Below are positions 1-64,000 of a stretch of DNA of 64,000 nt, piece after piece. Origin of the DNA: Ectothiorhodospiraceae bacterium BW-2 (GTDB lineage Bacteria > Pseudomonadota > Gammaproteobacteria > Thiohalomonadales > Thiohalomonadaceae); contig CP032507.1 in NCBI GenBank assembly GCA_008375315.1, forward strand, positions 3,186,071-3,250,070, written 5' to 3'. A program made the translations under genes and the position numbers. Every line of letters starts with the position of its first letter. The first letter of the stretch is position 1. The notes under the pieces were generated by a model. That model worked only from the letters and a program-made list of their open reading frames with translations, did not search any database and was not told where the DNA came from.

Positions 1-1248
1 CTGTAACTGCCGCTCCCGCGCAATATCGGCGGTTAGATCGATCGGGAAACCGTAGGTGTCGTAGAGTTTGAATAGTAGCGCACCGGGGATAGTATCGCCC
101 TGAAGGGTCGCTAGCGACTCCTCTAGGTGGCTCATGCCTAGCTCTAGGGTTTCGGCAAAACGCTCCTCCTCCTGTAATAAGACCCGCTCAACCTGCGCCT
201 GCTGCTGGGTTAACTCTGGATAGGCTCTCCCCATCTGCGCCTCTAACGGTTGCACTAACTGGTGAAAGAAGGGCTCTTTTACCCCTAATTGATGGCCGTG
301 GCGAATCGCGCGGCGAATAATGCGACGCAACACATAGCCGCGCCCCTCATTGGAGGGGATCACCCCATCGGTGATTAAGAAGGCGCAGGAGCGAATATGA
401 TCTGCTAGCACCTTCAGCGAGGGGCTGCGCCTATCTTGACAACCGATTAGGGCGGCGGTGGCGCTGATGAGGGCCTGAAATAGATCGATATCGTAGTTAC
501 TATGAACCTGCTGTAGTACCGCCGCAAGGCGCTCTAACCCCATACCGGTATCGACCGACGGTTTAGGTAGGGGGGTTAGCTGGCCGCTGCTGTCGCGGTT
601 ATACTGCATAAAGACTAGATTCCAGATCTCGATATAGCGATCACCATCCTCCTCTGGGGTGCCAGGGGGGCCGCCGGGGATAGCCTCACCGTGGTCGTAA
701 AATATCTCACTACAGGGGCCGCAGGGGCCGGTATCGCCCATGGCCCAAAAGTTGTCGCTCTCGTAGCGTTTACCGGCTTTATCGCCAATGCGACTAAATC
801 GTTGCGGATCGACCTTAATCTCGTTTAGCCAGATAGTCGCCGCTTCGTCATCTTCGGCATAGACGGTAACCCAAAGCCTCTCCGGCGGTAGTTGGCAGGT
901 ATCGGTTAAAAACTCCCAGGCGTAGCGAATCGCATCGCGCTTGAAGTAGTCGCCAAAGCTGAAGTTGCCTAGCATCTCAAAGAAGGTATGGTGGCGGGCG
1001 GTGTAGCCAACATTCTCTAAATCGTTATGTTTACCACCGGCACGAACACAGCGCTGCGAGGTGGTAGCGCGTTGATAACTGCGCTTTTCGGTGCCCAAAA
1101 AGGTCTCTTTAAACTGCACCATACCGGCGTTGGTAAAGAGCAGGGTCGGATCATTGGCCGGTACTAGCGAGCTGCTAGCGACGATCTGGTGGCCTCGGGT
1201 GGCAAAGAACTCTAAAAAAGCGTCTCGAATCTGCTGGCTGCTGGTCAT
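1..1248 (-). CDS. alaS: alanine-tRNA ligase, N-terminal part (runs off the left edge)
   Basis: Alanyl-tRNA synthetase charges tRNA-Ala in the cytoplasm. About 416 codons of the N-terminal half are visible: the class II aminoacylation core starts [15 protein letters not shown], followed by the family signatures [31 protein letters not shown] and [17 protein letters not shown], and near the edge the [16 protein letters not shown] segment. The ATG at 1246-1248 matches the usual AlaRS N-terminus. Only a weak purine-rich ribosome site precedes it. The editing and C-Ala domains lie outside the window. It follows recA and recX on the same strand, the usual gammaproteobacterial order. The reading frame shows no stop or frameshift. 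Identification is firm. Confidence 0.97.
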
Positions 1249-1293
1249 CACAATCTCATCTTCAGGAACTTAAAATAGGTAGGGGTAGGGGGG

Positions 1294-1782
1294 TCAACGG
1301 GGGAGGGTTAGCGCATAGCGAATCTGTTCGCTCTCGAATCCGTGCTGCTGCAAGTAGCGCTGCTGCTTAGCTCGTTCGGCGGCAGAGGTGGCCACTGTGT
1401 GGTGTTTTTGGTGGCACTGTCGCGCTAGCTCAAACCAGTCGCACTCGGCTTGCTGTAGCTGTCTGGCAACTGTTTCGCGATCGATGCCTCGCTGCTGTAA
1501 CTCTTGGGCAATTCGGCGCGGGCCATACCCTTTGGCAGCACGAGAGCGGATATAGCTCTCGCTGTAGCGCTCACGGTCAAGGCTCCCTTCATCCTCAAGG
1601 CGAGCGAGAGTCTGGGCGACGATCTCACTATCGTAGCCACGACTCTGTAACTTGCGCTCTAGCTCGGCAGGGGCGTGATCTCGGGGGGCAAGCAGTTTAA
1701 GCCCCTGCCGGTAACAGTGCTGTAGCTCTGCTGCGGTTGAGGCTTCAGCCAAGCAGATCACCCTCAGCGGGGGGCTCTTCAT
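1294..1782 (-). CDS. recX: RecA regulatory protein RecX
   Basis: RecX binds RecA filaments and modulates recombinase and coprotease activity. The product (about 162 aa; E. coli RecX is 166) has the three-helix repeats of the family: [14 protein letters not shown] in the first, [27 protein letters not shown] in the central and most conserved one, and a C-terminal [20 protein letters not shown] repeat. The start is ambiguous. In-frame candidates are a GTG at 1800 and ATGs at 1788 and 1782, none with a clear Shine-Dalgarno, and all overlap the 3' end of recA (stop at 1745), so translation is probably coupled to recA. Confidence 0.9.
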
Positions 1783-2803
1783 CGGCATGGGCGCTATCAC
1801 TCTTAGCGACGGTGGTGGTGATTAACAGCTCACGAATTTTTTGCTCGATCTCGGTGGTAGTCTCAGGGTTATCTTTAAAAAATTGGCGGGCGTTCTCTTT
1901 TCCCTGGCCGATGCGTTCGCTACCGTAGCTATACCAAGCCCCCGACTTTTCGATCAAGTTGTGTTTAACGCCTAAATCGAGAATTTCGCCCTCGCGAGAG
2001 CACCCCTCGCCCCACATAATATCAAACTCAGCCTGTTTGAATGGGGGGGCCATCTTATTTTTAACCACTTTAACCCGCGTCTCATTGCCAAGAATCTCAT
2101 CGCCCTTCTTCACCGAACCGATACGGCGGATATCGAGCCGAACCGAGGAGTAGAACTTAAGGGCATTACCGCCGGTGGTGGTCTCGGGACTGCCGAACAT
2201 GACCCCGATCTTCATTCGAATTTGGTTAATAAAGACCACCAGCGAGTTAGTGCGTTTGATATTCGCGGTCAGTTTTCGTAGTGCCTGTGACATCAACCGC
2301 GCCTGCAGACCGACATGGGAGTCGCCCATATCGCCTTCGATCTCCGCTTTCGGGGTGAGGGCAGCGACCGAATCGACCACGACGACATCGATGGCACCTG
2401 AGCGCACCAACATATCGGCAATCTCCAGCGCCTGTTCGCCGGTATCGGGCTGGGAGACTAGCAGATCATCGACATTGACTCCCAGCTTTTCGGCGTAGAT
2501 AGGATCGAGGGCGTGCTCTGCATCGATAAAAGCGCAGGTACCCCCCATCTTTTGTGCCTCAGCAATCACCTGTAGGGTGAGGGTGGTCTTACCGGATGAC
2601 TCGGGGCCGTAAATCTCAACCACACGGCCACGGGGGAGCCCCCCTATGCCGAGCGCAATATCGAGCCCTAGCGAACCGGTCGAAATCACCTGTACATCGC
2701 GCGGGGCAGTTGAATCGCCCATGCGCATGACCGAGCCTTTACCAAACTGCTTCTCAATCTGTCCGAGTGCCGCGTTTAGCGCTTTGCGTTTGTTATCGTC
2801 CAT
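1745..2803 (-). CDS. recA: recombinase RecA
   Basis: RecA forms filaments on single-stranded DNA, drives homologous strand exchange and triggers LexA cleavage in the SOS response. The 352-aa product is near the usual length (353 in E. coli). Visible signatures are Walker A GPESSGKT at residues 66-73, the strand [18 protein letters not shown], the L1/L2 region with [13 protein letters not shown] and [12 protein letters not shown], and an acidic C-terminal tail. The open frame extends to 2857, but the ATG at 2803 gives the standard [24 protein letters not shown]-terminus and has an AAAGAGAG ribosome site. I found no clean CTGT-N8-ACAG LexA box in the 105 bases upstream. First gene of recA-recX-alaS. 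Confidence 0.98.
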
Positions 2804-2908
2804 ACTCTCTTTGCCTAGTTGAAATGAATGACCCATACCACTGGGGGCTATTATCACACAGCTTATTGCTGCCTTGAAAGGGCGTGTGGTTCAAAAAATC
2901 TCTCTCGC

Positions 2909-5308
2909 CTAGCGACGCGGTAGCAGTGACACGATAGCCGTCGCCGGAAGTGGATGAGAGAAGAGGTAGCCCTGTAGGTAGTTGACCCCTAGCTGCTGTA
3001 ACGCCTGCTGCTGTTGTGGCAGCTCTACCCCTTCGGCAATGACTTCGATATTAAGCTCCTGTGCCATGGTGATTATGGCGCGAACGAGGCTGACATCCCC
3101 CCCGTCGATACCCAAATTAGCGATAAAGGAGGGATCGATTTTGAGCGTATCGATTTGAAAACGGTTTAAATAGCCGAGGGCAGAGTAGCCGGTACCGAAA
3201 TCATCAATGGTAATTCTGACGCCAGCTGAGCGTAGTTGCGCTAGCTGTTGCGAGATAGTGAGCCGCTTATCGATAAGTAACCCTTCGGTAATCTCCAGCT
3301 CTAACTGATCTGGCTCAATACTGTAGTGGGGCAGTAGGTGTAGCACCTCATCGACAAAGTGGGGCTGGATAAACTGCCGCGCCGAGACATTCACCCTCAT
3401 GCGATAGATAGCGAAGCCGTCACAACGCCACTTAGCGAGCTGCTGCAGCGCCTGTTGCAATACAAAGTGGCCGATGGCACCAATCTCACCGATATCTTCG
3501 GCGATAGGGATAAACTCATCGGGTAAAATCTCCTCCTCCCCAGCGCTCGCAGGGTGCCAGCGCAGCAGCGCTTCGACTTGAGTAATTTGACCACTGACAG
3601 CATCGATAATGGGCTGATAGTAGAGCTCAAATGCCTGCTCTGCTAGCGCATTGCGAAGACGCTGCTCTAGCTCTAGTCGCCGTGTAATCGACTCATTGAG
3701 TGAGGCGGTAAAGTAGTGGTAGTTGCCTTTGCCTTCGGCCTTGGCCTGATACATAGCCGCATCGGCATTTTTCAGTAGCTGCGATGGCTCTTGACCATCT
3801 TCGGGGAAGAGGGTGATGCCGATACTGCAACCGATGTGGAGCTCATGCCCCTCAATTTGGATCGGTTGATGCAGCGTCTCTATAATGCGCTGGCTAACCC
3901 GCTGGCTGGAGAGGTGATCAGGGGTATCGGACATTAAGATTAGAAATTCATCACCTCCGAGACGAGCGAGGATATCCTCCTGTCGCAGCAGTTGACTAAC
4001 CAGCTTGGCAACCTGCTGGAGCAGTCTGTCGCCGGCCTCATGGCCGAGAGAGTCGTTAACCTGTTTAAAGTTGTCGAGATCAAAAAAGATGACCGCAATC
4101 GTGTTGTGGCGACGCTCGGCACTCGCTAGTGTCTGTTTGAGTCGGTTAAGTGCCATCGCTCGGTTAGGTAGGCCGGTGAGCGTGTCAAAGTTGGCCTGTC
4201 GAAACAGCTTTGCCTCATAAGTTTTGCGCAGGCTGATATCCTCTTTAATGGCGACAAAGTGGCTAATCTGCCCCTGTTCATCTTTAATCGGGGAGATGGT
4301 GACACTCTCCCAGTAGAGTTCGCCGCTCTTTTTGCGATTGCACAGCTCGCCGTTCCACACCTCGCCGGCACGAATTGTGCGCCATAACTTATGGTAGGTC
4401 TTTGGGGATGTTTTACCCGACTTTAGCAGGCGTGGATTTTGACCGAGTACCTCGGCGGCGCTATAACCGGTAATCTTACTAAATGGGGGGTTGACATACT
4501 CAATCGTGCCCGCTGTGTTGGTAATAATGACTGAGGCGTGGCTCTGCTCTACCGCACTCGAGAGCTTTCGTAGCGCCTCGCGCTCCTCACGGATGTGGAT
4601 CATCATACGGTTAAAACCGATGGTTAACTCCCCCATCTCATCGTGTGTGACGATGGAGACAGGGTGTTCTAGATCGCCATTAGCGACTCGTTGCATCCCT
4701 AGCAGCAGTGACCGTATCGGTGCGATCACTTGGGTACGAAAGACTAGATAGATCGCGGCACCGAGCAGGATAATCGAGCCGAGATAGAGCAAAATATAGT
4801 GGTAGATACCGGTCTGAATCTGCCGCTGGCTTGGCGTTTTGTCGGCAAAAATCGTGATCTCTCCCAGTTTTTGCTGCTCAAAGTCGATATCGAACTGTAG
4901 TTGCATCGCCTCTGGGTGCGCGGCGAGCCGCTGCTGTAACAGCTCTATCGCCTCATGAGAACCGTGCTCCTGCTCCGTTGTAGTTAGCAGCCGCATAGTA
5001 GGATCGATATAGGTGGTCAGTGCGTTTTGCTGGCTATCGGTCACTAGTACAAACAGAATTTCTGGGTGGCGGCTAATTTCGATAACATAGTCATTGAGTG
5101 TGGTCAGATCGTAGGCGAGCAGGCTCTCTGGGGCGATAAGGGCGAAAAATTGACCGAGACTGGCTACTTTGTACTCTAACTGCTGCTCACCGAGTCGGTA
5201 TTGGCGCTCAATCAGATAGCTAGTGGAGAGTCCTAGCGTGGTCACTAAGATTAATATGGTCAGAGCGATAAAACGCAGCGCTAGCGAAGAGTGGGGCAGT
5301 GGACGCAT
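2909..5308 (-). CDS. membrane-bound HAMP-PAS-GGDEF-EAL protein
   Basis: Predicted bifunctional c-di-GMP cyclase/phosphodiesterase of 799 aa in the inner membrane. In order: transmembrane helix at about 10-33, a periplasmic sensor region to about 165, a second helix LLYLGSIILLGAAIYLVF, HAMP (ending GELTIGFNRMM), PAS (VIITNTAGTIEYVNPPFSKITGY), GGDEF and EAL. The cyclase motif GGDEF is intact and is preceded by RQED, a typical RxxD inhibitory site. The EAL domain keeps VEALLRW, ITEGLL, DDFGTGYS, LKIDPSF and VIAEGVE, so both halves may be active. Its ATG directly abuts the stop of the upstream PhnD-like binding protein gene (5309-6208), so the two are translationally coupled. The same pair recurs at 26794-30137. 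The ligand is unknown. Confidence 0.92.
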   Translation of the reverse strand: MRPLPHSSLALRFIALTILILVTTLGLSTSYLIERQYRLGEQQLEYKVASLGQFFALIAPESLLAYDLTTLNDYVIEISRHPEILFVLVTDSQQNALTTYIDPTMRLLTTTEQEHGSHEAIELLQQRLAAHPEAMQLQFDIDFEQQKLGEITIFADKTPSQRQIQTGIYHYILLYLGSIILLGAAIYLVFRTQVIAPIRSLLLGMQRVANGDLEHPVSIVTHDEMGELTIGFNRMMIHIREEREALRKLSSAVEQSHASVIITNTAGTIEYVNPPFSKITGYSAAEVLGQNPRLLKSGKTSPKTYHKLWRTIRAGEVWNGELCNRKKSGELYWESVTISPIKDEQGQISHFVAIKEDISLRKTYEAKLFRQANFDTLTGLPNRAMALNRLKQTLASAERRHNTIAVIFFDLDNFKQVNDSLGHEAGDRLLQQVAKLVSQLLRQEDILARLGGDEFLILMSDTPDHLSSQRVSQRIIETLHQPIQIEGHELHIGCSIGITLFPEDGQEPSQLLKNADAAMYQAKAEGKGNYHYFTASLNESITRRLELEQRLRNALAEQAFELYYQPIIDAVSGQITQVEALLRWHPASAGEEEILPDEFIPIAEDIGEIGAIGHFVLQQALQQLAKWRCDGFAIYRMRVNVSARQFIQPHFVDEVLHLLPHYSIEPDQLELEITEGLLIDKRLTISQQLAQLRSAGVRITIDDFGTGYSALGYLNRFQIDTLKIDPSFIANLGIDGGDVSLVRAIITMAQELNIEVIAEGVELPQQQQALQQLGVNYLQGYLFSHPLPATAIVSLLPRR

Positions 5309-6208
5309 TTAATAGGTTTCACCTAACACCTGCTTAACAAGATGACGAACTCTCTCGTAGTCGGCATCGGTCGCCGGATGGAGTCCGGTCAGCTTGGCCT
5401 GTTCGAGTAGCGCTCTGCCGGTTGCCGTTGCAGAGAGCGTGGTGAGCAGTCTGCTTAGCTGCTGTCGTTGCTCGATCGGCATCTCGGGAGCGACTGCCCA
5501 CGGTAGGTGGGGAATCGCTTCACTTATCTGTAGCTGTTTTAGCGCACTAACATCGATACGCTCGGTGATCATCGGTAGGCGGGCGACTATTTCACCCGCA
5601 GCTGCGGCATCGGCCTGCTTAAAATAGACCGAAAAGACCGAGTTAAGGGGGGTAATGGCAAATTTCTGCTGATAGTCGCCCTGCTGCAGACCGGCTTTCT
5701 GTAGCATGGCGATGGGAATAATGTAGCTCATCATCGCGCTCTTATCGCCGCCAAAGATGAGGGTACGACCTCGTAGCTGTGACAGCGACTCAATGCCGCT
5801 ATCGCGACGCACATAGAGGGCGGAGGCGATACTGCGCTCGCCGAACTCCTCGTTAGCGACAATCGCCTCATAACCGTAGTGGGCATGGGCCTTAATGTAG
5901 TGGTACTGATTAAAGTGAACTAGATCGAATTCACGCCGAGCAACCTGCCCCCAAAAGGTGGCAAAGTCGCGGGCTGTGACTAGCTCCACCTCTCTGTTTA
6001 ACTCGGCTGAAAGGTGGTTAATGAGTGGGGTGAAGAGTGTGACTGTCTGGCGGGCATTGCGGCGCGGAAAGATCCCGACAACTAGCGTGTCAGCCACCGC
6101 GCTCGCGCCACTTTGCGCTAGCGCGACAGGCGGGAAGGCGAGCTCTGTGAACAGCCACAGCGCAATAGAGAGTCTCCAGAGGGGACGGGTCATAGCTAGG
6201 GGTGCCAT
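5309..6208 (-). CDS. periplasmic PhnD-like substrate-binding protein
   Basis: A 299-aa protein of the phosphate/phosphite/phosphonate-binding (PhnD, SBP_bac) type. An N-terminal signal peptide ends near PPVALAQ. The family pattern follows: VVGIFPRRN, LINHLSAELNREVELV, FDLVHFNQYHYIKA, LRGRTLIFGGDKSAM and PLNSVFSVYFKQADAAAAGE. No ABC permease or ATPase gene lies nearby. The only partner is the downstream GGDEF-EAL gene, whose ATG touches this stop codon, so a sensing role is inferred rather than transport. ATGs at 6208 and 6193 are both possible; the second gives a more compact signal peptide. It starts 15 bases after the typA stop and may be co-transcribed with typA. Confidence 0.85.
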   Translation of the reverse strand: MAPLAMTRPLWRLSIALWLFTELAFPPVALAQSGASAVADTLVVGIFPRRNARQTVTLFTPLINHLSAELNREVELVTARDFATFWGQVARREFDLVHFNQYHYIKAHAHYGYEAIVANEEFGERSIASALYVRRDSGIESLSQLRGRTLIFGGDKSAMMSYIIPIAMLQKAGLQQGDYQQKFAITPLNSVFSVYFKQADAAAAGEIVARLPMITERIDVSALKQLQISEAIPHLPWAVAPEMPIEQRQQLSRLLTTLSATATGRALLEQAKLTGLHPATDADYERVRHLVKQVLGETY

Positions 6209-6223
6209 GGGAGAGGGCAGCGG

Positions 6224-8035
6224 CTAACCGCGTCCTGCCCGTTTGCGATCATTTTCGGTTAACCCCCGTTTACGAATGCGAATATGGTTTGGAGTCACTT
6301 CGACTAACTCATCGTCATCGATAAACTCCAGCGCCTGCTCTAGTGACATTCGGATCGGTGGGGTGAGCAGTATATTCTCATCGGAGCCGGCGGCGCGAAT
6401 ATTGGTTAGCTGTTTGGCCTTTAGCGGGTTGACTGTCAGATCGTTATTACGGCTATGGATACCGATAACCATCCCCTCATAGACCTCGTCACCGTGGCCG
6501 ATAAAGAGTCGCCCGCGCTCCTGTAGATTAAATAGCGCATAGGCGAGCGCCTTTCCCGGCGCATTGCTGATTAATACCCCGTTAATCCGACTACCGTAGC
6601 TTCCCCCCTTAAAGGGGCCGTAGTGGTCAAATACGCTATAGATTAGGCCAGTCCCTTGGGTTGCGGTTAAAAATTCGGTACGAAAGCCGATCAGGCCACG
6701 ACTAGGGATAATATAGTCGAGTCGTACCCGCCCTTTGCCGTCGGGGATCATATCTTTTAACTCCCCCCCTCGTTCGCCTAACTTCTCCATCACGCTCCCT
6801 TGATGGCTATCTTCGATATCGACCGTTAACTGCTCAAACGGCTCCTGCTGCTGGCCATCGATATCGCGCAGAATCACCTCGGGACGGGAGACTCCGAGCT
6901 CATACCCCTCGCGGCGCATATTTTCAATTAACACCGATAGGTGCAGCTCGCCGCGACCGGAGACACGAAAGCGATCGGGATCGTCAGTATCCTCTACCCG
7001 CAGTGCCACATTGTGCAACAGCTCCCGTTCGAGTCGCTCCCTGATCTGGCGTGAGGTGACATATTTGCCATCCTTGCCGGCAAAGGGGGAGGTGTTCACC
7101 TGAAAGGTCATGCTGACGGTCGGCTCATCGACCGAAAGAGGGACTAGCGCCTCGACCGCCTTAGGATCGCACAGAGTATCGGAGATATAGAGCGGATCGA
7201 TACCGGTAAAGGCGATAATATCCCCAGCCTGAGCTTCGGGAACTTCGATCCGCTCTAGCCCTAAAAAGCCGAAAATTTGTAACAGACGGCCATTGCGCCG
7301 TTTGCCGTCGCTATCGACAACGGTGACCGCCGTGTTGGTTTTAACACTGCCACGGGTGATGCGACCGATGCCGATAACACCGACATAGCTGTTGTAGTCG
7401 AGCTGCGACACTTGGAGCTGAAACGGATCTTCAAGCTCGACCTGTGGCGGGTGCACATGGTCGATAATGGTCTGAAACAGCGGTACCATATCGCCGGAGC
7501 TAACCCCCTCCTCTAGCGCAGCGAAGCCGGCGAGACCGGAGGCGTAAACTACCGGAAAGTCGAGCTGCTCATCGGTCGCACCGAGGCGATCAAAGAGATC
7601 GAAAGTCTGATCTAGTACCCACGAGGGGCGGGCACCGGGGCGATCGACCTTATTAATCACCACAATCGGTTTTAAGCCGCGGCTTAGCGCCTTTTGGGTC
7701 ACAAAGCGAGTCTGCGGCATCGGCCCTTCGACCGCATCGACTAACAGCAGTACCGAATCGACCATCGATAGCACCCGCTCCACTTCGCCACCAAAGTCGG
7801 CGTGTCCGGGGGTATCAACGATATTAACCCGATACTCTCCCCAACGAATGGCGGTATTTTTAGCCAAAATGGTAATACCGCGCTCCCTCTCTAGGGCATT
7901 GGAGTCCATGGCTCGCTCCTCTAGCTGGGTGCGGGCATCTAGGGTATCAGACTGCTTTAACAGCTGGTCAACCAGGGTGGTTTTACCATGGTCAACATGG
8001 GCAATAATGGCGATATTTCGCAAATTTTCGATCAC
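6224..8035 (-). CDS. typA: ribosome-associated GTPase TypA/BipA
   Basis: Translational GTPase of the EF-G/LepA group that acts on 50S assembly and stress adaptation. Its 603 aa match the family length (607 in E. coli). The G1 motif [11 protein letters not shown]3 [16 protein letters not shown] and G4 [10 protein letters not shown] are visible, followed by domain II and the BipA-specific C-terminal segment with [19 protein letters not shown] and the basic tail [18 protein letters not shown]. It is probably expressed from its own promoter in the 186-base spacer to the divergent small gene at 8222. Confidence 0.97.
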
Positions 8036-8221
8036 AGACGGACTCTCCGGCGGTTAAAAGGGGGCATTGTAGCCAATGGCGTGCCGTAGCGCATCCTGAT
8101 TAGCGTGCAGATTGGCAATTTTATCGCCCTTTCTGATTCAGAAACCGAAGTGGAGGGCGATAACTCTGGGTAGGTGACTAAAGGCAAGCCCAGCAGGGCG
8201 CACAGAGCTAGGAGGAGGCTT

Positions 8222-8401
8222 ATGGACGATGCTATCTCTCGTCCGCACAATATTATGCTCAACTTCTTCGATTCAGAGGAGCAGCAGCTAGAGCTACTGA
8301 TGAAGCTGACCGGTAAATCGCGCGAGGTACTGCTAGCGCAACTCGGTTTAGGCTCTCAAACTGAGCATACGCGGGAGCTGACACAGCCGCAGCAGGCGTA
8401 A
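8222..8401 (+). CDS. 59-aa small protein of unknown function
   Basis: The start is set by a strong AGGAGG ribosome site six bases before the ATG at 8222; the open frame extends upstream to 8174 but without such a site. The product begins MDDAISRPHNIMLNFFDSEE and contains a helical stretch EQQLELLMKLTGKSREVLLAQLGL followed by a polar tail. It has no signal peptide, cysteines or membrane segment. It is divergent from typA and convergent with the FlhB-like gene (19 bases apart). I do not recognise the family. The ribosome site and the acidic/helical composition make it likely to be a real gene. Confidence 0.6.
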   Translation: MDDAISRPHNIMLNFFDSEEQQLELLMKLTGKSREVLLAQLGLGSQTEHTRELTQPQQA

Positions 8402-8420
8402 TCGCCCTAGCTAGGGCGAG

Positions 8421-8726
8421 TCAATCGGAAAAAGGGCGCTGTTCTAGCGCCTCCTGTTTTAACTTATAGACAAAGGCGATAATTTCGGCCACAGCGACAT
8501 AGAGCTTGACTGGAATCTCCTCGCCGAGTGGAATTTGTGCTAAGAGTGCCGAGAGTTCTGGATCTTGATGCAGCGGGATTTGGTGCTCGTTCGCAACTTC
8601 AATAATCCGCTTAGCGATCTCTCCCCCCCCTTTAGCGGTGACCACAGGGGCTCCCTGACCATCATATTTTAGGGCGATAGCCCAGTTAATAGCGTTGGCA
8701 TTTTTCGGTGGGGAATCACTAGACAT
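8421..8726 (-). CDS. FlhB-like (EscU/YscU C-terminal type) protein
   Basis: A 101-aa stand-alone protein resembling the cytoplasmic C-terminal domain of FlhB, the flagellar export-switch family. It has AIALKYDGQGAPVVTAKGGGEIAKRIIEVANEHQIPLHQDPELSALLAQIPLGEEIPVKLYVAVAEIIAF-type sequence, without the NPTH autocleavage motif. Such proteins commonly follow a FliK-like gene, here at 9757-11982. A 1000-bp IS has landed between the two. The current ATG and the first bases of codon 2 come from the IS end; removing the IS and one TA copy restores ATG AGT AGT GAT, still Met-Ser-Ser-Asp. The upstream sequence is now IS DNA with only a weak AAAGAAA ribosome site, so expression may have changed. Confidence 0.85.
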   Translation of the reverse strand: MSSDSPPKNANAINWAIALKYDGQGAPVVTAKGGGEIAKRIIEVANEHQIPLHQDPELSALLAQIPLGEEIPVKLYVAVAEIIAFVYKLKQEALEQRPFSD

Positions 8727-8736
8727 GTTTCTTTTT

Positions 8737-9144
8737 TTAAATCAATGGGTTAGCGAGAGAGAAATTCCAGATTCCAGCGCATATTCCTAGTATTTTGCTA
8801 TATAACTTGACGGAATGAGTTCTTAATCTATCAGCTAAAGCTCTAAAACGTTTTAGCCCACCAATGCTATGTTCAACGAAAATCCTCTCAGAACCAACCA
8901 TTTTATTTTCTGCTTTTTGCTCATCTGTCAATGAGCCATTTTTAGGTTTTTTATGTGGAATTTTTATTGAGTTAAAATCATAAACAGACTCAATACCAAG
9001 AAACCCTAAATCAACATTTGCATTCATATTTTCAAACCAGTTTTCCATCGGATCAAATTCTTGCTTCATCATTGAAAAATCATGTACACTACCTGCATAT
9101 GGCATACTTATATATGGGATATTTCTTCCAGAGGTTGCAATCAC
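8737..9144 (-). CDS. IS5-type transposase, C-terminal frame (orfB)
   Basis: C-terminal part of the transposase, read in the -1 frame relative to the upstream frame. It holds the second catalytic Asp in PYAGSVHDFSMMK and the catalytic Glu in RIFVEHSIGGLKRFRAL, a typical IS5-family end. The frame is open upstream of its first ATG back to the A9 run at about 9162-9170, where the sequence continues as KKKRHTVKALVIATSGRN, so it is probably made only as a frameshift fusion with the 9153-9653 frame (about 305 aa in total). It stops 10 bases before the FlhB-like start. Confidence 0.82.
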   Translation of the reverse strand: MIATSGRNIPYISMPYAGSVHDFSMMKQEFDPMENWFENMNANVDLGFLGIESVYDFNSIKIPHKKPKNGSLTDEQKAENKMVGSERIFVEHSIGGLKRFRALADRLRTHSVKLYSKILGICAGIWNFSLANPLI

Positions 9145-9152
9145 TAAAGCCT

Positions 9153-9653
9153 TTACTGTATGCCTTTTTTTTTACCTGAAAAATGTTCTTTTTGTCTATC
9201 ATATTCTGATGGTCTTTGTTTCGGTTGCTCGGTTGCGTCTATGAGTATGTTTTCGATATTATTTTTCTCAAAAAACTCTTTAAATTCAGTGGGATCCTTA
9301 AATTTTCTAATTGGCATACATTCTAACTCATTTAATGCGTGCTCCAAAACAGAGAGACCAAATGCTTGAATTTTGTGCGCATAAGATGATGATATTCCAG
9401 CCACAAAACCCAAGTTATCATAAGTTAATCCACTCTTTAAACTGAACAGCGTAAAAAATAAAAGTTCCTCTGTGTTTTTGATACAGAATTCATCACCAAT
9501 TTCAATCGTATTTTTAAGTAATTTCGATTCGATAATACTAGAGTGGCTTTTTTCGAAAGTTTCCAAAATTAAGTAAAACTGCTTTTTCTTTATGCCAGTA
9601 GCAGCAGCCCAACCTCTATCAGTATTTAACTCTGATGTGCTAAATTTCATCAT
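9153..9653 (-). CDS. IS5-type transposase, N-terminal frame (orfA)
   Basis: This 166-aa frame holds the helix-turn-helix-like region (GLTYDNLGFVAGISSSYAHKIQ) and the first catalytic Asp in ILIDATEQPKQRPSEY, followed by the family motif EHFSGKKK. It ends in GIQ after a run of nine A residues in the coding strand. Shifting by -1 at that run continues into KKRHTVKALVIATSG and the C-terminal frame. The organisation matches programmed -1 frameshifting known in IS5-family elements, so the IS may still be active. A simple indel mutation cannot be excluded. Confidence 0.82.
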   Translation of the reverse strand: MMKFSTSELNTDRGWAAATGIKKKQFYLILETFEKSHSSIIESKLLKNTIEIGDEFCIKNTEELLFFTLFSLKSGLTYDNLGFVAGISSSYAHKIQAFGLSVLEHALNELECMPIRKFKDPTEFKEFFEKNNIENILIDATEQPKQRPSEYDRQKEHFSGKKKGIQ

Positions 9654-9756
9654 TAAAACCTTTCAAAAAATTGTTTAAAAAAATTAATTATAAACTATAT
9701 GGTTTGATTGGGAAACAACTTTACTCATCTCAATGGATCTCTAGCAGAAGATTGGT

Positions 9757-11982
9757 TTAGACCCTTTCATTAATCAGGGAGGTGAACTCGGCTTGAGGCC
9801 GGTGAGTTGGTCGTTCGACTTTACCAAATAGCGCCTCAATATCACCTAACTCAAATCCTGAGGCGGCGAAACCTCGCTGTAGTAGCGGCAGGCTCTGGTT
9901 GAGCAGACCTAGTGTGAGTTGGTCTTCGGCCCAAAAGGTCGAGCTGATGCGCTCTCCTTGCAAGGTTAACTTAGCTCGAATCGCCCCTAAAGGTTGTAGG
10001 TGGATCTGGAGTGTGAGGTGCCACGGCGGCTCCTGTTGGCTCTGCTGCCCCCGCGGCTCTCGTTCAATCACAATATCGAGACTCTCCATACGATTCTCGG
10101 CAACCTTAAGCGGTAGCTCAAAGTGCCAGCGCTGGCTCTCCTGCTCCTCCTTGGGAATCGACTCTAGTTGGTGCGCCTGAATTCTGGCTACCGAGCTATC
10201 GGCTACCCGCAGTAGTTCACCGACTAGCTGCTGCTGATTCGCGGCAGTGGCTGTCGTGGTCGCCGCTGCCGCGGTTTGGGGACGGGGGCTCTGCTGTGAC
10301 TCTAACTGTTGTAGTTGGTTCACTAGGCGCATTAGGTTAAGTTTTAAATCCCCCTCACTGCTTTGACGGGTTAGCAGTTTCGCCTCGGCCAAAAGGCCGC
10401 TATTTTGGAGCGCCTGCTGTACCGACTTAGCGTCAATCGCTCGTTCGGAGTTGAGCAGTGGCGTCAGGGTCTGTTCGGCGAGTTGACGAATCGCTGGAGG
10501 CAGGGGCACGGTTCTATCTTGGACTAACTGCATCAGTCGTCCGAGCCCTTCGGCTAGCGGCTGCTGTCGCGGTAGTATGAGGCGCAGCGCTTCGGTCTCG
10601 ATCTGTTTTACCGCCTTAAATGGCCCCTGCAGCGGCTGTAACACGACCGCTTGGCCCTCTCGCACTTGGCTCTGTAGTAACAGCGTTGCCCCCGGTTTTA
10701 GAGCGAGCCCCTCGCCTACTTTGGCCCACACTCTATCGCCACCTAGTTGCAGTTGGGCCAAATTGCCGTCAACCGCAACCACCTTCGCCTGTCGTATCGC
10801 CCCTTCGGGCGGGGGGGCGGGCCAGTTTGGCTGGGTTGGAATCACCACGGTGCCACGAGGAGCCGCTAGGGTGGAGAGGTTAGATGGTAGCGAGGAGGGA
10901 AGGGGACGATGGCTCTCTGGAAGCTGTTGCAGGGTAATTTGGGTTGCGGTGGTTGCGGTGAGTTGTAATTTTATGGCGGTGCCGGCGGGGAGTGGCGGTT
11001 CACTGCGGGCAGGAAACTGCTCTTTGCCGAGCTGTAAAATGAGCAGCTCCCCTTTAGTGGCGATAACTTTAGCCTCGACGATAGCCCCTTGTTCGACTGG
11101 ACGAGATGGCTGAGAGGGCGGTTGAGAGGGGGGGGGAGTCACTGCGGGCTGTCGTTGTGGCGGTGGCTGTGTGGCGGGGAGGGGAGTCACTGCGGGCTGT
11201 TGTTGTGGCGGTGGCTGTGTGGCGGGGGGGGGAGACTGCGAGGGTTGGATGAAGGGCGTTTGGGAGGGGCGCGAGGGGGTAGCTGGCGCTGTCGCAGGGA
11301 GAGGGGGGACTTGAGGAGCAGAGGGGGGCAGATTGAGCTGAGCTCTAACCGTCGCCGGTAGCTGTTGGGCATCGATAGTCACTTTGGCCAAGGGGGGCTG
11401 GGGGGGGAGTGGGCTAGTGGGGGGGATCAGAGTGGCAGCGACTCTCATCGGCAGCGGTTGTAACAGCAGTTGACTCTGAGTACGGCCACTTACCTGTAGT
11501 TTTAATTCGGTGCTAGGTGGGTGGGGCGTCGTGGTTTGAGCGACCACCCTCTGCGTTCCGATCTGTAGCAGCAACTTATCGCCTCTAGCATCGACCACTT
11601 TAGCATTTAGAGTCGTGCCCTCGGATAGGTGGCCAAAGCGATTGAGCGGAAGGGCGATTTGAGAGGGAGTCGTGCCGCTAGAGGAGGGCGCTGTTACCGC
11701 AGCGCTCGCCGTCGGGAGGGGGGGGGTCGGATTGGTAACAACGCTTAGCTGCGGCAACGGCCCGCCACGATTAACCTGTAGGGTAACCGCCTCTCCCGCT
11801 TTTAACGAAATAGAGCTTAATGCGGTAAACTTCATCTGCCCAATCTGTACCTGAACCCGCCCCTGCTGACTCTCACTCAGCGTGATCCCTTTAACGCTAT
11901 CGCCAGTTTTTAACACGGTTGTTGCGCTGCTCTGTTGCGACAGGCGCAGAGAAGGTGTAGTGAGTGAAGGGGGAAGAGCCAT
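9757..11982 (-). CDS. FliK-like flagellar hook-length control family protein
   Basis: A 741-aa protein. The C-terminal third carries a Flg_hook-type domain: FELPLKVAENRMESLDIVIEREP, then PWHLTLQIHLQPLGAIRAKLTLQGERISSTFWAEDQLTLGLLNQSLPLLQRGFAASGFELGDIEALFG. The N-terminal two thirds alternate short beta-rich modules (VVDARGDKLLLQIG, VIATKGELLILQLG, VVAVDGNLAQLQLGG) with long Pro/Gln-rich linkers that contain a tandem repeat. It is paired with the FlhB-like gene, which originally began 28 bases downstream. The open frame reaches a GTG at 12036; the ATG at 11982 (MALPPSLTTPS) is preferred, though neither has a clear ribosome site. No other flagellar gene is in the window. Confidence 0.8.
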   Translation of the reverse strand: MALPPSLTTPSLRLSQQSSATTVLKTGDSVKGITLSESQQGRVQVQIGQMKFTALSSISLKAGEAVTLQVNRGGPLPQLSVVTNPTPPLPTASAAVTAPSSSGTTPSQIALPLNRFGHLSEGTTLNAKVVDARGDKLLLQIGTQRVVAQTTTPHPPSTELKLQVSGRTQSQLLLQPLPMRVAATLIPPTSPLPPQPPLAKVTIDAQQLPATVRAQLNLPPSAPQVPPLPATAPATPSRPSQTPFIQPSQSPPPATQPPPQQQPAVTPLPATQPPPQRQPAVTPPPSQPPSQPSRPVEQGAIVEAKVIATKGELLILQLGKEQFPARSEPPLPAGTAIKLQLTATTATQITLQQLPESHRPLPSSLPSNLSTLAAPRGTVVIPTQPNWPAPPPEGAIRQAKVVAVDGNLAQLQLGGDRVWAKVGEGLALKPGATLLLQSQVREGQAVVLQPLQGPFKAVKQIETEALRLILPRQQPLAEGLGRLMQLVQDRTVPLPPAIRQLAEQTLTPLLNSERAIDAKSVQQALQNSGLLAEAKLLTRQSSEGDLKLNLMRLVNQLQQLESQQSPRPQTAAAATTTATAANQQQLVGELLRVADSSVARIQAHQLESIPKEEQESQRWHFELPLKVAENRMESLDIVIEREPRGQQSQQEPPWHLTLQIHLQPLGAIRAKLTLQGERISSTFWAEDQLTLGLLNQSLPLLQRGFAASGFELGDIEALFGKVERPTHRPQAEFTSLINERV
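11109..11232 (-). repeat. two tandem copies of a ~54-bp Pro/Gln-coding repeat
   Basis: Within the FliK-like gene two near-identical blocks follow each other. Each encodes TQPPPQ(Q/R)QPAVTP-type sequence and is recognisable by the shared GAGTCACTGCGGGCTGT and GTTGTGGCGGTGGCTGTGTG stretches. They end in G-runs of up to nine bases near 11224-11232. The repeat probably varies in copy number and the G-runs can slip. Confidence 0.75.
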
Positions 11983-12079
11983 CGTAGTGCTTTGGTCTGT
12001 TCTGTGTGGTAAAATTGAGCCCGATAGTGACAACACAAAATAACGAACTTCGATACTCTACCACGATTTGGAACATGAA

Positions 12080-12247
12080 GTGAGATATCCACTCCCCGAT
12101 CAGCTACGAGGCCTAGCTGTAGCGCTTATGGTGCTGTTCCACCTCTGTTATGGCTTAACCCTGTTCGGCTATATGCTGCACCAACCGCTGCTGTTTGGCT
12201 GTTCTACCAACTCAATAGTTGACCAAACAGAGTCAGGGTGCCAATGA
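12080..12247 (+). pseudogene. remnant of a DUF1624 (heparan-glucosaminide N-acetyltransferase-like) membrane protein gene
   Basis: From a possible GTG at 12080 the plus strand reads LPDQLRGLAVALMVLFHL, CYGLTLFGY and MLHQPLLFG before the similarity ends and a stop occurs at 12245-12247, 55 codons in all. The pattern D-x-L-RGLAV-x-LMV-x-FH-x-CYDL-like is the conserved first membrane helix of the DUF1624 family, whose members are normally over 200 aa. The last third overlaps the 3' end of the convergent transporter gene. Read as a 5' gene fragment left by a deletion. It does not look like a small functional gene. Confidence 0.6.
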
Positions 12248-12803
12248 CGATAAACAGTGTGCCACTTAAACGGTGCAGCAGCTTCAGGGGCAGAGAGTGC
12301 AGCAGTGTGACCCCTGCCCACACCCCCATCGCTGAGGTGAAACTGAGTGCCAGTGTGGCACCGAACCAGATGGCAACAGGGTGACCGTGGGTGCTGAGAC
12401 CGGCGACCGCTAGCTGAGTCTTATCCCCTAGCTCTGCCAGCGAGATAAGGGTTAAGGTACTAAAAAAGAGGCTGCGCCCCCCCTGCTGTAGCGCCTTGTT
12501 CGCCGACTCCTCCTCCTCATGGCCGCCACGAATGGCGTGCAGACCAAAACCGATAAAGAGCAGACCAACTATCGTGCCCAACCACTGCGGCGAGATAAGT
12601 TCGTTTAGCGCACTGCCAAACAGCACCGCTAGCAGATTGAGTAGAGCAAAGGCGGTCACCGAACCCCACAGCACCGGCCAGGGGCGATAGCGGGTGGCGA
12701 GGGTCATACAGACGAGCTGACTTTTATCGCCAATTTCGGCCAGCGCAATGACCATTAGAGTAGAAAGTAGCGCCAGCCATGGGGTTTCGAAGAGATTTTC
12801 CAC
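12204..12803 (-). CDS. TMEM165/GDT1 (UPF0016) family cation transporter, probable Mn2+ exporter
   Basis: A 199-aa integral membrane protein with six predicted helices in two similar halves. Each half holds the family signature E-x-G-D-K-(S/T): ALAEIGDKSQLVCMTLA near residue 22 and SLAELGDKTQLAVAGLS near residue 122, separated by a short charged loop GGHEEEESANK. Characterised bacterial and eukaryotic members move Mn2+ or Ca2+ against H+. It starts four bases after the DUF938 stop, so the pair forms an operon with no room for a Mn riboswitch between them. Confidence 0.9.
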   Translation of the reverse strand: MENLFETPWLALLSTLMVIALAEIGDKSQLVCMTLATRYRPWPVLWGSVTAFALLNLLAVLFGSALNELISPQWLGTIVGLLFIGFGLHAIRGGHEEEESANKALQQGGRSLFFSTLTLISLAELGDKTQLAVAGLSTHGHPVAIWFGATLALSFTSAMGVWAGVTLLHSLPLKLLHRLSGTLFIVIGTLTLFGQLLSW

Positions 12804-12807
12804 TCAG

Positions 12808-13413
12808 TTAAATCTCTGGAGAGGCCGCTTTTCGCCAGACTAAAGTTAAATTATTGACCGGCATCTGATGGACGCTCTCCAGCGTGAGCCCTAATGGTTC
12901 GGCGATCTGTTGCAACCAGCTAAGATCACGAATACCGCTAAGGGGATCTTGCCGCTGTAGGTAGTGGTGAAAACGCTCATTGCTAGGGCTAGTAAACTGA
13001 CCATCGATATTAAACGGGCCGTAAATAAGTAGGGGCTTGCCGCTTGGTAATAGGTTAGCGGCCCCTTGAAACATCGCCTCCACCGCCACCGCGCTCATAA
13101 TATGGCAGCTATTGGCGCTAAAGATCGCATCGGCCTGAAGCGCTGGCCACGGCTGCATGACATCTAGGACGATAGCCGGGAGGATGTTGTCGCTACCGCT
13201 ATCGCTGCGCCACTGCTCAATGCCCTCGATATTGGCCGCCAGATCACTCGGCTGCCAACTCAAATGGGGCAGTTCGGGGGCAAAATAGACCGCATGCTGT
13301 CCGGTGCCGCTGGCTATCTCTAGCAGTTGTCGGCTCTCGGTTAAGTAGGGACGAAGAGTGGCTAAGATCGGTTCGCGATTCTCATCACAGGCAGGGGCGT
13401 GGGGTTTGGGCAT
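12808..13413 (-). CDS. DUF938 family class I SAM-dependent methyltransferase
   Basis: The 201-aa product begins MPKPHAPACDENREPILATL and has the family's glycine motif LLEIASGTGQHAVYFAPELP, then ANSCHIMSAVAVEAMFQGA and a C-terminal RDLSWLQQIAEPLGLTLE segment. This is the DUF938/METTL26 group; the substrate is not known. The gene lies between the tRNA-Met terminator and the TMEM165-type gene and is followed four bases later by that gene. Confidence 0.9.
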   Translation of the reverse strand: MPKPHAPACDENREPILATLRPYLTESRQLLEIASGTGQHAVYFAPELPHLSWQPSDLAANIEGIEQWRSDSGSDNILPAIVLDVMQPWPALQADAIFSANSCHIMSAVAVEAMFQGAANLLPSGKPLLIYGPFNIDGQFTSPSNERFHHYLQRQDPLSGIRDLSWLQQIAEPLGLTLESVHQMPVNNLTLVWRKAASPEI

Positions 13414-13458
13414 CGTTCTGCTATTCCTAGTTGATCAATATCGCTCTGTCATGAGCGC

Positions 13459-13488
13459 AAAAAAAAAGCTCACCTTTCGAGGTAAGCC
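13459..13488 (-). terminator. Rho-independent terminator after tRNA-Met
   Basis: On the minus strand GCTTACCT-CGAA-AGGTGAGC forms an 8-bp stem (one G-T pair) with a CGAA tetraloop, followed directly by about ten T residues. It lies 22 bases past the tRNA 3' end. Confidence 0.9.
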
Positions 13489-13510
13489 TTTGATTTAATC
13501 GAGATTTAAA

Positions 13511-13587
13511 TGGTGGCTATGGGTGGACTCGAACCACCGACCCCATCATTATGAGTGATGTGCGCTAACCAACTGTGCCACATAGCC
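13511..13587 (-). tRNA. tRNA-Met (CAT), elongator type
   Basis: The minus strand reads GGCTATGTGGC...CATAGCCACCA, 77 nt including the encoded CCA. The acceptor stem GGCTATG/CATAGCC pairs perfectly, the anticodon loop is ACTCATAAT with CAT, and the T arm is GGTTCGAGTCC. The 1:72 position is a G-C pair, unlike bacterial initiator tRNA, so this is elongator tRNA-Met, closely resembling the E. coli metT sequence. A terminator follows. Confidence 0.96.
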
Positions 13588-13640
13588 AACTGGCCGGAAT
13601 AGTACACTTTCGAAGGATTAGGTGTCAAGTGAATTTTGGT

Positions 13641-14102
13641 CTAGGGACGGGGCGAACGGCTGCGCACACTAAAGTGGCTAATCGCCTTAACCAGCTCACT
13701 GTAGGGGAGGGAGCGGTAGTCGCCATAGATCGATTCAGCCAAGTCGAGGAGGGCGAAGATATCCGCAACCCGCTCGCTACCGCTCTTAGCCGGTTGCAGT
13801 AGTTGTTGCAGACCGAGCATGGAGCCGCATTGAACCTTAACCTCTTTCCCGTGCGGCAACACTCCCTCAACTGCGTGCTTTAACCTTAACGAAAACATCG
13901 CTTTAGTGCGTAACTGTGGTAGTAGCTGATAACACCTAGGGTAACCCGTATCGGGTGAGAGGCAAGAGACCGCCTCCCGCTCGGCAATTAGCAACTTTTG
14001 GGCATAACGACAACCACAGCAACGGCGTAACACCGCTTTGGAGAAGGCGCAAGGGGTAGGGTTATAGTGGCTATAGGTCTGCTTATATTCAGTTTCGTCC
14101 AT
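13641..14102 (-). CDS. cysteine-containing conserved hypothetical protein
   Basis: A 153-aa soluble protein. The N-terminal half holds a dense cysteine pattern: PCAF, RRCCGCRYAQ, AVSC and YPRCYQLL. A segment AQKLLIAEREAVSC-x-YPRCYQLLPQLRTKAMFSLRLK follows, with a C-terminal helical part and a basic tail. The CxC/C-x-C grouping suggests metal or Fe-S binding, which is an inference. It has no signal peptide or membrane helix. It stands alone between tRNA-Met and the Sel1-repeat gene, reading the same way. I cannot name the family. Confidence 0.7.
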   Translation of the reverse strand: MDETEYKQTYSHYNPTPCAFSKAVLRRCCGCRYAQKLLIAEREAVSCLSPDTGYPRCYQLLPQLRTKAMFSLRLKHAVEGVLPHGKEVKVQCGSMLGLQQLLQPAKSGSERVADIFALLDLAESIYGDYRSLPYSELVKAISHFSVRSRSPRP

Positions 14103-14134
14103 CGGGGAGGTATCAAATATTTTTACAAGATTAA

Positions 14135-14776
14135 TTAATGAGTTAGCATCGATTGATACTGCTGCATCATCCGCTGGCGAAACTGTTCCAATTCACTGCG
14201 ATCTAACCTAGCCGTTAACATCGCCATCTCCTTTTGCGCCGCCTCGCTGCCATTTAAAATCGCAAAGGTGAGCCAGTGGAACGCCAGCTCGTTATGTTGG
14301 GGGATTAACCTGCCATCGCTTAACATCTTGCCTAGCTGATATTGCGCCTTAGGGTGGTGCTGAAACGCCGCTTTTTCATACCAGTAGAGCATCGCCTCAC
14401 CATTAGGCTCAATACCGGGGGCACCGCTGATATAGAGATCAGCCAGAGCGCACTGCGCATCGGCATCCCCCGCTTCGGCCGCTTTTTGGTACCACTCCAT
14501 GGCCAGTAGGTGACCATTGACTCGACCGCTGCCTTGGTTGACCAGTATCCATCCTAACAGCGTCATCGCTGCGATATCGCCCTGATCAGCCGCTAGAGTT
14601 AACCACTTTTGTGCCTCATCGTGATTAAATTTGACCCCGCGCCCATTGGCATAGAGGCTGCCAAGTTGACGACAGGCGACTCTGTCCCCACTATCTGCCT
14701 GCTGCTGGATAGAGTCAAGCTGGGAGTTTTTAAAGTCAGCGAGGAATTGTTGCAAAATGTCAGCGGAACTACTCAT
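14135..14776 (-). CDS. Sel1-like repeat (TPR-type) protein
   Basis: The 213-aa product consists of tandem Sel1-like repeats of about 36 residues, for example LGSLYANGRGVKFNHDEAQKWLTLAADQGDIAAMTLLGWIL, WYQKAAEAGDADAQCALADLYISG and WYEKAAFQHHPKAQYQLGKMLSDG. Such solenoids bind protein partners; the partner here is unknown. The start at 14776 (MSSSADILQQF) has an AGGA ribosome site; the open frame reaches 14836. No signal peptide is seen, so it is probably cytoplasmic. It is divergent from the gene at 14882. Confidence 0.85.
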   Translation of the reverse strand: MSSSADILQQFLADFKNSQLDSIQQQADSGDRVACRQLGSLYANGRGVKFNHDEAQKWLTLAADQGDIAAMTLLGWILVNQGSGRVNGHLLAMEWYQKAAEAGDADAQCALADLYISGAPGIEPNGEAMLYWYEKAAFQHHPKAQYQLGKMLSDGRLIPQHNELAFHWLTFAILNGSEAAQKEMAMLTARLDRSELEQFRQRMMQQYQSMLTH

Positions 14777-14881
14777 TGTTATCCTGTCGATGTGCCATAA
14801 TGGGATAATCATCGGGCTAAATACAGAGGAGTTCAACCCTGTAACAGCAGATAATTTACCGCCAACCTACAGGAAAATAGT

Positions 14882-15184
14882 ATGAGTGAAACCAACACCA
14901 ATAACGCCAATAGCGAAGAGAAGATCCTTAAAGCCGTTAAAACCGTGCTTACCCATGTCATTAAAGATACGGCGACGGCACCGGGAATGAAACATCCGCT
15001 TTCAGATCAAACCATACAAGGCTTGCGCGACTGTTTGGTGATGATTACCCAACGCGAACAGGAGCTCGACGCTGCCGCCGGCAGAGTCAATGCTGCCAGA
15101 CCCCATTTTACCGATGAGCTAAAAAGTGGTGAGGGTGAGGTGGTAGTCTCGTTAGATGCCATTCGCAGACAACGCAATCGGTAA
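14882..15184 (+). CDS. 100-aa hypothetical protein
   Basis: The ATG at 14882 has an ACAGGAAA ribosome site. The product is soluble and mostly helical: an N-terminal Asn/Glu-rich stretch, then KILKAVKTVLTHVIKDTATAPGMKHPLSDQTIQGLRDCLVMITQRE and a coil-like part ending in DAIRRQRNR. I recognise no domain. It is divergent from the Sel1-repeat gene and convergent with the MCP at 15254. The ribosome site and typical codon use support a real gene. Confidence 0.65.
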   Translation: MSETNTNNANSEEKILKAVKTVLTHVIKDTATAPGMKHPLSDQTIQGLRDCLVMITQREQELDAAAGRVNAARPHFTDELKSGEGEVVVSLDAIRRQRNR

Positions 15185-15220
15185 GTTCTTATAATGTATA
15201 TTATGTAAAGTAACAGACCC

Positions 15221-15237
15221 TCAGGCACTGAGCCTGA
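15221..15237. other. small inverted repeat between convergent genes
   Basis: TCAGGC-ACTGA-GCCTGA lies in the 69-base gap between the convergent genes ending at 15184 and 15254. It could end transcription from either side, but neither strand has a U-run, so this is only a candidate. Confidence 0.3.
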
Positions 15238-15253
15238 CCGCTGCACCGAACGA

Positions 15254-17944
15254 CTAACGCACTTTAAAGTAGCTTACTGATCGCTGTAGCTGCTCCGCCT
15301 GACCATTGAGCTCCTCTGCCGTCGCCGCGAGCTGTTCTGATGCCGAGGCGTTCTGCTGGGTCGCCTTATCGAGCTGGGTCATAGAGTCGTTTATCTGTAC
15401 CACGCCGTTAGCCTGCTCCATTGAGGCAGCGGCGATCTCTTCAACGAGCGCAGAGGTCTTTTGAATCGCCGGCACGATACTCTCAATTTTTATCCCCGCA
15501 TCTTCCGCCACCTTGACACTATCGGTCGCTAACTCACTAATCTCTTGCGCCGTTAGGCTACTGTTCTCGGCCAGTTTACGCACTTCAGAGGCGACAACAG
15601 TAAACCCCTTACCGTGCTCGCCGGCACGAGCGGCCTCAATCGCGGCGTTAAGGGAGAGCAGATTGGTCTTATAGGCGATAGTCTCAATTTGACCAATTTT
15701 GTCGGCAATCTGCTTCATCGCCTGTACCGTCTTTTCAACGGCGTCGCCGCCCTGTTTAGCTTCGATCGAGGCACGAGTCGCCATCTGATTGGTCGAGCGG
15801 GCATTCTCGGAGTTCTGCCGTACTGAGGCATTAAGCTGCTCTACCGCACTACTAATATCTTCAACTCCAGCGGCCTGTTCGGTGGAGCTTTGGCTGAGCG
15901 TCTGCGCTGTGGCACTCACTTCACTGGAGGCACTCGCCAGGTTGTCAGCTCCCCCCTTTACCTCGGTAATAATCGCATTGAGCCTTTCAATGAGGTTCTT
16001 CATCGCACTCAATAGCTGCCCGGTCTCATCTCGACTCTGGACATCAATGGTAACGGTGAGATCCCCAGCGGCGATCTGATTGGAGACAGCGACCGCTTGG
16101 CGCATCGGTATCGTAATCGAGCGGGCAATTAGCCAAGCGACTAAAACCACCAGCAGAGTTATCACCACAGCCAATAGGAGTATCCGTTCGATTAACGCCT
16201 TTACCGGCTGTTCTACTTCAGCCTCATCCATTTCGGCAATCGCTACCCAAACCTCTTCGCCAACTTTGAACGGCGAGAAGGAGGAGAGCACCCGATTACC
16301 GTTATAGTCGGTAATGATGCGGGTAGCGCTCTCCCCTGCGAGCGCCCGTTCAACCGCTTCGGTATCGACCCCATTATCGGCCACGGTGCCAGAGAAGGAG
16401 GCGCTGATCGAACGACCCTCCGGATCGAGAAAGGAGTCGGAGCGCATACGGCGATCACTCCCGACTAGATAGGTTTCACCACTCTCCCCCATCCCTTCGC
16501 GCTGCTGCATAATGGCGTTAATTTTTGCCGTTGAGAGCTGTAGCGCCACCACCATCTCCAGCTCATCGTCGCGTTTATCGACAATCGGATAGCCAGCGAA
16601 AGCGGCTGGCTCGCCGTTGCTAGGGGCGTAGGGAGCAAAATCGACTAGAGCGAACTGCCGTTCACGCGCCACTGTGCGGATGAGCTCCCCTAAATTAGAG
16701 TCACGAAACTGACCCTTGAGGATATTGGTGCGATAGTCGGCCTCCTGTGTGACAGAGTAGAAGATATAGCCGCTGCTGTCGATTAAAAAGAGATCGTAGT
16801 AGCCATGAAGCTGCATAAAGCGGGCAAAGAGGGAGTCGCCCTGCTCATCAAGCGGGTTAAACGCCTCGGCAATATCGACTTCGACTAAAAAGGCCCAGCG
16901 CACATCGCCAAGCTGCAGCGGCGCATAGACACTTAAAACCTGATTGCCGTGATAGTCGGTGATAACATCGGCCCCACTCTTCCCGGCAAGCGCCTGCTCT
17001 ACCGCCACGGTTGTTACCCGACCGCGTTCAGGGTTGGCAAAACTGGCCTGTAGCGAGCGGTTAGCGCTATCGAGATAGCTATCGGAGCGCATTAAATAGT
17101 CGCTACCGACAAGATAGGCCTCACCGGTATGACCGAGGCCGTTGCGCTGCTGCAACAGAGCATTGATGTGCTGATAATCGATACGAATCGCAATCACCCC
17201 CTCTAAGTTCCCTTGGTGATAGTAGGGAACCCCCATAAATCCGGTCGGCAGAGTCTGATTAGGGCCGTAAGGCCGGTAGTCGCTAAAGGCGAGTTTTTTG
17301 GTCGCGACCACCTTCTGCCACAACGAGCTAAGTGAGCTATTTTTTAGCGGGCCGTGGCTTAGATTCTGGCCTAAATCGCTATGAGCGCCGGTGGTAAACA
17401 TGACATGGCCATGTTTGGCGCAGATAAATAGCACATCGCCAAACGCCCACTCTGTGGCCATTCGCTTTACCCGCTCCGACTCTGCCTGAATTAACGGTAG
17501 ATAGCCGATATGATCCACCGGATAGGGCTCGGTTGCCGCCGTCTGCTGCTGCTCATGAAACAGAAACAGCTTGTGAAACATCTGCGTAACTTCGGTCGTG
17601 GTAGCCATAATTTGCAGATTGGCCGAGGCGGCAGCAAGGTGGGATTTTAGGCTCTGCTCTCTTAGAGCGTGGTTTGTCTTTAAGCGATCAATCGCCTCTC
17701 GCCGAATCGTGGCGACCACTTCGCCTAAGACCTGCATATCGCTCTCTAGGGCCTGAAATAGATCGCCTATTTGAAACAGTTTAACTGCTTTAAGCGAAGT
17801 TAGCTGATTGTAGGACTGCTCTAGCAGCGCCTCAGTCGCGCGATTACTCACTTCCCAAGCGACGATCACCACCGGTATTAGCCCTACCAACACCATAATA
17901 GCGATCAACTTCGGCTGTAAACGAATATTGTTAAACCACCCCAT
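15254..17944 (-). CDS. methyl-accepting chemotaxis protein with duplicated Cache sensor
   Basis: An 896-aa receptor. Membrane helix at about 12-30, a long periplasmic region, a second helix near 590-612 (LLLAVVITLLVVLVAWLIA), HAMP, and a cytoplasmic signalling domain with the conserved tip [29 protein letters not shown]. The periplasmic part contains two copies of a Cache-like module, G-x-G-x-TGE-x-YLVGSD followed by MRSDS-x-LD, near residues 275-290 and 490-505, each followed by a TDY(H/N)GN-x-VLS strand. The ligand is unknown. Last gene of the chemotaxis operon, 16 bases after cheW. Confidence 0.93.
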   Translation of the reverse strand: MGWFNNIRLQPKLIAIMVLVGLIPVVIVAWEVSNRATEALLEQSYNQLTSLKAVKLFQIGDLFQALESDMQVLGEVVATIRREAIDRLKTNHALREQSLKSHLAAASANLQIMATTTEVTQMFHKLFLFHEQQQTAATEPYPVDHIGYLPLIQAESERVKRMATEWAFGDVLFICAKHGHVMFTTGAHSDLGQNLSHGPLKNSSLSSLWQKVVATKKLAFSDYRPYGPNQTLPTGFMGVPYYHQGNLEGVIAIRIDYQHINALLQQRNGLGHTGEAYLVGSDYLMRSDSYLDSANRSLQASFANPERGRVTTVAVEQALAGKSGADVITDYHGNQVLSVYAPLQLGDVRWAFLVEVDIAEAFNPLDEQGDSLFARFMQLHGYYDLFLIDSSGYIFYSVTQEADYRTNILKGQFRDSNLGELIRTVARERQFALVDFAPYAPSNGEPAAFAGYPIVDKRDDELEMVVALQLSTAKINAIMQQREGMGESGETYLVGSDRRMRSDSFLDPEGRSISASFSGTVADNGVDTEAVERALAGESATRIITDYNGNRVLSSFSPFKVGEEVWVAIAEMDEAEVEQPVKALIERILLLAVVITLLVVLVAWLIARSITIPMRQAVAVSNQIAAGDLTVTIDVQSRDETGQLLSAMKNLIERLNAIITEVKGGADNLASASSEVSATAQTLSQSSTEQAAGVEDISSAVEQLNASVRQNSENARSTNQMATRASIEAKQGGDAVEKTVQAMKQIADKIGQIETIAYKTNLLSLNAAIEAARAGEHGKGFTVVASEVRKLAENSSLTAQEISELATDSVKVAEDAGIKIESIVPAIQKTSALVEEIAAASMEQANGVVQINDSMTQLDKATQQNASASEQLAATAEELNGQAEQLQRSVSYFKVR

Positions 17945-17960
17945 CCCGGCTCTCCCCTAG

Positions 17961-18551
17961 TTATGTATCATTCTCTTGCTGTGATTCGAAATCCTCCTCC
18001 GCTTTTTTTTGTAGCAGTTTCGGATCTACGCTGCCTAGACGACTTATTTCGGAGATATCCTCTACCGAGAGGACATGTTCGACATTGAGCAGAATAATAA
18101 ACTCCTCCCCCACTCGCCCCATCGCCCGAATAAATTCGGTACGAATATCGGTGCCAAAGTTAGGGGGCGGCTGGGTGTGGGACTCATCGATTTCGAGAAT
18201 CTCATTCACCTCATCGACCATCATGCCGATGGTCTGTGTCTCGGCTTCGTGGCTCATCTCCACCAGCACAATGCAGCTCTTTTTGGTAATCTCACTCACC
18301 TGCCGCCCAAGACGAGAGGAGAGATCGATGACCGGTACCACATTGCCACGGAGATTGATAACGCCGCGAATAAAGTTAGGCGTCATCGGCACCCGCGTCA
18401 TCTGTTCGATTTCGATAATCTCCTTCACATCTAAAATAGCGATAGCGAAAGTTTCGCCACCGGTCACGAAGGTCAGATACTGCTCCGCCTCCCCCGGATG
18501 CGAAGCACTCTGGCGCTCATTGCGGCTATTGAGAGTCGCTAATTCGGTCAT
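17961..18551 (-). CDS. cheW: chemotaxis coupling protein CheW
   Basis: CheW links receptors to the CheA kinase. The 196-aa protein has the CheW fold: YLTFVTGGETFAIAILDVKEIIEIEQMTRVPMTPNFIRGVINLRGNVVPVIDL-type core, then SCIVLVEM and IGMMVDEVNEILEI. It is longer than the E. coli protein (167 aa) because of an N-terminal polar extension and an acidic C-terminal tail. It lies between two MCP genes, 17 bases after the upstream one. Confidence 0.94.
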   Translation of the reverse strand: MTELATLNSRNERQSASHPGEAEQYLTFVTGGETFAIAILDVKEIIEIEQMTRVPMTPNFIRGVINLRGNVVPVIDLSSRLGRQVSEITKKSCIVLVEMSHEAETQTIGMMVDEVNEILEIDESHTQPPPNFGTDIRTEFIRAMGRVGEEFIILLNVEHVLSVEDISEISRLGSVDPKLLQKKAEEDFESQQENDT

Positions 18552-18568
18552 CGCTACTCTCCTGTTAC

Positions 18569-20533
18569 CTAAAAGCGCTCGAAGTCACTCATATCGACCG
18601 AACGCCCGCCACCACCGCTAGCAGGAAGCGCACTCGCAGCCTTGGGAAGTGCATCGGCAGGCACCGCAGCGTGGACTGGAGCACGAGCACCACTGACGCC
18701 CCCCTTCACCTTAAAGAAGGCGACTGCCTGAATTAGCTGCTCGGCCTGACCATTGAGCTCCTCTGAAGTGGCGGCTAACTCCTCTGACGCTGAGGCGTTC
18801 TGCTGAGTCGCCTTATCGAGCTGGGTCATAGAGTCGTTAATTTGACCAATACCAGAGGCCTGCTCCTCAGAGGAGGCGGTAATCTCCTGCACGAGATCGG
18901 CGGTCTTTTGGATACTGGGCACGATATTGGCGATCAGTTTTCCTGCCTCTTCAGCAATACCGACACTATTGGTGGCTAACTGGTTGATCTCCTGCGCGGT
19001 AGCGCTGGAGTTCTCGGCTAGTTTGCGCACCTCAGAGGCGACTACGGTAAAGCCTTTACCATGCTCTCCCGCCCGAGCCGCCTCAATAGCGGCATTGAGT
19101 GAGAGCAGGTTCGTTTTGTAGGCGATATCTTCGATCAGGCCGATTTTGTTGGCAATTTCCTTCATCGCGCTCACAGTGCGCTCGACCGCTTCACCGCCGC
19201 GCTTAGCCTCATCGGCGGCGGTAGTCGCCATGTTATTGGTCACGCGGGCATTTTCAGTGTTTTGCTGAACTGACGCATTGAGCTGCTCAACGGCGGAGGT
19301 GGTCTCCTCGACTCCAGCCGCCTGCTCAGTCGCCCCTTGGCTCATCGATTGCGCGGTAGAGCTGACCTCCTGCGATGCCGAAGCGAGGTTATCGGCCCCG
19401 CTGCGCACGGTTTGAATAACACTATTTAGCCCATCGACCATCTCCATCATCGCCGCATAGACACCACTAGCTCGCTCTCGATCTTTAAACTCAACCATCA
19501 GATCACCATCGGCGATACGACGGGCAATCACCTCCATATCTCGCGGCTCGCCACCGAGGGGCTTTTTAATCACCCGCACCATAAACCAGGCGAGGAAGAT
19601 ACCGATCGCAATCGCACCGAGCGAGACCCAAATCACCGTGGTCACCGTCCGTTCGTTATGTTCGCGCACCTGTGGCCCTAGAATATCTTGATCTTTTTGT
19701 ACCGACAGCTTCACCTCTTCCGCCGCATCAGCCACCAGTGGCCCTATCCTATCGAGCTCATCTTTAATGACCCTATTGCGTTCAATAATAATTTTATTAA
19801 TCTGATCTAGCGCCTTGGTATAAGCGGTTTTGGCGTTGTAGAAATCTTGCAGCAATTTGCGCCTTTGTGGATTTTGCAGAGCCTCATCTAACGCTTTTGC
19901 CCGTTGGGTGAGGTTCTGATCGAGCTCGTTGTGCGCCTGATCAGCATCCTCCTGCTCATTGGTGGTTAGATACTTTACCGCATAGAGGCGAGCTAATAGG
20001 AGTGACTCCTGCGCTTGGCCGGCTAGGAAGGCGGCCTCGGCGTCGCTATCGTTGTAGGCCGACTGCATGATTTCGGTCATGGCCACCCGCATCGCCAGAC
20101 CGTTAGGGTCAAGGTTACTATCGACAATGCGGTCGCGCTCGCGCATAAACTCATGTACTCGATCAAATGCCTTGTCGTAGTTACCTATCTCTTTGGCGAT
20201 AATTTTGACATTGTTAGCCCGTTCAGGCTTCTGTATCTCCTTTTCAGCCTCTTCGACTAACTCTTGTAGCATCTCATAACGATCTTTAAACAGTCGCACC
20301 GCCCGATCGCTATGTTTAATGATGTAATCTTTAGCAGCCATACGCACAATGAGCATATTCGCCTGCACTCTCCCTGCCAGATTAGCATCTCGTGCTAACT
20401 CCCGATAGCTGTTAAAGCCATCTACTGCTTTATTTAGGCCATTAAAGGCGGTAAACGAGACGACAACCAACAGAACCAGCACCAGTGCGTAACCGGCACT
20501 GATTTGAACTCCTAGACGCAAGTTTTTAAACAT
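18569..20533 (-). CDS. methyl-accepting chemotaxis protein with helical periplasmic sensor
   Basis: A 654-aa receptor. Helix 1 is [16 protein letters not shown] and helix 2 is [20 protein letters not shown] near 300-320. The periplasmic part between them is almost all charged helix (about 260 residues), resembling the helical bimodular (HBM) sensor type. A HAMP-like segment ([20 protein letters not shown]) and the canonical tip [29 protein letters not shown] follow. The C-terminus has an Ala/Pro linker and ends in VDMSDFERF, a possible adaptor-tethering tail. It follows cheA by 35 bases. Confidence 0.93.
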
Positions 20534-20568
20534 CGCTTTGACTCCTTGAAAAATTTAAACAATTCCGA

Positions 20569-22803
20569 TTAGTTGATCGACAGATGGCCGCCAGAGCCGC
20601 CTTTCGGTCGCTGTTGATAGCGCTGTCCTCGAGCATGAGCTAGCGTTACCAATCCCTGTACATCCAGAATGAGGGCAATTTCGCCGCTACCGAGGACGGT
20701 CGCACCACTAACTCCCTGCAGATACTGAAATACCTTACCTAACGGCTTGATGACCGTCTGTAGTTCACCAAAGAGGGTATCGACCACAAAACCGGCCTTC
20801 ACCCGACCAAACCGAACCACTACCAGACTCTCCCGCTTCACTCGGCGAGCGTTATCACCTTCGCCGAAAAAGTGGCGCAGACGCATATAGGGCATCACCT
20901 CACCGCGTAGATTAATATATTGGCGGTTAGGATCGATCTGCCACTCATCGCTCTCCATCTCGACACACTCCTCGACCATGCTCAGTGGAATGACATAGTT
21001 TTCGCCACCAGCACCGACCATAAAGCCATCGATAATCGCTAGCGTCAACGGCAGTTGAATGGTAATGGTGGTTCCCATCCCTAGCTCACTATCGATATCG
21101 ACCGAGCCGCGCAGCGCCTCAATGTTGCGTCGCACCACATCCATACCGACCCCACGACCAGAGAGGTTGCTAGCCTGCTGTTTGGTACTGAGGCCGGCTT
21201 CAAAGATTAGTCGAAAAATCTCAGCTCGGCTCAGGGATTGATCCGGCTTGACCAGCCCGATCGCTTCGGCTTTGGCTCGAATCTTATCGGGATCGAGTCC
21301 GGCACCATCATCTTTGACCTCAATCACAATATGACCCGAATCGTGATAGGCGTTAAGGCTTAAAGTCCCCACTTCAGGTTTCCCCTTCGCCTTACGCTCT
21401 TGGGGTAGCTCAATGCCGTGATCGAGCGAATTTCGTACTAAATGGGTGAGCGGATCGTTAATCTTTTCGACCACGGTCTTATCGAGCTCCGACTCCCCAC
21501 CGGTAATCTGTAGCTCAATTCGTTTGCCTAAATCTTGGCTCACATCGCGCACCACACGCCGAAAACGGGAGAAGGTCTCGCCGATTTGCACCATGCGCAG
21601 CTCTAGGGCGTGATCCCGAATCTCTTCGACCAGATGCTCCATCCCTGAGACTACCTCATCGACATCGCCCAACTGGTGGCGCTCGACTAGCAGGCGCATA
21701 GCGGCACTAGAGATCACTAGCTCCCCCACCAAATTGATTAACTGCCCAAGCTTAGCCGAATCGACCCGAATGTGTCGCGCCTGCTCCCTCGCCTTCTCCT
21801 GCTTTTTTAGCGCCTGCTCGACTATCGGTTTAGAGACTACCTTCTGCTCGACCAAAATTTCGCCAATAGGGCGCCGTCGCTCCCCTTCGATCTCGCTATC
21901 GACATCGGCAGCGACGCTCTGTTTTGAGGTAGATTGCAGCTGAAGACTACTCTCTAGCTCATGCTCGGTAATCGCCCCAATCTCTAACAACATCTCGCCG
22001 AGCTGATGCACCTCCGACTCCGGCATCTGCTCCAGAATCTCCAAATAGTGCTGCTGTTTTGAGTTAGGGGGCAAAATGCGAATATCACAATCCTCCTGCG
22101 CAAACTCAAACACCGCCTCAATCGCCGCCTTATCAGCACTACTATTGAAGGCGATACGAAAGCCTAGATAGCACGACTCTGGCTCCATCTCCTCCGCCTC
22201 TGGCAGACTGCTGGTGACTGTTAAAATATCCTCAATAGTGCCTAGCGTCTGTAGATAGCGAATAAAGGAGAGCGGATCGAGTCCATTTCGCAGCGCATCA
22301 GCCTTAAACTGCAACGAAATAATCCAGTTATCGCTACGGTTCTCATCCGTATCGCTGCGGCCCTCATCGTGTGAGCTATTGACCGTCTGCCCCGCAGCCG
22401 GCGCTAGCTCACGCGAGGCGCTTTGACCGATCTGCTCTAGTAACCTCTCCCCTGCCTGTTTTAGCTCCTCTGGCAAGGCGGTTAAATCGTCACTCGTTAG
22501 CACAAAATCGACCAGAGTCGCGGTATGATCTTTGCAGTCGAGCAGGCAGGTGATTAGCGCCGCCTCTAGCGGCCGCTCACCGGAGCGAATCGCATCGAGC
22601 ACGGTCTCGACTGGGTGGGTAAACTCGACAATCGGATCAAAACCGAAGATACCGGCGGCCCCCTTAATGGTATGCATCGCCCGAAAGACGCTGTTAAAGG
22701 TCTCGAGATCATCGGGGTTATCCTCTAACGACAGCAGCGCATCCTCCATCTGCTGCAGCAGCTCCTCCGCTTCGGTCGCAAAAGTTTGGCGGGCCTCATC
22801 CAT
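20569..22803 (-). CDS. cheA: chemotaxis histidine kinase CheA
   Basis: A 744-aa kinase. The N-terminal Hpt domain has the phosphorylatable His44 in RAMHTIKGAAG. A linker region is followed by the dimerisation helices (RVDSAKLGQLINLVGELVI), the ATPase domain (DPLTHLVRNSLDHGIE, DDGAGLD, LSGRGVGMDVVRRNI) and a C-terminal CheW-like regulatory domain (LTLAIIDGFMVGAGGENYVIPL). The ATG at 22803 overlaps the STAS stop (TGATG); a TTG one codon earlier is less likely. Translation is coupled to the STAS gene. Confidence 0.96.
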   Translation of the reverse strand: MDEARQTFATEAEELLQQMEDALLSLEDNPDDLETFNSVFRAMHTIKGAAGIFGFDPIVEFTHPVETVLDAIRSGERPLEAALITCLLDCKDHTATLVDFVLTSDDLTALPEELKQAGERLLEQIGQSASRELAPAAGQTVNSSHDEGRSDTDENRSDNWIISLQFKADALRNGLDPLSFIRYLQTLGTIEDILTVTSSLPEAEEMEPESCYLGFRIAFNSSADKAAIEAVFEFAQEDCDIRILPPNSKQQHYLEILEQMPESEVHQLGEMLLEIGAITEHELESSLQLQSTSKQSVAADVDSEIEGERRRPIGEILVEQKVVSKPIVEQALKKQEKAREQARHIRVDSAKLGQLINLVGELVISSAAMRLLVERHQLGDVDEVVSGMEHLVEEIRDHALELRMVQIGETFSRFRRVVRDVSQDLGKRIELQITGGESELDKTVVEKINDPLTHLVRNSLDHGIELPQERKAKGKPEVGTLSLNAYHDSGHIVIEVKDDGAGLDPDKIRAKAEAIGLVKPDQSLSRAEIFRLIFEAGLSTKQQASNLSGRGVGMDVVRRNIEALRGSVDIDSELGMGTTITIQLPLTLAIIDGFMVGAGGENYVIPLSMVEECVEMESDEWQIDPNRQYINLRGEVMPYMRLRHFFGEGDNARRVKRESLVVVRFGRVKAGFVVDTLFGELQTVIKPLGKVFQYLQGVSGATVLGSGEIALILDVQGLVTLAHARGQRYQQRPKGGSGGHLSIN

Positions 22804-23138
22804 CAACTCGTCTCCCTCTTTCTCTTAGCTGGAATAATCACCGGATCACCAAAAAAGAGCACCAAATTGAGCATCTCCAGTACCGCAATGACCGCTTCAC
22901 TGTGGCGCACTATATGGAACTGCTTCTGCAGCCGTTGCGATTCGAGCTTTAGTAGCAGCAAAATTTGCAATCCGGCACTATCTAACTCTTCTACGGTAGA
23001 GAGGTCGAGCTCAAGCTGACTATGCTCCTGCAGTAACCCAACTAGCGTCGATTTGATCTCGGCAGCGGTGTAGATGGTCAACTCTTCGCCAACCATCACC
23101 TGGGTGATCTCCCCTTTTTGTTTGACTTCGACCGACAC
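22803..23138 (-). CDS. STAS-domain protein of the chemotaxis operon
   Basis: A 111-aa single STAS domain resembling anti-sigma-factor antagonists and MlaB-like proteins: EVKQKGEITQVMVGEELTIYTAAEIKSTLVGLL, then LDLSTVEELDSAGLQILLLLK, with Ser at the usual phosphorylatable position (EELDSAGLQ). The open frame begins at 23195, inside cheY, but the GTG at 23138 has a good AAGGAG ribosome site and avoids that overlap. Its stop overlaps the cheA start. The same gene placement occurs in other alternative chemotaxis operons; the role is not established. Confidence 0.88.
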   Translation of the reverse strand: MSVEVKQKGEITQVMVGEELTIYTAAEIKSTLVGLLQEHSQLELDLSTVEELDSAGLQILLLLKLESQRLQKQFHIVRHSEAVIAVLEMLNLVLFFGDPVIIPAKRKRETS

Positions 23139-23166
23139 AACGGCTCCTTCTTTTCTGTATGACAAC

Positions 23167-23535
23167 TTAAGGCAGGCAGAGTTTAGCCACTGCATCGAGC
23201 ATCTGCGCCGGTTGAAACGGTTTGACCACCCACGCTTTCGCCCCCGCTGCCTTACCTTCGGCCATCTTATCCTGCCCCGCCTCGGTAGTCAGCATAATAA
23301 TTGGGGTAAATTTGTACTCGGCCCTCTTTTTAACCTCTTTGACAAAGGTAATGCCGTCCATATTGGGCATATTGACATCGCTAATAATCAGATGAACCTT
23401 CTGGCCGGTCAGTTTGCTTAATGCATCCTGACCGTCGCACCCCTCAATCACGCTATAGCCGGCACCTTTTAAGGCGATGCCGACCACTTGGCGAATTGAC
23501 GCTGAATCATCTACAATTAAAATCGTTTTAGCCAT
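23167..23535 (-). CDS. cheY: chemotaxis response regulator CheY
   Basis: A 122-aa single receiver domain: acidic pair Asp9-Asp10 in TILIVDDSAS, phosphoacceptor Asp53 in LIISDVNMPNMDG, Thr in IIMLTTEAG, and Lys in WVVKPFQPAQML. No output domain, so it is a CheY-type messenger, presumably for CheA in the same operon. The ATG at 23535 is preferred to the GTG one codon upstream. It lies between an MCP and the STAS gene. Confidence 0.94.
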   Translation of the reverse strand: MAKTILIVDDSASIRQVVGIALKGAGYSVIEGCDGQDALSKLTGQKVHLIISDVNMPNMDGITFVKEVKKRAEYKFTPIIMLTTEAGQDKMAEGKAAGAKAWVVKPFQPAQMLDAVAKLCLP

Positions 23536-23571
23536 CACTAAACCTCACTTCAAACTGATAACTGCACCCCT

Positions 23572-23585
23572 CCCCCCCCCGGGGG
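23572..23585. repeat. C9G5 homopolymer tract in the MCP-cheY spacer
   Basis: Nine C followed by five G on the plus strand, 12 bases past the stop codon of the MCP at 23598 in its reading direction. Such tracts slip during replication. Here it is intergenic, so any effect would be on cheY expression. Confidence 0.8.
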
Positions 23586-23597
23586 CGGAGAGATACC

Positions 23598-24794
23598 CTA
23601 AAAGAACATCACCTCGCCACTACTAGCCGCCCCCTGCTTATGTCTATTATCGGACGGGTCGTGGGTATCGTGCTGCTCTGCGGTCACATAACCGCTACGC
23701 ATATCCTCCAGTAAACCTTCGATGTCGAGCGGTTCGACCCGCTCCCCACTCTGCTGCCGCTGCTGTAGCGCCTGATCGACATGGTGGAGGCTGGTAATGA
23801 TATGTTGCATAATCTGGCTGACTCGATCTTGAAACTGAAACGAGACCAGCATCTGCTCAATCTCTTGGCGAATCTTAGCGCTCAACGAGAGTAGCGATGC
23901 TCCATCATCCTCCAACTCACCGGCGCGGAACTCCAAGTGGCGAATCACCCGCTCGATAATCGCCTCCCCCTCGTGCACAACATCCCCCTCCGCTTCAGTC
24001 GAGGCGGTCGCGTACTGAAAACACTCCTCCATCGAACGGGTCATTTCGGTCACTTTCGCCATCATCTGGCTGCCGGTCTGCCCCGATTGCGTTGAGAGCG
24101 CCCGCACCTCATCGGCCACGACCGCGAAGCCACGCCCCGACTCACCGGCTCTAGCCGCCTCAATGGCGGCATTGAGCGCTAACAGATTGGTCTGTTCGGC
24201 AATATTGGCGACATCATCAGCCATTTTATTTAAGTCGGTGGTAAAGCTGCGCAGATGAGAGACCCGTTTTAGCATCTCATCTTTAGAGAGCAGCAGGGAG
24301 TCGATCTGTCGAAATAGCTGGTGCAGCGCATCCCTATCTTGATGAATAGAGTCGAGCAGCTCCTGCCCCTCATCGTTGCCTAGGTGGCTGACGCGGGTGA
24401 CATTGGTCAACTCATCGACTAATACAGAGAAGCGCTCGGTCAGTGCCTGAATATTCTCCTCGGTCAGCCCCCGACAGCTCTCAATTTGCCGCTGAATAAT
24501 CGGGGTGATGCGCAGCCACAGCTCTTGGGTCTGTCGTAGCTGCTCACTAACTGAGTTTTGGGTTTGTACTTGGCTCTCTAACTGTTGCTGACAGTGCTCT
24601 TGCTGCATGAGCAGCGCAGAGAGACGATGCCAGCTCCGCCAAGCAAACAGCAGCGAGATAACTAAAACTATCCCCATCACGAGGCCGCTTGAGAGGGGAG
24701 TGTCGTTAACCAAAAAGAGTCCTAATCCTGCTAACAGCGCGACCCCTACAGGTGCTAGGGTGATTGAGAAGAGACTATTTTTATTTCTGTCCAT
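23598..24794 (-). CDS. methyl-accepting chemotaxis-type protein lacking a periplasmic sensor
   Basis: A 398-aa protein. Two adjacent N-terminal helices ([19 protein letters not shown] and [17 protein letters not shown]) form a hairpin with almost no periplasmic loop. A coiled coil and an MCP signalling domain with the tip [38 protein letters not shown] follow. No HAMP is evident. The C-terminal 100 residues contain [14 protein letters not shown] and end in SGEVMFF. It is the first gene of the chemotaxis operon and may sense internal or membrane state. Confidence 0.92.
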
Positions 24795-24839
24795 GTCGGT
24801 TAATTTAAAACTATAAGGGTAGGGGGGCGTTTGAGGTGC

Positions 24840-25871
24840 TTAATCTACAGAAAAGCGCAAGCTAGCACAACCTCCCTCCCGAATATAGAGCCGGTTTAGT
24901 AACTGCCATAACGGCTGTAGTTCGCTATATTGGCCCATCACTCGCGCCAAATAGCCCCACGTACGGGGGATATCGGCCATATAGGCCGCTTTGTGGTCAC
25001 GATAGTTAAGGCGGCAGAAGATACCAATCGCCTTCATGTGGCGCTGCACCCCCATCCAGTCAAACCACTGCACGAGCTGTTGTGGTTGAGTGCTCGCATC
25101 GAGAATCCCCTGCTGCCGCGCCTGCTGGCTATAGTGCTCAAACCACGCCATAATACGCGGCTGAGGCCAGTCGATATAGCAGTCACGCAGTAGCGACACC
25201 AGATCATAACTAACCGGCCCGATGAGTGCATCCTGAAAGTCGATAATGGCCGGAGTGTGGTGCTCAACTAAGAGAAGATTGCGGCTATGGTAGTCGCGAT
25301 GGACGACAACCTGCGGCTGCTCAAGCGCCGAATCGATTAATAGCTGACACCCCTGCTGCCATGTCGAGTTAAACTCGGCGCTAAGGGGGCTGTGCAGATG
25401 GCGGACCAAAAACCAGTCATAGAAGAGATCTAGCTCTTGTTGTAACAGCGCTGCATCGTAGCGCGGCAGTTGATCGGCCGATAGCTGTAGCTGCTGTAGC
25501 CGTATCAGTGCCGTCATCGCAGCGCCATAGAGGGCATCGGCACTGCTATCGTTAAGCTCGGTCAAGTAGAGGCGGGAGCCTAAATCCTCCAGCAGCAGAA
25601 AGCCCTGCATCTCATCTATCGCCTCAATTGAGGGAGCATGGAGGCCAGCATCCGCTAGTAGAGAGGCGACCTTAAGAAAGGGGCGCAGCGGCTCCCTCTC
25701 GGGCGGCGCATCCATCACCACCCAGCGTCCTGCCGAGGTGGTGACCCTAAAATAGCGCCGAAAGCTAGCGTCCCCAGCCACCGGCTCTATTTTGTACGCC
25801 GTCGCTATTGTCTCCTCAAGCCACTGGTGCAGCTTTAATAGACGCCTATCACCCACCCTCTTAGCCGTCAC
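24840..25871 (-). CDS. amgK: anomeric MurNAc/GlcNAc kinase AmgK-like phosphotransferase
   Basis: A 343-aa aminoglycoside-phosphotransferase-fold kinase. Family features are VAGDASFRRYFRV, LLLEDLGSRLY, the catalytic loop VVHRDYHSRNLLL and the metal-binding AIIDFQDALIGPVSYDL. AmgK phosphorylates MurNAc at C1 in peptidoglycan recycling, usually with murU next to it; no murU is present here. The GTG at 25871 shares one base with the stop of the upstream outer-membrane gene (TAGTG), so the two are coupled. Confidence 0.88.
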   Translation of the reverse strand: MTAKRVGDRRLLKLHQWLEETIATAYKIEPVAGDASFRRYFRVTTSAGRWVVMDAPPEREPLRPFLKVASLLADAGLHAPSIEAIDEMQGFLLLEDLGSRLYLTELNDSSADALYGAAMTALIRLQQLQLSADQLPRYDAALLQQELDLFYDWFLVRHLHSPLSAEFNSTWQQGCQLLIDSALEQPQVVVHRDYHSRNLLLVEHHTPAIIDFQDALIGPVSYDLVSLLRDCYIDWPQPRIMAWFEHYSQQARQQGILDASTQPQQLVQWFDWMGVQRHMKAIGIFCRLNYRDHKAAYMADIPRTWGYLARVMGQYSELQPLWQLLNRLYIREGGCASLRFSVD

Positions 25872-26599
25872 TAAAAGCGCAGCCCCAACTTAGCATTCAT
25901 CGAACGGGCATCGCCGGTCTGATCGACCTCAGCGGCGATATTGAGTAGCGCTAGGTTCAGATTCACCCCCACAAAGAGTCGATTTAAGCCCTGTTTCGAC
26001 TCTGATAGCGCCACCGCCTCCGTGATAGCCTCTGAGGGCGTAGCGCTCACCCACACTCTCCCCACCCCGCCATAGGGGGTTAACATCAAAAAGCCCTTAG
26101 AGAGGGTGAGCTCTACCCCAACGGTAGAGAGATCTAGATCGGTAACGCCACTCACTTGACTATAGCTGCCGCGAATAGCCACAGCCGGCAGGGCAACCCC
26201 CCCCTCCATAAAGGCATACTTCAACTCGGCACCTAGTAGCTGTAGCTCACCCCACTTGGTTAAAGATGCTCCGATATCGATATCGAACGGCAACCCCTTA
26301 TGAAGATGGATCTTCGGCACCACAATGCGGCTAACCTCTTCACCGGTCGCCTTGTTAAAGGCCTCGGCGCTATTGAGCTCGGTTAAAGTCGCCTCAATGC
26401 CGATATCAAACCCAATGATCCCCAAAGGCTCCGCCGGCGCGATCGCCTTATAGCTCAACGCCGCCCCCATATCGGCGGTAAACAGCTCAAACTCCTCTTG
26501 GTTTAAACTCTCTAGCGAATCGACATCGACCGCTGCCGCCCTCATCGACCAGATCAGTGTGAACACGACCGCGATACCAAGCCATCTCTCTCTGCTCAT
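25871..26599 (-). CDS. predicted outer-membrane beta-barrel protein
   Basis: The 242-aa product has a signal peptide (GIAVVFTLIWSMRAAA) and then alternating amphipathic strands such as VALPAVAIRGSYSQVSGV, VGVELTLSKGFLMLTPYGGVG and LFVGVNLNLALLNIAAEV. It ends in NAKLGLRF, a C-terminal Phe typical of outer-membrane barrels. I do not recognise a named family. It is coupled to amgK, which suggests an envelope-related role. The 194-base region upstream separates it from the divergent binding-protein gene at 26794. Confidence 0.75.
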   Translation of the reverse strand: MSRERWLGIAVVFTLIWSMRAAAVDVDSLESLNQEEFELFTADMGAALSYKAIAPAEPLGIIGFDIGIEATLTELNSAEAFNKATGEEVSRIVVPKIHLHKGLPFDIDIGASLTKWGELQLLGAELKYAFMEGGVALPAVAIRGSYSQVSGVTDLDLSTVGVELTLSKGFLMLTPYGGVGRVWVSATPSEAITEAVALSESKQGLNRLFVGVNLNLALLNIAAEVDQTGDARSMNAKLGLRF

Positions 26600-26698
26600 T
26601 CCCTTACCCTCGTCACTTTTAGTAGCTAAAACGGCGTAATAATAACCCGAACGCCGTTAATCTACTATGCCCAATTGCAGCGGTATGACCGTTGATAC

Positions 26699-26728
26699 TT
26701 GAGTTATTGACTACCGTCATTGTATAGT
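26699..26728 (+). promoter_or_regulatory. possible sigma-70 promoter for the 26794-30137 pair
   Basis: TTGAGT, an 18-base spacer and TATAGT precede the GTG start at 26794 in an AT-rich stretch. Matches to -35 and -10 are partial, so this is only a candidate. Confidence 0.35.
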
Positions 26729-26793
26729 GACCACTAGTTAACACTTTGATTAAATGAACTAAATAATAATATACTAATGATTGAGGAGCATAG

Positions 26794-27711
26794 GTGGCAA
26801 GACTATTGACAGGTTTTTATGGCTGGATGGTGGTCCTGATCCCTCTGCTCAGTGGCTGTGACACTGCACCATCGACAGTGATCGGCCCAGTCTATGAGCG
26901 TAGCAAACAGGAGGAGCGGCTGCTCTATCGGCTTGCCGTCCACCCGCTGCATAATCCACAAAAGTTAGCCCAAGCCTACCAGCCGCTAATTGACTACCTT
27001 AACCACCATATCGACTGGGCTAGATTTGAGTTAGAGGCCTCGCGCGACTACCAGAGCTACGAGGCTAAATTGCGGCAACGGCAGCCCGATCTGCTACTTC
27101 CAAACCCATGGCAGACACTTGAGGCGATGAAGGTCGGCTACCGCGTGATCGCCATGGCTGGCGATGCGGCCGATTTCAAGGGCCTTTTTCTGCTACGGCA
27201 CGACAGCCCGATTAAGAGCTTGGACGATATTCGTGGCCGTAGCGTGAGCTACCCCTCCCCTACCGCCCTTGCCGCCGCTATTATGCCGCAGCGCTTTTTG
27301 TATGATAACGGTATCGACATTAATCGGGAGATCGACAACCGCTATGTCGGTTCGCAGGAGTCGTCGATCTTTAATGTTCTGTTAGGTGAGGTCGATGTGG
27401 GAGTCACCTGGCCGATCCCTTGGCGACTATTTCAGCGCGACCACCCCGCCCGAGCCAAAGAGCTCTTTGTGGCCTGGGAGACCCCACAGCTACTTAATAA
27501 CTCGGTGATGATCCGCAACGATCTCCCACCGACACTAGCAAAACAGCTATTGCCGCTGCTACTCCAACTCCATCAGCACCCTGAGGGTCGTGATATTTTG
27601 CGCCAGATGGAGACAGCAAAGTTTCACGCCTCTAACGATGAGAGCTACCACTCCGTTAGGCAGTTTATCACCGATTTTGAACGCCATATTCGTCCGGTAG
27701 AGCCGTTTTAA
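26794..27711 (+). CDS. PhnD-like substrate-binding lipoprotein
   Basis: A 305-aa lipoprotein with lipobox LLSGC near residue 22. The binding fold shows LAVHPLHNPQKLAQAYQPLIDYLN, PDLLLPNPWQTLEAM, LDDIRGRSVSYPSPTALAAA, SQESSIFNVLLGEVDVGVTWPIPW and ELFVAWETPQLLNNSVMIRNDLP, the general pattern of PhnD-type proteins. The GTG start has a GAGGAG ribosome site. Its stop overlaps the ATG of the GGDEF-EAL gene by one base (TAATG). No transporter genes are near, so it is inferred to present a ligand to the partner sensor. It is a distant counterpart of the protein at 5309-6208, but anchored as a lipoprotein. Confidence 0.85.
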   Translation: MARLLTGFYGWMVVLIPLLSGCDTAPSTVIGPVYERSKQEERLLYRLAVHPLHNPQKLAQAYQPLIDYLNHHIDWARFELEASRDYQSYEAKLRQRQPDLLLPNPWQTLEAMKVGYRVIAMAGDAADFKGLFLLRHDSPIKSLDDIRGRSVSYPSPTALAAAIMPQRFLYDNGIDINREIDNRYVGSQESSIFNVLLGEVDVGVTWPIPWRLFQRDHPARAKELFVAWETPQLLNNSVMIRNDLPPTLAKQLLPLLLQLHQHPEGRDILRQMETAKFHASNDESYHSVRQFITDFERHIRPVEPF

Positions 27712-30137
27712 TGTTAAGACTCTATCGCCAGCTACAACACTTTATTAATACCAGTTTTCGCCGTAAGCTGATTTTAAGCGTGGCGCTAGTCCACGCAGTA
27801 CTGATGTCACTGTTTATGTTCGATTTAACTTGGCGTCAGCAGCAGATGTTATCGCAGTTTCAGACCGAACAGGCGCAGGTGCTCTCCCGCAGCATCGCGA
27901 CCTCAGCGGCTGGCTGGCTTGTTTCCCGCGACTACTACGGCCTACAGGAGATTATTGAGGCGCAACAACGCTATCCAGAGCTCCTGTTTGCCATGATTAT
28001 CGATAAAACAGATCGTGTTATCGCCCATACAGACGATACCAAAGTCGGCTACTTTGTGCGCGATCTCCCCTCAACCCCACAAGAGAGGCTACTGCACCAG
28101 AGCGCTGGGTTAGTCGATGTCGCCCAACCGGTCTTTATTGGCGATAACCTAATCGGCTGGGTACGCATCGGGATCGGTCAGGAGGAGAGCTCTCGCGCTC
28201 TACGAGCTATTACCTTCAACGGCCTGCTCTACACTCTCATTGCGATTCTGATAGGCTCACTGCTAGCGTGGCGGGTCGCTAACCACCTAATGGATGAGCT
28301 ACGCGCCATCCACTCTACCGCCAATGCGGTGCAGCGCGGCAATAATACCATTCGCGCTAAAGTGATCGGTAACGATGAGATTAGTCAGGTCGCTAGGACA
28401 TTTAATGCCATGCTCGATTCGATCGTTACCACAACTAACGAGCTAACGAGAAGTGAGGAGCGCTTTAACCTCGCCATGCTCGCCTCCCGCGATGGTCTGT
28501 GGGACTGGAATTTACGCACCCACCAGGTTTACTACTCTCCCCGCTGGAAAGAGATGCTCGGCTATCAGGAGCACGAACTGGTGAACGAACTCTCGACTTG
28601 GGAGACGCTCATCGATAGCTCAGATAGAGAGCTAACGATGCAGTATGTGACAGAGTGTCTTGAGGGGAAACGCCACGGCTTTCGTATTGAGTACAAGATG
28701 TGCCATAAGCAGCAGCACTGGGTCCATATCTTAGCGCAGGGAACTTTGGTTCACGATGAGACGGGAGCCCCCTACCGCATGGTCGGTATTCATACCGATA
28801 TTAGCGATAAAAAGCGTCAGGAGGAGACGATCTGGAAACAGGCTAACTACGACTCACTCACCGGCCTACCTAACCGTAAACTGCTCGAAGATCTCTTAGC
28901 GCAGGAGATCAAACAGGCGCACCGAGGCGGATTACAGCTCTGGCTGCTATTTCTCGATCTGGATGGGTTTAAACTAGTTAACGATACCCTCGGCCACCAC
29001 TGTGGCGACCAGCTACTGATTCAGGTCGCAGCACGGTTACAACAGACGCTGCGGGAGGATGATATCGTGGCTCGCCTAGGTGGCGACGAATTTGTGGCCG
29101 TTTTAGCCGGCATCGAAGAGGCCTCCGATCTGGATCGTATGGCCAACCGTATTTTGGAGATGGTAGGTCAGCGCTACCGCATCCATAACGACGATATCTA
29201 TATCTCCACCAGCATCGGTATCGCCAACTACCCCCACGATGCTAACAATGTCGAAGATCTACTCAAATTTGCCGACCAGTCGATGTATGTCGCCAAACGG
29301 GAGGGTAAAAGCCGCTTCGCCTACTTTACCCAAGGGCTACAGTTAGCCTCTAAGCTGCGTAACGAAATTGCCGCCGATCTGCGCCAAGCGATTAACCAAA
29401 ATCAGTTTCAGCTCTACTTTCAACCGGTGGTCGAGATGATGAGTGGCCGAATTGTGAAAGCCGAGGCGCTAATTCGCTGGTTCCATCCCGATAAGGGGGT
29501 GATTAGCCCCGGTGCCTTTATCCCTATCGCGGAGGAGACCGGCATTATCTGCGATATCGGTGTATGGGTGCTGCAACGCGCCTTTGCCTCGCTGCAGCAG
29601 TGGTTACAAGAGGGCGTTGTCGATCACCAGTTTCAGCTCAGTATCAATGTCTCCCCCTACCAGTTACGCCACAACAATAACCGCTACGATCTCTGGCTCA
29701 AAGATTTCAACCGCTCAGGCATTGCTGGCCATCAGATCGTGCTGGAGATTACCGAAGGGGTGATGCTGCGCAGCGAAGTGGCCGTTAACCGCCGTCTGTT
29801 AGAGTATCGAGATCTTGGCATTCAGGTCGCCATTGATGACTTTGGTACCGGCTACTCCTCACTCTCCTATCTCAAAGAGTTCGATATCGAGTTTCTTAAA
29901 ATTGATCAATCCTTTATTCGTAACCTTAAGCCGGGCTCAGGCGAGTACTCTATCTCCGAAGCGATTGTCGTGATGGCCCACAAACTCGGCTTAAGGGTCA
30001 TTGCCGAGGGGATTGAGACCGAAGCGCAGCAGCGGCTGCTACAGCAGATACAGTGCGACTTCGGCCAAGGCTATTTCTACTCGCGACCGCTACCGGAGGC
30101 CGAGTTTATTGACATTTTGGGCACAGCCCGTGAATAG
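27711..30137 (+). CDS. membrane-bound HAMP-PAS-GGDEF-EAL protein
   Basis: An 808-aa predicted c-di-GMP cyclase/phosphodiesterase. Helix 1 at about 18-40, a periplasmic region to about 165, helix 2 LLYTLIAILIGSLLAWRVA, HAMP, then a PAS_3-type domain (FNLAMLASRDGLWDWNLRTHQ, ending VGIHTDISDKKRQEE), GGDEF and EAL. GGDEF is intact and preceded by REDD, an RxxD inhibitory site. The EAL domain has KAEALIRW, ITEGVM, DDFGTGYSS, LKIDQSF and VIAEGIE. It is coupled to the upstream PhnD-like lipoprotein, as in the 2909-6208 pair. Its last 32 bases overlap the convergent fur gene. Confidence 0.92.
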   Translation: MLRLYRQLQHFINTSFRRKLILSVALVHAVLMSLFMFDLTWRQQQMLSQFQTEQAQVLSRSIATSAAGWLVSRDYYGLQEIIEAQQRYPELLFAMIIDKTDRVIAHTDDTKVGYFVRDLPSTPQERLLHQSAGLVDVAQPVFIGDNLIGWVRIGIGQEESSRALRAITFNGLLYTLIAILIGSLLAWRVANHLMDELRAIHSTANAVQRGNNTIRAKVIGNDEISQVARTFNAMLDSIVTTTNELTRSEERFNLAMLASRDGLWDWNLRTHQVYYSPRWKEMLGYQEHELVNELSTWETLIDSSDRELTMQYVTECLEGKRHGFRIEYKMCHKQQHWVHILAQGTLVHDETGAPYRMVGIHTDISDKKRQEETIWKQANYDSLTGLPNRKLLEDLLAQEIKQAHRGGLQLWLLFLDLDGFKLVNDTLGHHCGDQLLIQVAARLQQTLREDDIVARLGGDEFVAVLAGIEEASDLDRMANRILEMVGQRYRIHNDDIYISTSIGIANYPHDANNVEDLLKFADQSMYVAKREGKSRFAYFTQGLQLASKLRNEIAADLRQAINQNQFQLYFQPVVEMMSGRIVKAEALIRWFHPDKGVISPGAFIPIAEETGIICDIGVWVLQRAFASLQQWLQEGVVDHQFQLSINVSPYQLRHNNNRYDLWLKDFNRSGIAGHQIVLEITEGVMLRSEVAVNRRLLEYRDLGIQVAIDDFGTGYSSLSYLKEFDIEFLKIDQSFIRNLKPGSGEYSISEAIVVMAHKLGLRVIAEGIETEAQQRLLQQIQCDFGQGYFYSRPLPEAEFIDILGTARE

Positions 30138-30537
30138 TCAGCTGATGGCTAGTCATAGCATAACCGAGCTCATCGACAATCTGCTGCTGGCGCTGCTCGA
30201 TCTCACCATCCATAAACTCATCCACTCGACCACACTTAATACAGATAATGTGATCGTGGTGATCATCCTCCTGTCGCAGCTCATAGACCGACTGATTGCC
30301 CTCAAAGTTGTGGCGACAGACCAGCCCCGCCTCCTCAAACTGAGTTAAGACTCGATAGACGGTAGTCACCCCGACCTCCTCCCCCGCGTTGCACAACATC
30401 TGGTGCAGCTCCTCAGCAGAGAGGTGACGGTGGCTATGGTGCTCCAATAGCGCTAGCACTTTGAGCCGTGGCAGCGTGACCTTTAACCCCGCCTCCTTGA
30501 TCTCCTCCCGACCTAATTTGCTCTTTTTTGTATTCAT
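30106..30537 (-). CDS. fur: ferric uptake regulator Fur
   Basis: A 143-aa DNA-binding repressor that uses Fe2+ as co-repressor. The winged helix contains AGLKVTLPRLKVLALLE and VGVTTVYRVLTQFEEAGLV. The metal sites include the HHDHIICIKCGRVDEF segment with its CxxC, and the C-terminal GLCPKCQ supplies a second CxxC. The ATG at 30537 gives the standard N-terminus; the frame is open to 30579. It is divergent from bamE, as in many gammaproteobacteria, and its 3' end overlaps the convergent GGDEF-EAL gene. Confidence 0.96.
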   Translation of the reverse strand: MNTKKSKLGREEIKEAGLKVTLPRLKVLALLEHHSHRHLSAEELHQMLCNAGEEVGVTTVYRVLTQFEEAGLVCRHNFEGNQSVYELRQEDDHHDHIICIKCGRVDEFMDGEIEQRQQQIVDELGYAMTSHQLTIHGLCPKCQ

Positions 30538-30640
30538 TAGCTGTTTTAACTCCCTCGTTGCTCTGTTGGTTAACCGCAAAAACGGGTACTATAGCCACTT
30601 CGCTTAAATTGATAAACCACCCGATTGGAACCGCTGCTCT

Positions 30641-30988
30641 ATGAGACTCCCCCTCCTGCTCCCTCTACTGCTTATGATCGCCGCCTGTACCTATCAGATT
30701 GAGATTCAGCAGGGCAATGTTATCACCCAAGCGCAGCTATCGGAGCTAACACTAGGAATGAGCCGACAGCGGGTCAGCTACCTGCTCGGCTCCCCACTGC
30801 TGACCGATCCATTCCATGCCCAGCGCTGGGACTACCTCTTCTCGCTCCGCTCCGATGAGCGTCCCGATCAGCGCTATCGGGTGACCCTCTTTTTTGGGCC
30901 AGAGGGAACCCTAGAGCGGTTTGAGCAGCAAGGAGAGCTTCCAGAGGAGGCCTATATCGCCGGTGGAGAGACAATGGGATTGGAGTAG
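30641..30988 (+). CDS. bamE: outer-membrane assembly lipoprotein BamE
   Basis: BamE (SmpA/OmlA) is a small lipoprotein of the BAM complex that inserts outer-membrane beta-barrels. The 115-aa product has a lipobox ending in IAAC, then the family core YQIEIQQGNVITQAQLSELTLGMSRQRVSYLLGSPLLTDPFHAQRWDYLFSL-type sequence and FFGPEGTLERFE. Divergent from fur and convergent with ratA, 14 bases away. Confidence 0.95.
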   Translation: MRLPLLLPLLLMIAACTYQIEIQQGNVITQAQLSELTLGMSRQRVSYLLGSPLLTDPFHAQRWDYLFSLRSDERPDQRYRVTLFFGPEGTLERFEQQGELPEEAYIAGGETMGLE

Positions 30989-31002
30989 TCTTCCCTCTCC
31001 CC

Positions 31003-31434
31003 TTAGGTATAGATTTGAGCGGCGCGTTTAACAAAGGCATCGACCAAACTATTACAGATTTGATTAAAGACCGGCCCTAACGCGATAGAGATCAGCCGAT
31101 TTGAGAACTGAAACTCGATATTGAGCAAAATTTTACACCCCCGCTGCGGCAGCGGTAGAAACCGCCAATGGCCATGCAGATGCTTAAAGGGGCCTTTAAC
31201 CAGATACATCTGAATCTCCTCCCCCTCCTTCAGCTCATTGCGGGTGGTAAAGGACTTTTTTAGGCTACCGTGGGCGATATTGATCGTGGCTAGGGTTATT
31301 CCAGGCTGCTCTATCTCCGCTCTAGCTTGGCTGCACCACGGCAAAAAGTCGGGGTAGGCGGCAACATTATTGACCAAATCATACATCTGTTGTGGGCTGT
31401 ACTCTACCAGCGCCGATTTTTGCAGACTCTCCAA
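31003..31434 (-). CDS. ratA: RatA/COQ10-family START-like protein
   Basis: A 143-aa polyketide-cyclase/START-fold protein. The signature is SALVEYSPQQMYDLVNNVAAYPDFLPWC, then the GPFKHLHGHWRFLPL strand and a C-terminal amphipathic helix ending FVKRAAQIYT. E. coli RatA (PasT) is linked to 70S assembly and to ubiquinone function. The start appears to be TTG at 31434 with an AAGGGG ribosome site six bases upstream; no in-frame ATG exists near the conserved N-terminus. Confidence 0.9.
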   Translation of the reverse strand: MESLQKSALVEYSPQQMYDLVNNVAAYPDFLPWCSQARAEIEQPGITLATINIAHGSLKKSFTTRNELKEGEEIQMYLVKGPFKHLHGHWRFLPLPQRGCKILLNIEFQFSNRLISIALGPVFNQICNSLVDAFVKRAAQIYT

Positions 31435-31469
31435 TCCATACCCCTTTATCGATTCAATTCATTTAAAGC

Positions 31470-32831
31470 TTAGCTCTCGAATGTAACGACGCCATTGAGC
31501 GATAACAATAGCAGCAGCATAACTAACGGCAACAGATAGCGAATCGAGAACCACCATAACCGAAATAGCCGCCCCTCCCCTAGCTGCTCGCTAAAGAGGT
31601 GTCGCTGCAACCCCCAACCGCTATAGAGCAGAATCATCATCGCCCCGAAGGGGAGCATAAAGTTAGAACTAAGGCGGCTAACCCACTCAAAAAAGGTCTC
31701 CTCCTGCCAGCTTACCCAGTGGTTCAGCTCTGGGTGGAACGAGAAGATGGTCAACACCCCCAACACCCATCCTATCATGGTCACAATCCAAGCCCCATTA
31801 TGGCGACTTAGACCCCGATCCATCAACCAGCTAATCGCCGGTTCGGTCAGACAGACCACCGAACTGGTGGCAATTAACAGCAGCATCAGATAGAACAATC
31901 CGCCCCATAGCTCTCCTAATGGCATCGCCCCAAAGGCAGCTGGCAGGGCATGGAACAGTAGCTGTGGCCCGGCGACTACCGGCTGACCATAGATAATCAA
32001 AATGGGAATAAGCGCCAAACCGGCCACAATCGCCACCGCCATATCAAGCAGTGCCGTTAAGAGCGACAGCCGTACTAGAGGCACCTCTCGCCCTAAATAG
32101 GCGCCATAGGCCATCATCGCCCCTAAACCGAGCGTTAGCGAGAAGAAGGCGTGTCCTAGCGCTAGCATAACGGTCTCCTTGCCAACCTGTTCTGGTCGAA
32201 AGGCAAATAGATAGTCGATAGTTGAGCTAAGCGCTGGATTTTGGAGCACATAACCGAGCAAAATCAGCAAAATCAGCAGCAACAGCGGCACCGCAATGCG
32301 GTTAAACCGCTCAATCCCTTGGCGAACACTTTGGCCAATAATCGCTCCGATGAGCGCCACAAATAGCGTATGCCACGCCAACTGTTTTTCGGGATCGTTG
32401 ACCAATGAGGTGAAGATCTCCCCCACCTGATCTGCCGACTGGTAGGCAAAAACATCACCTAGCGCCCGTATCCCAAAGGCGATCACCCAGCCGCCAATGA
32501 CGCTAAAAAAGGAGAAGATGACCACCCCGGTTAACGCCCCGCCCCAAGCCACCCCCTCCCACAATGGCGAGCAGGTAAAGGTACGGGTCAAGCGTCGTAG
32601 CGCGTGCATCGGCGAGGCGCAGTGGAGCCGCCCTAACGCCAGCTCGGTCACCATAATCGGCACAGCAACGATCAGCAGCAGTAGCAGATAGAGCAGCCAA
32701 AAGAGCCCCCCGCCATTCTCAGCCGCCGTTTGGGGCAGTTTCCAGATGTTACCTAGACCGATAGTCGCGCCTAGTGCGACCAGTAGAAAGGAGCCACTGC
32801 CGCTCCACTGCTCTGGGACTCGTTCAGCCAT
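31470..32831 (-). CDS. sodium:neurotransmitter symporter (SNF/NSS) family protein
   Basis: A 453-aa integral membrane protein with about 11-12 helices. The N-terminus carries the family signature LLVALGATIGLGNIWKLPQTAAENGGGLFWLLYLLLLLI, which contains the unwound TM1 Na+ and substrate site (the LeuT counterpart is an NxWRFP motif), then PIMVTELALGR. The substrate is probably an amino acid or amine. Its start overlaps the NfeD gene stop by eight bases, so it may be co-transcribed with the SPFH-NfeD pair. Confidence 0.93.
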   Translation of the reverse strand: MAERVPEQWSGSGSFLLVALGATIGLGNIWKLPQTAAENGGGLFWLLYLLLLLIVAVPIMVTELALGRLHCASPMHALRRLTRTFTCSPLWEGVAWGGALTGVVIFSFFSVIGGWVIAFGIRALGDVFAYQSADQVGEIFTSLVNDPEKQLAWHTLFVALIGAIIGQSVRQGIERFNRIAVPLLLLILLILLGYVLQNPALSSTIDYLFAFRPEQVGKETVMLALGHAFFSLTLGLGAMMAYGAYLGREVPLVRLSLLTALLDMAVAIVAGLALIPILIIYGQPVVAGPQLLFHALPAAFGAMPLGELWGGLFYLMLLLIATSSVVCLTEPAISWLMDRGLSRHNGAWIVTMIGWVLGVLTIFSFHPELNHWVSWQEETFFEWVSRLSSNFMLPFGAMMILLYSGWGLQRHLFSEQLGEGRLFRLWWFSIRYLLPLVMLLLLLSLNGVVTFES

Positions 32832-33312
32832 GCGGTCGATTCACCACAGGCGCCACCCGAAAACAGCCAGCACTGACCGAAGTCACCTCGACCAGCGACC
32901 CCGGCTCGATTGAAGCGGACGGCTGCTCATGATCAAGTTCGACCCGCCACTCGATACCAGAGTAGCGAATGGTAGAGGTTTGAGTAGGGCTTAGCTCACT
33001 TAGTAGATGGAAGCGGTAGCCAATGAGATCGCTGCTTCGGTCATCGACGGGGCCTGACTCCCCCTGCAGCCGCTTTAACGGCCGCCATAACAGCAGCGAA
33101 ATGGTCGCCGATAGCAGCGTAAAGGTCGCGACCGAGAGAAGCCAGTCGTCGCCAATTAGCCCGCCATAGAGCAGGCCACCGGTGAGCAGCGCCCCTAGCG
33201 CTGGAAAGAGCAGAAAGCCAGTGGCAAACCCCAACACCCACAGTTCGATCAATAGCATGACAAAACCGATAATAAACCATAGGGTGTAGAGCTCGACCCC
33301 TATCAGGTTCAT
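32824..33312 (-). CDS. NfeD-like membrane protein
   Basis: A 162-aa protein with a membrane helix cluster in the first 85 residues (TLWFIIGFVMLLIELWVLGFATGFLLFPALGALL and WLLSVATFTLLSATISLLLW) and a C-terminal OB-fold-like domain (SGIEWRVELDHEQPSASIEPGSLVEVTSV). Short NfeD proteins partner SPFH proteins. The start overlaps the SPFH stop by four bases (ATGA), as is usual for the pair. Confidence 0.92.
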   Translation of the reverse strand: MNLIGVELYTLWFIIGFVMLLIELWVLGFATGFLLFPALGALLTGGLLYGGLIGDDWLLSVATFTLLSATISLLLWRPLKRLQGESGPVDDRSSDLIGYRFHLLSELSPTQTSTIRYSGIEWRVELDHEQPSASIEPGSLVEVTSVSAGCFRVAPVVNRPHG

Positions 33313-34292
33313 AGCAGCTCTTCCCGCTCCGCGGTGGTGCTAAAGGCTTTAGAGCTATTCATCGCCGCCACAATAGCGACCGCTTCAGCCACTGTTGAGG
33401 CGGCCCCGCTCTGTTGATTATCCATTAATACCACCGTTGACTCTTTGGCAATCTGCTGCTTCGCCTCAATCGCCCGCGTAGCGAGATCGAGCTGCACCGC
33501 TTTTTGTCCTGCCGAGTTATCTGCCGCCTGCCCGACGACATGCAGTGCCTTAGCTTTGGCGATAGCGACCATCTCAATCGCTTTAGCCTCCCCCTCCGCT
33601 CTCAAAATCTGCTCGGCACGATCCGCCTCGGCCGCGAGCACCTTTGACTGCTTCTCCCCCTCAGCCACATTAATTGCCGACTGCCGCTCCCCCTCCGACT
33701 CCAGAATAACCGCCCGCTTCTCCCGCTCGGCCTTCATCTGCCGCTCCATCGCCTCTAACACACTGCGAGGGGGTTCAATATCCTTAATTTCGTAGCGCAG
33801 CACCTGCACACCCCACGGCTCAGCCGCTTCGTTAATCGCATTAACGATGGCAATATTGAGCAGATCGCGCTCCTCAAAAGTTTTATCGAGATCCATCTTA
33901 CCGATCTCTGAGCGCATCGTCGTCTGGGCCAGTTGCGTCACCGCAAAGGCATAATCCTCTACCCCGTAACTAGCCTTATAGGGATCGATAACTTTCATAT
34001 AGAGCACCCCATCGACGGTCAGGCCGATATTATCCTTGGTAATCGCGCTCTGACTCGGAACATCGAACGCCTGCTCTTTAAGCGTGTGATCGTAAGCGAC
34101 CTTATCGATAAACGGGAACAGCAGGTTAATCCCCGCCACCCTTGTGCTCTGATACTTCCCAAATCGCTCTACCACTAGCGCTCGGTTTTGCGACACAAAT
34201 TTAAGCGACGATTTAAAGATAAAGAAGAGGACGACCGCCAGGCCAGTCCAAAAGTTGATCACATAACCCATCCATTCAGTCACACTTTCCAT
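33309..34292 (-). CDS. SPFH/stomatin-like membrane protein (QmcA type)
   Basis: A 327-aa protein with one N-terminal helix (FWTGLAVVLFFIFKSSL), the SPFH core (RALVVERFGKYQSTRVAGINLLFPFIDKVAY, DGVLYMKVIDPYKASYGVEDY, AQTTMRSEIGKMDLDKTFEERDLLN, VLRYEIKDIEPP) and a Glu/Ala-rich coiled coil from about residue 180. Such proteins form large membrane scaffolds. It forms an operon with NfeD. Confidence 0.94.
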   Translation of the reverse strand: MESVTEWMGYVINFWTGLAVVLFFIFKSSLKFVSQNRALVVERFGKYQSTRVAGINLLFPFIDKVAYDHTLKEQAFDVPSQSAITKDNIGLTVDGVLYMKVIDPYKASYGVEDYAFAVTQLAQTTMRSEIGKMDLDKTFEERDLLNIAIVNAINEAAEPWGVQVLRYEIKDIEPPRSVLEAMERQMKAEREKRAVILESEGERQSAINVAEGEKQSKVLAAEADRAEQILRAEGEAKAIEMVAIAKAKALHVVGQAADNSAGQKAVQLDLATRAIEAKQQIAKESTVVLMDNQQSGAASTVAEAVAIVAAMNSSKAFSTTAEREELL

Positions 34293-34313
34293 TTCAGCTC
34301 CCAGAGATTTAAA

Positions 34314-35672
34314 TTAGAGATAACGCCAATAGAGATAGATAGTTGCCACCACGATGGTTAACAACATCAGCGGAAACGCCAGTAGCATAAAGCGCAAAAA
34401 GGCGATACGGTGGCCAGCCCGCTCCGCAAAACCGGCCACAATGAGATTCGCACTCGCCCCGACCAGAGACCCATTCCCCCCCAGACAGGCCCCTAAAGCG
34501 AGCGCCCACCAGAGCGGCATCAAATTGTCGGCCCCCCCAAAAGTCGGCGCCATCGACTTAATGAGGGGGATCATGGTCGCCACAAACGGAATATTATCGA
34601 CGATTGCCGAAACCACCGCCGAAACCCATAAAATAGTAATCGCAGTGACTGTCATATCGCCGCCGGTGAGATGAATCACCCGATTAGCCAAACTATTTAG
34701 CAGCCCCACATGCTCTAGGGCATGGACTAAGATAAATAGACCGACAAAGAAGAAGATCGTCACCCACTCTACTTCAGCAAAGCTCTTTTGCACGAACTCT
34801 GACTGATCTTCAGCACTCTGACCCATCGCTGTTAGCAGCAGCAGTAGCGCGGCTCCGGCCATCGCAATGGTTGCCGGTTCAAGCCCTATCGAATGGGCCG
34901 TGGTAAAGCCGCCAATCACCAGCGCAATCACCAAGAGTGACTGTTTAAGTAGCCGCCTATCGGTCAGCGCCCCATACTCATTAAACCGCATGACTCGCTG
35001 CCGCGCCGCCTCACTCACCACCATCGAACGCCCCCAAAGCAGATAGAAAATTAGCAGCACCAGCGCCATAATCGGTAGGGTGATCGGGGCGAGATTAAAC
35101 AGAAAATCGTTAAAACTCAGCCCTACCGCCGAGCCGATCATGATATTAGGTGGATCGCCAATAAGCGTCGCTGTACCGCCGATGTTGGAGGCGAAAATCT
35201 CAGCAAACAGATAGGGATAGGGCGAAATCTGCAACTCATCGGTAATGAGCAGCGTGACCGGCGCAATCAGCAGTACGGTGGTGACATTATCGAGCAAAGA
35301 GGAGAAGATAGCGGTCACTAGCGATAGCATCACCAAGATGCCCCAAGGTTTCGCCTCCACCCTTTTAGCCGACCAGATAGCGACAAACTGAAACATCCCG
35401 CTGCGGCGCGAGATGGCCACAATCACCATCATGCCAGTTAACAGTCCGAGGGTATTAAAGTCGATACCGGCGATCGCCGCCTGCTGGTTGACCACCCCTA
35501 ACACGATCATTAGCGAAGCGCCACACAGCGCCACAATCGCCCGATTGACCTTTTCGGTAATAATCACCAGATAGGTTAAGACGAACAGCGTCGTCGCCAC
35601 CACCACCGGCGATAGGCCCACTAGCGTGGTAGCGGCGTGGTTTGCAGCCTCACTCACCCCCCGCTCCTCCAT
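34314..35672 (-). CDS. ArsB/NhaD-type (SLC13-like ion transporter superfamily) permease
   Basis: A 452-aa membrane protein with about 11-12 helices. The signature FAEIFASNIGGTATLIGDPPNIMIGSAVG and its second-half counterpart ALGACLGGNGSLVGASANLIVAG place it in the ArsB/NhaD/CitM group; the substrate (Na+, arsenite or an organic anion) cannot be decided from sequence. ATG 35672 overlaps the CBS-gene stop by 23 bases. A GTG five codons later (35657) has a GGAGGAG ribosome site and may be the real start. Coupled to the CBS gene. Confidence 0.9.
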   Translation of the reverse strand: MEERGVSEAANHAATTLVGLSPVVVATTLFVLTYLVIITEKVNRAIVALCGASLMIVLGVVNQQAAIAGIDFNTLGLLTGMMVIVAISRRSGMFQFVAIWSAKRVEAKPWGILVMLSLVTAIFSSLLDNVTTVLLIAPVTLLITDELQISPYPYLFAEIFASNIGGTATLIGDPPNIMIGSAVGLSFNDFLFNLAPITLPIMALVLLIFYLLWGRSMVVSEAARQRVMRFNEYGALTDRRLLKQSLLVIALVIGGFTTAHSIGLEPATIAMAGAALLLLLTAMGQSAEDQSEFVQKSFAEVEWVTIFFFVGLFILVHALEHVGLLNSLANRVIHLTGGDMTVTAITILWVSAVVSAIVDNIPFVATMIPLIKSMAPTFGGADNLMPLWWALALGACLGGNGSLVGASANLIVAGFAERAGHRIAFLRFMLLAFPLMLLTIVVATIYLYWRYL

Positions 35673-36165
35673 GTCTAACGGCCATAATGCTCTGACCGAT
35701 ATCCCAGTAGGAGATCATGCCGACCAGCTTACCGCTGTGCGGCTCGACCACTGGCAGGCTACTCTTCTCCCGATAGACGATGAGCATGGTATCGATCAGC
35801 GGGTTATCGGGTGACACAGTCTTGACTTTTCTCTCCATAAAATCGCTTACCGGACGCTGCTGGTGCTGACAAAAACGGCTATTCATCTGTGACAGATCGT
35901 CGCTTAAAAACTGCAAATGATCCAACCCATTCTGCATCACCGCAGCATGGGGCAGAACCATCCTCAGCAGGCTACCTATGCCAAAACAGCCTTGAAAAAT
36001 AGATTCATCATCCACCACCGGTAGATTACGGTAGCGATACTTCATCACCACCTCGGCCGCCAGATGGATCGTGTCGTACGGATGTAGAACATTTGGATGA
36101 CAGCTCATAATCGTCGCCGCCGTTAAAGGCTTAGCGCCACCTCGTGTCTGCTCACTCATCGTCAT
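35650..36165 (-). CDS. two-CBS-domain protein
   Basis: A 171-aa soluble protein with tandem CBS motifs. The first is around HPYDTIHLAAEVVMKYRYRNLPVVDDESIFQGCFG and the second around VSPDNPLIDTMLIVYREKSSLPVVEPHSGKLVGMISYWDI. CBS pairs bind adenine nucleotides and often gate transporters. Its overlap with the downstream permease gene suggests that it regulates that permease, which is an inference. Confidence 0.9.
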   Translation of the reverse strand: MTMSEQTRGGAKPLTAATIMSCHPNVLHPYDTIHLAAEVVMKYRYRNLPVVDDESIFQGCFGIGSLLRMVLPHAAVMQNGLDHLQFLSDDLSQMNSRFCQHQQRPVSDFMERKVKTVSPDNPLIDTMLIVYREKSSLPVVEPHSGKLVGMISYWDIGQSIMAVRHGGAGGE

Positions 36166-36257
36166 CGCCCCCTCTCATCCCAAACCTTACTCTGTGGGAG
36201 TATAGCAGGCCGATTAGCGCTCGGTCGAGAAGATAGTCTGGGAGCGTCCTCAAAAGT

Positions 36258-37984
36258 AGCTGTTCTGCTGACAGCAATTCAGGGGCAGCTCCATAACCGA
36301 CTAACTTCATAAACTTACATTGGCAAAAAAATTATTTTTTCCAGCAAAAATAGCCCATATATCTCCAATTTTGAGAGGTAACCGCATGTCAACTGCACGA
36401 AAATCAGCTTCGAACCAATCCGTCCGGTCTAAAAAAAGAATCGGAATAAACGTAAATTACAGCGCAAAGATGTCGTCTATCAACTCCACCTGACCATCAC
36501 ACACTTCTTTCCTGCTCTCTTTGAGCAGATGAGAGAGCTGGATGAGTGCCGGACATCTACTAATTATGATTTGGCGGCTCTTATTACGGCCTGCATTGCC
36601 ATGTTTCTCTTTAAAGCCGGTTCTCGTAATGAAATGAATAATCTGCGCGAAGAGAAACGCTTTCGCAAAAACTACCAGCGGTTGTTCAAAATGCCGCTAC
36701 CTCATATGGATACCGTCGATAATGTCATGCGACAACTCACGGAGGATCAACTGCAAAAACTGACTCAATCCATGGTTAGGGCGCTGTTGAAAAAGAAGAT
36801 ATTCCACAATCAACGGCTGTTTGGTGAATGGTTTGTCATTGCGGTGGATGCGAGCGGGATTCATAGTTTTACAGAGTGTCCCCATGAACAGGCGCTGCAC
36901 AAAGACTACAGCAGCGGTAAAAGTAGCTGGCATAACATGGTTTTAGAGGCCAAACTGATTACCGCTAACGGCTTCGCCATCTCCATTGCCACAGAGTGGC
37001 TGGAAAACCCCGAAGAGGGCAACTATGACAAACAGGATTGTGAGCGTAAGGCATTCAAACGCCTAGCAAAAAAGTTGAAATCGGCGTTTCCGCGTCTACC
37101 CATCTGTCTGGTTGCCGATGGACTCTATCCTTATCAGGGATTCTTCGAAATTTGCTCAGAGTATGGTTGGGGCTGGATAGTCACCTTCAAGGATGGCAAT
37201 CTGCCATCTGTTTGGGAAGAGGTTAAATCCTTGTGCCAGTTAACATCCGGCAATCAACGAAAAATCATTCTACGGCAACAGGATAATGTCATTGAGCAAA
37301 ACTATACATGGATTAACGATATTGACTATCATGGCGTGAAACTACACTGGCTGGAATGCATAGAGACAACCACCGACAAAGAGGGGCAGATAATTGAAAA
37401 TCGGTTCGTTCACATTAGCTCCTATCCCATCAACTGGAATACGGCACCGGAATTGAGCCGTACCGGACGCTTACGCTGGAAAATAGAGAACGAAGGCTTT
37501 AATACCCAAAAAAATCATGGATATGCATTAGAGCACAAATTTTCACGGGTGAGTTATCTGGCGACCAAGAATTACTACCAGTGCTTGCAAATAGCTCACA
37601 TCATCAATCAGTTACTGGTATTTAGCAAGACATTTCAAAGTGTTATGCAGGGGAAGATGACCTTAAAGCGCATCTGGGGAAAGATGATTGCCGTTATGAC
37701 TGAACGAAAACTGTCGGTAACGAAATTAGCCCAACTCACCGGGCGCCCCTGCCAGATTCGACTCATCAATTAAAAGACGATGGAGATCCCCGCTCCGAAA
37801 TTCGGGATAACCCTCATTACACACTGGAGACAAGCTCACTCAACACCGCTGTACAATTTGAAATAGTTGACTTTTCAACAAGGAAATGTTGAGAAGAGGG
37901 GGGGTATTGTCGCCAAGAAAGCAAGGCTATGTAGTGATGCTGGTTTGGCGGTGACTCTGAATTGCTGTCTGCTGAGATAGCTGT
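36258..37984 (+). mobile_element. IS4-superfamily-type insertion sequence (~1.7 kb)
   Basis: A DDE transposase gene is bracketed by imperfect inverted ends. Left 36258-36290 and right 37946-37984 share the perfect 13-mer GACAGCAATTCAG (36270-36282, inverted at 37957-37969), flanked by further partial matches (AGCT near the outer side, GGCA/GTCA inside). No target duplication could be assigned, so the borders are approximate. It lies between the CBS gene and the 2OG oxygenase gene. Its right end is only about 16 bases before the oxygenase start, so it may have displaced that gene's promoter. Confidence 0.65.
36529..37773 (+). CDS. IS4-type DDE transposase, N-terminus in another frame
   Basis: This frame is 414 aa. 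Catalytic residues are visible as Asp in FVIAVDASGIH, Asp in ICLVADGLYPYQG and Glu in RWKIENEGFNTQKNHGY, the last being the YREK-like IS4 segment. The frame is open upstream of the ATG (KLQRKDVVYQLHLTITHFFPALFEQ), back to an A7 run at 36431-36437. A separate frame starts at ATG 36386 with a GAGAGG ribosome site (MSTARKSASNQS) and would join by a -1 shift at the A7 run to give about 462 aa. Either programmed frameshifting or a disabling indel is possible. Confidence 0.8.
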   Translation: MRELDECRTSTNYDLAALITACIAMFLFKAGSRNEMNNLREEKRFRKNYQRLFKMPLPHMDTVDNVMRQLTEDQLQKLTQSMVRALLKKKIFHNQRLFGEWFVIAVDASGIHSFTECPHEQALHKDYSSGKSSWHNMVLEAKLITANGFAISIATEWLENPEEGNYDKQDCERKAFKRLAKKLKSAFPRLPICLVADGLYPYQGFFEICSEYGWGWIVTFKDGNLPSVWEEVKSLCQLTSGNQRKIILRQQDNVIEQNYTWINDIDYHGVKLHWLECIETTTDKEGQIIENRFVHISSYPINWNTAPELSRTGRLRWKIENEGFNTQKNHGYALEHKFSRVSYLATKNYYQCLQIAHIINQLLVFSKTFQSVMQGKMTLKRIWGKMIAVMTERKLSVTKLAQLTGRPCQIRLIN

Positions 37985-37999
37985 TGACTCCATCCACCA

Positions 38000-38680
38000 A
38001 TGGGTATAGATAGTTTATGGCCGTACGAGCCACCCCTCCCCGCCCTAACTCTGGACTCTACTCACTTGAATAGCCACTATGACGCCGCCTCCGTGACAGC
38101 GACCGAACTTGCCGAAAAGCTACGCTGCCACGGTTATGCTGTTTGTGATGATCTGCTACCGCTGCCGCTGCGCGAAGCGATGGCGCTTGAGATTCGCGCC
38201 ATAGGCCGAGAGCCGTTTCAACGCGGTGGTATCGGTCGGCGACAGCAGCTCAATGAGGCTATTCGTCGTGATCAGATTTTATGGTTAACCGACCAGCTTC
38301 CCGCCGCTAGAGAGTATCTGCGGTGGCTAGAGGGGCTACGACAGCAGCTCAATCGGGAGCTGTTACTAGGCGTGTTCGATTTCGAAGGTCACTACGCCTA
38401 CTACCCCCCAAGTGCGTTCTATGCTAAACACTTTGACGCCTTTCAAAATAGCGACCGCCACCGAATCTTAACAGTCATCACCTACCTCAATCGCAACTGG
38501 CAGCCCGAAGAGGGGGGCGAGCTGATACTTTACGATCAGAATGATAAGCCCCTGTTAACGGTGCTACCAGAGTCGGGGCGGCAAGTGCTCTTTTTAAGCG
38601 AAGAGTTTGCCCACGAAGTGAGGCCGGCGCAACGATACCGCTACAGCGCCACCGGGTGGTTTCGAGTCAATCAGAACTAA
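38000..38680 (+). CDS. 2-oxoglutarate/Fe(II)-dependent oxygenase (prolyl-hydroxylase-like)
   Basis: A 226-aa protein with the double-stranded beta-helix metal site: HFDAF (HxD), the strand VITYLNRNWQPEEGGELILYD, the distal His in FLSEEFAHEV, and Arg for 2-oxoglutarate in RYRYSATGWFRV. The N-terminal part (AEKLRCHGYAVCDDLLP) is typical of EGLN/PHD-like oxygenases. The substrate, probably a protein, is unknown. The ATG at 38000 has no good ribosome site and the IS ends about 16 bases upstream, so the native 5' region may be lost. Convergent with the ATPase gene, six bases apart. Confidence 0.85.
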   Translation: MGIDSLWPYEPPLPALTLDSTHLNSHYDAASVTATELAEKLRCHGYAVCDDLLPLPLREAMALEIRAIGREPFQRGGIGRRQQLNEAIRRDQILWLTDQLPAAREYLRWLEGLRQQLNRELLLGVFDFEGHYAYYPPSAFYAKHFDAFQNSDRHRILTVITYLNRNWQPEEGGELILYDQNDKPLLTVLPESGRQVLFLSEEFAHEVRPAQRYRYSATGWFRVNQN

Positions 38681-38686
38681 AGGCCC

Positions 38687-40654
38687 CTATCTCATCTTCC
38701 ATTTAGGTATCATAGCCACCCCGAGACCGGTGGCCGCGCTTAAACTATAGATTAAAACGCTTCCCGGCAGGGTGAGCCCCATCAGCAAAGCTCCGGTCAT
38801 ACCCATAACACTAGCACCACCAGCGATAGCAACGCCGTAGTTACACTGTTTAGCGTACTGCGCTGAGAGTTCAAAACAGCGCTCGATATTGGCTAAATTT
38901 TGTTTTATGAGCACAATTTGCGCCGCATCCTGAGCAATATGAGAGGCATCGGAGAGCGATATCGATATCGCCGCCCGCTTTAGCGCAATTGAGTCGTTAA
39001 TACCATCACCGATGTAGCAGACATGGCGTCCCTGTCGCTGTAACTCGTCGATCACTTCGGCCTTCTGCTCGGGTAGCGTTTCGGCATAATAGTGATCGAC
39101 GCCGAGCTCCTTAGCCAATCTCGCCACAGGTAGCTGATGATCTCCAGAGAGGATCATCACCTCAACTCCTCGCGCCTGCAAGCGGCGCACCACCTCGGCC
39201 GCTTCCGGTCGCAGTGAGGGTTGTAGCTCCAACATACCGACAAATTGCCCATTATGAGCACAGTAGAGTAGTGAGTGGCCTTGGCGTTGTGCCGCCTCTT
39301 CAATAGCCACTATCGACTCGGGCAGGGCAACCCCTTCATGCGCCAAAAAGCGGCGACTGCCGACCTGAATCTGATTCCCCCCCTCTTGAACGGTTAACCC
39401 TAAACCGAGCTGATAGTGGGCATTATCGACACTATTAAGCGCTAGCTGCTGCCGCTTAGCCTCAGTCAGAATCGCTCGCGCAATCGGATGGCTCTGGCGA
39501 TACTCCGCCGTGGCTATCCAGTGCAGCAGTTGTGACTCGGTAATCCCCGGTTGGGGGTAGATCTGCCCGACGAGCGGCTGCTCATGAGTTAAGGTGCCGG
39601 TTTTATCAAACACTACCGTATCGATCTGCTGTAACTGCTCCAAAGAGCGGCCATCTTTAATTAAGATCGCTTCGTTAGAGGCGATCTGCAGGTAGTTAAG
39701 CATGGTAAGCGGCACTGTTAAACGCATCACCTCCGAGTAGTTTGAAGTGAGCACCACTAGCGAAGTGGCTGGGCTAATGAGCGCTGCGCTTCCGGCAAGC
39801 GCAAAGGTCGGGATGATCGAACGGTTAGCTAACTGCTCGCTACGGGTCTGTAGGGTCGCTAGATAGTCTTCGGTGCTATCGAGGGTCAGTGCAATATGGT
39901 TGGCGACTGTATCGTGGCCGGTCTTCTCCACTTTGACCACAATTCGCCCCCCCACAATCAGGGTCGAAGCAAAGACTTGGCTTCCGACCAGCTTCTCCTC
40001 CGGTTGGGCTTCGCCCGTCAAACTCTGTTGATCGACCGTTGCCATACCCTCGATGACAACCCCATCGATAGGGATCGTTTCGCCGGCATTAAGGACGACT
40101 CGATCACCTAACTCCACCTCAGTCATAGTAAGCTCTAACTCAACCCCGTCACGTTCTACCCAAACGGCGCGGTTCTCCGTCTCAAAAATCGACGCCAATC
40201 TATGTTTGGTCTGGTGACGAGTCTGATGCAGCAACTTAACCCCACTAAGATAGATTAGGCTCGCCAGTGCCGACAAGGTAAAGACACCACTCAAAACACC
40301 AATAGATAGCGCTAAGGTATCGACCTGCAAGATACTCAGTTGACGCCGCCTGACATGATATAGCGCCAACTCGATCATTGAAAACGAGGCGTAGCCTAGG
40401 GGGATCAAGCTTAATACCCCCAGCGGCGCATAAAAAAAGTGCCCCGCTACCGCCATTGCCAACGCAACGCCGCTCGCTATTAGCGCGTTTTGACTCCCTT
40501 CAGCCTCCTGCTGCTGTAGTTCGGCCAGCGATAGCTCCCCCGGTGTGACTCCCTGCGGTAGCCGCTTAACTTGCCCTTGTCGCCGTTTTTTTTCAGCCAG
40601 GCCAAATAGAGCACTACTGCTCGTAAAGACGACTAAACCCAATAGATGTATCAT
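38687..40654 (-). CDS. P1B-like P-type ATPase lacking the CPC motif
   Basis: A 655-aa cation ATPase. The phosphorylation site DKTGTLTHEQP, actuator TGEAQPEE, HP motif SHPIARAI and hinge GDGINDSIALKRA are intact, so ATP hydrolysis should work. There is no N-terminal metal-binding domain. In the helix that normally carries CPC-x6-P the sequence is NYSEVMRLTVP, so CPC aligns with YSE. The transported ion may differ from Cu, Zn or Cd. The start at 40654 (MIHLLGLVVF) has a GAGG ribosome site; the frame is open to 40702. On the same strand as the gsp operon, 128 bases after gspJ. Confidence 0.85.
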   Translation of the reverse strand: MIHLLGLVVFTSSSALFGLAEKKRRQGQVKRLPQGVTPGELSLAELQQQEAEGSQNALIASGVALAMAVAGHFFYAPLGVLSLIPLGYASFSMIELALYHVRRRQLSILQVDTLALSIGVLSGVFTLSALASLIYLSGVKLLHQTRHQTKHRLASIFETENRAVWVERDGVELELTMTEVELGDRVVLNAGETIPIDGVVIEGMATVDQQSLTGEAQPEEKLVGSQVFASTLIVGGRIVVKVEKTGHDTVANHIALTLDSTEDYLATLQTRSEQLANRSIIPTFALAGSAALISPATSLVVLTSNYSEVMRLTVPLTMLNYLQIASNEAILIKDGRSLEQLQQIDTVVFDKTGTLTHEQPLVGQIYPQPGITESQLLHWIATAEYRQSHPIARAILTEAKRQQLALNSVDNAHYQLGLGLTVQEGGNQIQVGSRRFLAHEGVALPESIVAIEEAAQRQGHSLLYCAHNGQFVGMLELQPSLRPEAAEVVRRLQARGVEVMILSGDHQLPVARLAKELGVDHYYAETLPEQKAEVIDELQRQGRHVCYIGDGINDSIALKRAAISISLSDASHIAQDAAQIVLIKQNLANIERCFELSAQYAKQCNYGVAIAGGASVMGMTGALLMGLTLPGSVLIYSLSAATGLGVAMIPKWKMR

Positions 40655-40782
40655 AAAATGCCTCGAACTAGCCGTACACTTAAAAACAACGCTAACCATC
40701 ACCCTTTTTCGGTGCTAGGAAACGGACGGTAGTCTAGGCGATTGGGCGGGAAGGGGCAAGCTCTGCATCGTCTATTACCTGT

Positions 40783-41400
40783 TTACCAGTGGTAGTTAAT
40801 CAGCCGATAGAGGCGCCTCACCTCCCCCTCCGGTTTTAACTCCACTCTTAGCTCTACCCCTAATGGCAGTGCGGTTTGGGTCTCATCACCTAGGGGGGGC
40901 CAATGATCTTGCCACTGCCGCTCTTTATCGAGAAAACGGGTGCTCATTGAGACCACCCCTTGGAGTAGCGCCGAGCGAAACGGTTCAATACTCTGCTCTC
41001 GATCGAGATGAGTCCAGTGGTAGCGCACTAGCGTCTCCTCCTCAATGGTATAGCCGATGCGCTGGAGCCGGCTGCGCTTTAGCTCTGCTGGGTTGAGCCA
41101 GCCGCTGCGGGTAAACTCCAGTGGTAATAGCCCAAGCTCGCTCGCAAACAGTGCCGGCTGGCTATCGCCATAGCTGTCGCGAACCTGACGCCCCACCAGT
41201 TGGGTGATATCCTCTCCGACCAGAAACAGGGCGCGTTGAATATTTTTTAGCCGAGTCGAGTTTTGACTCAACTGCTCTTCGGCTCTTAACACCGCGTTAA
41301 GACCGCCATAGGCCATCATGGAGACAATCGAAAAGATCACCATGGCGATTAGCAGCTCAACTAGAGTAAAGCCTCGTGACGGTAAGCAGCACACTCTCAT
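40783..41400 (-). CDS. gspJ: type II secretion minor pseudopilin GspJ
   Basis: A 205-aa pseudopilin with the prepilin peptidase site in RGFTLVELLIAMVIFSIVSMM followed by the hydrophobic helix. The long C-terminal part with FTRSGWLNP and IGYTIEEETLVRYHWTHLD matches GspJ. It is the last gsp gene in the window. gspK, gspL and gspM do not follow; the P-type ATPase gene comes next. Confidence 0.9.
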   Translation of the reverse strand: MRVCCLPSRGFTLVELLIAMVIFSIVSMMAYGGLNAVLRAEEQLSQNSTRLKNIQRALFLVGEDITQLVGRQVRDSYGDSQPALFASELGLLPLEFTRSGWLNPAELKRSRLQRIGYTIEEETLVRYHWTHLDREQSIEPFRSALLQGVVSMSTRFLDKERQWQDHWPPLGDETQTALPLGVELRVELKPEGEVRRLYRLINYHW

Positions 41401-41404
41401 CGCT

Positions 41405-41791
41405 CTACGGTGGGGGGGGGCTATGGGGTTGAGAGAGGTAGGCGGTGACTGTGACGATAGGGTGACGCTGACTCTCGTGGCGCACCGCTACGTCGATACG
41501 GCGAATGGTCTCCTCGGGCGTGGTGCTCACCGTCGATTGCCACAACCAGCGCTGGCCGACCATCTCAGCGTCGCCCTCATCTTCGCCTGGATCGGGCCAT
41601 TCGGCCGTTAACTGTAGCTCGATAATGCGGTTTTGTGCCACCCAGTGGGCAAAGGTCTTATCGCGTAGATAACTGGCATTAAGAGCGCTCTCGCTCCCCC
41701 CTTTAATGACCGCTCCGAGCGCTGTTGCCAATACCGCTAGAGCGACAAGCACCTCCAGCAGGGTGAAACCGCCAATAGGCCGTTTAGCCAC
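41405..41791 (-). CDS. gspI: type II secretion minor pseudopilin GspI
   Basis: A 128-aa pseudopilin: the cleavage motif GGFTLLEVLVALAVLATAL, then KGGSESALNASYLRDKTFAHWVAQNRIIELQL-type sequence typical of GspI. Overlaps the gspH stop by eight bases and ends four bases before gspJ. Confidence 0.92.
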   Translation of the reverse strand: MAKRPIGGFTLLEVLVALAVLATALGAVIKGGSESALNASYLRDKTFAHWVAQNRIIELQLTAEWPDPGEDEGDAEMVGQRWLWQSTVSTTPEETIRRIDVAVRHESQRHPIVTVTAYLSQPHSPPPP

Positions 41792-42374
41792 CGCGACTCT
41801 CCAGAGGCTGCTCCCTCTCTGCGCCGCGCCCTTGATGGATCTCGCCCAATATATCGCCGCTTAAGGGTAGCGGCTGCTGTAGTAGAGGATGGTGCAGCTC
41901 GACTTCAAAGGGGGTTCGTTCGCCACTAGAGAGCAGCATAATGTGGGGGCGTGTCTCTGGAAGTTCGCCCTCATCACTCTGCATCGCCTGCGCTAACAGA
42001 TCCTCCTCTAGCGATACCTCTAGCTCCTCTAGCCAGAGTTTGAACTCGCCCCCTTCGGGTAACTGGCGAGGCCGAAAGATTTTATCGGCCTCATAGGGGA
42101 GCCACTGTTGCGCCTCGTAGTGCATAAATCGGTAGCTATCCTGTTCAAAGCGAACGCCGATCACCTGACCGCGTAAAATCGCCTCATCACCGGCTAGCTC
42201 AATGAGGGTCGCTAGCCGTTGCCTCTCCTGCTGTAGTCGTCTTGTCAATCCCCCATCCCCGACCGAGAGTACCGCCATCGCCATAATGATGGCGATAATC
42301 ACTAGCACCACCATTAGCTCTAGTAGGGTAAAGCCGCCCGTTTTCGGGCTAAGTTTGGGGCGATAGACGGGCAT
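41784..42374 (-). CDS. gspH: type II secretion minor pseudopilin GspH
   Basis: A 196-aa pseudopilin: GGFTLLELMVVLVIIAIIMAM prepilin motif, then RLQQERQRLATLIELAGDEAILRGQVIGVRFEQDSYRFM, the GspH core. The Glu at +5 of the mature protein is present. Located between gspG and gspI. Confidence 0.92.
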   Translation of the reverse strand: MPVYRPKLSPKTGGFTLLELMVVLVIIAIIMAMAVLSVGDGGLTRRLQQERQRLATLIELAGDEAILRGQVIGVRFEQDSYRFMHYEAQQWLPYEADKIFRPRQLPEGGEFKLWLEELEVSLEEDLLAQAMQSDEGELPETRPHIMLLSSGERTPFEVELHHPLLQQPLPLSGDILGEIHQGRGAEREQPLESRGG

Positions 42375-42403
42375 GCTCCCTTAGGCGGTCTTAGGCGACA
42401 ATA

Positions 42404-42826
42404 CTAGGAGTCAAATTCGTAGTTAGCGATATCGGCAGCAGGCCCTTCACCACCGGCGCGGCCATCAGCTCCGTAGCTGAAGATATCGATGTCGCCCTGA
42501 ATACCGGGTGAGAGGTAGAGGTAGTCGTTCCCCCATGGATCTTTGGGAATGGAGGCCATATACCCCCCCTGTTTCCAGTTTTTAGCCTCAGAGGGCGGCT
42601 GTACCAGCGCCTCTAGCCCTTGATCGGTCGTCGGGTAGGTGAAATTATCGAGTTTATAGAGGTTTAGTGCACTCTCTAGTGCCCGAATATCCTGTTTTGC
42701 TTTGGTGACTCGCGCCTTATCGGGGTTATCCATAATGCGTGGCACGACCACCGCAGCTAGAATGCCCAAAATGACTACCACGACCATGACTTCGATTAGG
42801 GTAAAACCGCTTTGTGTTCGTCTCAT
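42404..42826 (-). CDS. gspG: type II secretion major pseudopilin GspG
   Basis: A 140-aa major pseudopilin: SGFTLIEVMVVVVILGILAAVVVPRIM, then KARVTKAKQDIRALESALNLYKLDNFTYPTTDQGLEALV and a C-terminal Ca-site region with DPWGNDYLYLSPG and FSYGADGRAGGEG. It assembles the piston-like pseudopilus. The length is typical. Confidence 0.96.
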   Translation of the reverse strand: MRRTQSGFTLIEVMVVVVILGILAAVVVPRIMDNPDKARVTKAKQDIRALESALNLYKLDNFTYPTTDQGLEALVQPPSEAKNWKQGGYMASIPKDPWGNDYLYLSPGIQGDIDIFSYGADGRAGGEGPAADIANYEFDS

Positions 42827-42861
42827 AACTCTCTAAAAACTCCGTTAATTAAACTATTAAA

Positions 42862-44079
42862 TTACTGAACTAAATTGTTAATCTCAAAAATAGGTAACAG
42901 GATTGCCAGTACAATCACCATCACAACCCCCCCCATGGTCACCAGCAGTAGCGGTTCAAACAGCCCTAATAGCATGGCGATAATACTCTTTAACTCCCGC
43001 TCCTGATTCTCGGCCGCCCGCTCTAGCATATCTTCTAAATTACCACTCGCCTCACCACTGGCAATGAGGTGTACCGTCATCGGTGGAAAGTAGCGCGACT
43101 GCTCTAATGCCTGGGCAATGGCACTCCCCTCACGCACCTTTTCTGCCGCTGAGGTGATCGCTTGGCGCATCGGCAGACTGCCTAAGACTTCGCCGGAGAT
43201 TCGCATCGCCTCCAGCACCGGTACACTACTAGCGACCATAATGCTGAGGGTGCGGGCAAAACGGGCGGTATTTAACCCCCCCATTAGGGTCGAGATAAGT
43301 GGTAGGCGGTGGAGTAGCTTGTGCCACTGCATTCGTACCGGTGGTCGTTTCAGTAGCTGCCGAAACAGCACTATCGCCGCTATGATCGCCCCTAGTAGCC
43401 AGATCCCAAACTCACGCAAAAAATCGCTTAACGCAATGAGGGCGACTGTCAATCCGGGTAGCTCTTGGTTGATACTGCTAAAGACCTGTACCACTTCAGG
43501 GACGACATAGACTAACAGGGCCGAGGTGACTCCGATAGCCATGACGGTCAGAATAATCGGATAAAAGAGCGCCATCTGAATCGATTGGCGTAGCTGCTGG
43601 CGATTTTCGGTATAGTCGGCTAGCCGCTCTAAAACCAGTTCGAGATGCCCCGACTGCTCTCCGGCCGCTACGGTGGTGCGGTAGATATCGGGAAACATAG
43701 TGGGAAAGTCGTTGAGAGCATCGGCCATGGTATGCCCCTCTAGTACTTTAGAGCGTACTGAGAGCAGCATACTCTGAATACGCGCCTTATCGCTCTGGCG
43801 GGCCACGGTCTGAATCGCCTCTTCTAGGGGGAGTGCCGCTCTTACTAGGGTGGCTAGCTGGCGGGTCAGTAGGGCAAGGTCGGTGGCGCTAATGCCTCGA
43901 CCTAGGCTAAAGTGGCTCCTCTGCCGCCGCCCCTCCTGCTTCGCGGCGGTCTCTATCGAGAGCGGAGTTAACCCCTGCTCTCGTAGCTGTTGCCGTATTG
44001 AGCGGGGGGTGTCGCCCTCTAGGACACCGCGCTTCTCTCGTCCCCGACTATCGAGGGCTTTGTAGGCAAAGGCTCCCAT
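42862..44079 (-). CDS. gspF: type II secretion inner-membrane platform protein GspF
   Basis: A 405-aa protein with two T2SSF domains: LLTRQLATLVRAALPLEEAI in the first and FARTLSIMVASSVPVLEAM in the second, each followed by a membrane segment, and a final helix LVTMGGVVMVIVLAILLPIFEIN. It begins MGAFAYKALDSRGREKRGVLEGD, as in GspF. Seven bases after gspE. Confidence 0.96.
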   Translation of the reverse strand: MGAFAYKALDSRGREKRGVLEGDTPRSIRQQLREQGLTPLSIETAAKQEGRRQRSHFSLGRGISATDLALLTRQLATLVRAALPLEEAIQTVARQSDKARIQSMLLSVRSKVLEGHTMADALNDFPTMFPDIYRTTVAAGEQSGHLELVLERLADYTENRQQLRQSIQMALFYPIILTVMAIGVTSALLVYVVPEVVQVFSSINQELPGLTVALIALSDFLREFGIWLLGAIIAAIVLFRQLLKRPPVRMQWHKLLHRLPLISTLMGGLNTARFARTLSIMVASSVPVLEAMRISGEVLGSLPMRQAITSAAEKVREGSAIAQALEQSRYFPPMTVHLIASGEASGNLEDMLERAAENQERELKSIIAMLLGLFEPLLLVTMGGVVMVIVLAILLPIFEINNLVQ

Positions 44080-44086
44080 TGGCTAC

Positions 44087-45619
44087 TTAGGTGTCGTTGT
44101 GGGTGACACGAAAGAGCTCATCGAGCGTCGTTTCGCCATTTAAAACCCGCCGAATCCCATCTTGCTGCAACTTTAGCGCCTTTGAGTGGGCATACTGTTC
44201 AATATCGTGTTCGGCGGCGCCGTCATGAATCATTGAGCGCAGCTTCTCATCGATAGTGACTAGCTCATAGAGACCGGTTCGACCCCGATAGCCGAGGTGG
44301 TTGCACTTATCGCACCCCTCACCCGCACGATAGAGGGTCAGATCGCGCTCTGGCGGTTGGCCTAACAGTCGCCGCTCTGCGCTATCGGGGGTAAAGGGGT
44401 GTTTACAGTGGGGGCATAGCACCCGCACTAATCGCTGCGATAGCACGCCAATTAAGCTCGATGAGAGCAGAAACGGCTCGACCCCCATATCGCGCAGACG
44501 GGTCACTGCCCCGACTGCTGTATTGGTATGGAGGGTGGAGAGGACTAAGTGGCCGGTCAGACTCGCCTGAATGGCAATTTGTACGGTCTCTAGATCGCGA
44601 ATCTCCCCTACCATCACGACATCGGGATCTTGGCGCAAAATCGCCCTGAGCCCCCTCGCAAAACTCATATCGACTTTTGTGTTGACCTGAGTTTGACCAA
44701 TGCCGTCCAGATAGTACTCAATCGGATCTTCAACGGTCAAAATGTTGCGGCTGCGGGTGTTTAGCTGGGTGAGCGCCGCATAGAGGGTGGTGGTCTTCCC
44801 CGACCCAGTCGGCCCGGTGACTAAGATAATGCCGTGCGGTTGGGCAATCAGTTGGGTGAGGCGGTCACGCGCACTGCTCTCCATACCTAGATGTTGTAGA
44901 TCGAGTCGTCCTGCCTGTTTATCGAGCAGTCGCAGCACGACCCGTTCGCCATTGCCCGAGGGGAGTGTCGAGACCCGCACATCGACCGCACGACCCGCTA
45001 CCCGTAAGGAGATGCGTCCATCTTGGGGCAGCCGCTTTTCGGCGATATCGAGTTTGGACATAACCTTAATTCGAGAGACTAGCAGCGGAGCGAGGCCTCG
45101 TTGTGGCTGTAGCACCTCCCGTAAGACTCCATCGACACGAAAGCGTACTACCATGCGATTTTCAAAGGTTTCAATGTGAATATCGGAGGCGTCTTCGCGA
45201 ATCGCTTCGGTCAGCAGCGCGTTAATTAGGCGAATAATCGGCGCGTCATCGGCGCTTTCGAGGAGATCCTCAGGCTCAATTAGCTGTCCGGCTAGCTCCT
45301 GTAGATTAAACTCATCTCCGAGCTCTCCCATCAGCGCCATCGACTCATTCTGGCCCTGCTCATAACTCTGTTGTAGCTGCTGCTCAAACTGTTCGATAGT
45401 CACCGGTAGTAGCTCAACGGTATGGGTGGTTGCTCGCTGAATCTCAGCGAGTACCTCTAGTTTTAGCGGGGCGACGAAGTAGAGCTGCGGCTGGCCACCT
45501 TGCCACTTAAGCAGTACCTTATGGCGCCTTGCAAAGATAAACGGAAGCTGTAGTAGCGCCGCTGAGTGCGACTCATCGGCATACTCCTCTAGCGTCATGG
45601 AGAGATCGGTCATCGGCAA
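44087..45619 (-). CDS. gspE: type II secretion ATPase GspE
   Basis: A 510-aa hexameric ATPase. The C-terminal part has DASDIHIE, Walker [13 protein letters not shown], the Asp box [10 protein letters not shown], Walker [15 protein letters not shown], the His box [14 protein letters not shown] and a tetracysteine zinc motif (CPHC and CDKC). The N-terminal domain is shortened as usual for GspE. Four bases separate it from the gspD stop. Confidence 0.96.
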
Positions 45620-45623
45620 CGGC

Positions 45624-47639
45624 TCAGGGTTGGCCTAGCAGCGTATCAAATAGCGTTAACGACTCAGGATCGCTCTTGCCCGGGGCGATCGGTAGCGGTT
45701 CGGTCGTGCTGCCTCTCTCTTCATAGGGGGGGGGGAGTTTTAGAAACTCGGGTAGCGGCTCGACGGTCGGCACATCGACCTCTAACAGACTCATCTTTCT
45801 ATCCCGCTGTAGTAGCTGTTCGGCTCTTAGGGCGCTATATTTTTGGCTAGAGATCGCCATCCCCTCCTGCCCACCGCGAATAATGCGCGGATGGAGGAAG
45901 ATGGTCAGATCGCGTTTGGTTTTGCTAGAGCGGCTGTAGCTAAACAGGTAGCCGAGCAGTGGAATATCACCAAGTCCGGGGAGCTTTTGCCGGCTCTCGG
46001 TCAAGGTCTCGTCCAGTAGGCCACCGAGGGCTAAAATTTGGCCATCATCGACCATAACGGTGGTATTGAGTGAGCGCTTATTGGTGACCACATCAGAGGT
46101 ACTTACCGAGGCGGCGCTGAGACTCGATACCTCCTGCTTAATCTCTAGCCGAATGGAGTTGCCTTCGTTAATCTGCGGCTTGATTTTGAGTGTCAGGCCG
46201 ACATCTTCGCGCTTAATGGTCTGAAACGGGTTGGAGACGCTGGTGTTATCGCCGGTGCTACTATAGGAGCCGGTGACAAACGGTACATTTTGACCGACCA
46301 CAATCTCCGCCTCTTCATTATCGAGTGTCACTAGGGTGGGGGTAGAGAGGATATTACTGTCAGCATCGCCCCGTATCGCTCGCAACAGCCCCGCATAACC
46401 AGACCCTCCCGAGGAGCCGACTGAGCCATCACCAAAGAGAAGGTTTAATCCGCTCGATACCGGTGGCAAGCTCCCGCCCTGCACCGCAGAGACAACCCCT
46501 GACAGCGCTCCATCCCAATCGAGTAACCCCACCGGTCGCCCATCAGGATAGCCGTAGTAGCCCCAGTTAACTCCAAATTCGGCCGACTTATCGGTAGAGA
46601 TTTCGGCAATAACCGCTTTAACCATCACTTGGGCGCGACGAATATCGAGCTGACGAATAATCGACTCTAGCTCCTGCATCGTCTCCATATCGGCACTAAT
46701 CACTAGCGAGTTGGTGGTCTCGTCGGCCTGAATATTGACATCAATGGCCTGATTTTTCTGGTTTGGATCAACTTTTATCTTAGCTAGCGATTTGGCCACA
46801 TTACTTAAGACGCCGGCAATTTTGGTAGCATTAGCGTAGCGTAGATAGATGACCTTGGTGTTACCACTCCCCTGCTCAGTGGGAGTATCTAAGCGGATTA
46901 CCAAATTTTTAAGCGTATTTCGCGCCGACTCCACGCCGCTAAAGATAATGCTATTGGAGCGGGCATCAGCAATCACCGTCACTCGCTCCTCTTGGCCGTT
47001 GTTAGTCCCTTTAGGTTGAATCGAGTTGAGAATGTTGGCAATCTCGGTCGCCGAGGCGTGCTTTAGGGTAATTATCTCAAATTCGGTATCGACCGCCACA
47101 TCGATGTTTTTGATAATATCGACCACCCGCTCAATATTGGCCGCGACATCGGAGATAATCAGGACATTGGTGGCAGGGTAGGCCGATAGGTGGCCCGGTT
47201 GGGGCAGCAGTGGGCGTAAAATCGGTACCATTTGCGCTGCCGAGACATTTTCGATCGGCACCACTCGGGTTACGAATTGATCGCGATTGGCTTGGTTAGG
47301 CCCGCTAACGGTTGGGATCGCGCTCTGTTTGGCGTTTGCTTCGGGAACAATTTTAATCACACTCTCATCGGGAATCGCCGCAAATCCATGTACTGATAGA
47401 ACCGATAGAAAGACTTGATAGATCTCATCACGACTCATCTCCCGCGGTGAGATCACCGTCACCCGCCCCTTAACGCGCGGATCAACGATAAAGTTCTTGC
47501 CGGTCATCTTCGAAACCATTGAGACCACTGAGCGCAGCTCGGTATCGGCTAAATTGAGGGTAAAGCTATCGGCATAGAGGGTAAGAGGAGCCAATAGTAG
47601 AGCAAAAGCAGTTAGCAATCTGGACACAATCGTTCTCAT
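45624..47639 (-). CDS. gspD: type II secretion secretin GspD
   Basis: A 671-aa outer-membrane secretin with signal peptide ([18 protein letters not shown]), N0 domain ([31 protein letters not shown]), three N1-N3 repeats ([56 protein letters not shown]) and the secretin core with [21 protein letters not shown] and [15 protein letters not shown]. The ~60-residue C-terminal tail is Pro-rich. Adjacent to gspC. Confidence 0.96.
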
Positions 47640-47645
47640 GAGTTA

Positions 47646-48605
47646 TCAAAAGTTAAGCGTCAGGAGTTGCTCCTGACCACGACGCAGTACCACCACCGAC
47701 AGCGAGCTAGCGGTCGTGAGCTGATTTAATACATTTCCCATCTCGGCAGGGCTGGTCACTGAGATACCGTTTACCACCGTGACAATATCTCCCGGCTCTA
47801 GCCCCAACTCGTTGAATAGCTGTGGATCTCGTCCAGGGTTGAGGCGGTATCCTACCATTTTCCCCCCCTGAATAACAGGGGCGACTCGGGCGAACTTCAT
47901 CACATTTTGTGGGTTAGCTAGTAGCTGTTGCCGTAGTTCAGCGTAGTCGTAGGGGCGACGCCCCTCCTCTCCCGAGTCGGCCTCTGTCTCAGCCCCACCG
48001 CTACTGTTTGCCGCTAAGGGGGAGTCTGGCGGATTCGCAGCCGCCGAGGTATTAACGATATTGCGTTTGACCGGCTTCTCCTCGCCTTCGTGTAGCAAAG
48101 AGAGTGTCTCAGGCCGGCCGTTGCGCTCTAGTACGATGTAGTTGCCAAAAATCGCTACCACGGTCGCTAGGTTGTTAATCGACTCCCCTACCCGATAGAG
48201 CGACTCATCGCCACCGCGCCGCTCGGCCACCACCGCCAGCTTCTCACCCGTTTCACTAAAGAGGATGCCGTTTAGATAGAGACTGAGTGTCGTCTCTGGT
48301 GCCTCCTCCACGATCGGTGCCACCGGCTCCGGTTTGGGTGCGGGCGGTTTAGGCACCTCTTTCGGTACCACGCCAAATAGGTGTAGGCCAATCGTCTCCT
48401 CTAACGAGTACTCCTGCTGCTCACCCTGAACCGACGGCAGCAGCGGCGATGGCGCCACATTCAATGGCGGCACGGTGACGAGAGGCTGTGGATAGAGCCA
48501 CTGCCAAGTCAGGCGGCTAGTCGTATCAGCAATCAAGACCAGTAGCAGCAGTAGCACTAGCTGCCGAAACAGATTAAGAGGGGCAAGCATATCGAGAGGA
48601 GGCAA
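47646..48605 (-). CDS. gspC: type II secretion inner-membrane protein GspC
   Basis: A 319-aa protein: N-terminal membrane helix (FRQLVLLLLLVLIADTTSRL), the HR domain (LNGILFSETGEKLAVVAERRGGDESLYRVGESINNLATVVAIF) and a PDZ-like C-terminal domain (GYRLNPGRDPQLFNELGLEPGDIVTVVNGISVTSPAEM). The middle has an acidic Gly/Ser linker. It is the first gene of gspCDEFGHIJ, 41 bases after tgt. Confidence 0.93.
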   Translation of the reverse strand: MPPLDMLAPLNLFRQLVLLLLLVLIADTTSRLTWQWLYPQPLVTVPPLNVAPSPLLPSVQGEQQEYSLEETIGLHLFGVVPKEVPKPPAPKPEPVAPIVEEAPETTLSLYLNGILFSETGEKLAVVAERRGGDESLYRVGESINNLATVVAIFGNYIVLERNGRPETLSLLHEGEEKPVKRNIVNTSAAANPPDSPLAANSSGGAETEADSGEEGRRPYDYAELRQQLLANPQNVMKFARVAPVIQGGKMVGYRLNPGRDPQLFNELGLEPGDIVTVVNGISVTSPAEMGNVLNQLTTASSLSVVVLRRGQEQLLTLNF

Positions 48606-48645
48606 ACAAGTTCCAGTTCAAATCCAAGTGGGCAGATTGTAACGG

Positions 48646-49755
<1,110 letters not shown>

Positions 49756-50772
49756 CTACCGCTCCAACAACATCGCATCGCCGTAGCTAAAAAAGCGGTA
49801 TTTATGGGCAATCGCATGGGTATAGGCGTGTTGAATCGTCTCTAGCCCTGCAAAGGCAGAGACTAGCATAAGCAGCGTCGATTCGGGCAGATGAAAGTTA
49901 GTAATGAGCGCATCGACCACCTTAAACTCAAAGCCGGGGGTAATGAAAATATCGGTCTCGCCCCGAAACGGTTGCAGCGCCCCTCGGCAGGCGACACTCT
50001 CTAGTGTACGCACCACGGTGGTGCCGACAGCGATAACCCGCCCCCCCCGCTGTCGAGTATGGGCGATGGCATCGACAGCCGCTTGCGGCAGATCGATCAC
50101 CTCACTGTGCATCGTATGCTCGGCAATCCTCTCGACCCGTACCGGCTGAAAGGTGCCGGCACCGACATGCAGCGTCACCTCGGTCGAGTCGATACCAGCG
50201 TCAGTTAGCTGCTGCAGCAGTGGCTTATCAAAGTGGAGGCCAGCGGTTGGAGCGGCCACTGCACCCGCTTTACGAGCATAGACAGTCTGGTAACGCTCGC
50301 TATCGTTCTCATCGGGGCGATGTTGAATATAGGGCGGCAGGGGGAGTTCGCCACTTCGTTCCAGTAGCGGCAGCACCTCGGTGCGACAATCGACCCAAAA
50401 CAGACTCCCCCGCTCCCGACCCTCGATCCGAACATGGTCACCACTCTCCAGCTCCAGCACCGAGCCCACCGTCGGTGCACGGCTCGCGCGAATATGGCAC
50501 AGGGCAACGGTCGGCTCCACAATCCGCTCCACCAGCAGCTCTACCCGCCCTCCAGTCAGTTTGCGTCCAAAAAGACGCGCCGGAATCACCCGCGTGTTAT
50601 TAAATACTAGCAGATCGCCCCGTTTGAGCCACTGCAACAGCGCACTAAAGCGGCTATCGGTTAAGCGCCCCTCCCGAGTCACATGCAACAGCCGACTGCC
50701 GCTGCGCTCTGGCAGTGGATATTGGGCTATCAGTTCAGGAGGGAGATCAAAATGGAACTGGTGTCGATACAT
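49756..50772 (-). CDS. queA: S-adenosylmethionine:tRNA ribosyltransferase-isomerase QueA
   Basis: Forms epoxyqueuosine in tRNA. The 338-aa enzyme shows [61 protein letters not shown] and [19 protein letters not shown]. It is followed by tgt, the usual pair for queuosine, and preceded by a cheW gene nine bases upstream. Confidence 0.97.
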
Positions 50773-50781
50773 GGTGGTGAC

Positions 50782-51261
50782 TTACATCGACGCAATCTCA
50801 ACTAGCTCACTCTCTGAGAGCAGTTTATTAGCGTCAATCAGAATCAGCAGCCCCTTTTCCCGATTGTAGAGCCCTGAGATATAGCGGGTACTCTCACGGG
50901 CACCGGTACTAGGAGCCGGTTCAATCGATGAGGAGCGCAGCTCTACCACCTCGCTAACACTATCGACCATAAAGCCGACGACATACTCCTTAGTCTCAAG
51001 AATCAAAATACGGGAGGAGTCATCTAGATCGTGCGAGGGTAGGCCAAATCTTGCTCGGGTATCGATAATGGCTACCACATTGCCCCGCAAATTGATAATG
51101 CCTAGCACATAGGCCGGTGCTCCGGGGACGGGCGAAATTTCGGGACTGCGTAACACCTCCCGAATCTGCATGACATCGATCCCGTACACCTCATGTTCGA
51201 GGGTAAATGTCACCCATCGTGATAGCGGATCACTCCCCTTCGTCCCATCATCATTTATCAT
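50782..51261 (-). CDS. cheW: CheW-domain coupling protein
   Basis: A 159-aa protein with the CheW core: WVTFTLEHEVYGIDVMQIREVLRSPEISPVPGAPAYVLGIINLRGNVVAIIDTRARFG-type sequence, then IVLET-like ILILETKEYVVGFMVDSVSEVVELR. It is a second coupling protein distinct from the one at 17961. Divergent from the CheY-like gene at 51478; no receptor or kinase gene is adjacent. Confidence 0.92.
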   Translation of the reverse strand: MINDDGTKGSDPLSRWVTFTLEHEVYGIDVMQIREVLRSPEISPVPGAPAYVLGIINLRGNVVAIIDTRARFGLPSHDLDDSSRILILETKEYVVGFMVDSVSEVVELRSSSIEPAPSTGARESTRYISGLYNREKGLLILIDANKLLSESELVEIASM

Positions 51262-51477
51262 GGCTATTCACCCTTAACATTTAGTCAAACTTTAACCCGC
51301 TGCTCTCCCGCAAGGCCACCCCCCCGCGAAACAGCAAAAGAGAACAGAGAGGCGCTACTTTGATTTCTCTGTCGGCAAATGTCAATATCGGTTCCCTAAA
51401 TCTGTTACAATAACCGGCTTGATATCGCTATCAATAACGACTAAAAAAATCTCTTTGTATTTAGGATTAACCGTATT

Positions 51478-51981
51478 ATGACCATGCCAACTCCCGAAAA
51501 ACAGTCGATTCTTATCGTTGATGATGCCCACTCCATGCGAGCCATGGTACGCGGTCTGCTGCAAAATCTCGGCTACCCCCACAAGAACATTACCGCTCAC
51601 GCCAATGGCCTCGATGCTTGGCACGACTTTGAGTCGCGCTCTCGGCCATTTGATCTCGTGATCTGCGATTGGGATATGCCACAAATGAACGGACTGGAGT
51701 TTTTGCGCCATATTCGCGCGATGGAGGGGGATCGCGCCAATACTCCATTCATCATGCTGACCGCCAATATCAAAAAAGAGAAGATAATTGAGGCGATTGA
51801 AGAGGGGATCGACGACTACCTAGCCAAGCCGTTTCAGCCAGAACGGTTTAAGACTAAAGTCATGCAGGTGATTAGTGGCGAAAAGCGGCGTAAGCGAGTG
51901 GCGCCCCGCCCCGAATCGCCACAGAGGGCTAAACCGTTAGAGGAGATTCCGCCGGTTCCGATTACAAAACCTAAGCGCTGA
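51478..51981 (+). CDS. CheY-like response regulator with basic C-terminal tail
   Basis: A 167-aa protein whose first 135 residues are a receiver domain: SILIVDDAHSMRAMVRGLL, phosphoacceptor Asp64 in VICDWDMPQMNG, MLTAN and LAKPF. The remaining 35 residues are rich in Arg, Lys and Pro (KRRKRVAPRPESPQRAKP), which suggests a flexible tether or nucleic-acid/membrane contact. An AGGA ribosome site lies 12 bases before the ATG; an ATG two codons later is possible. Divergent from cheW. Confidence 0.88.
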   Translation: MTMPTPEKQSILIVDDAHSMRAMVRGLLQNLGYPHKNITAHANGLDAWHDFESRSRPFDLVICDWDMPQMNGLEFLRHIRAMEGDRANTPFIMLTANIKKEKIIEAIEEGIDDYLAKPFQPERFKTKVMQVISGEKRRKRVAPRPESPQRAKPLEEIPPVPITKPKR

Positions 51982-52015
51982 TAGACAGATAGTATGGGGT
52001 CGCGCGATATGATTG

Positions 52016-52399
52016 CTACGGCAGCGGAATTAGCTTTAGCTCAGATTTAATGAGCTGCGGTAGCTCCCCCCACGCGGTAACGGCTTCGATATACCACTGC
52101 TTGCGAGTCGGATGGGGCTGTAATATGTCGTGCTCGACATAGAATTGGCCTTCGGCATGAAACGCCAACGAACCGATGATCTGCCGCTCTCGATACCAGA
52201 CCCCCATCAATGCAGAGCGCCCTGTCGCAGGATCGGGCTTTAACTGCCACTGCACCGCAGTGAGCGGCTGCAGCTCTACCTGTTCAGCCAGCCCCACATG
52301 GATTAACGGTGCCATTAACGCCTCTAGCAGCGGCTCTAAGAGTGGCGATATCTGCTCTACTCTGGCCGCAACCGCCTCATCTTGCGGGGCTAAGGCCAC
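52016..52399 (-). CDS. nif-cluster-associated protein of unknown function
   Basis: A 127-aa soluble protein, start GTG at 52399 overlapping the stop of the [2Fe-2S] ferredoxin gene by one base (TAGTG), so it is the last gene of the nifE block. It contains SALMGVWYRERQIIGSLAFHAEGQFYVEHDILQPHPTRKQWYIEAVTAWG. No cysteines, signal or membrane segments. I do not recognise the family; the position suggests a role in nitrogenase support. Confidence 0.7.
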   Translation of the reverse strand: MALAPQDEAVAARVEQISPLLEPLLEALMAPLIHVGLAEQVELQPLTAVQWQLKPDPATGRSALMGVWYRERQIIGSLAFHAEGQFYVEHDILQPHPTRKQWYIEAVTAWGELPQLIKSELKLIPLP

Positions 52400-52722
52400 T
52401 ACCAAAACTCTTTTGACACCCTGAGCCGCTCTACCGGCCTATCGGCTAATAGGTGTTGCTCAATAATGTCACTCACATCGGCTTTGGTCACTTTGCCATA
52501 CATCACCCCTTCGGGATAGACTAGCACCGATGGCCCCTCGCTACACGGTCCCATACAGCCGGTGGTGGTTACCTGAACCTTGCCAAATAGCTGCCGCTGC
52601 TGCTGTTGCCAAAAGAACTCCTCGGCTACCTCGGCACACCCCTTTTGGCTACAGGAGGGGCGAGGATGGCCTTCAGGTCGCTGCTGCACACAGACAAATA
52701 GATGTTTCTCCGGTCTTGGCAT
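52399..52722 (-). CDS. thioredoxin-like [2Fe-2S] ferredoxin of the nif region
   Basis: A 107-aa protein of the Shethna/thioredoxin-like [2Fe-2S] family. Cluster cysteines lie in FVCVQQRPEGHPRPSCSQKGC and TTTGCMGPCSEGP, followed by YPEGVMYGKVTKADV. The start at ATG 52722 has an AAGGAGAG ribosome site. It probably supplies electrons in cofactor assembly or to nitrogenase. Twelve bases after fdxB. Confidence 0.9.
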   Translation of the reverse strand: MPRPEKHLFVCVQQRPEGHPRPSCSQKGCAEVAEEFFWQQQQRQLFGKVQVTTTGCMGPCSEGPSVLVYPEGVMYGKVTKADVSDIIEQHLLADRPVERLRVSKEFW

Positions 52723-52733
52723 CACTCTCTCCT

Positions 52734-53069
52734 TTACGCGGCCATGCCTTGCGGCTCATGGGTAAAACAGTTTTTAGGACAGATTCTGGCACAAGAGCCA
52801 CAGCCGATGCAGTCGAGCGGATCTTTGAGGCTCATCACCATCGCAGTGTCATCAGAGAAGCCATCCTCATCACCATACTCACCGTAATCGTCGTCCTCAT
52901 ACTCATCTAACTCGATATCGGCATCCTCGCGCTCGATTAGATCAAACACATCACGAGGACAGACCTTATAGCAGCGACCACAACCGATACAGCTCGCTTG
53001 ATTAATCTCCATCACAAACGCGGGGGTGTATTCGACGCCCCCACGGGTTAATCCGGTTATCACACTCAT
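52734..53069 (-). CDS. fdxB: nif-specific ferredoxin III (FdxB), 2[4Fe-4S]
   Basis: A 111-aa ferredoxin with two cluster motifs, CIGCGRCYKVCPRDVF near residue 32 and CIGCGSCARICPKNCF near residue 87, separated by a strongly acidic loop of about 30 residues (EDADIELDEYEDDDYGEYGDE). This arrangement is the family usually found after nifX and DUF683 genes. Confidence 0.93.
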   Translation of the reverse strand: MSVITGLTRGGVEYTPAFVMEINQASCIGCGRCYKVCPRDVFDLIEREDADIELDEYEDDDYGEYGDEDGFSDDTAMVMSLKDPLDCIGCGSCARICPKNCFTHEPQGMAA

Positions 53070-53081
53070 TCCCTCTCTCTC

Positions 53082-53294
53082 CTACTGTGCCGCTTCAGCG
53101 GCCCGATACTCAGCCTCAGCCACCGCCCACGCTTTACAGGCCTCATAGGTCTGCTCTGCTAAGGGCATAATCTCATCATAGGCGGCCGGTAGTCGATCTT
53201 CGACCAGATCGTGCAGCTCGCCCGCCTTTTCGGTCGCAATTCGTTTCGCCTTTTTACTCGCTTTATGGAGCGCTTTTAACTCTTCTGGGCTCAT
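53082..53294 (-). CDS. DUF683 (CCE_0567-type) nif-associated protein
   Basis: A 70-aa two-helix protein, MSPEELKALHKASKKAKRIATEKAGELHDLVEDRLP followed by ACKAWAVAEAEYRAA. CCE_0567-type proteins are small metalloproteins found in nif clusters; the function is unknown. Three bases after the DUF269 stop and before fdxB. Confidence 0.9.
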   Translation of the reverse strand: MSPEELKALHKASKKAKRIATEKAGELHDLVEDRLPAAYDEIMPLAEQTYEACKAWAVAEAEYRAAEAAQ

Positions 53295-53297
53295 CTT

Positions 53298-53765
53298 CTA
53301 CCCCTCTGCCGCCGCGCGGTGTCTGTCGATTAATGTCACTGCCTGAGAGACCACCTTGTCGGCCTCGGTAACCATCTTCTCTAATGAGTCGAAGCTAAAG
53401 CGGTGCACATCGCGCAGTGTTTTATCTACCACTACCAACTTTCCCACCACAATCATCGCCCGACCAAACCCCTCGTGGGTTAAGTTAATCACCGGTACGG
53501 CCATCAATCCGGCCTCTTTCTCAATGGTGGCAGAGAGGGCGTTGTAGTAAGCCTTCAGTCGGGCAATCAGCGTCTCATCGGGATCACCGACTACCGGAAT
53601 CTCCCGCTTCATCTCCTTTGTCAAGATAAAGGGGGCCAAAATTTTAGCCGTACTCCAGCTATCGTAGCTACCATAGGTATCGATCGCCCGCATCTGTCGC
53701 ACCATCTCATTCGCAAATGGCCCTGCAAGCAGGGGATCGTTCTCATCAATGACCGCACCACTCAT
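53298..53765 (-). CDS. NifX-associated protein (DUF269)
   Basis: A 155-aa protein of the DUF269 family: FANEMVRQMRAIDTYGSYDSWSTAKILAPFILTKEMKREIPVVGDPD and GFGRAMIVVGKLVVVDKTLRDVHRFGF-like FSFDSLEKM. It always accompanies nifX in nif clusters and has no settled function. Between nifX and the DUF683 gene. Confidence 0.93.
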   Translation of the reverse strand: MSGAVIDENDPLLAGPFANEMVRQMRAIDTYGSYDSWSTAKILAPFILTKEMKREIPVVGDPDETLIARLKAYYNALSATIEKEAGLMAVPVINLTHEGFGRAMIVVGKLVVVDKTLRDVHRFSFDSLEKMVTEADKVVSQAVTLIDRHRAAAEG

Positions 53766-53804
53766 ACCGCTCTCCTTAAGTTCAGATTTAAATCATTCAA
53801 TGGG

Positions 53805-54332
53805 CTACTCATGCCACCCCTCTCGCTCCATCGTCTCAAAACGGGAGCTATCATCGCGCTGACAAGAGCTCTGCTCAATCGCCCGTGCTAACCAGCTCGA
53901 TGGTCCCTGCCGCAGCTCCTCTTGTAGCTGCTGTAGTAACTCGCTAATCACCGCGCCATGGCTCACCTTAACCGGCTGAATGCCGACCGATTTAAGTTGG
54001 CGAATCGCCGAGGCTCCCACCGCTTGGCTATAGACCGCAATACATCCGTCGAGCACCTCTAACTTGGCAGTTAATTTATCTTCATTGCCATCTTGTAGCT
54101 GCTCACCAAACTCAACCACTTCGACAAAGCGGCTCGCCTCTGGGGTCACCGCATAGATAACAAACGCCTTCGAAGCACCAAAGTGTTGATCGACAACACT
54201 TAAATCACTGCTAGCGAAGGCGACTTTCAGTGCTTGTTGCATAAACTGCTCCCCACTTAAGCCTGTTAGCCCCGTTGGATCCGTTAGATTAGTGTCGCAG
54301 TGAATGAGCTGTAGTCGCCGCTGTAACGCCAT
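53805..54332 (-). CDS. nifX: FeMo-cofactor carrier protein NifX
   Basis: A 175-aa member of the NifB/NifX/NifY fold that binds NifB-co or FeMo-co precursors during cofactor assembly. The core is [31 protein letters not shown], with [41 protein letters not shown]. The frame is open to 54554 within nifN; the ATG at 54332 has a G-rich ribosome site and overlaps the nifN 3' end by 44 bases. Confidence 0.93.
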
Positions 54333-55713
54333 CACGCCCCCCCTGCCAATCGTCTGTTTTTTGTGCGTAGATAGAGCGGTAGGGGTGAATCTCCCCCCGC
54401 TGTAGCGAGAGTAGTAGGTTGGCCAGCTCAAACAGCGTCTCTCGACTGCCCCGATAGCCGATCTGGCAGCGCTGATAGCCACCGACACGATCATATTGCG
54501 GAAACCCGGCTCGAAGCAGCGGCCGCTGCAGCCGCTCACTACTGGCAACCGCATGGGAGTTACCGATCAGAAGTTCGGCCTCTGCCCCAATCGCTAGCTG
54601 CTCAAAATCCTCTAAATCGCCAATTTTGACCTGCGCAAACGCCCCCCGCTGTAACGACGGGGCGTTAATCGGTGAGACTGCCGCCACCACCTCAGCACCG
54701 ACTTCAGCTAGCATCTGACTAAAGCCGACCAGTAGATCGGGATCGGCTGCCACGGCAACTCGGCTTAGGCCGGTCATAAAGTGGCAGTCGAGCATCGCGT
54801 CCTGTAGCTGCGCCCGCTGCCGCTCTAGCCGCGCCGGTACCGGTTCGGCCGAGAGCTGCTGTAGGGTATCGACTAGCTGATCCACTGCCGCTAGCCCCAT
54901 CAAGTGGTCAAAGCGATAGTCGGGCACGCCGGTTAGCTGCTGCAACTTATCAGCCGCCCGCGCCATTGAGCCGCCGATGACTAAAGTCGCCAACGCCTCC
55001 CCCACTGTCGCTAGCTCCTCTACCAGCGTACCGCCAATGGTTAACGGGGAAAAATCGCCGCTATCGAGATGGCCATCAAGCGAATCGGAGAGATCGGGGA
55101 TGAGCAGCGGTCGAAGACCAAACAGCTCGATGATCTCTTTAAGCTGCTCCAGATCCCCAGGCGTTAACGCCGAACCGACCAACACATTGAGCTGTTTTTG
55201 ACGCCGCCCCGGCACGGTAGCCGCTATCTTAGCCGGTGGCACCAAGGTCTCGATAATCGCCTCGACCGCTTTGGCAAAGCCACTCTCTAGCGAGCCGCTA
55301 TAGTCGGGGGTGGTCACCGGCACTACCGGAATGGTGTCGAATTGGGGGTAGCGCTGTCGAAACTGGCTAACCGCCATCGCCACATTACTCCCCTGAGTCT
55401 CAGAGAGGCCGGTCGTCGGCACGCCGATTAATTTAGGCTGACTCTTCTCGGCAATCGTCTTTAACCCCTCGACCACGCTCTCTTCCGATCCCATCACGGT
55501 GGTTACCTGATCCATCGCGGTAGTCTGTAGCGGGATCGGCTCTCTAAAGTGGCGTACAAAGAAGACCTTACCAAAGGCGGTACACCCCTGAGAGCCATGT
55601 AGCATCGGTATTGCGCGATGAAAGCCGAGAAAAGCGAGCGCAGCCCCTATCGTCTGGCTCGATTTAAGCGGATTGACCGCTAGCGCTTTACTGCGTTTGA
55701 CAATCTCAACCAT
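54289..55713 (-). CDS. nifN: nitrogenase cofactor scaffold protein NifN
   Basis: The NifEN complex is the assembly scaffold for FeMo-cofactor. The 474-aa protein is a NifK paralogue: [58 protein letters not shown] and [15 protein letters not shown]. The first two P-cluster-equivalent cysteines are reduced to one, as expected of NifN. Four bases after nifE. Confidence 0.96.
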
Positions 55714-55717
55714 CTCC

Positions 55718-57112
55718 CTACCCTCCCGACTGCTGTCGCTGCTGCCACGGTGCTAAAGAGCGCACCGCCGGCCAGATAGGATTGTGAATCGTCAGTACTA
55801 GCTGCTTAGCCAACTCGACCATACCGCTATAGCCGGCATAGCCAAACTCACGCTCCTGATTAATATCTAAAAAGGGGATTCGCGCCTTTAGGGCGGTGTA
55901 CATATTGCGCCCCCCAGCGATTAAGACATCGACCTGCTGCGCTTTAATAAGATCGATTAGCGCTCTAGGGTTGCCATCTTCGATCATCACCGCCTCTTCG
56001 CCCATCAGCTCCCGAATTCGCGCCTTATCCTCTTCGGTCGATTTTTTGGTGCCGGTAGCGACCACCGTCATGCCGAGATCCTGTAGTGCGGCGATGACCG
56101 ACCACGACTTCACCCCGCCGGTGTAGAGGAGGACTCGTCTCCCCTGTAGCCGCTCTCGCCACGGCTGTAGCTCGGCATCGATTGTGGCCTCCTCCCTCGC
56201 AATTAGCGCCTCGGTGCGTTGCGTTAGATCGGGATCACCAATCAGGCGGGCAAAGTCGCGTAGCGCCTGCGAGACATCGCCAACGCCATAGAAACTCCCT
56301 TCAAACCAAGGGGTCTTAAATGCCTGTTGCAGTTTGCGGGCGACATTAATCATCGCTTTAGAGCAGACCATCATATTGGCCTCAGAGCGGTGCATCGTCT
56401 GCACTTCACGGTAGCGGGCATCACCGGAGAGGGTGCAGAGAACTCTAAGCCCTAGCTCATCGAGTAGCGGTAAGACATTCCATAGCTCGCCGGCGATATT
56501 ATATTCACCAATGAGTGCGATATCGTGAACCGTTATCCCCTCGCGCTCGCTCCCTTTAGGTAGCGGATCGGGCTCACGGGTACCGCAGACATACTTCACC
56601 ATCGTCTCACCGGCGATGCGGTTACCTAAATTTTTAGTGCCATAAAAACCGGCACAATCGACCGGCACCACTGGGGTGTTCCAGCGCTCGGCAGCCGCCT
56701 TACAGACCGCTTCGATATCGTCGCCGACAAGCGCTGGGACACAGGTGTTATAGACAAACACCGCCGCAGGATGGTAGCTCTCAATCGCCTGCTTAATCGA
56801 GTGGAACAGCCGCTTCTCGCCCCGCCCCATAATCACATCCTGTTCGGTTAGGTCAGTGGTCATGCCGATACGGTAGAGGTGCGGACCGCTAGAGCGGGTG
56901 CCTCGGTTATCCCAAGAGCTACCGGCGCAGGCGATGGAGCCGTGGACAATGTGAGCCACATCGGCTATCGGCAGCAGCGCAATCTGCGCTCCATCAAAGG
57001 CGCATCCGCCAGCGGTCGCCCCCGGTTTGGGGCGAGCACACCCCGATTTCGATTTATTATTGTGGGAGCAGGCCGGTTCATCCAGCAGTTCAGCAATCTG
57101 TTTTTGTCGCAT
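55718..57112 (-). CDS. nifE: nitrogenase cofactor scaffold protein NifE
   Basis: A 464-aa NifD paralogue: [79 protein letters not shown] and [12 protein letters not shown]. With NifN it holds the FeMo-cofactor precursor. It is the first gene of nifENX-DUF269-DUF683-fdxB, preceded by a sigma-54 promoter and a NifA site. Confidence 0.97.
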
Positions 57113-57155
57113 AGAGGCTACTCTCCAGAGTTAAAGTGACAACTGCCCTAGAACG

Positions 57156-57173
57156 AAGCACAAAGGGTGCCAA
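57156..57173 (-). promoter_or_regulatory. sigma-54 (-24/-12) promoter of nifE
   Basis: On the minus strand TTGGCACCCTTTGTGCTT matches the sigma-54 consensus, with the invariant GG and GC exactly ten bases apart (GG at 57171-57170, GC at 57159-57158). The predicted start of transcription is near 57146, 34 bases before the nifE ATG. Confidence 0.88.
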
Positions 57174-57223
57174 GAGTCTATTTTTTTAAAAGTCAGGTAG
57201 TTAGAGGTAGAGGCAGCAGCGAT

Positions 57224-57239
57224 TGTAGCAAAGGGAACA
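57224..57239 (-). promoter_or_regulatory. NifA upstream activator site (TGT-N10-ACA)
   Basis: TGT-TCCCTTTGCT-ACA on the minus strand is a perfect TGT-N10-ACA, centred about 85 bases upstream of the predicted nifE transcription start, within the normal range for NifA. Its distal end overlaps the MITE target duplication by two bases. Confidence 0.82.
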
Positions 57240-57245
57240 ATTTGT

Positions 57246-57337
57246 GTAACCGTTCACTCTCCCTCCTTAATCTCCCTCTCCCGGCGGGAGAGGGTTGGGG
57301 TGAGGGGTAAAATTTAGCGGGGAGAGTGAACGGTTAC
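57246..57337. mobile_element. 92-bp MITE with 18-bp terminal inverted repeats
   Basis: The perfect inverted ends GTAACCGTTCACTCTCCC (57246-57263) and its complement (57320-57337) are flanked by an exact 8-bp duplication CAATTTGT (57238-57245 and 57338-57345). Inside is a second palindrome, CCCTCTCCC-GGC-GGGAGAGGG (57274-57294), followed by TTGGGGTGAGGGG. It has no coding capacity. The structure fits a non-autonomous transposon; the parent IS is not in the window. Confidence 0.88.
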
Positions 57338-57354
57338 CAATTTGTTTTGCCCCC

Positions 57355-58302
57355 TCAACAGCTATACGGCTCCTCCATCCAGTCGCGCAAAATCACCAAA
57401 TCGCGCTCTGGAATATAGGCATACTCTCCGGCATGATCCTCTAAAACCTGCTCAATTAACGAGCTAGGCTCAATGTGGCTTAGCTGTAGGGCAAAATACC
57501 AGCTAAAGGGGTGGCCAAGCTGGTAGTCTATCTGGTGTAGCGCGTTAGCTAACTCGCTACCTTTAAGAGTCTGGCAACGGTTAAGACTCTCTTTAGAGAG
57601 TGCTCTGGCCGGCTGTGGTCTAGCAGCGGAGAAAGAGCCTTGCGCCTCTCCCCCATCGTGCAGTACCACTACCCAAAAATCACTAAAGTGGCCCACATCA
57701 CGACCACTGCACCGATCCCAATCGCTAAATAGGCGCTGCAACGGGGGGATCTCGCCGGTATTAAAACGCTCATCCGCCGACAATAGCCCGCGAATCGGCG
57801 TTAAACGCCGAAAACGGAAACACCCCTCCCCTAACGGTTCCGGTTCTAAATGGGGAAAGTCGAGTGGATCAATGAGCTCCTCCACCGTGTCGGGTAGCCA
57901 GTCGGGATCTAGTAGCGGTCTATCGAGTACCTGCTGTAGCTGCTCAATCTCTAGCTGTAGAAACTCTTCCGCCCTCTCCCCCACAACGGCATTGAGATAG
58001 TAGCTCTGTCCGCGCCATTTGGTGACAAAGTAACCCGCATCTAGGTAGCGCTCCAGAAATAGCTCTAGGTTATCGTCGCTTATCTCCTGTTCGAGCCACT
58101 GCCGTAGGCCGGCTGCAACCGGTCGATACCCCCTATCGACCACCCCGCCGAGACGGTACCACTCCCCCCGACAAGAGATATATTTGAAGGTTCTGTGCGG
58201 TAGGTGGTCATTGAGCTGTGCTACCAACGGTTCGATGCCCGCCTCCACCGAGTGAGCCTCACAAAGGGCGACCACCATCTCAAGCTCGTTAATAGTCTCC
58301 AC
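57355..58302 (-). CDS. nif-region protein of unknown function, 315 aa
   Basis: A soluble acidic protein with many aromatic residues, for example FKYISCRGEWYRLGGVVDRGYRPVAAGLRQWLEQEI, YFVTKWRGQSYYLNAVVGERAEEFL, HFSDFWVVVLHDGGE and LGHPFSWYFALQLSHIEPSSLIEQVLEDH. The ATG overlaps the LRV gene stop by one base, so the two are coupled, and it ends the nifHDKT block. I do not recognise a family. Presumed accessory to nitrogenase by position only. Confidence 0.75.
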   Translation of the reverse strand: METINELEMVVALCEAHSVEAGIEPLVAQLNDHLPHRTFKYISCRGEWYRLGGVVDRGYRPVAAGLRQWLEQEISDDNLELFLERYLDAGYFVTKWRGQSYYLNAVVGERAEEFLQLEIEQLQQVLDRPLLDPDWLPDTVEELIDPLDFPHLEPEPLGEGCFRFRRLTPIRGLLSADERFNTGEIPPLQRLFSDWDRCSGRDVGHFSDFWVVVLHDGGEAQGSFSAARPQPARALSKESLNRCQTLKGSELANALHQIDYQLGHPFSWYFALQLSHIEPSSLIEQVLEDHAGEYAYIPERDLVILRDWMEEPYSC

Positions 58303-59084
58303 TACTGCTCTCCACTCTCGCCACTCTCGCCACTCTCTCCACTCTCACTCTCCCGTCGTCGCTGCTCTAGGCATTGACGCACATCGCTATCGCTCTCCTG
58401 TTGCAGCAGTTGCAGCAGCGGATAGGGAGCCCGTTCGCACGCTAAAAAACGGATGCGCCAGTCGCTATCTTGTAGCAGTGGCGCAAGCGCTTCGGGCTCA
58501 ATCCGTCCAGCAACGACTAGCCGTACTTCAGCCTCCTCATCACTCACCATGAGCCCTAGACTCTCGGGCGGCAGCCGTCGCGCCACCTCTTTGCGCACCT
58601 CGCGATCAGCATCGTTTATCATCCGAAATAGCCGCCCCGGCCTTAACCGTTTGGCCACATAGAGCCGAACGAGGTAGTCCTCATCATTCACCATCTGCTC
58701 TAACTGCTCAACCGGTAGTCGATCGGCAACGGTCACTCTCACTTCACGATCGGGATCGACCATAAAGGGTTGCAGATACTCTAGCGGCAGTCGCCAAGCC
58801 AAGACTCGGCGCACCACCTCATCCGGATCGTAGATCATCTGCACCAGTCGCTGCTGCGATAGATATTTGGCCGCAATCGCCCGCCGCTCCCAAAACTCAT
58901 CGCCGGCATAGTTGTCAGCTAGATCGGGATTTTGGGTAAAAAAGCGGGCAATTTGGCGGCCACTCATCGCCCGCACACAGCTATCCCCCGGCTTACAGCG
59001 CCCCTTTTGGAGCCGATCTTCGCGGTGGGGACAGTTCGCACACTGGCCGCCGACAGCCCTGTTTTGGTCGGTCGCACCACTCAC
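58302..59084 (-). CDS. LRV-type protein with N-terminal [4Fe-4S] motif
   Basis: A 260-aa protein. The N-terminal Cys group CANC, then CKPGDSC, matches the LRV Fe-S domain. Next come leucine-rich variant repeats of about 24 residues, such as MIYDPDEVVRRVLAWRLPLEYLQP, FMVDPDREVRVTVADRLPVEQLEQ and MVNDEDYLVRLYVAKRLRPGRLF. The structurally known LRV protein comes from the Azotobacter nif region. The C-terminus is a Glu-Ser-Gly repeat from a 9-bp tandem repeat. Between the DUF6129 gene and the 315-aa unknown. Confidence 0.92.
   Translation of the reverse strand: MSGATDQNRAVGGQCANCPHREDRLQKGRCKPGDSCVRAMSGRQIARFFTQNPDLADNYAGDEFWERRAIAAKYLSQQRLVQMIYDPDEVVRRVLAWRLPLEYLQPFMVDPDREVRVTVADRLPVEQLEQMVNDEDYLVRLYVAKRLRPGRLFRMINDADREVRKEVARRLPPESLGLMVSDEEAEVRLVVAGRIEPEALAPLLQDSDWRIRFLACERAPYPLLQLLQQESDSDVRQCLEQRRRESESGESGESGESGEQ
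58305..58340. repeat. 9-bp tandem repeat encoding Glu-Ser-Gly
   Basis: About four copies of GCCACTCTC/TCCACTCTC-type units (plus strand) at the 3' end of the LRV gene give the tail ESGESGESGESGE. Copy number is likely variable without breaking the frame. Confidence 0.8.
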
Positions 59085-59090
59085 CGTAGG

Positions 59091-59357
59091 TTACTCTTGT
59101 TCGACTTCAGCCACCACAATACCGGTCGCCACCTCGCTATCGGTGGTTAAGTTAAGACAGTGGTTGCGGCTATCGACAAGGTAGAGATTAAAGGTCGGAT
59201 GGGAGAGGGCTGCCGTCTCAATCGTAATATCATCATCACTACAGTAGGTGAAGTGAATCTCGCTAAACTGCTGTCGTAGCTCAGAGAGGGTCGCCTCAGA
59301 GAGTCCCCGCTGCTGTAACTGCTCGCTGACGGCCTGTAGCTGAGTTGCACTAATCAT
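59091..59357 (-). CDS. DUF6129 nif-associated protein
   Basis: An 88-aa protein, MISATQLQAVSEQLQQRGLSEATLSELRQQFSEIHFTYCSDDDI, then FNLYLVDSRNHCLNLT. This matches the small DUF6129 family found next to nifY-like genes. The ATG at 59357 overlaps the preceding stop (ATGA), so the two are coupled; the frame is open to 59426. Function unknown. Confidence 0.87.
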   Translation of the reverse strand: MISATQLQAVSEQLQQRGLSEATLSELRQQFSEIHFTYCSDDDITIETAALSHPTFNLYLVDSRNHCLNLTTDSEVATGIVVAEVEQE

Positions 59358-60061
59358 GCCTCGACCCCCTCCCGCTCGAAACGCACCCGCTGCTCGGGGC
59401 TCTGCCCCATCGCTTTGGCTAACCACGGTGGCGGCGTCGTCGCAATCGCTTGCTGTAACTCTTTAAGGTGGTCATCAATCGCCCCACCCTGCGCCTTTTT
59501 TAACGGGTGAATACCAGCACGAACCACCTTGGCCGCAGCAGGGCCGCCGATAGAGGCGACAAAGAGCAGTTGGCAGTCGTTAATCAACCCGGCTCGATAG
59601 CCATTTTTATCCTCAGCCTCGGCGTCGCGATCCACCTCCCGAATATCGACCAATTTTGTCGCCTCGACCGCGACTTGATAGATGAGGTAGTAGCGACAGG
59701 AGCCAAAGTGGCCGTCGATTAGGCGGCCACTGTCGCTAGCAAAGGCGACTCGAATTGAGTCGCCTAGTTCACCGAGCTGATAGGGTTCAATAGTGGGTAG
59801 TTCGGGAACACTCTCTCCCCCCTCCCCCTTTAGCAACGCAACGACCTGTTTCAAAATATCGCTATCGACCTCGGCCAACTCCCCCTCTGCGGCGCTCTTG
59901 AGCTGCTTAACGCTTAGCTGTGCTAACTTGGTTTCGGTCGGCGGCAGACCGATAAGCTCATCAAGCACTCTCAATAGCTGCGCGGCACTACCCTCAGGAA
60001 TCGCTTTAGAGGCTAAGGCAATACGCAGCGCAATGGCATCGGATAGAGGGGGCGTGGCCAT
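59354..60061 (-). CDS. NifY/NafY-like cofactor-binding protein
   Basis: A 235-aa protein. An N-terminal helical domain (about residues 10-95, LRIALASKAIPEGSAAQLLRVLDELIGLPP) is followed by the NifX/NifB-type domain: IRVAFASDSGRLIDGHFGSCRYYLIYQVAVE and CQLLFVASIGGPAAAKVVRAGIHPLKKAQGGAIDDHLKEL. The His in DGHFG is the proposed cofactor ligand. This two-domain form resembles Azotobacter NafY/NifY, which bind FeMo-co and apo-dinitrogenase. NifY and NafY cannot be separated by eye. Confidence 0.88.
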   Translation of the reverse strand: MATPPLSDAIALRIALASKAIPEGSAAQLLRVLDELIGLPPTETKLAQLSVKQLKSAAEGELAEVDSDILKQVVALLKGEGGESVPELPTIEPYQLGELGDSIRVAFASDSGRLIDGHFGSCRYYLIYQVAVEATKLVDIREVDRDAEAEDKNGYRAGLINDCQLLFVASIGGPAAAKVVRAGIHPLKKAQGGAIDDHLKELQQAIATTPPPWLAKAMGQSPEQRVRFEREGVEA

Positions 60062-60092
60062 GGTGATCTCTCCTTACAGGCGGTTATCGGGT

Positions 60093-60287
60093 TTAGGCAG
60101 CAACGATACAGTCATCTTCCATACAGACATCAAGACACTGCGGCACATCGTGGTCACCCTCGCACTCAGTACAGCTCTCAGCGTCGATCGCATAGACCCC
60201 TTTGAATGGCTTTATAGAGTTAGTCGGGCAGACCGGCTCACAGTCACCACAGGCAGTGCAGATATCACGAACAATTTTATAGGCCAT
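60093..60287 (-). CDS. fdxN: 2[4Fe-4S] ferredoxin, FdxN type
   Basis: A 64-aa ferredoxin with CTACGDCEPVCPTNSI and the second motif CTECEGDHDVPQCLDVC, where the spacing between the second and third Cys is extended, as in nif-linked ferredoxins of the Alvinella/Chromatium type. A probable electron donor for nitrogenase or cofactor assembly. Between nifT and the NafY-like gene. Confidence 0.92.
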   Translation of the reverse strand: MAYKIVRDICTACGDCEPVCPTNSIKPFKGVYAIDAESCTECEGDHDVPQCLDVCMEDDCIVAA

Positions 60288-60318
60288 GGCAAATTACCTC
60301 ATTAATGGAATTTAGAAG

Positions 60319-60534
60319 TTACTCAGCACGCTTAAAGCGTAGCGTGGTGGGAAATTCGGGTCTGGGTGAGATGGGATCGATATAGTATCGGGAACCATCG
60401 GTTAGCTCCACCTCCCCTCCCCAGCTAGTCTCACTATCGACTTCGACTTTGGCGATCTCATCTTCCTGATCTTTTTTAGCGACATAGAAGAGCAGATTGC
60501 CGTTATCTTTCACTCGTATCATCACATTGGGCAC
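60319..60534 (-). CDS. nifT: NifT/FixU protein
   Basis: A 71-aa protein, MPNVMIRVKDNGNLLFYVAKKDQEDEI, then SWGGEVELTDGSRYYIDP and LRFKRAE, the standard NifT sequence. It always follows nifK; its function is unclear. 75 bases after the nifK stop, with a hairpin between. Confidence 0.95.
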   Translation of the reverse strand: MPNVMIRVKDNGNLLFYVAKKDQEDEIAKVEVDSETSWGGEVELTDGSRYYIDPISPRPEFPTTLRFKRAE

Positions 60535-60561
60535 GGTGATTACCTCCCGTTATAGCTGCGG

Positions 60562-60595
60562 GAAGAGAGAGCCGGTTTCGGCCAGCTCCCTCTTC
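60562..60595 (-). other. hairpin in the nifK-nifT spacer
   Basis: GAAGAGAGAGC (60562-60572) and GCTCCCTCTTC (60585-60595) form an 11-bp stem with one mismatch and a 12-base loop. No U-run follows, so it is read as an RNA processing or stability element. Confidence 0.65.
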
Positions 60596-60609
60596 AATAG
60601 GAGTGGCAA

Positions 60610-62181
60610 CTAGCGAACTAAATCGTAGTTGTAGTCGGTCGTACCCATGCCGCGAGTCTCCTCGTCGAGCCGTTCTAGCACTGCATTGGTAATGGTTTTG
60701 AGCATATACATCGCCCCCTCGTACCCTAAAGTGGTATCCCGATGGAGGTGGTGACGATCGAAGATGGGGAAGCCGATACGAATCAGCGGCACCTCAAACT
60801 CTTTCCCCTTATGCAGCGTATCGCGCTGAATAAATTTACCATAGGAGTTGCCAATCATAAAGTCTGGCTTGTTGGTAAACACCAGTGAGCGGAAGTGCCA
60901 CAGATCTTTACTAATGTGCACTTGGGTATTTTGACCGTAGGGTGAGGCCTTGCAGATCTCCTCCAACGACTTCTTCCAGCGCTTGTTCGCGTGGTTACAG
61001 AGCACATCGGTCGGTTCGGCACCTATCTCCAGTAAGAAGCGGGTCAGCCCCAGCACAAAGTCGGCATCGCCATAGAGAGCAAACTTCTTGCCGTGAAGCC
61101 AAGCGTGACTATCGGTCATCATATCGACCAGCACCCCACGCTCACGAGTCAATGAGTCGGGGATGGGCTTACCGGTCAGCTCTGATACCTTCATTAAAAA
61201 CTCGTCAGTTGCCTCTAGCCCCATCGGAATAGTGATATCACTCGCCGGCTGCTTCCAAGTGGTCTTGACAAATTTGCGTGCCTTAACTAGCTGCCACGGC
61301 TGTAACAGCAGTGTATCGATAGCATTTGGAGCATCTTGCATCTGTGCAATAGTGGTGCCGCCATCATACATCCGATACTCGCCATCGGCGGGGGTATCGA
61401 GCACTTCAGAGGGATCGCAGAGTAGGCTATACTCAACCCCCATCTGCTCCATCATCCGCTTGATCACCCGATAGTTGCCTAGGTAGGTCTCAAAGCCGGG
61501 AACGATATTGATTTTACCGTTAGAGCCGACCTTTTTATCTTCCATGTAGTTTAGGGTAAAGTAGCGCTGAATCCCCTCAAACATATTATCCCAGCCGGTG
61601 GTGTGGCTACCGACAAAACTGGGGGTGTGGGCAAAGGGGGTCGGGAAGTCGGCCTCAATATAGCCCTCTTTTTTGGTGTTACCGATAAAGGCGTTCAGAT
61701 CATCACCGATAACTTCAGCCATACAGGTAGTCGAAACGGCGATCATCTCCGGCTTGTAGAGCGCTTTGGCGTTCTCTAGGCCGGCAAACATATTCTTCTG
61801 TCCACCAAAGACTGCCGCATCTTCGGTCATAGAGTCGGAAACACAGGCGACCGGCTCTTTAAAGTGGCGGTTAAAGTAGGTACGGAAGTAGGCGACACAC
61901 CCTTGTGAACCATGGACATAGGGCAGTGTCTTCTCAAATCCTAAAGCACAGAGTACGGCACCTAAAGGCTGACACGCTTTAGCGGGGTTGACCGTGAGTG
62001 CTTCACGGTTAAAGTTAATCTCTTGATACTCAGCAGTGGTCGTCCACTGGAAGACCTCTTCTATCTTCTCCTGCGGTACCTTCTCTTCAAACAGCTCCTG
62101 CTTGTTTTTCAGGGTCTCTTTATACTCTTCCTGACGAAACAGCGGATAACTCGGGGCGATCTTCTCAACAGCTTGACTCAT
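60610..62181 (-). CDS. nifK: nitrogenase MoFe protein beta chain NifK
   Basis: Beta subunit of dinitrogenase. 523 aa, as in Azotobacter. The P-cluster cysteines are at the classic positions Cys70 (NPAKAC), Cys95 (GSQGCVAYFR) and Cys153 (STTCMAEVIGDD). HFKEPVACVSDSMTEDAAVFGG and the C-terminal LGYEGAMYMLKTI are present. The gene is intact. Confidence 0.98.
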   Translation of the reverse strand: MSQAVEKIAPSYPLFRQEEYKETLKNKQELFEEKVPQEKIEEVFQWTTTAEYQEINFNREALTVNPAKACQPLGAVLCALGFEKTLPYVHGSQGCVAYFRTYFNRHFKEPVACVSDSMTEDAAVFGGQKNMFAGLENAKALYKPEMIAVSTTCMAEVIGDDLNAFIGNTKKEGYIEADFPTPFAHTPSFVGSHTTGWDNMFEGIQRYFTLNYMEDKKVGSNGKINIVPGFETYLGNYRVIKRMMEQMGVEYSLLCDPSEVLDTPADGEYRMYDGGTTIAQMQDAPNAIDTLLLQPWQLVKARKFVKTTWKQPASDITIPMGLEATDEFLMKVSELTGKPIPDSLTRERGVLVDMMTDSHAWLHGKKFALYGDADFVLGLTRFLLEIGAEPTDVLCNHANKRWKKSLEEICKASPYGQNTQVHISKDLWHFRSLVFTNKPDFMIGNSYGKFIQRDTLHKGKEFEVPLIRIGFPIFDRHHLHRDTTLGYEGAMYMLKTITNAVLERLDEETRGMGTTDYNYDLVR

Positions 62182-62246
62182 GACTTCTCTCCTGCCGCGC
62201 CACTAATCTGTGAACACAGCTTAGGTTAATAACGATAACAGTGGGG

Positions 62247-62279
62247 GCGATTAGCAGCGATCTAGGCGCTGCTAATCGC
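62247..62279 (-). other. perfect 13-bp hairpin in the nifD-nifK spacer
   Basis: GCGATTAGCAGCG (62247-62259) and CGCTGCTAATCGC (62267-62279) are exact complements around a 7-base loop, 17 bases past the nifD stop. There is no U-run on the minus strand. It probably protects or processes the nifHD mRNA. Confidence 0.85.
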
Positions 62280-62295
62280 GCCATTTAGGCGTTAG

Positions 62296-63780
62296 TTAGG
62301 CACCAGCAGTGGCTGCTTCAGCAGCCGCATCGCTACTCGCTAGCCAAGGGGCCTTAATCTTTTTCCAGCACGGGTTATTCAGGGTCATATCCATATCACG
62401 GGCAAAGATGGCAAAACCATCGTAGCCGTGATAGGGGCCAGAGTAGTCCCAGCTGTGCATCTGTCTAAAGGGGATCCCCATCTTTTGGAAGATATACTTC
62501 TCCTTAATCCCGGAACCGATAAGATCGGGCTTCACCTTTTTGACAAACTCCTCAAACTCATAACCGGTGACATCGTCATAGATTAGAGTCGCGTTACCCA
62601 TCTCTTTAATGGTACGGTCATAGTCGTCGTTATGGGCAAACTCGTAGCCGGTTCCGACTACCTCCATGCCCAAATCTTCGTAGGCACCGATAATATGGCG
62701 TGGGCGCAGCCCTCCGACATAGAGCATTACCCGCTTACCTTCGAGACGGGGACGATATTTGGCAATGACCGCCTCATATTCGGCTTTATACTTCTCAATC
62801 ACCTTCTCGGTATTGGCCTGAATGGTGGCATCAAAGAAGCCGGCGATTTTGCGCAACGACTCGGCGATTTTGCTCGGGCCGAAGAAGTTATACTCCATCC
62901 ACGGGATACCGTACTTCTCCTCCATGTGGCGGGAGATATAGTTCATGGAGCGGTAGCAGTGGAGCAGATTGAGCTTCGCTTTAGGGGTATTCTCCATCTC
63001 AGCTAGCGTCCCATCGCCAGACCACTGGGCGATAACTCTCAGCCCCATCTCCTCTAGCAGTGTGCGCGAAGACCAAGCATCGCCACCGATATTGTAATCG
63101 CCAATAATGGTGACATCGTAAGGGGTTGATTCAAAGCTGTGATCGTTATCGCGATTCCCTAGCACCCAGTCGCGTACAGCATCGTTAGCGATATGGTGGC
63201 CGAGCGACTGTGAGACGCCACGAAAACCTTCGCAACGCACCGGCACGATCGGCTTTTGAATCTCTTTAGCGCTCTTTTTGGCGACCGCTTCGATATCGTC
63301 GCCAATCAGACCGATAGGGCACTCCGACTGCACCGTAATCCCCTTATTGAGCGGAAAGAGCTGCTCGATTTCGTTCATTATCTTCGCTAGCTTCTTATCG
63401 CCGCCGAAGACGATATCCTTCTCCTGAAAATCGGAGGTGAAATTCATGGTGCCGAAGGTGTTGATCCCGGTCGTACCGACATAGTAGTTCCGCCGACCGG
63501 CACGAGAGTATTGGCCACAGCCGACAGGGCCATGAGAGATATGGATCATATCTTTAATCGGCCCCCAGACCACCCCTTTCGAGCCGGCATAGGCACAACC
63601 ACGAATGGTCATGACGCCGGGGAGCGATTTACGGTTGGAGGTAATACACTTTTTCGACTGCTCAACCGACTGATCGTTGACGGTTAAGTGTTTGGCGCGA
63701 TCTTTTTTCGCCGCCTCGGGATAGACCTCCAGCACCTCTTGGATTAAGGCTTGGGTCTCTTCTTGAGTCATTGCAGACAT
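62296..63780 (-). CDS. nifD: nitrogenase MoFe protein alpha chain NifD
   Basis: Alpha subunit of dinitrogenase, 494 aa. The residue numbers agree exactly with Azotobacter NifD: P-cluster Cys62, Cys88 and Cys154, FeMo-co ligands Cys275 (NLLHCYRS) and His442 ([11 protein letters not shown]), plus Val70, Gln191 and His195 near the active site. The enzyme is therefore of the molybdenum type. A poly-Ala tail ([13 protein letters not shown]) closes the protein. Confidence 0.98.
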
Positions 63781-63793
63781 AGTTTACTCCTCT

Positions 63794-63825
63794 ACCCGAT
63801 ACCACTCATGCGTGGATACTCGGGT
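63794..63825 (-). other. hairpin in the nifH-nifD spacer
   Basis: ACCCGATACCAC (63794-63805) pairs with GTGGATACTCGGGT (63812-63825) with a small bulge. It lies 28 bases after the nifH stop, without a U-run. It may set the higher nifH expression relative to nifDK. Confidence 0.65.
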
Positions 63826-63852
63826 ATGAAAAAACGGGTGAATCGGATTAGG

Positions 63853-64000
<148 letters not shown>

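Follow-up and report, generated by a model that had tools for sequence, protein, structure and literature searches.

The window analysed here, that is, the whole stretch of 64,000 nucleotides (G000:C1:3186071-3250070), is part of the single 4.07-Mb contig of the Ectothiorhodospiraceae bacterium BW-2 genome. It carries nifE on the minus strand, and a 92-bp element, MITE-A, lies upstream of this gene next to the NifA activator site. The features of the region are as follows, in window positions (TSD, target site duplication; ORF, open reading frame).

55718..57112, minus strand: nifE (TIGR01283, 701.8 bits)
57155..57172, minus strand: sigma-54-type -24/-12 box of nifE, TGGCACCCTTTGTGCTTC, of the TGGC...TGC type
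57222..57250, minus strand: weak sigma-70-like match GTTACA-17-TACAAT with TG before the second hexamer; first hexamer contributed by the MITE end
57224..57239, minus strand: NifA upstream activator site of nifE (TGT-N10-ACA), TGTAGCAAAGGGAACA; intact, with equivalents in eight relatives
57238..57245, no strand: TSD copy CAATTTGT on the NifA-site side, overlapping the NifA site by 2 bases
57246..57337, plus strand: MITE-A, predicted non-autonomous IS66-type element; 92 bp, with genome copies and 8-bp TSDs
57246..57263, plus strand: left terminal inverted repeat GTAACCGTTCACTCTCCC, from sequence and genome matches
57274..57307, plus strand: core, triplex-type motif CCCTCTCCC-GGC-GGGAGAGGG-TT-GGGGTGAGGGG, a motif class as in PMC4666352
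57320..57337, minus strand: right terminal inverted repeat GGGAGAGTGAACGGTTAC, perfect complement of the left
57338..57345, no strand: distal TSD copy CAATTTGT, an exact 8-bp duplicate
57355..58302, minus strand: 315-aa ORF upstream of nifE, without Pfam or NCBIfam match

The first-pass annotation of this DNA had described an element of 92 bp whose inverted ends match perfectly over 18 bp, flanked by an 8-bp duplication, and this anatomy proved exact, with CAATTTGT present on both sides (8 of 8 bases). The element has no coding capacity and folds strongly (z of -8.2 as DNA; -57.2 kcal/mol and z of -9.2 as RNA with the TSDs). Within the window, its ends had two matches with up to three mismatches, both at this element, versus 0.05 expected. 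The genome-wide search for the ends, which had been proposed as a check, gave 45 matches at the same threshold in the whole 4.07 Mb (23 forward, 22 reverse), versus 6 (3 on each strand) for the reversed-pattern control. Rfam gave four matches, each to a microRNA family and at no more than 25.1 bits, versus gathering thresholds of 52 to 90; we took these as hairpin artefacts.

Position of the element in the nifE control region

Six bases separate the NifA site from the element, and 51 bases separate the site from the sigma-54-type box, close to the distance of about 50 given previously. The earlier statement that the insertion had just missed the NifA site also held, as the site is intact and the proximal TSD overlaps it by two bases. 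The element had further been placed between the nifE promoter and the end of a nifHDKT block; it does lie upstream of the promoter, but the adjacent gene is the 315-aa ORF and not nifT. The stop codon of this ORF is found 9 bp past the distal TSD, and behind the ORF lie genes for an LRV-FeS protein, a DUF6129 protein and a NifX/NifY-like protein that scored just below the TIGR02663 (nifX) cut-off.

The nifE promoter was read with what we take to be the consensus forms of NifA and sigma-54 sites. TGT-N10-ACA occurred five times in the window, versus 7.6 expected, and is at chance level on its own; the NifA site is credible because eight other genomes of the same family have both this site and a sigma-54-type TGGC...TGC box at nifE. 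We sought nifE in 56 genomes and found it in 11, BW-2 included, which gave 12 upstream regions to read. The pair of site and box was present in 9 of the 12; it was not found upstream of nifE in G051, in G032 or at the second G001 copy. Start to start, site and box are 67 bp apart in BW-2 and 60 bp apart in each of G004, G001, G012, G019, G018 and G008. Two overlapping NifA-type sites occur in G009 (78 and 73 bp), and G006 has one at 78 bp and a second at 113 bp. In the 11 nifE regions of relatives, 400 bp were examined for paired MITE ends (278 bp in G012), and no such pair was present. The relatives included no second genome of the BW-2 genus.

Seen from the promoter, MITE-A lies beyond the NifA site, outside the NifA-promoter interval, and therefore cannot change the spacing between site and promoter. 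This position bears on the earlier proposal that the element may insulate nifE or alter NifA/IHF looping; a long hairpin could block read-through from the upstream nif genes, or the bulk of the element could affect looping. The very stable RNA fold and the location, with a stop codon on one side and the NifA site on the other, would suit such a role. However, a search for a terminator-like site in MITE-A called none, and the interval that the element leaves alone already ranges from 60 to 78 bp among the relatives. A scan for IHF sites in BW-2 and the relatives gave best matches of 10 to 12 of 13, too weak to use. The location outside the interval and the missing terminator call ruled out looping or insulation as the leading idea, and we regard it as very improbable.

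A second regulatory reading is that the insertion created a hybrid sigma-70 promoter, in which GTTACA of the MITE end would serve as the -35 hexamer, 17 bp from an extended -10 element (TGcTACAAT) inside the NifA site, and would drive NifA-independent transcription of nifEN. Among 18 MITE-end junctions (nine copies, both ends) this one ranked first, with 9 of 12 positions plus the TG before the -10 and a runner-up at 8 of 12; promoters of Correia elements and promoter-like sequences of MITEAba12 and others are reported in PMC10969869. Set against this, the single match in the region compares with a shuffle mean of 0.5 (standard deviation, 0.8), and the predicted -35 agrees at only 4 of 6 positions, so that we consider a hybrid promoter improbable. 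With the NifA-promoter interval untouched, no terminator called and one promoter match at chance level, the effect of the insertion on nifE is most likely none or slight; we infer that regulation of nifE is unaffected, and as far as nif control is concerned this is an ordinary MITE landing.

Genome copies and the link to IS66

Copies of MITE-A in the BW-2 genome were collected by DNA search and read out with their flanks, and TSDs were scored by script. Six 92-bp copies, including that at nifE, were identical and two were 99% identical; among these eight, the TSD matched at 8 of 8 bases in seven and at 7 of 8 in one. Over 13 distinct sites, eight had 8/8, one had 7/8 and four had at most 5/8, and a TSD of at least 7/8 has a chance of 0.0004 per site at even base composition. 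Older copies were 90 to 96% identical. The four sites lacking a TSD were such diverged copies (90 to 96%), yet one copy at 95% retained 8/8. Identical sequence together with perfect TSDs points to recent movement.

Among the nine copies whose TSD scored at least 7/8, four interrupt ORFs; once the target sites are restored, these ORFs measure 372, 679, 572 and 461 aa. One more copy lies across an ORF of 111 aa, which was given no weight. Profile scans of the un-joined pieces placed one copy in ureC, where it falls between model positions 260 and 265 of NF009686 (urease alpha), one just before the part of UrtA covered by TIGR03407 (5' end of urtA) and one within a CDP-glucose 4,6-dehydratase-like gene; the interrupted 679-aa ORF had no match in the scan. 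Since four of nine TSD-bearing copies lie in ORFs, insertion is not aimed at regulatory sites, and the copy by nifE, which belongs to a scattered set, seems to have come to lie there incidentally.

The urtA and ureC copies are 8 kb apart (G000:C1:2639042-2639133 and 2647209-2647300) and are 99% and 100% identical to the nifE copy; urea uptake and urease were probably lost through these two insertions, to judge by the interrupted reading frames. Nitrogen genes are touched by three of the nine TSD-bearing copies (urtA, ureC and nifE), possibly by chance. In G000:C1:855703-857735, whole and truncated copies of MITE-A share common flanks and lack TSDs; two whole copies are separated by 497 bp, and pieces of the MITE form part of tandem units of 113 and 126 bp.

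Ends beginning with GTAA and TSDs of 8 bp are what we take to be the marks of IS66, whose single-ORF group (tnpC only) bears the name ISBst12. These marks are borne out by two IS66 entries with 8-bp duplications in PMC3281130 and by the BW-2 and Methylotuvimicrobium elements described below. The BW-2 genome held 21 matches to IS66 transposases, and 20 loci were scanned for ends. One IS66-family element (G000:C1:2240864-2244501) had a left end, GTAACCGTTCAGTCCCCC, identical to that of MITE-A at 16 of 18 positions, a right end whose first 11 bases are common with MITE-A, and a flanking 8-bp TSD, TACGAAAC; an insertion sequence with matching ends and 8-bp duplications is what the first-pass annotation had suggested looking for. 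Its TnpC is in two halves, which match positions 1-257 and 297-384 of NF033517 and are separated by an IS3-type element with an integrase core; a search for the points where this element enters the IS66 copy returned none. A second IS66 copy, at 672951, matched over 1264 bp at 99.3% and then ended (truncated). Both such sequences found in the genome are broken, no intact matching transposase was found in BW-2, and a TnpC search at E 1e-40 gave no match in the 19 relatives searched besides it, G004 and G012 included. An unbroken named relative is present on a plasmid of Methylotuvimicrobium alcaliphilum 20Z (1676 bp, one annotated ORF, ends GTAATCGTTTAGCCCCC, TSD GTCGAGCT, 36% protein identity).

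MITE-A has an 8-bp TSD, GTAA ends and ends in common with a TnpC-coding IS66 element, and these features class it as the non-autonomous derivative of an IS66-family insertion sequence of the single-ORF kind. Its earlier identification as a MITE was also borne out: it has inverted ends with TSDs, many dispersed, similar and noncoding copies and a related insertion sequence with similar ends and an 8-bp TSD. Since both insertion sequence copies in BW-2 are broken and neither G004 nor G012 yielded a TnpC, the driver of MITE-A is a putative one, and we infer mobilization in trans by an IS66 TnpC. According to this model, a TnpC-type transposase would act in trans on the GTAACCGTTCA... ends. The element would have inserted between the gene before nifE and the NifA site of nifE, with duplication of 8 bp. 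The duplicated target would have included two bases of the NifA site, so that the site stayed whole, and the interval between site and promoter was left untouched.

Two vehicles for MITE-A were rejected. Viral contigs contained no exact match of the MITE-A end and none of the paired-end pattern. Plasmid records gave 97 matches, none covering more than 80% of the query; the best 20 of the 97 covered 46 to 65%, mostly of the core.

The triplex motif and its carriers

The triplex motif (TM) is abundant in more than 260 genomes, has been linked to instability and is of unclear origin (Holder et al. 2015, PMC4666352). The same paper states that E. coli copies are always intergenic and that transposase or integrase remnants were never found around the sites. 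At positions 57274-57307, MITE-A has a hairpin of a C-rich strand and GGGAGAGGG followed by a third, G-rich strand, as in Table 1 of PMC4666352. The core thus matches the intrastrand triplex motif, an assignment made by sequence, with folding computed for the hairpin.

The 26 TM loci that we classified in the BW-2 genome comprise the 24 sites matching the pattern exactly and two sites with one mismatch; a third site with one mismatch (an all-G variant) was dropped, as were 12 with two mismatches, a number at control level (control, 9). Miniature elements of two end types contained 24 of the 26, 18 of them type A and 6 type B, truncated ones included. Both MITE-A ends were present at 15 loci, three carried truncated MITE-A (one of them, L160, counted on a 98% match over 59 bp and not on an end), four had both MITE-B ends, two had one MITE-B end and two were free.

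MITE-B has ends GGCCTTGTTCATCGTTTCGTCA, and 8-bp TSDs (CAATGGCG and GTATTTAA) were present at two of the four both-ended TM-bearing loci; the other two (L237 and L240) were without TSD. An 1868-bp IS-like element with 22-bp ends GGCCTTGTTCATCGTTTCGTCA occurs at G000:C1:172701-174568, with the 8-bp TSD CAGTTGCG, and at 362734-364601, with none. Its product, 583 aa long, has a DUF6399 (PF19936) domain, which suggests that DUF6399 proteins may be transposases; a literature search on DUF6399/PF19936 among open-licence papers found no paper. A further sequence, GGCCTTGTTCATCGTTTCGCCA, had 44 forward and 44 reverse matches in BW-2 (up to three mismatches). Ends of this type bound several miniature elements with differing cores (113, 114-116 and 158 bp), and the cores of the 113-bp and 114-116-bp elements are purine-rich and triplex-like.

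In the relative G004, all 27 TM copies had at least one MITE-A (IS66-type) end and 24 had both; these 24 elements were 89 to 94 bp long, with a TSD of 8/8 in 14 and of 7/8 in 7. All 15 TM copies read in G012, of 86 counted, had an IS66-type end: six had both ends, six had the other end off the contig and three had one end, and the TSD was at least 7/8 in three of the six both-ended elements. One miniature element at G012:C99:8703-9102 seems to be nested in another of a different subfamily. The random control for IS66-type ends gave 181 of 20,000, an inflated value because the sampled loci contain MITEs. Two other TM-rich genomes behaved differently. IS66-type ends were found at none of the 21 TM copies read in G064 (of 24) and at none of the 21 read in G066 (of 46), the latter a sample picked by hand, mostly from longer contigs; an earlier, partly overlapping set of 9 also gave none. 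In G066 (L349-L366), TM occurs in mosaics with GTTCCCACGC hairpins and GGTTAATTGTTAATGG runs and no IS66-type ends.

The earlier suggestion that the element holds a clue to how such motifs spread is therefore borne out for BW-2, G004 and G012, where TM lies in MITEs, but not for G064 and G066. These data suggest that the IS66-type MITE is the vehicle multiplying TM in the three former genomes, and in this family TM copies would track MITE transposition. Carriage by MITEs is a local route and not a universal one, and TM also spreads otherwise; a general MITE origin of TM was rejected, as the TM copies read in G064 and G066 were free of IS66-type ends. Alternatively, TM could itself be the mobile unit and merely have landed inside MITEs, which would not be its vehicle even here. 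The units read in G064 and G066, standing alone or in mosaics without IS66-type ends, and the two free copies in BW-2 would agree with this. In G004, however, 24 of 27 copies are both-ended, 21 of these 24 have a TSD of at least 7/8, and independent landings are unlikely to yield near-identical units of 89 to 94 bp; we consider a self-mobile TM unlikely, with original capture by landing inside a MITE possible. Taken as a whole, the reading that we hold to be highly probable is that of a recently transposed non-autonomous IS66-type MITE, with a TM core multiplied by the MITE and no or slight effect on nifE.

Other cores between the same ends and comparison with known systems

The exact 18-bp end was found at 13 stretches in 84,980 species genomes, versus about seven expected by chance by our own estimate. 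Six of the 13 had a second end within 150 bp (two to four mismatches), including stretches in a Desulfobacterales MAG (two), Desulfococcaceae HSG9 and Candidatus Methylumidiphilus. A search of 11 genomes for paired ends, by an 11-bp pattern (controls, 0), found 13 elements in the Desulfobacterales MAG (G385), one in a Thiotrichales MAG (G386), three in HSG9 (G387) and 14 in Candidatus Methylumidiphilus (G392). Among scored sites, the TSD was 8/8 at 5 of 6 in G385, 3 of 6 in G392, 0 of 3 in G387 (one at 7/8) and 0 of 2 in G386 (both at 6/8). In an even class sample, exact 11-bp paired ends at 82 to 112 bp occurred in 2 of 369 genomes, BW-2 included, and a wide occurrence of the exact ends was rejected; in the other genome (G347) the core is unrelated and folds weakly, and the element lacks a TSD. 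Two elements of G392 (L222 and L229) have a flanking repeat offset by one base on each side (a 7-bp repeat plus one base), which perhaps reflects variant cleavage.

Cores were compared by local alignment, one core per genome, and fell into three unrelated multi-copy groups: the triplex motif (BW-2, G004 and G012), a GCGGGAAGC double hairpin (G385 and G387) and a GGGAGCGCGGGC hairpin (G392). The core of the only G386 element was unrelated and folded weakly (z of -0.9). Of the 18 copies of the G392 core, 16 were bounded by these ends, and a TSD of at least 7/8 flanked 13 of these 16. Ends of the form GTAACCGTTCA...C-tract thus bound TM in the BW-2 family, a GCGGGAAGCTGTCCCGC-type double hairpin in the Desulfobacterales MAG and HSG9, and a GGGAGCGCGGGC-type hairpin in Methylumidiphilus. 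We tentatively propose that single-ORF IS66 ends could be a chassis for exchangeable fold-back repeats, with a hairpin core perhaps aiding transposition. If true, capture and amplification by the chassis would explain the spread of several dispersed intergenic hairpin families, TM among them.

The interest of these observations is that, in one bacterial family, a triplex motif is tied to a transposable element that can be defined. The TM survey (PMC4666352) left origin and spread open and reported no mobility genes at E. coli sites; when TM is carried as the core of an element that generates TSDs, its gain, loss and spread become traceable as transposition events, and the other hairpins carried by the same ends elsewhere add to this interest. 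A term search of the main text of the MITE review PMC10969869 returned no mention of IS66 or triplex. Among the listed matches in the open-licence PMC literature, no paper described an IS66-derived MITE or TM inside MITEs, which is weak evidence of absence.

The nifE promoter of BW-2 resembles the NifA-sigma-54 nifE promoters of its relatives, which share TGT-N10-ACA at 60 to 78 bp upstream of a TGGC...TGC box, and differs from them in having a MITE next to the activator site, on its distal side. Like MITE-A, elements of the single-ORF IS66 group have ends beginning with GTAA and an 8-bp TSD; they encode a TnpC with a DDE_Tnp_IS66 domain, whereas MITE-A is 92 bp long and noncoding. Like Correia, QMITE and MITEAba12, which according to PMC10969869 sometimes have promoter activity, MITE-A is short, with inverted ends, flanking repeats and many copies. 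Its core has the same layout as the TM, boxC or PIT motif of PMC4666352 (a C-rich strand, GGGAGAGGG and GGG.TGAGGG); unlike the E. coli TM described there, the motif here forms the core of elements flanked by TSDs, and some of these elements lie within genes.
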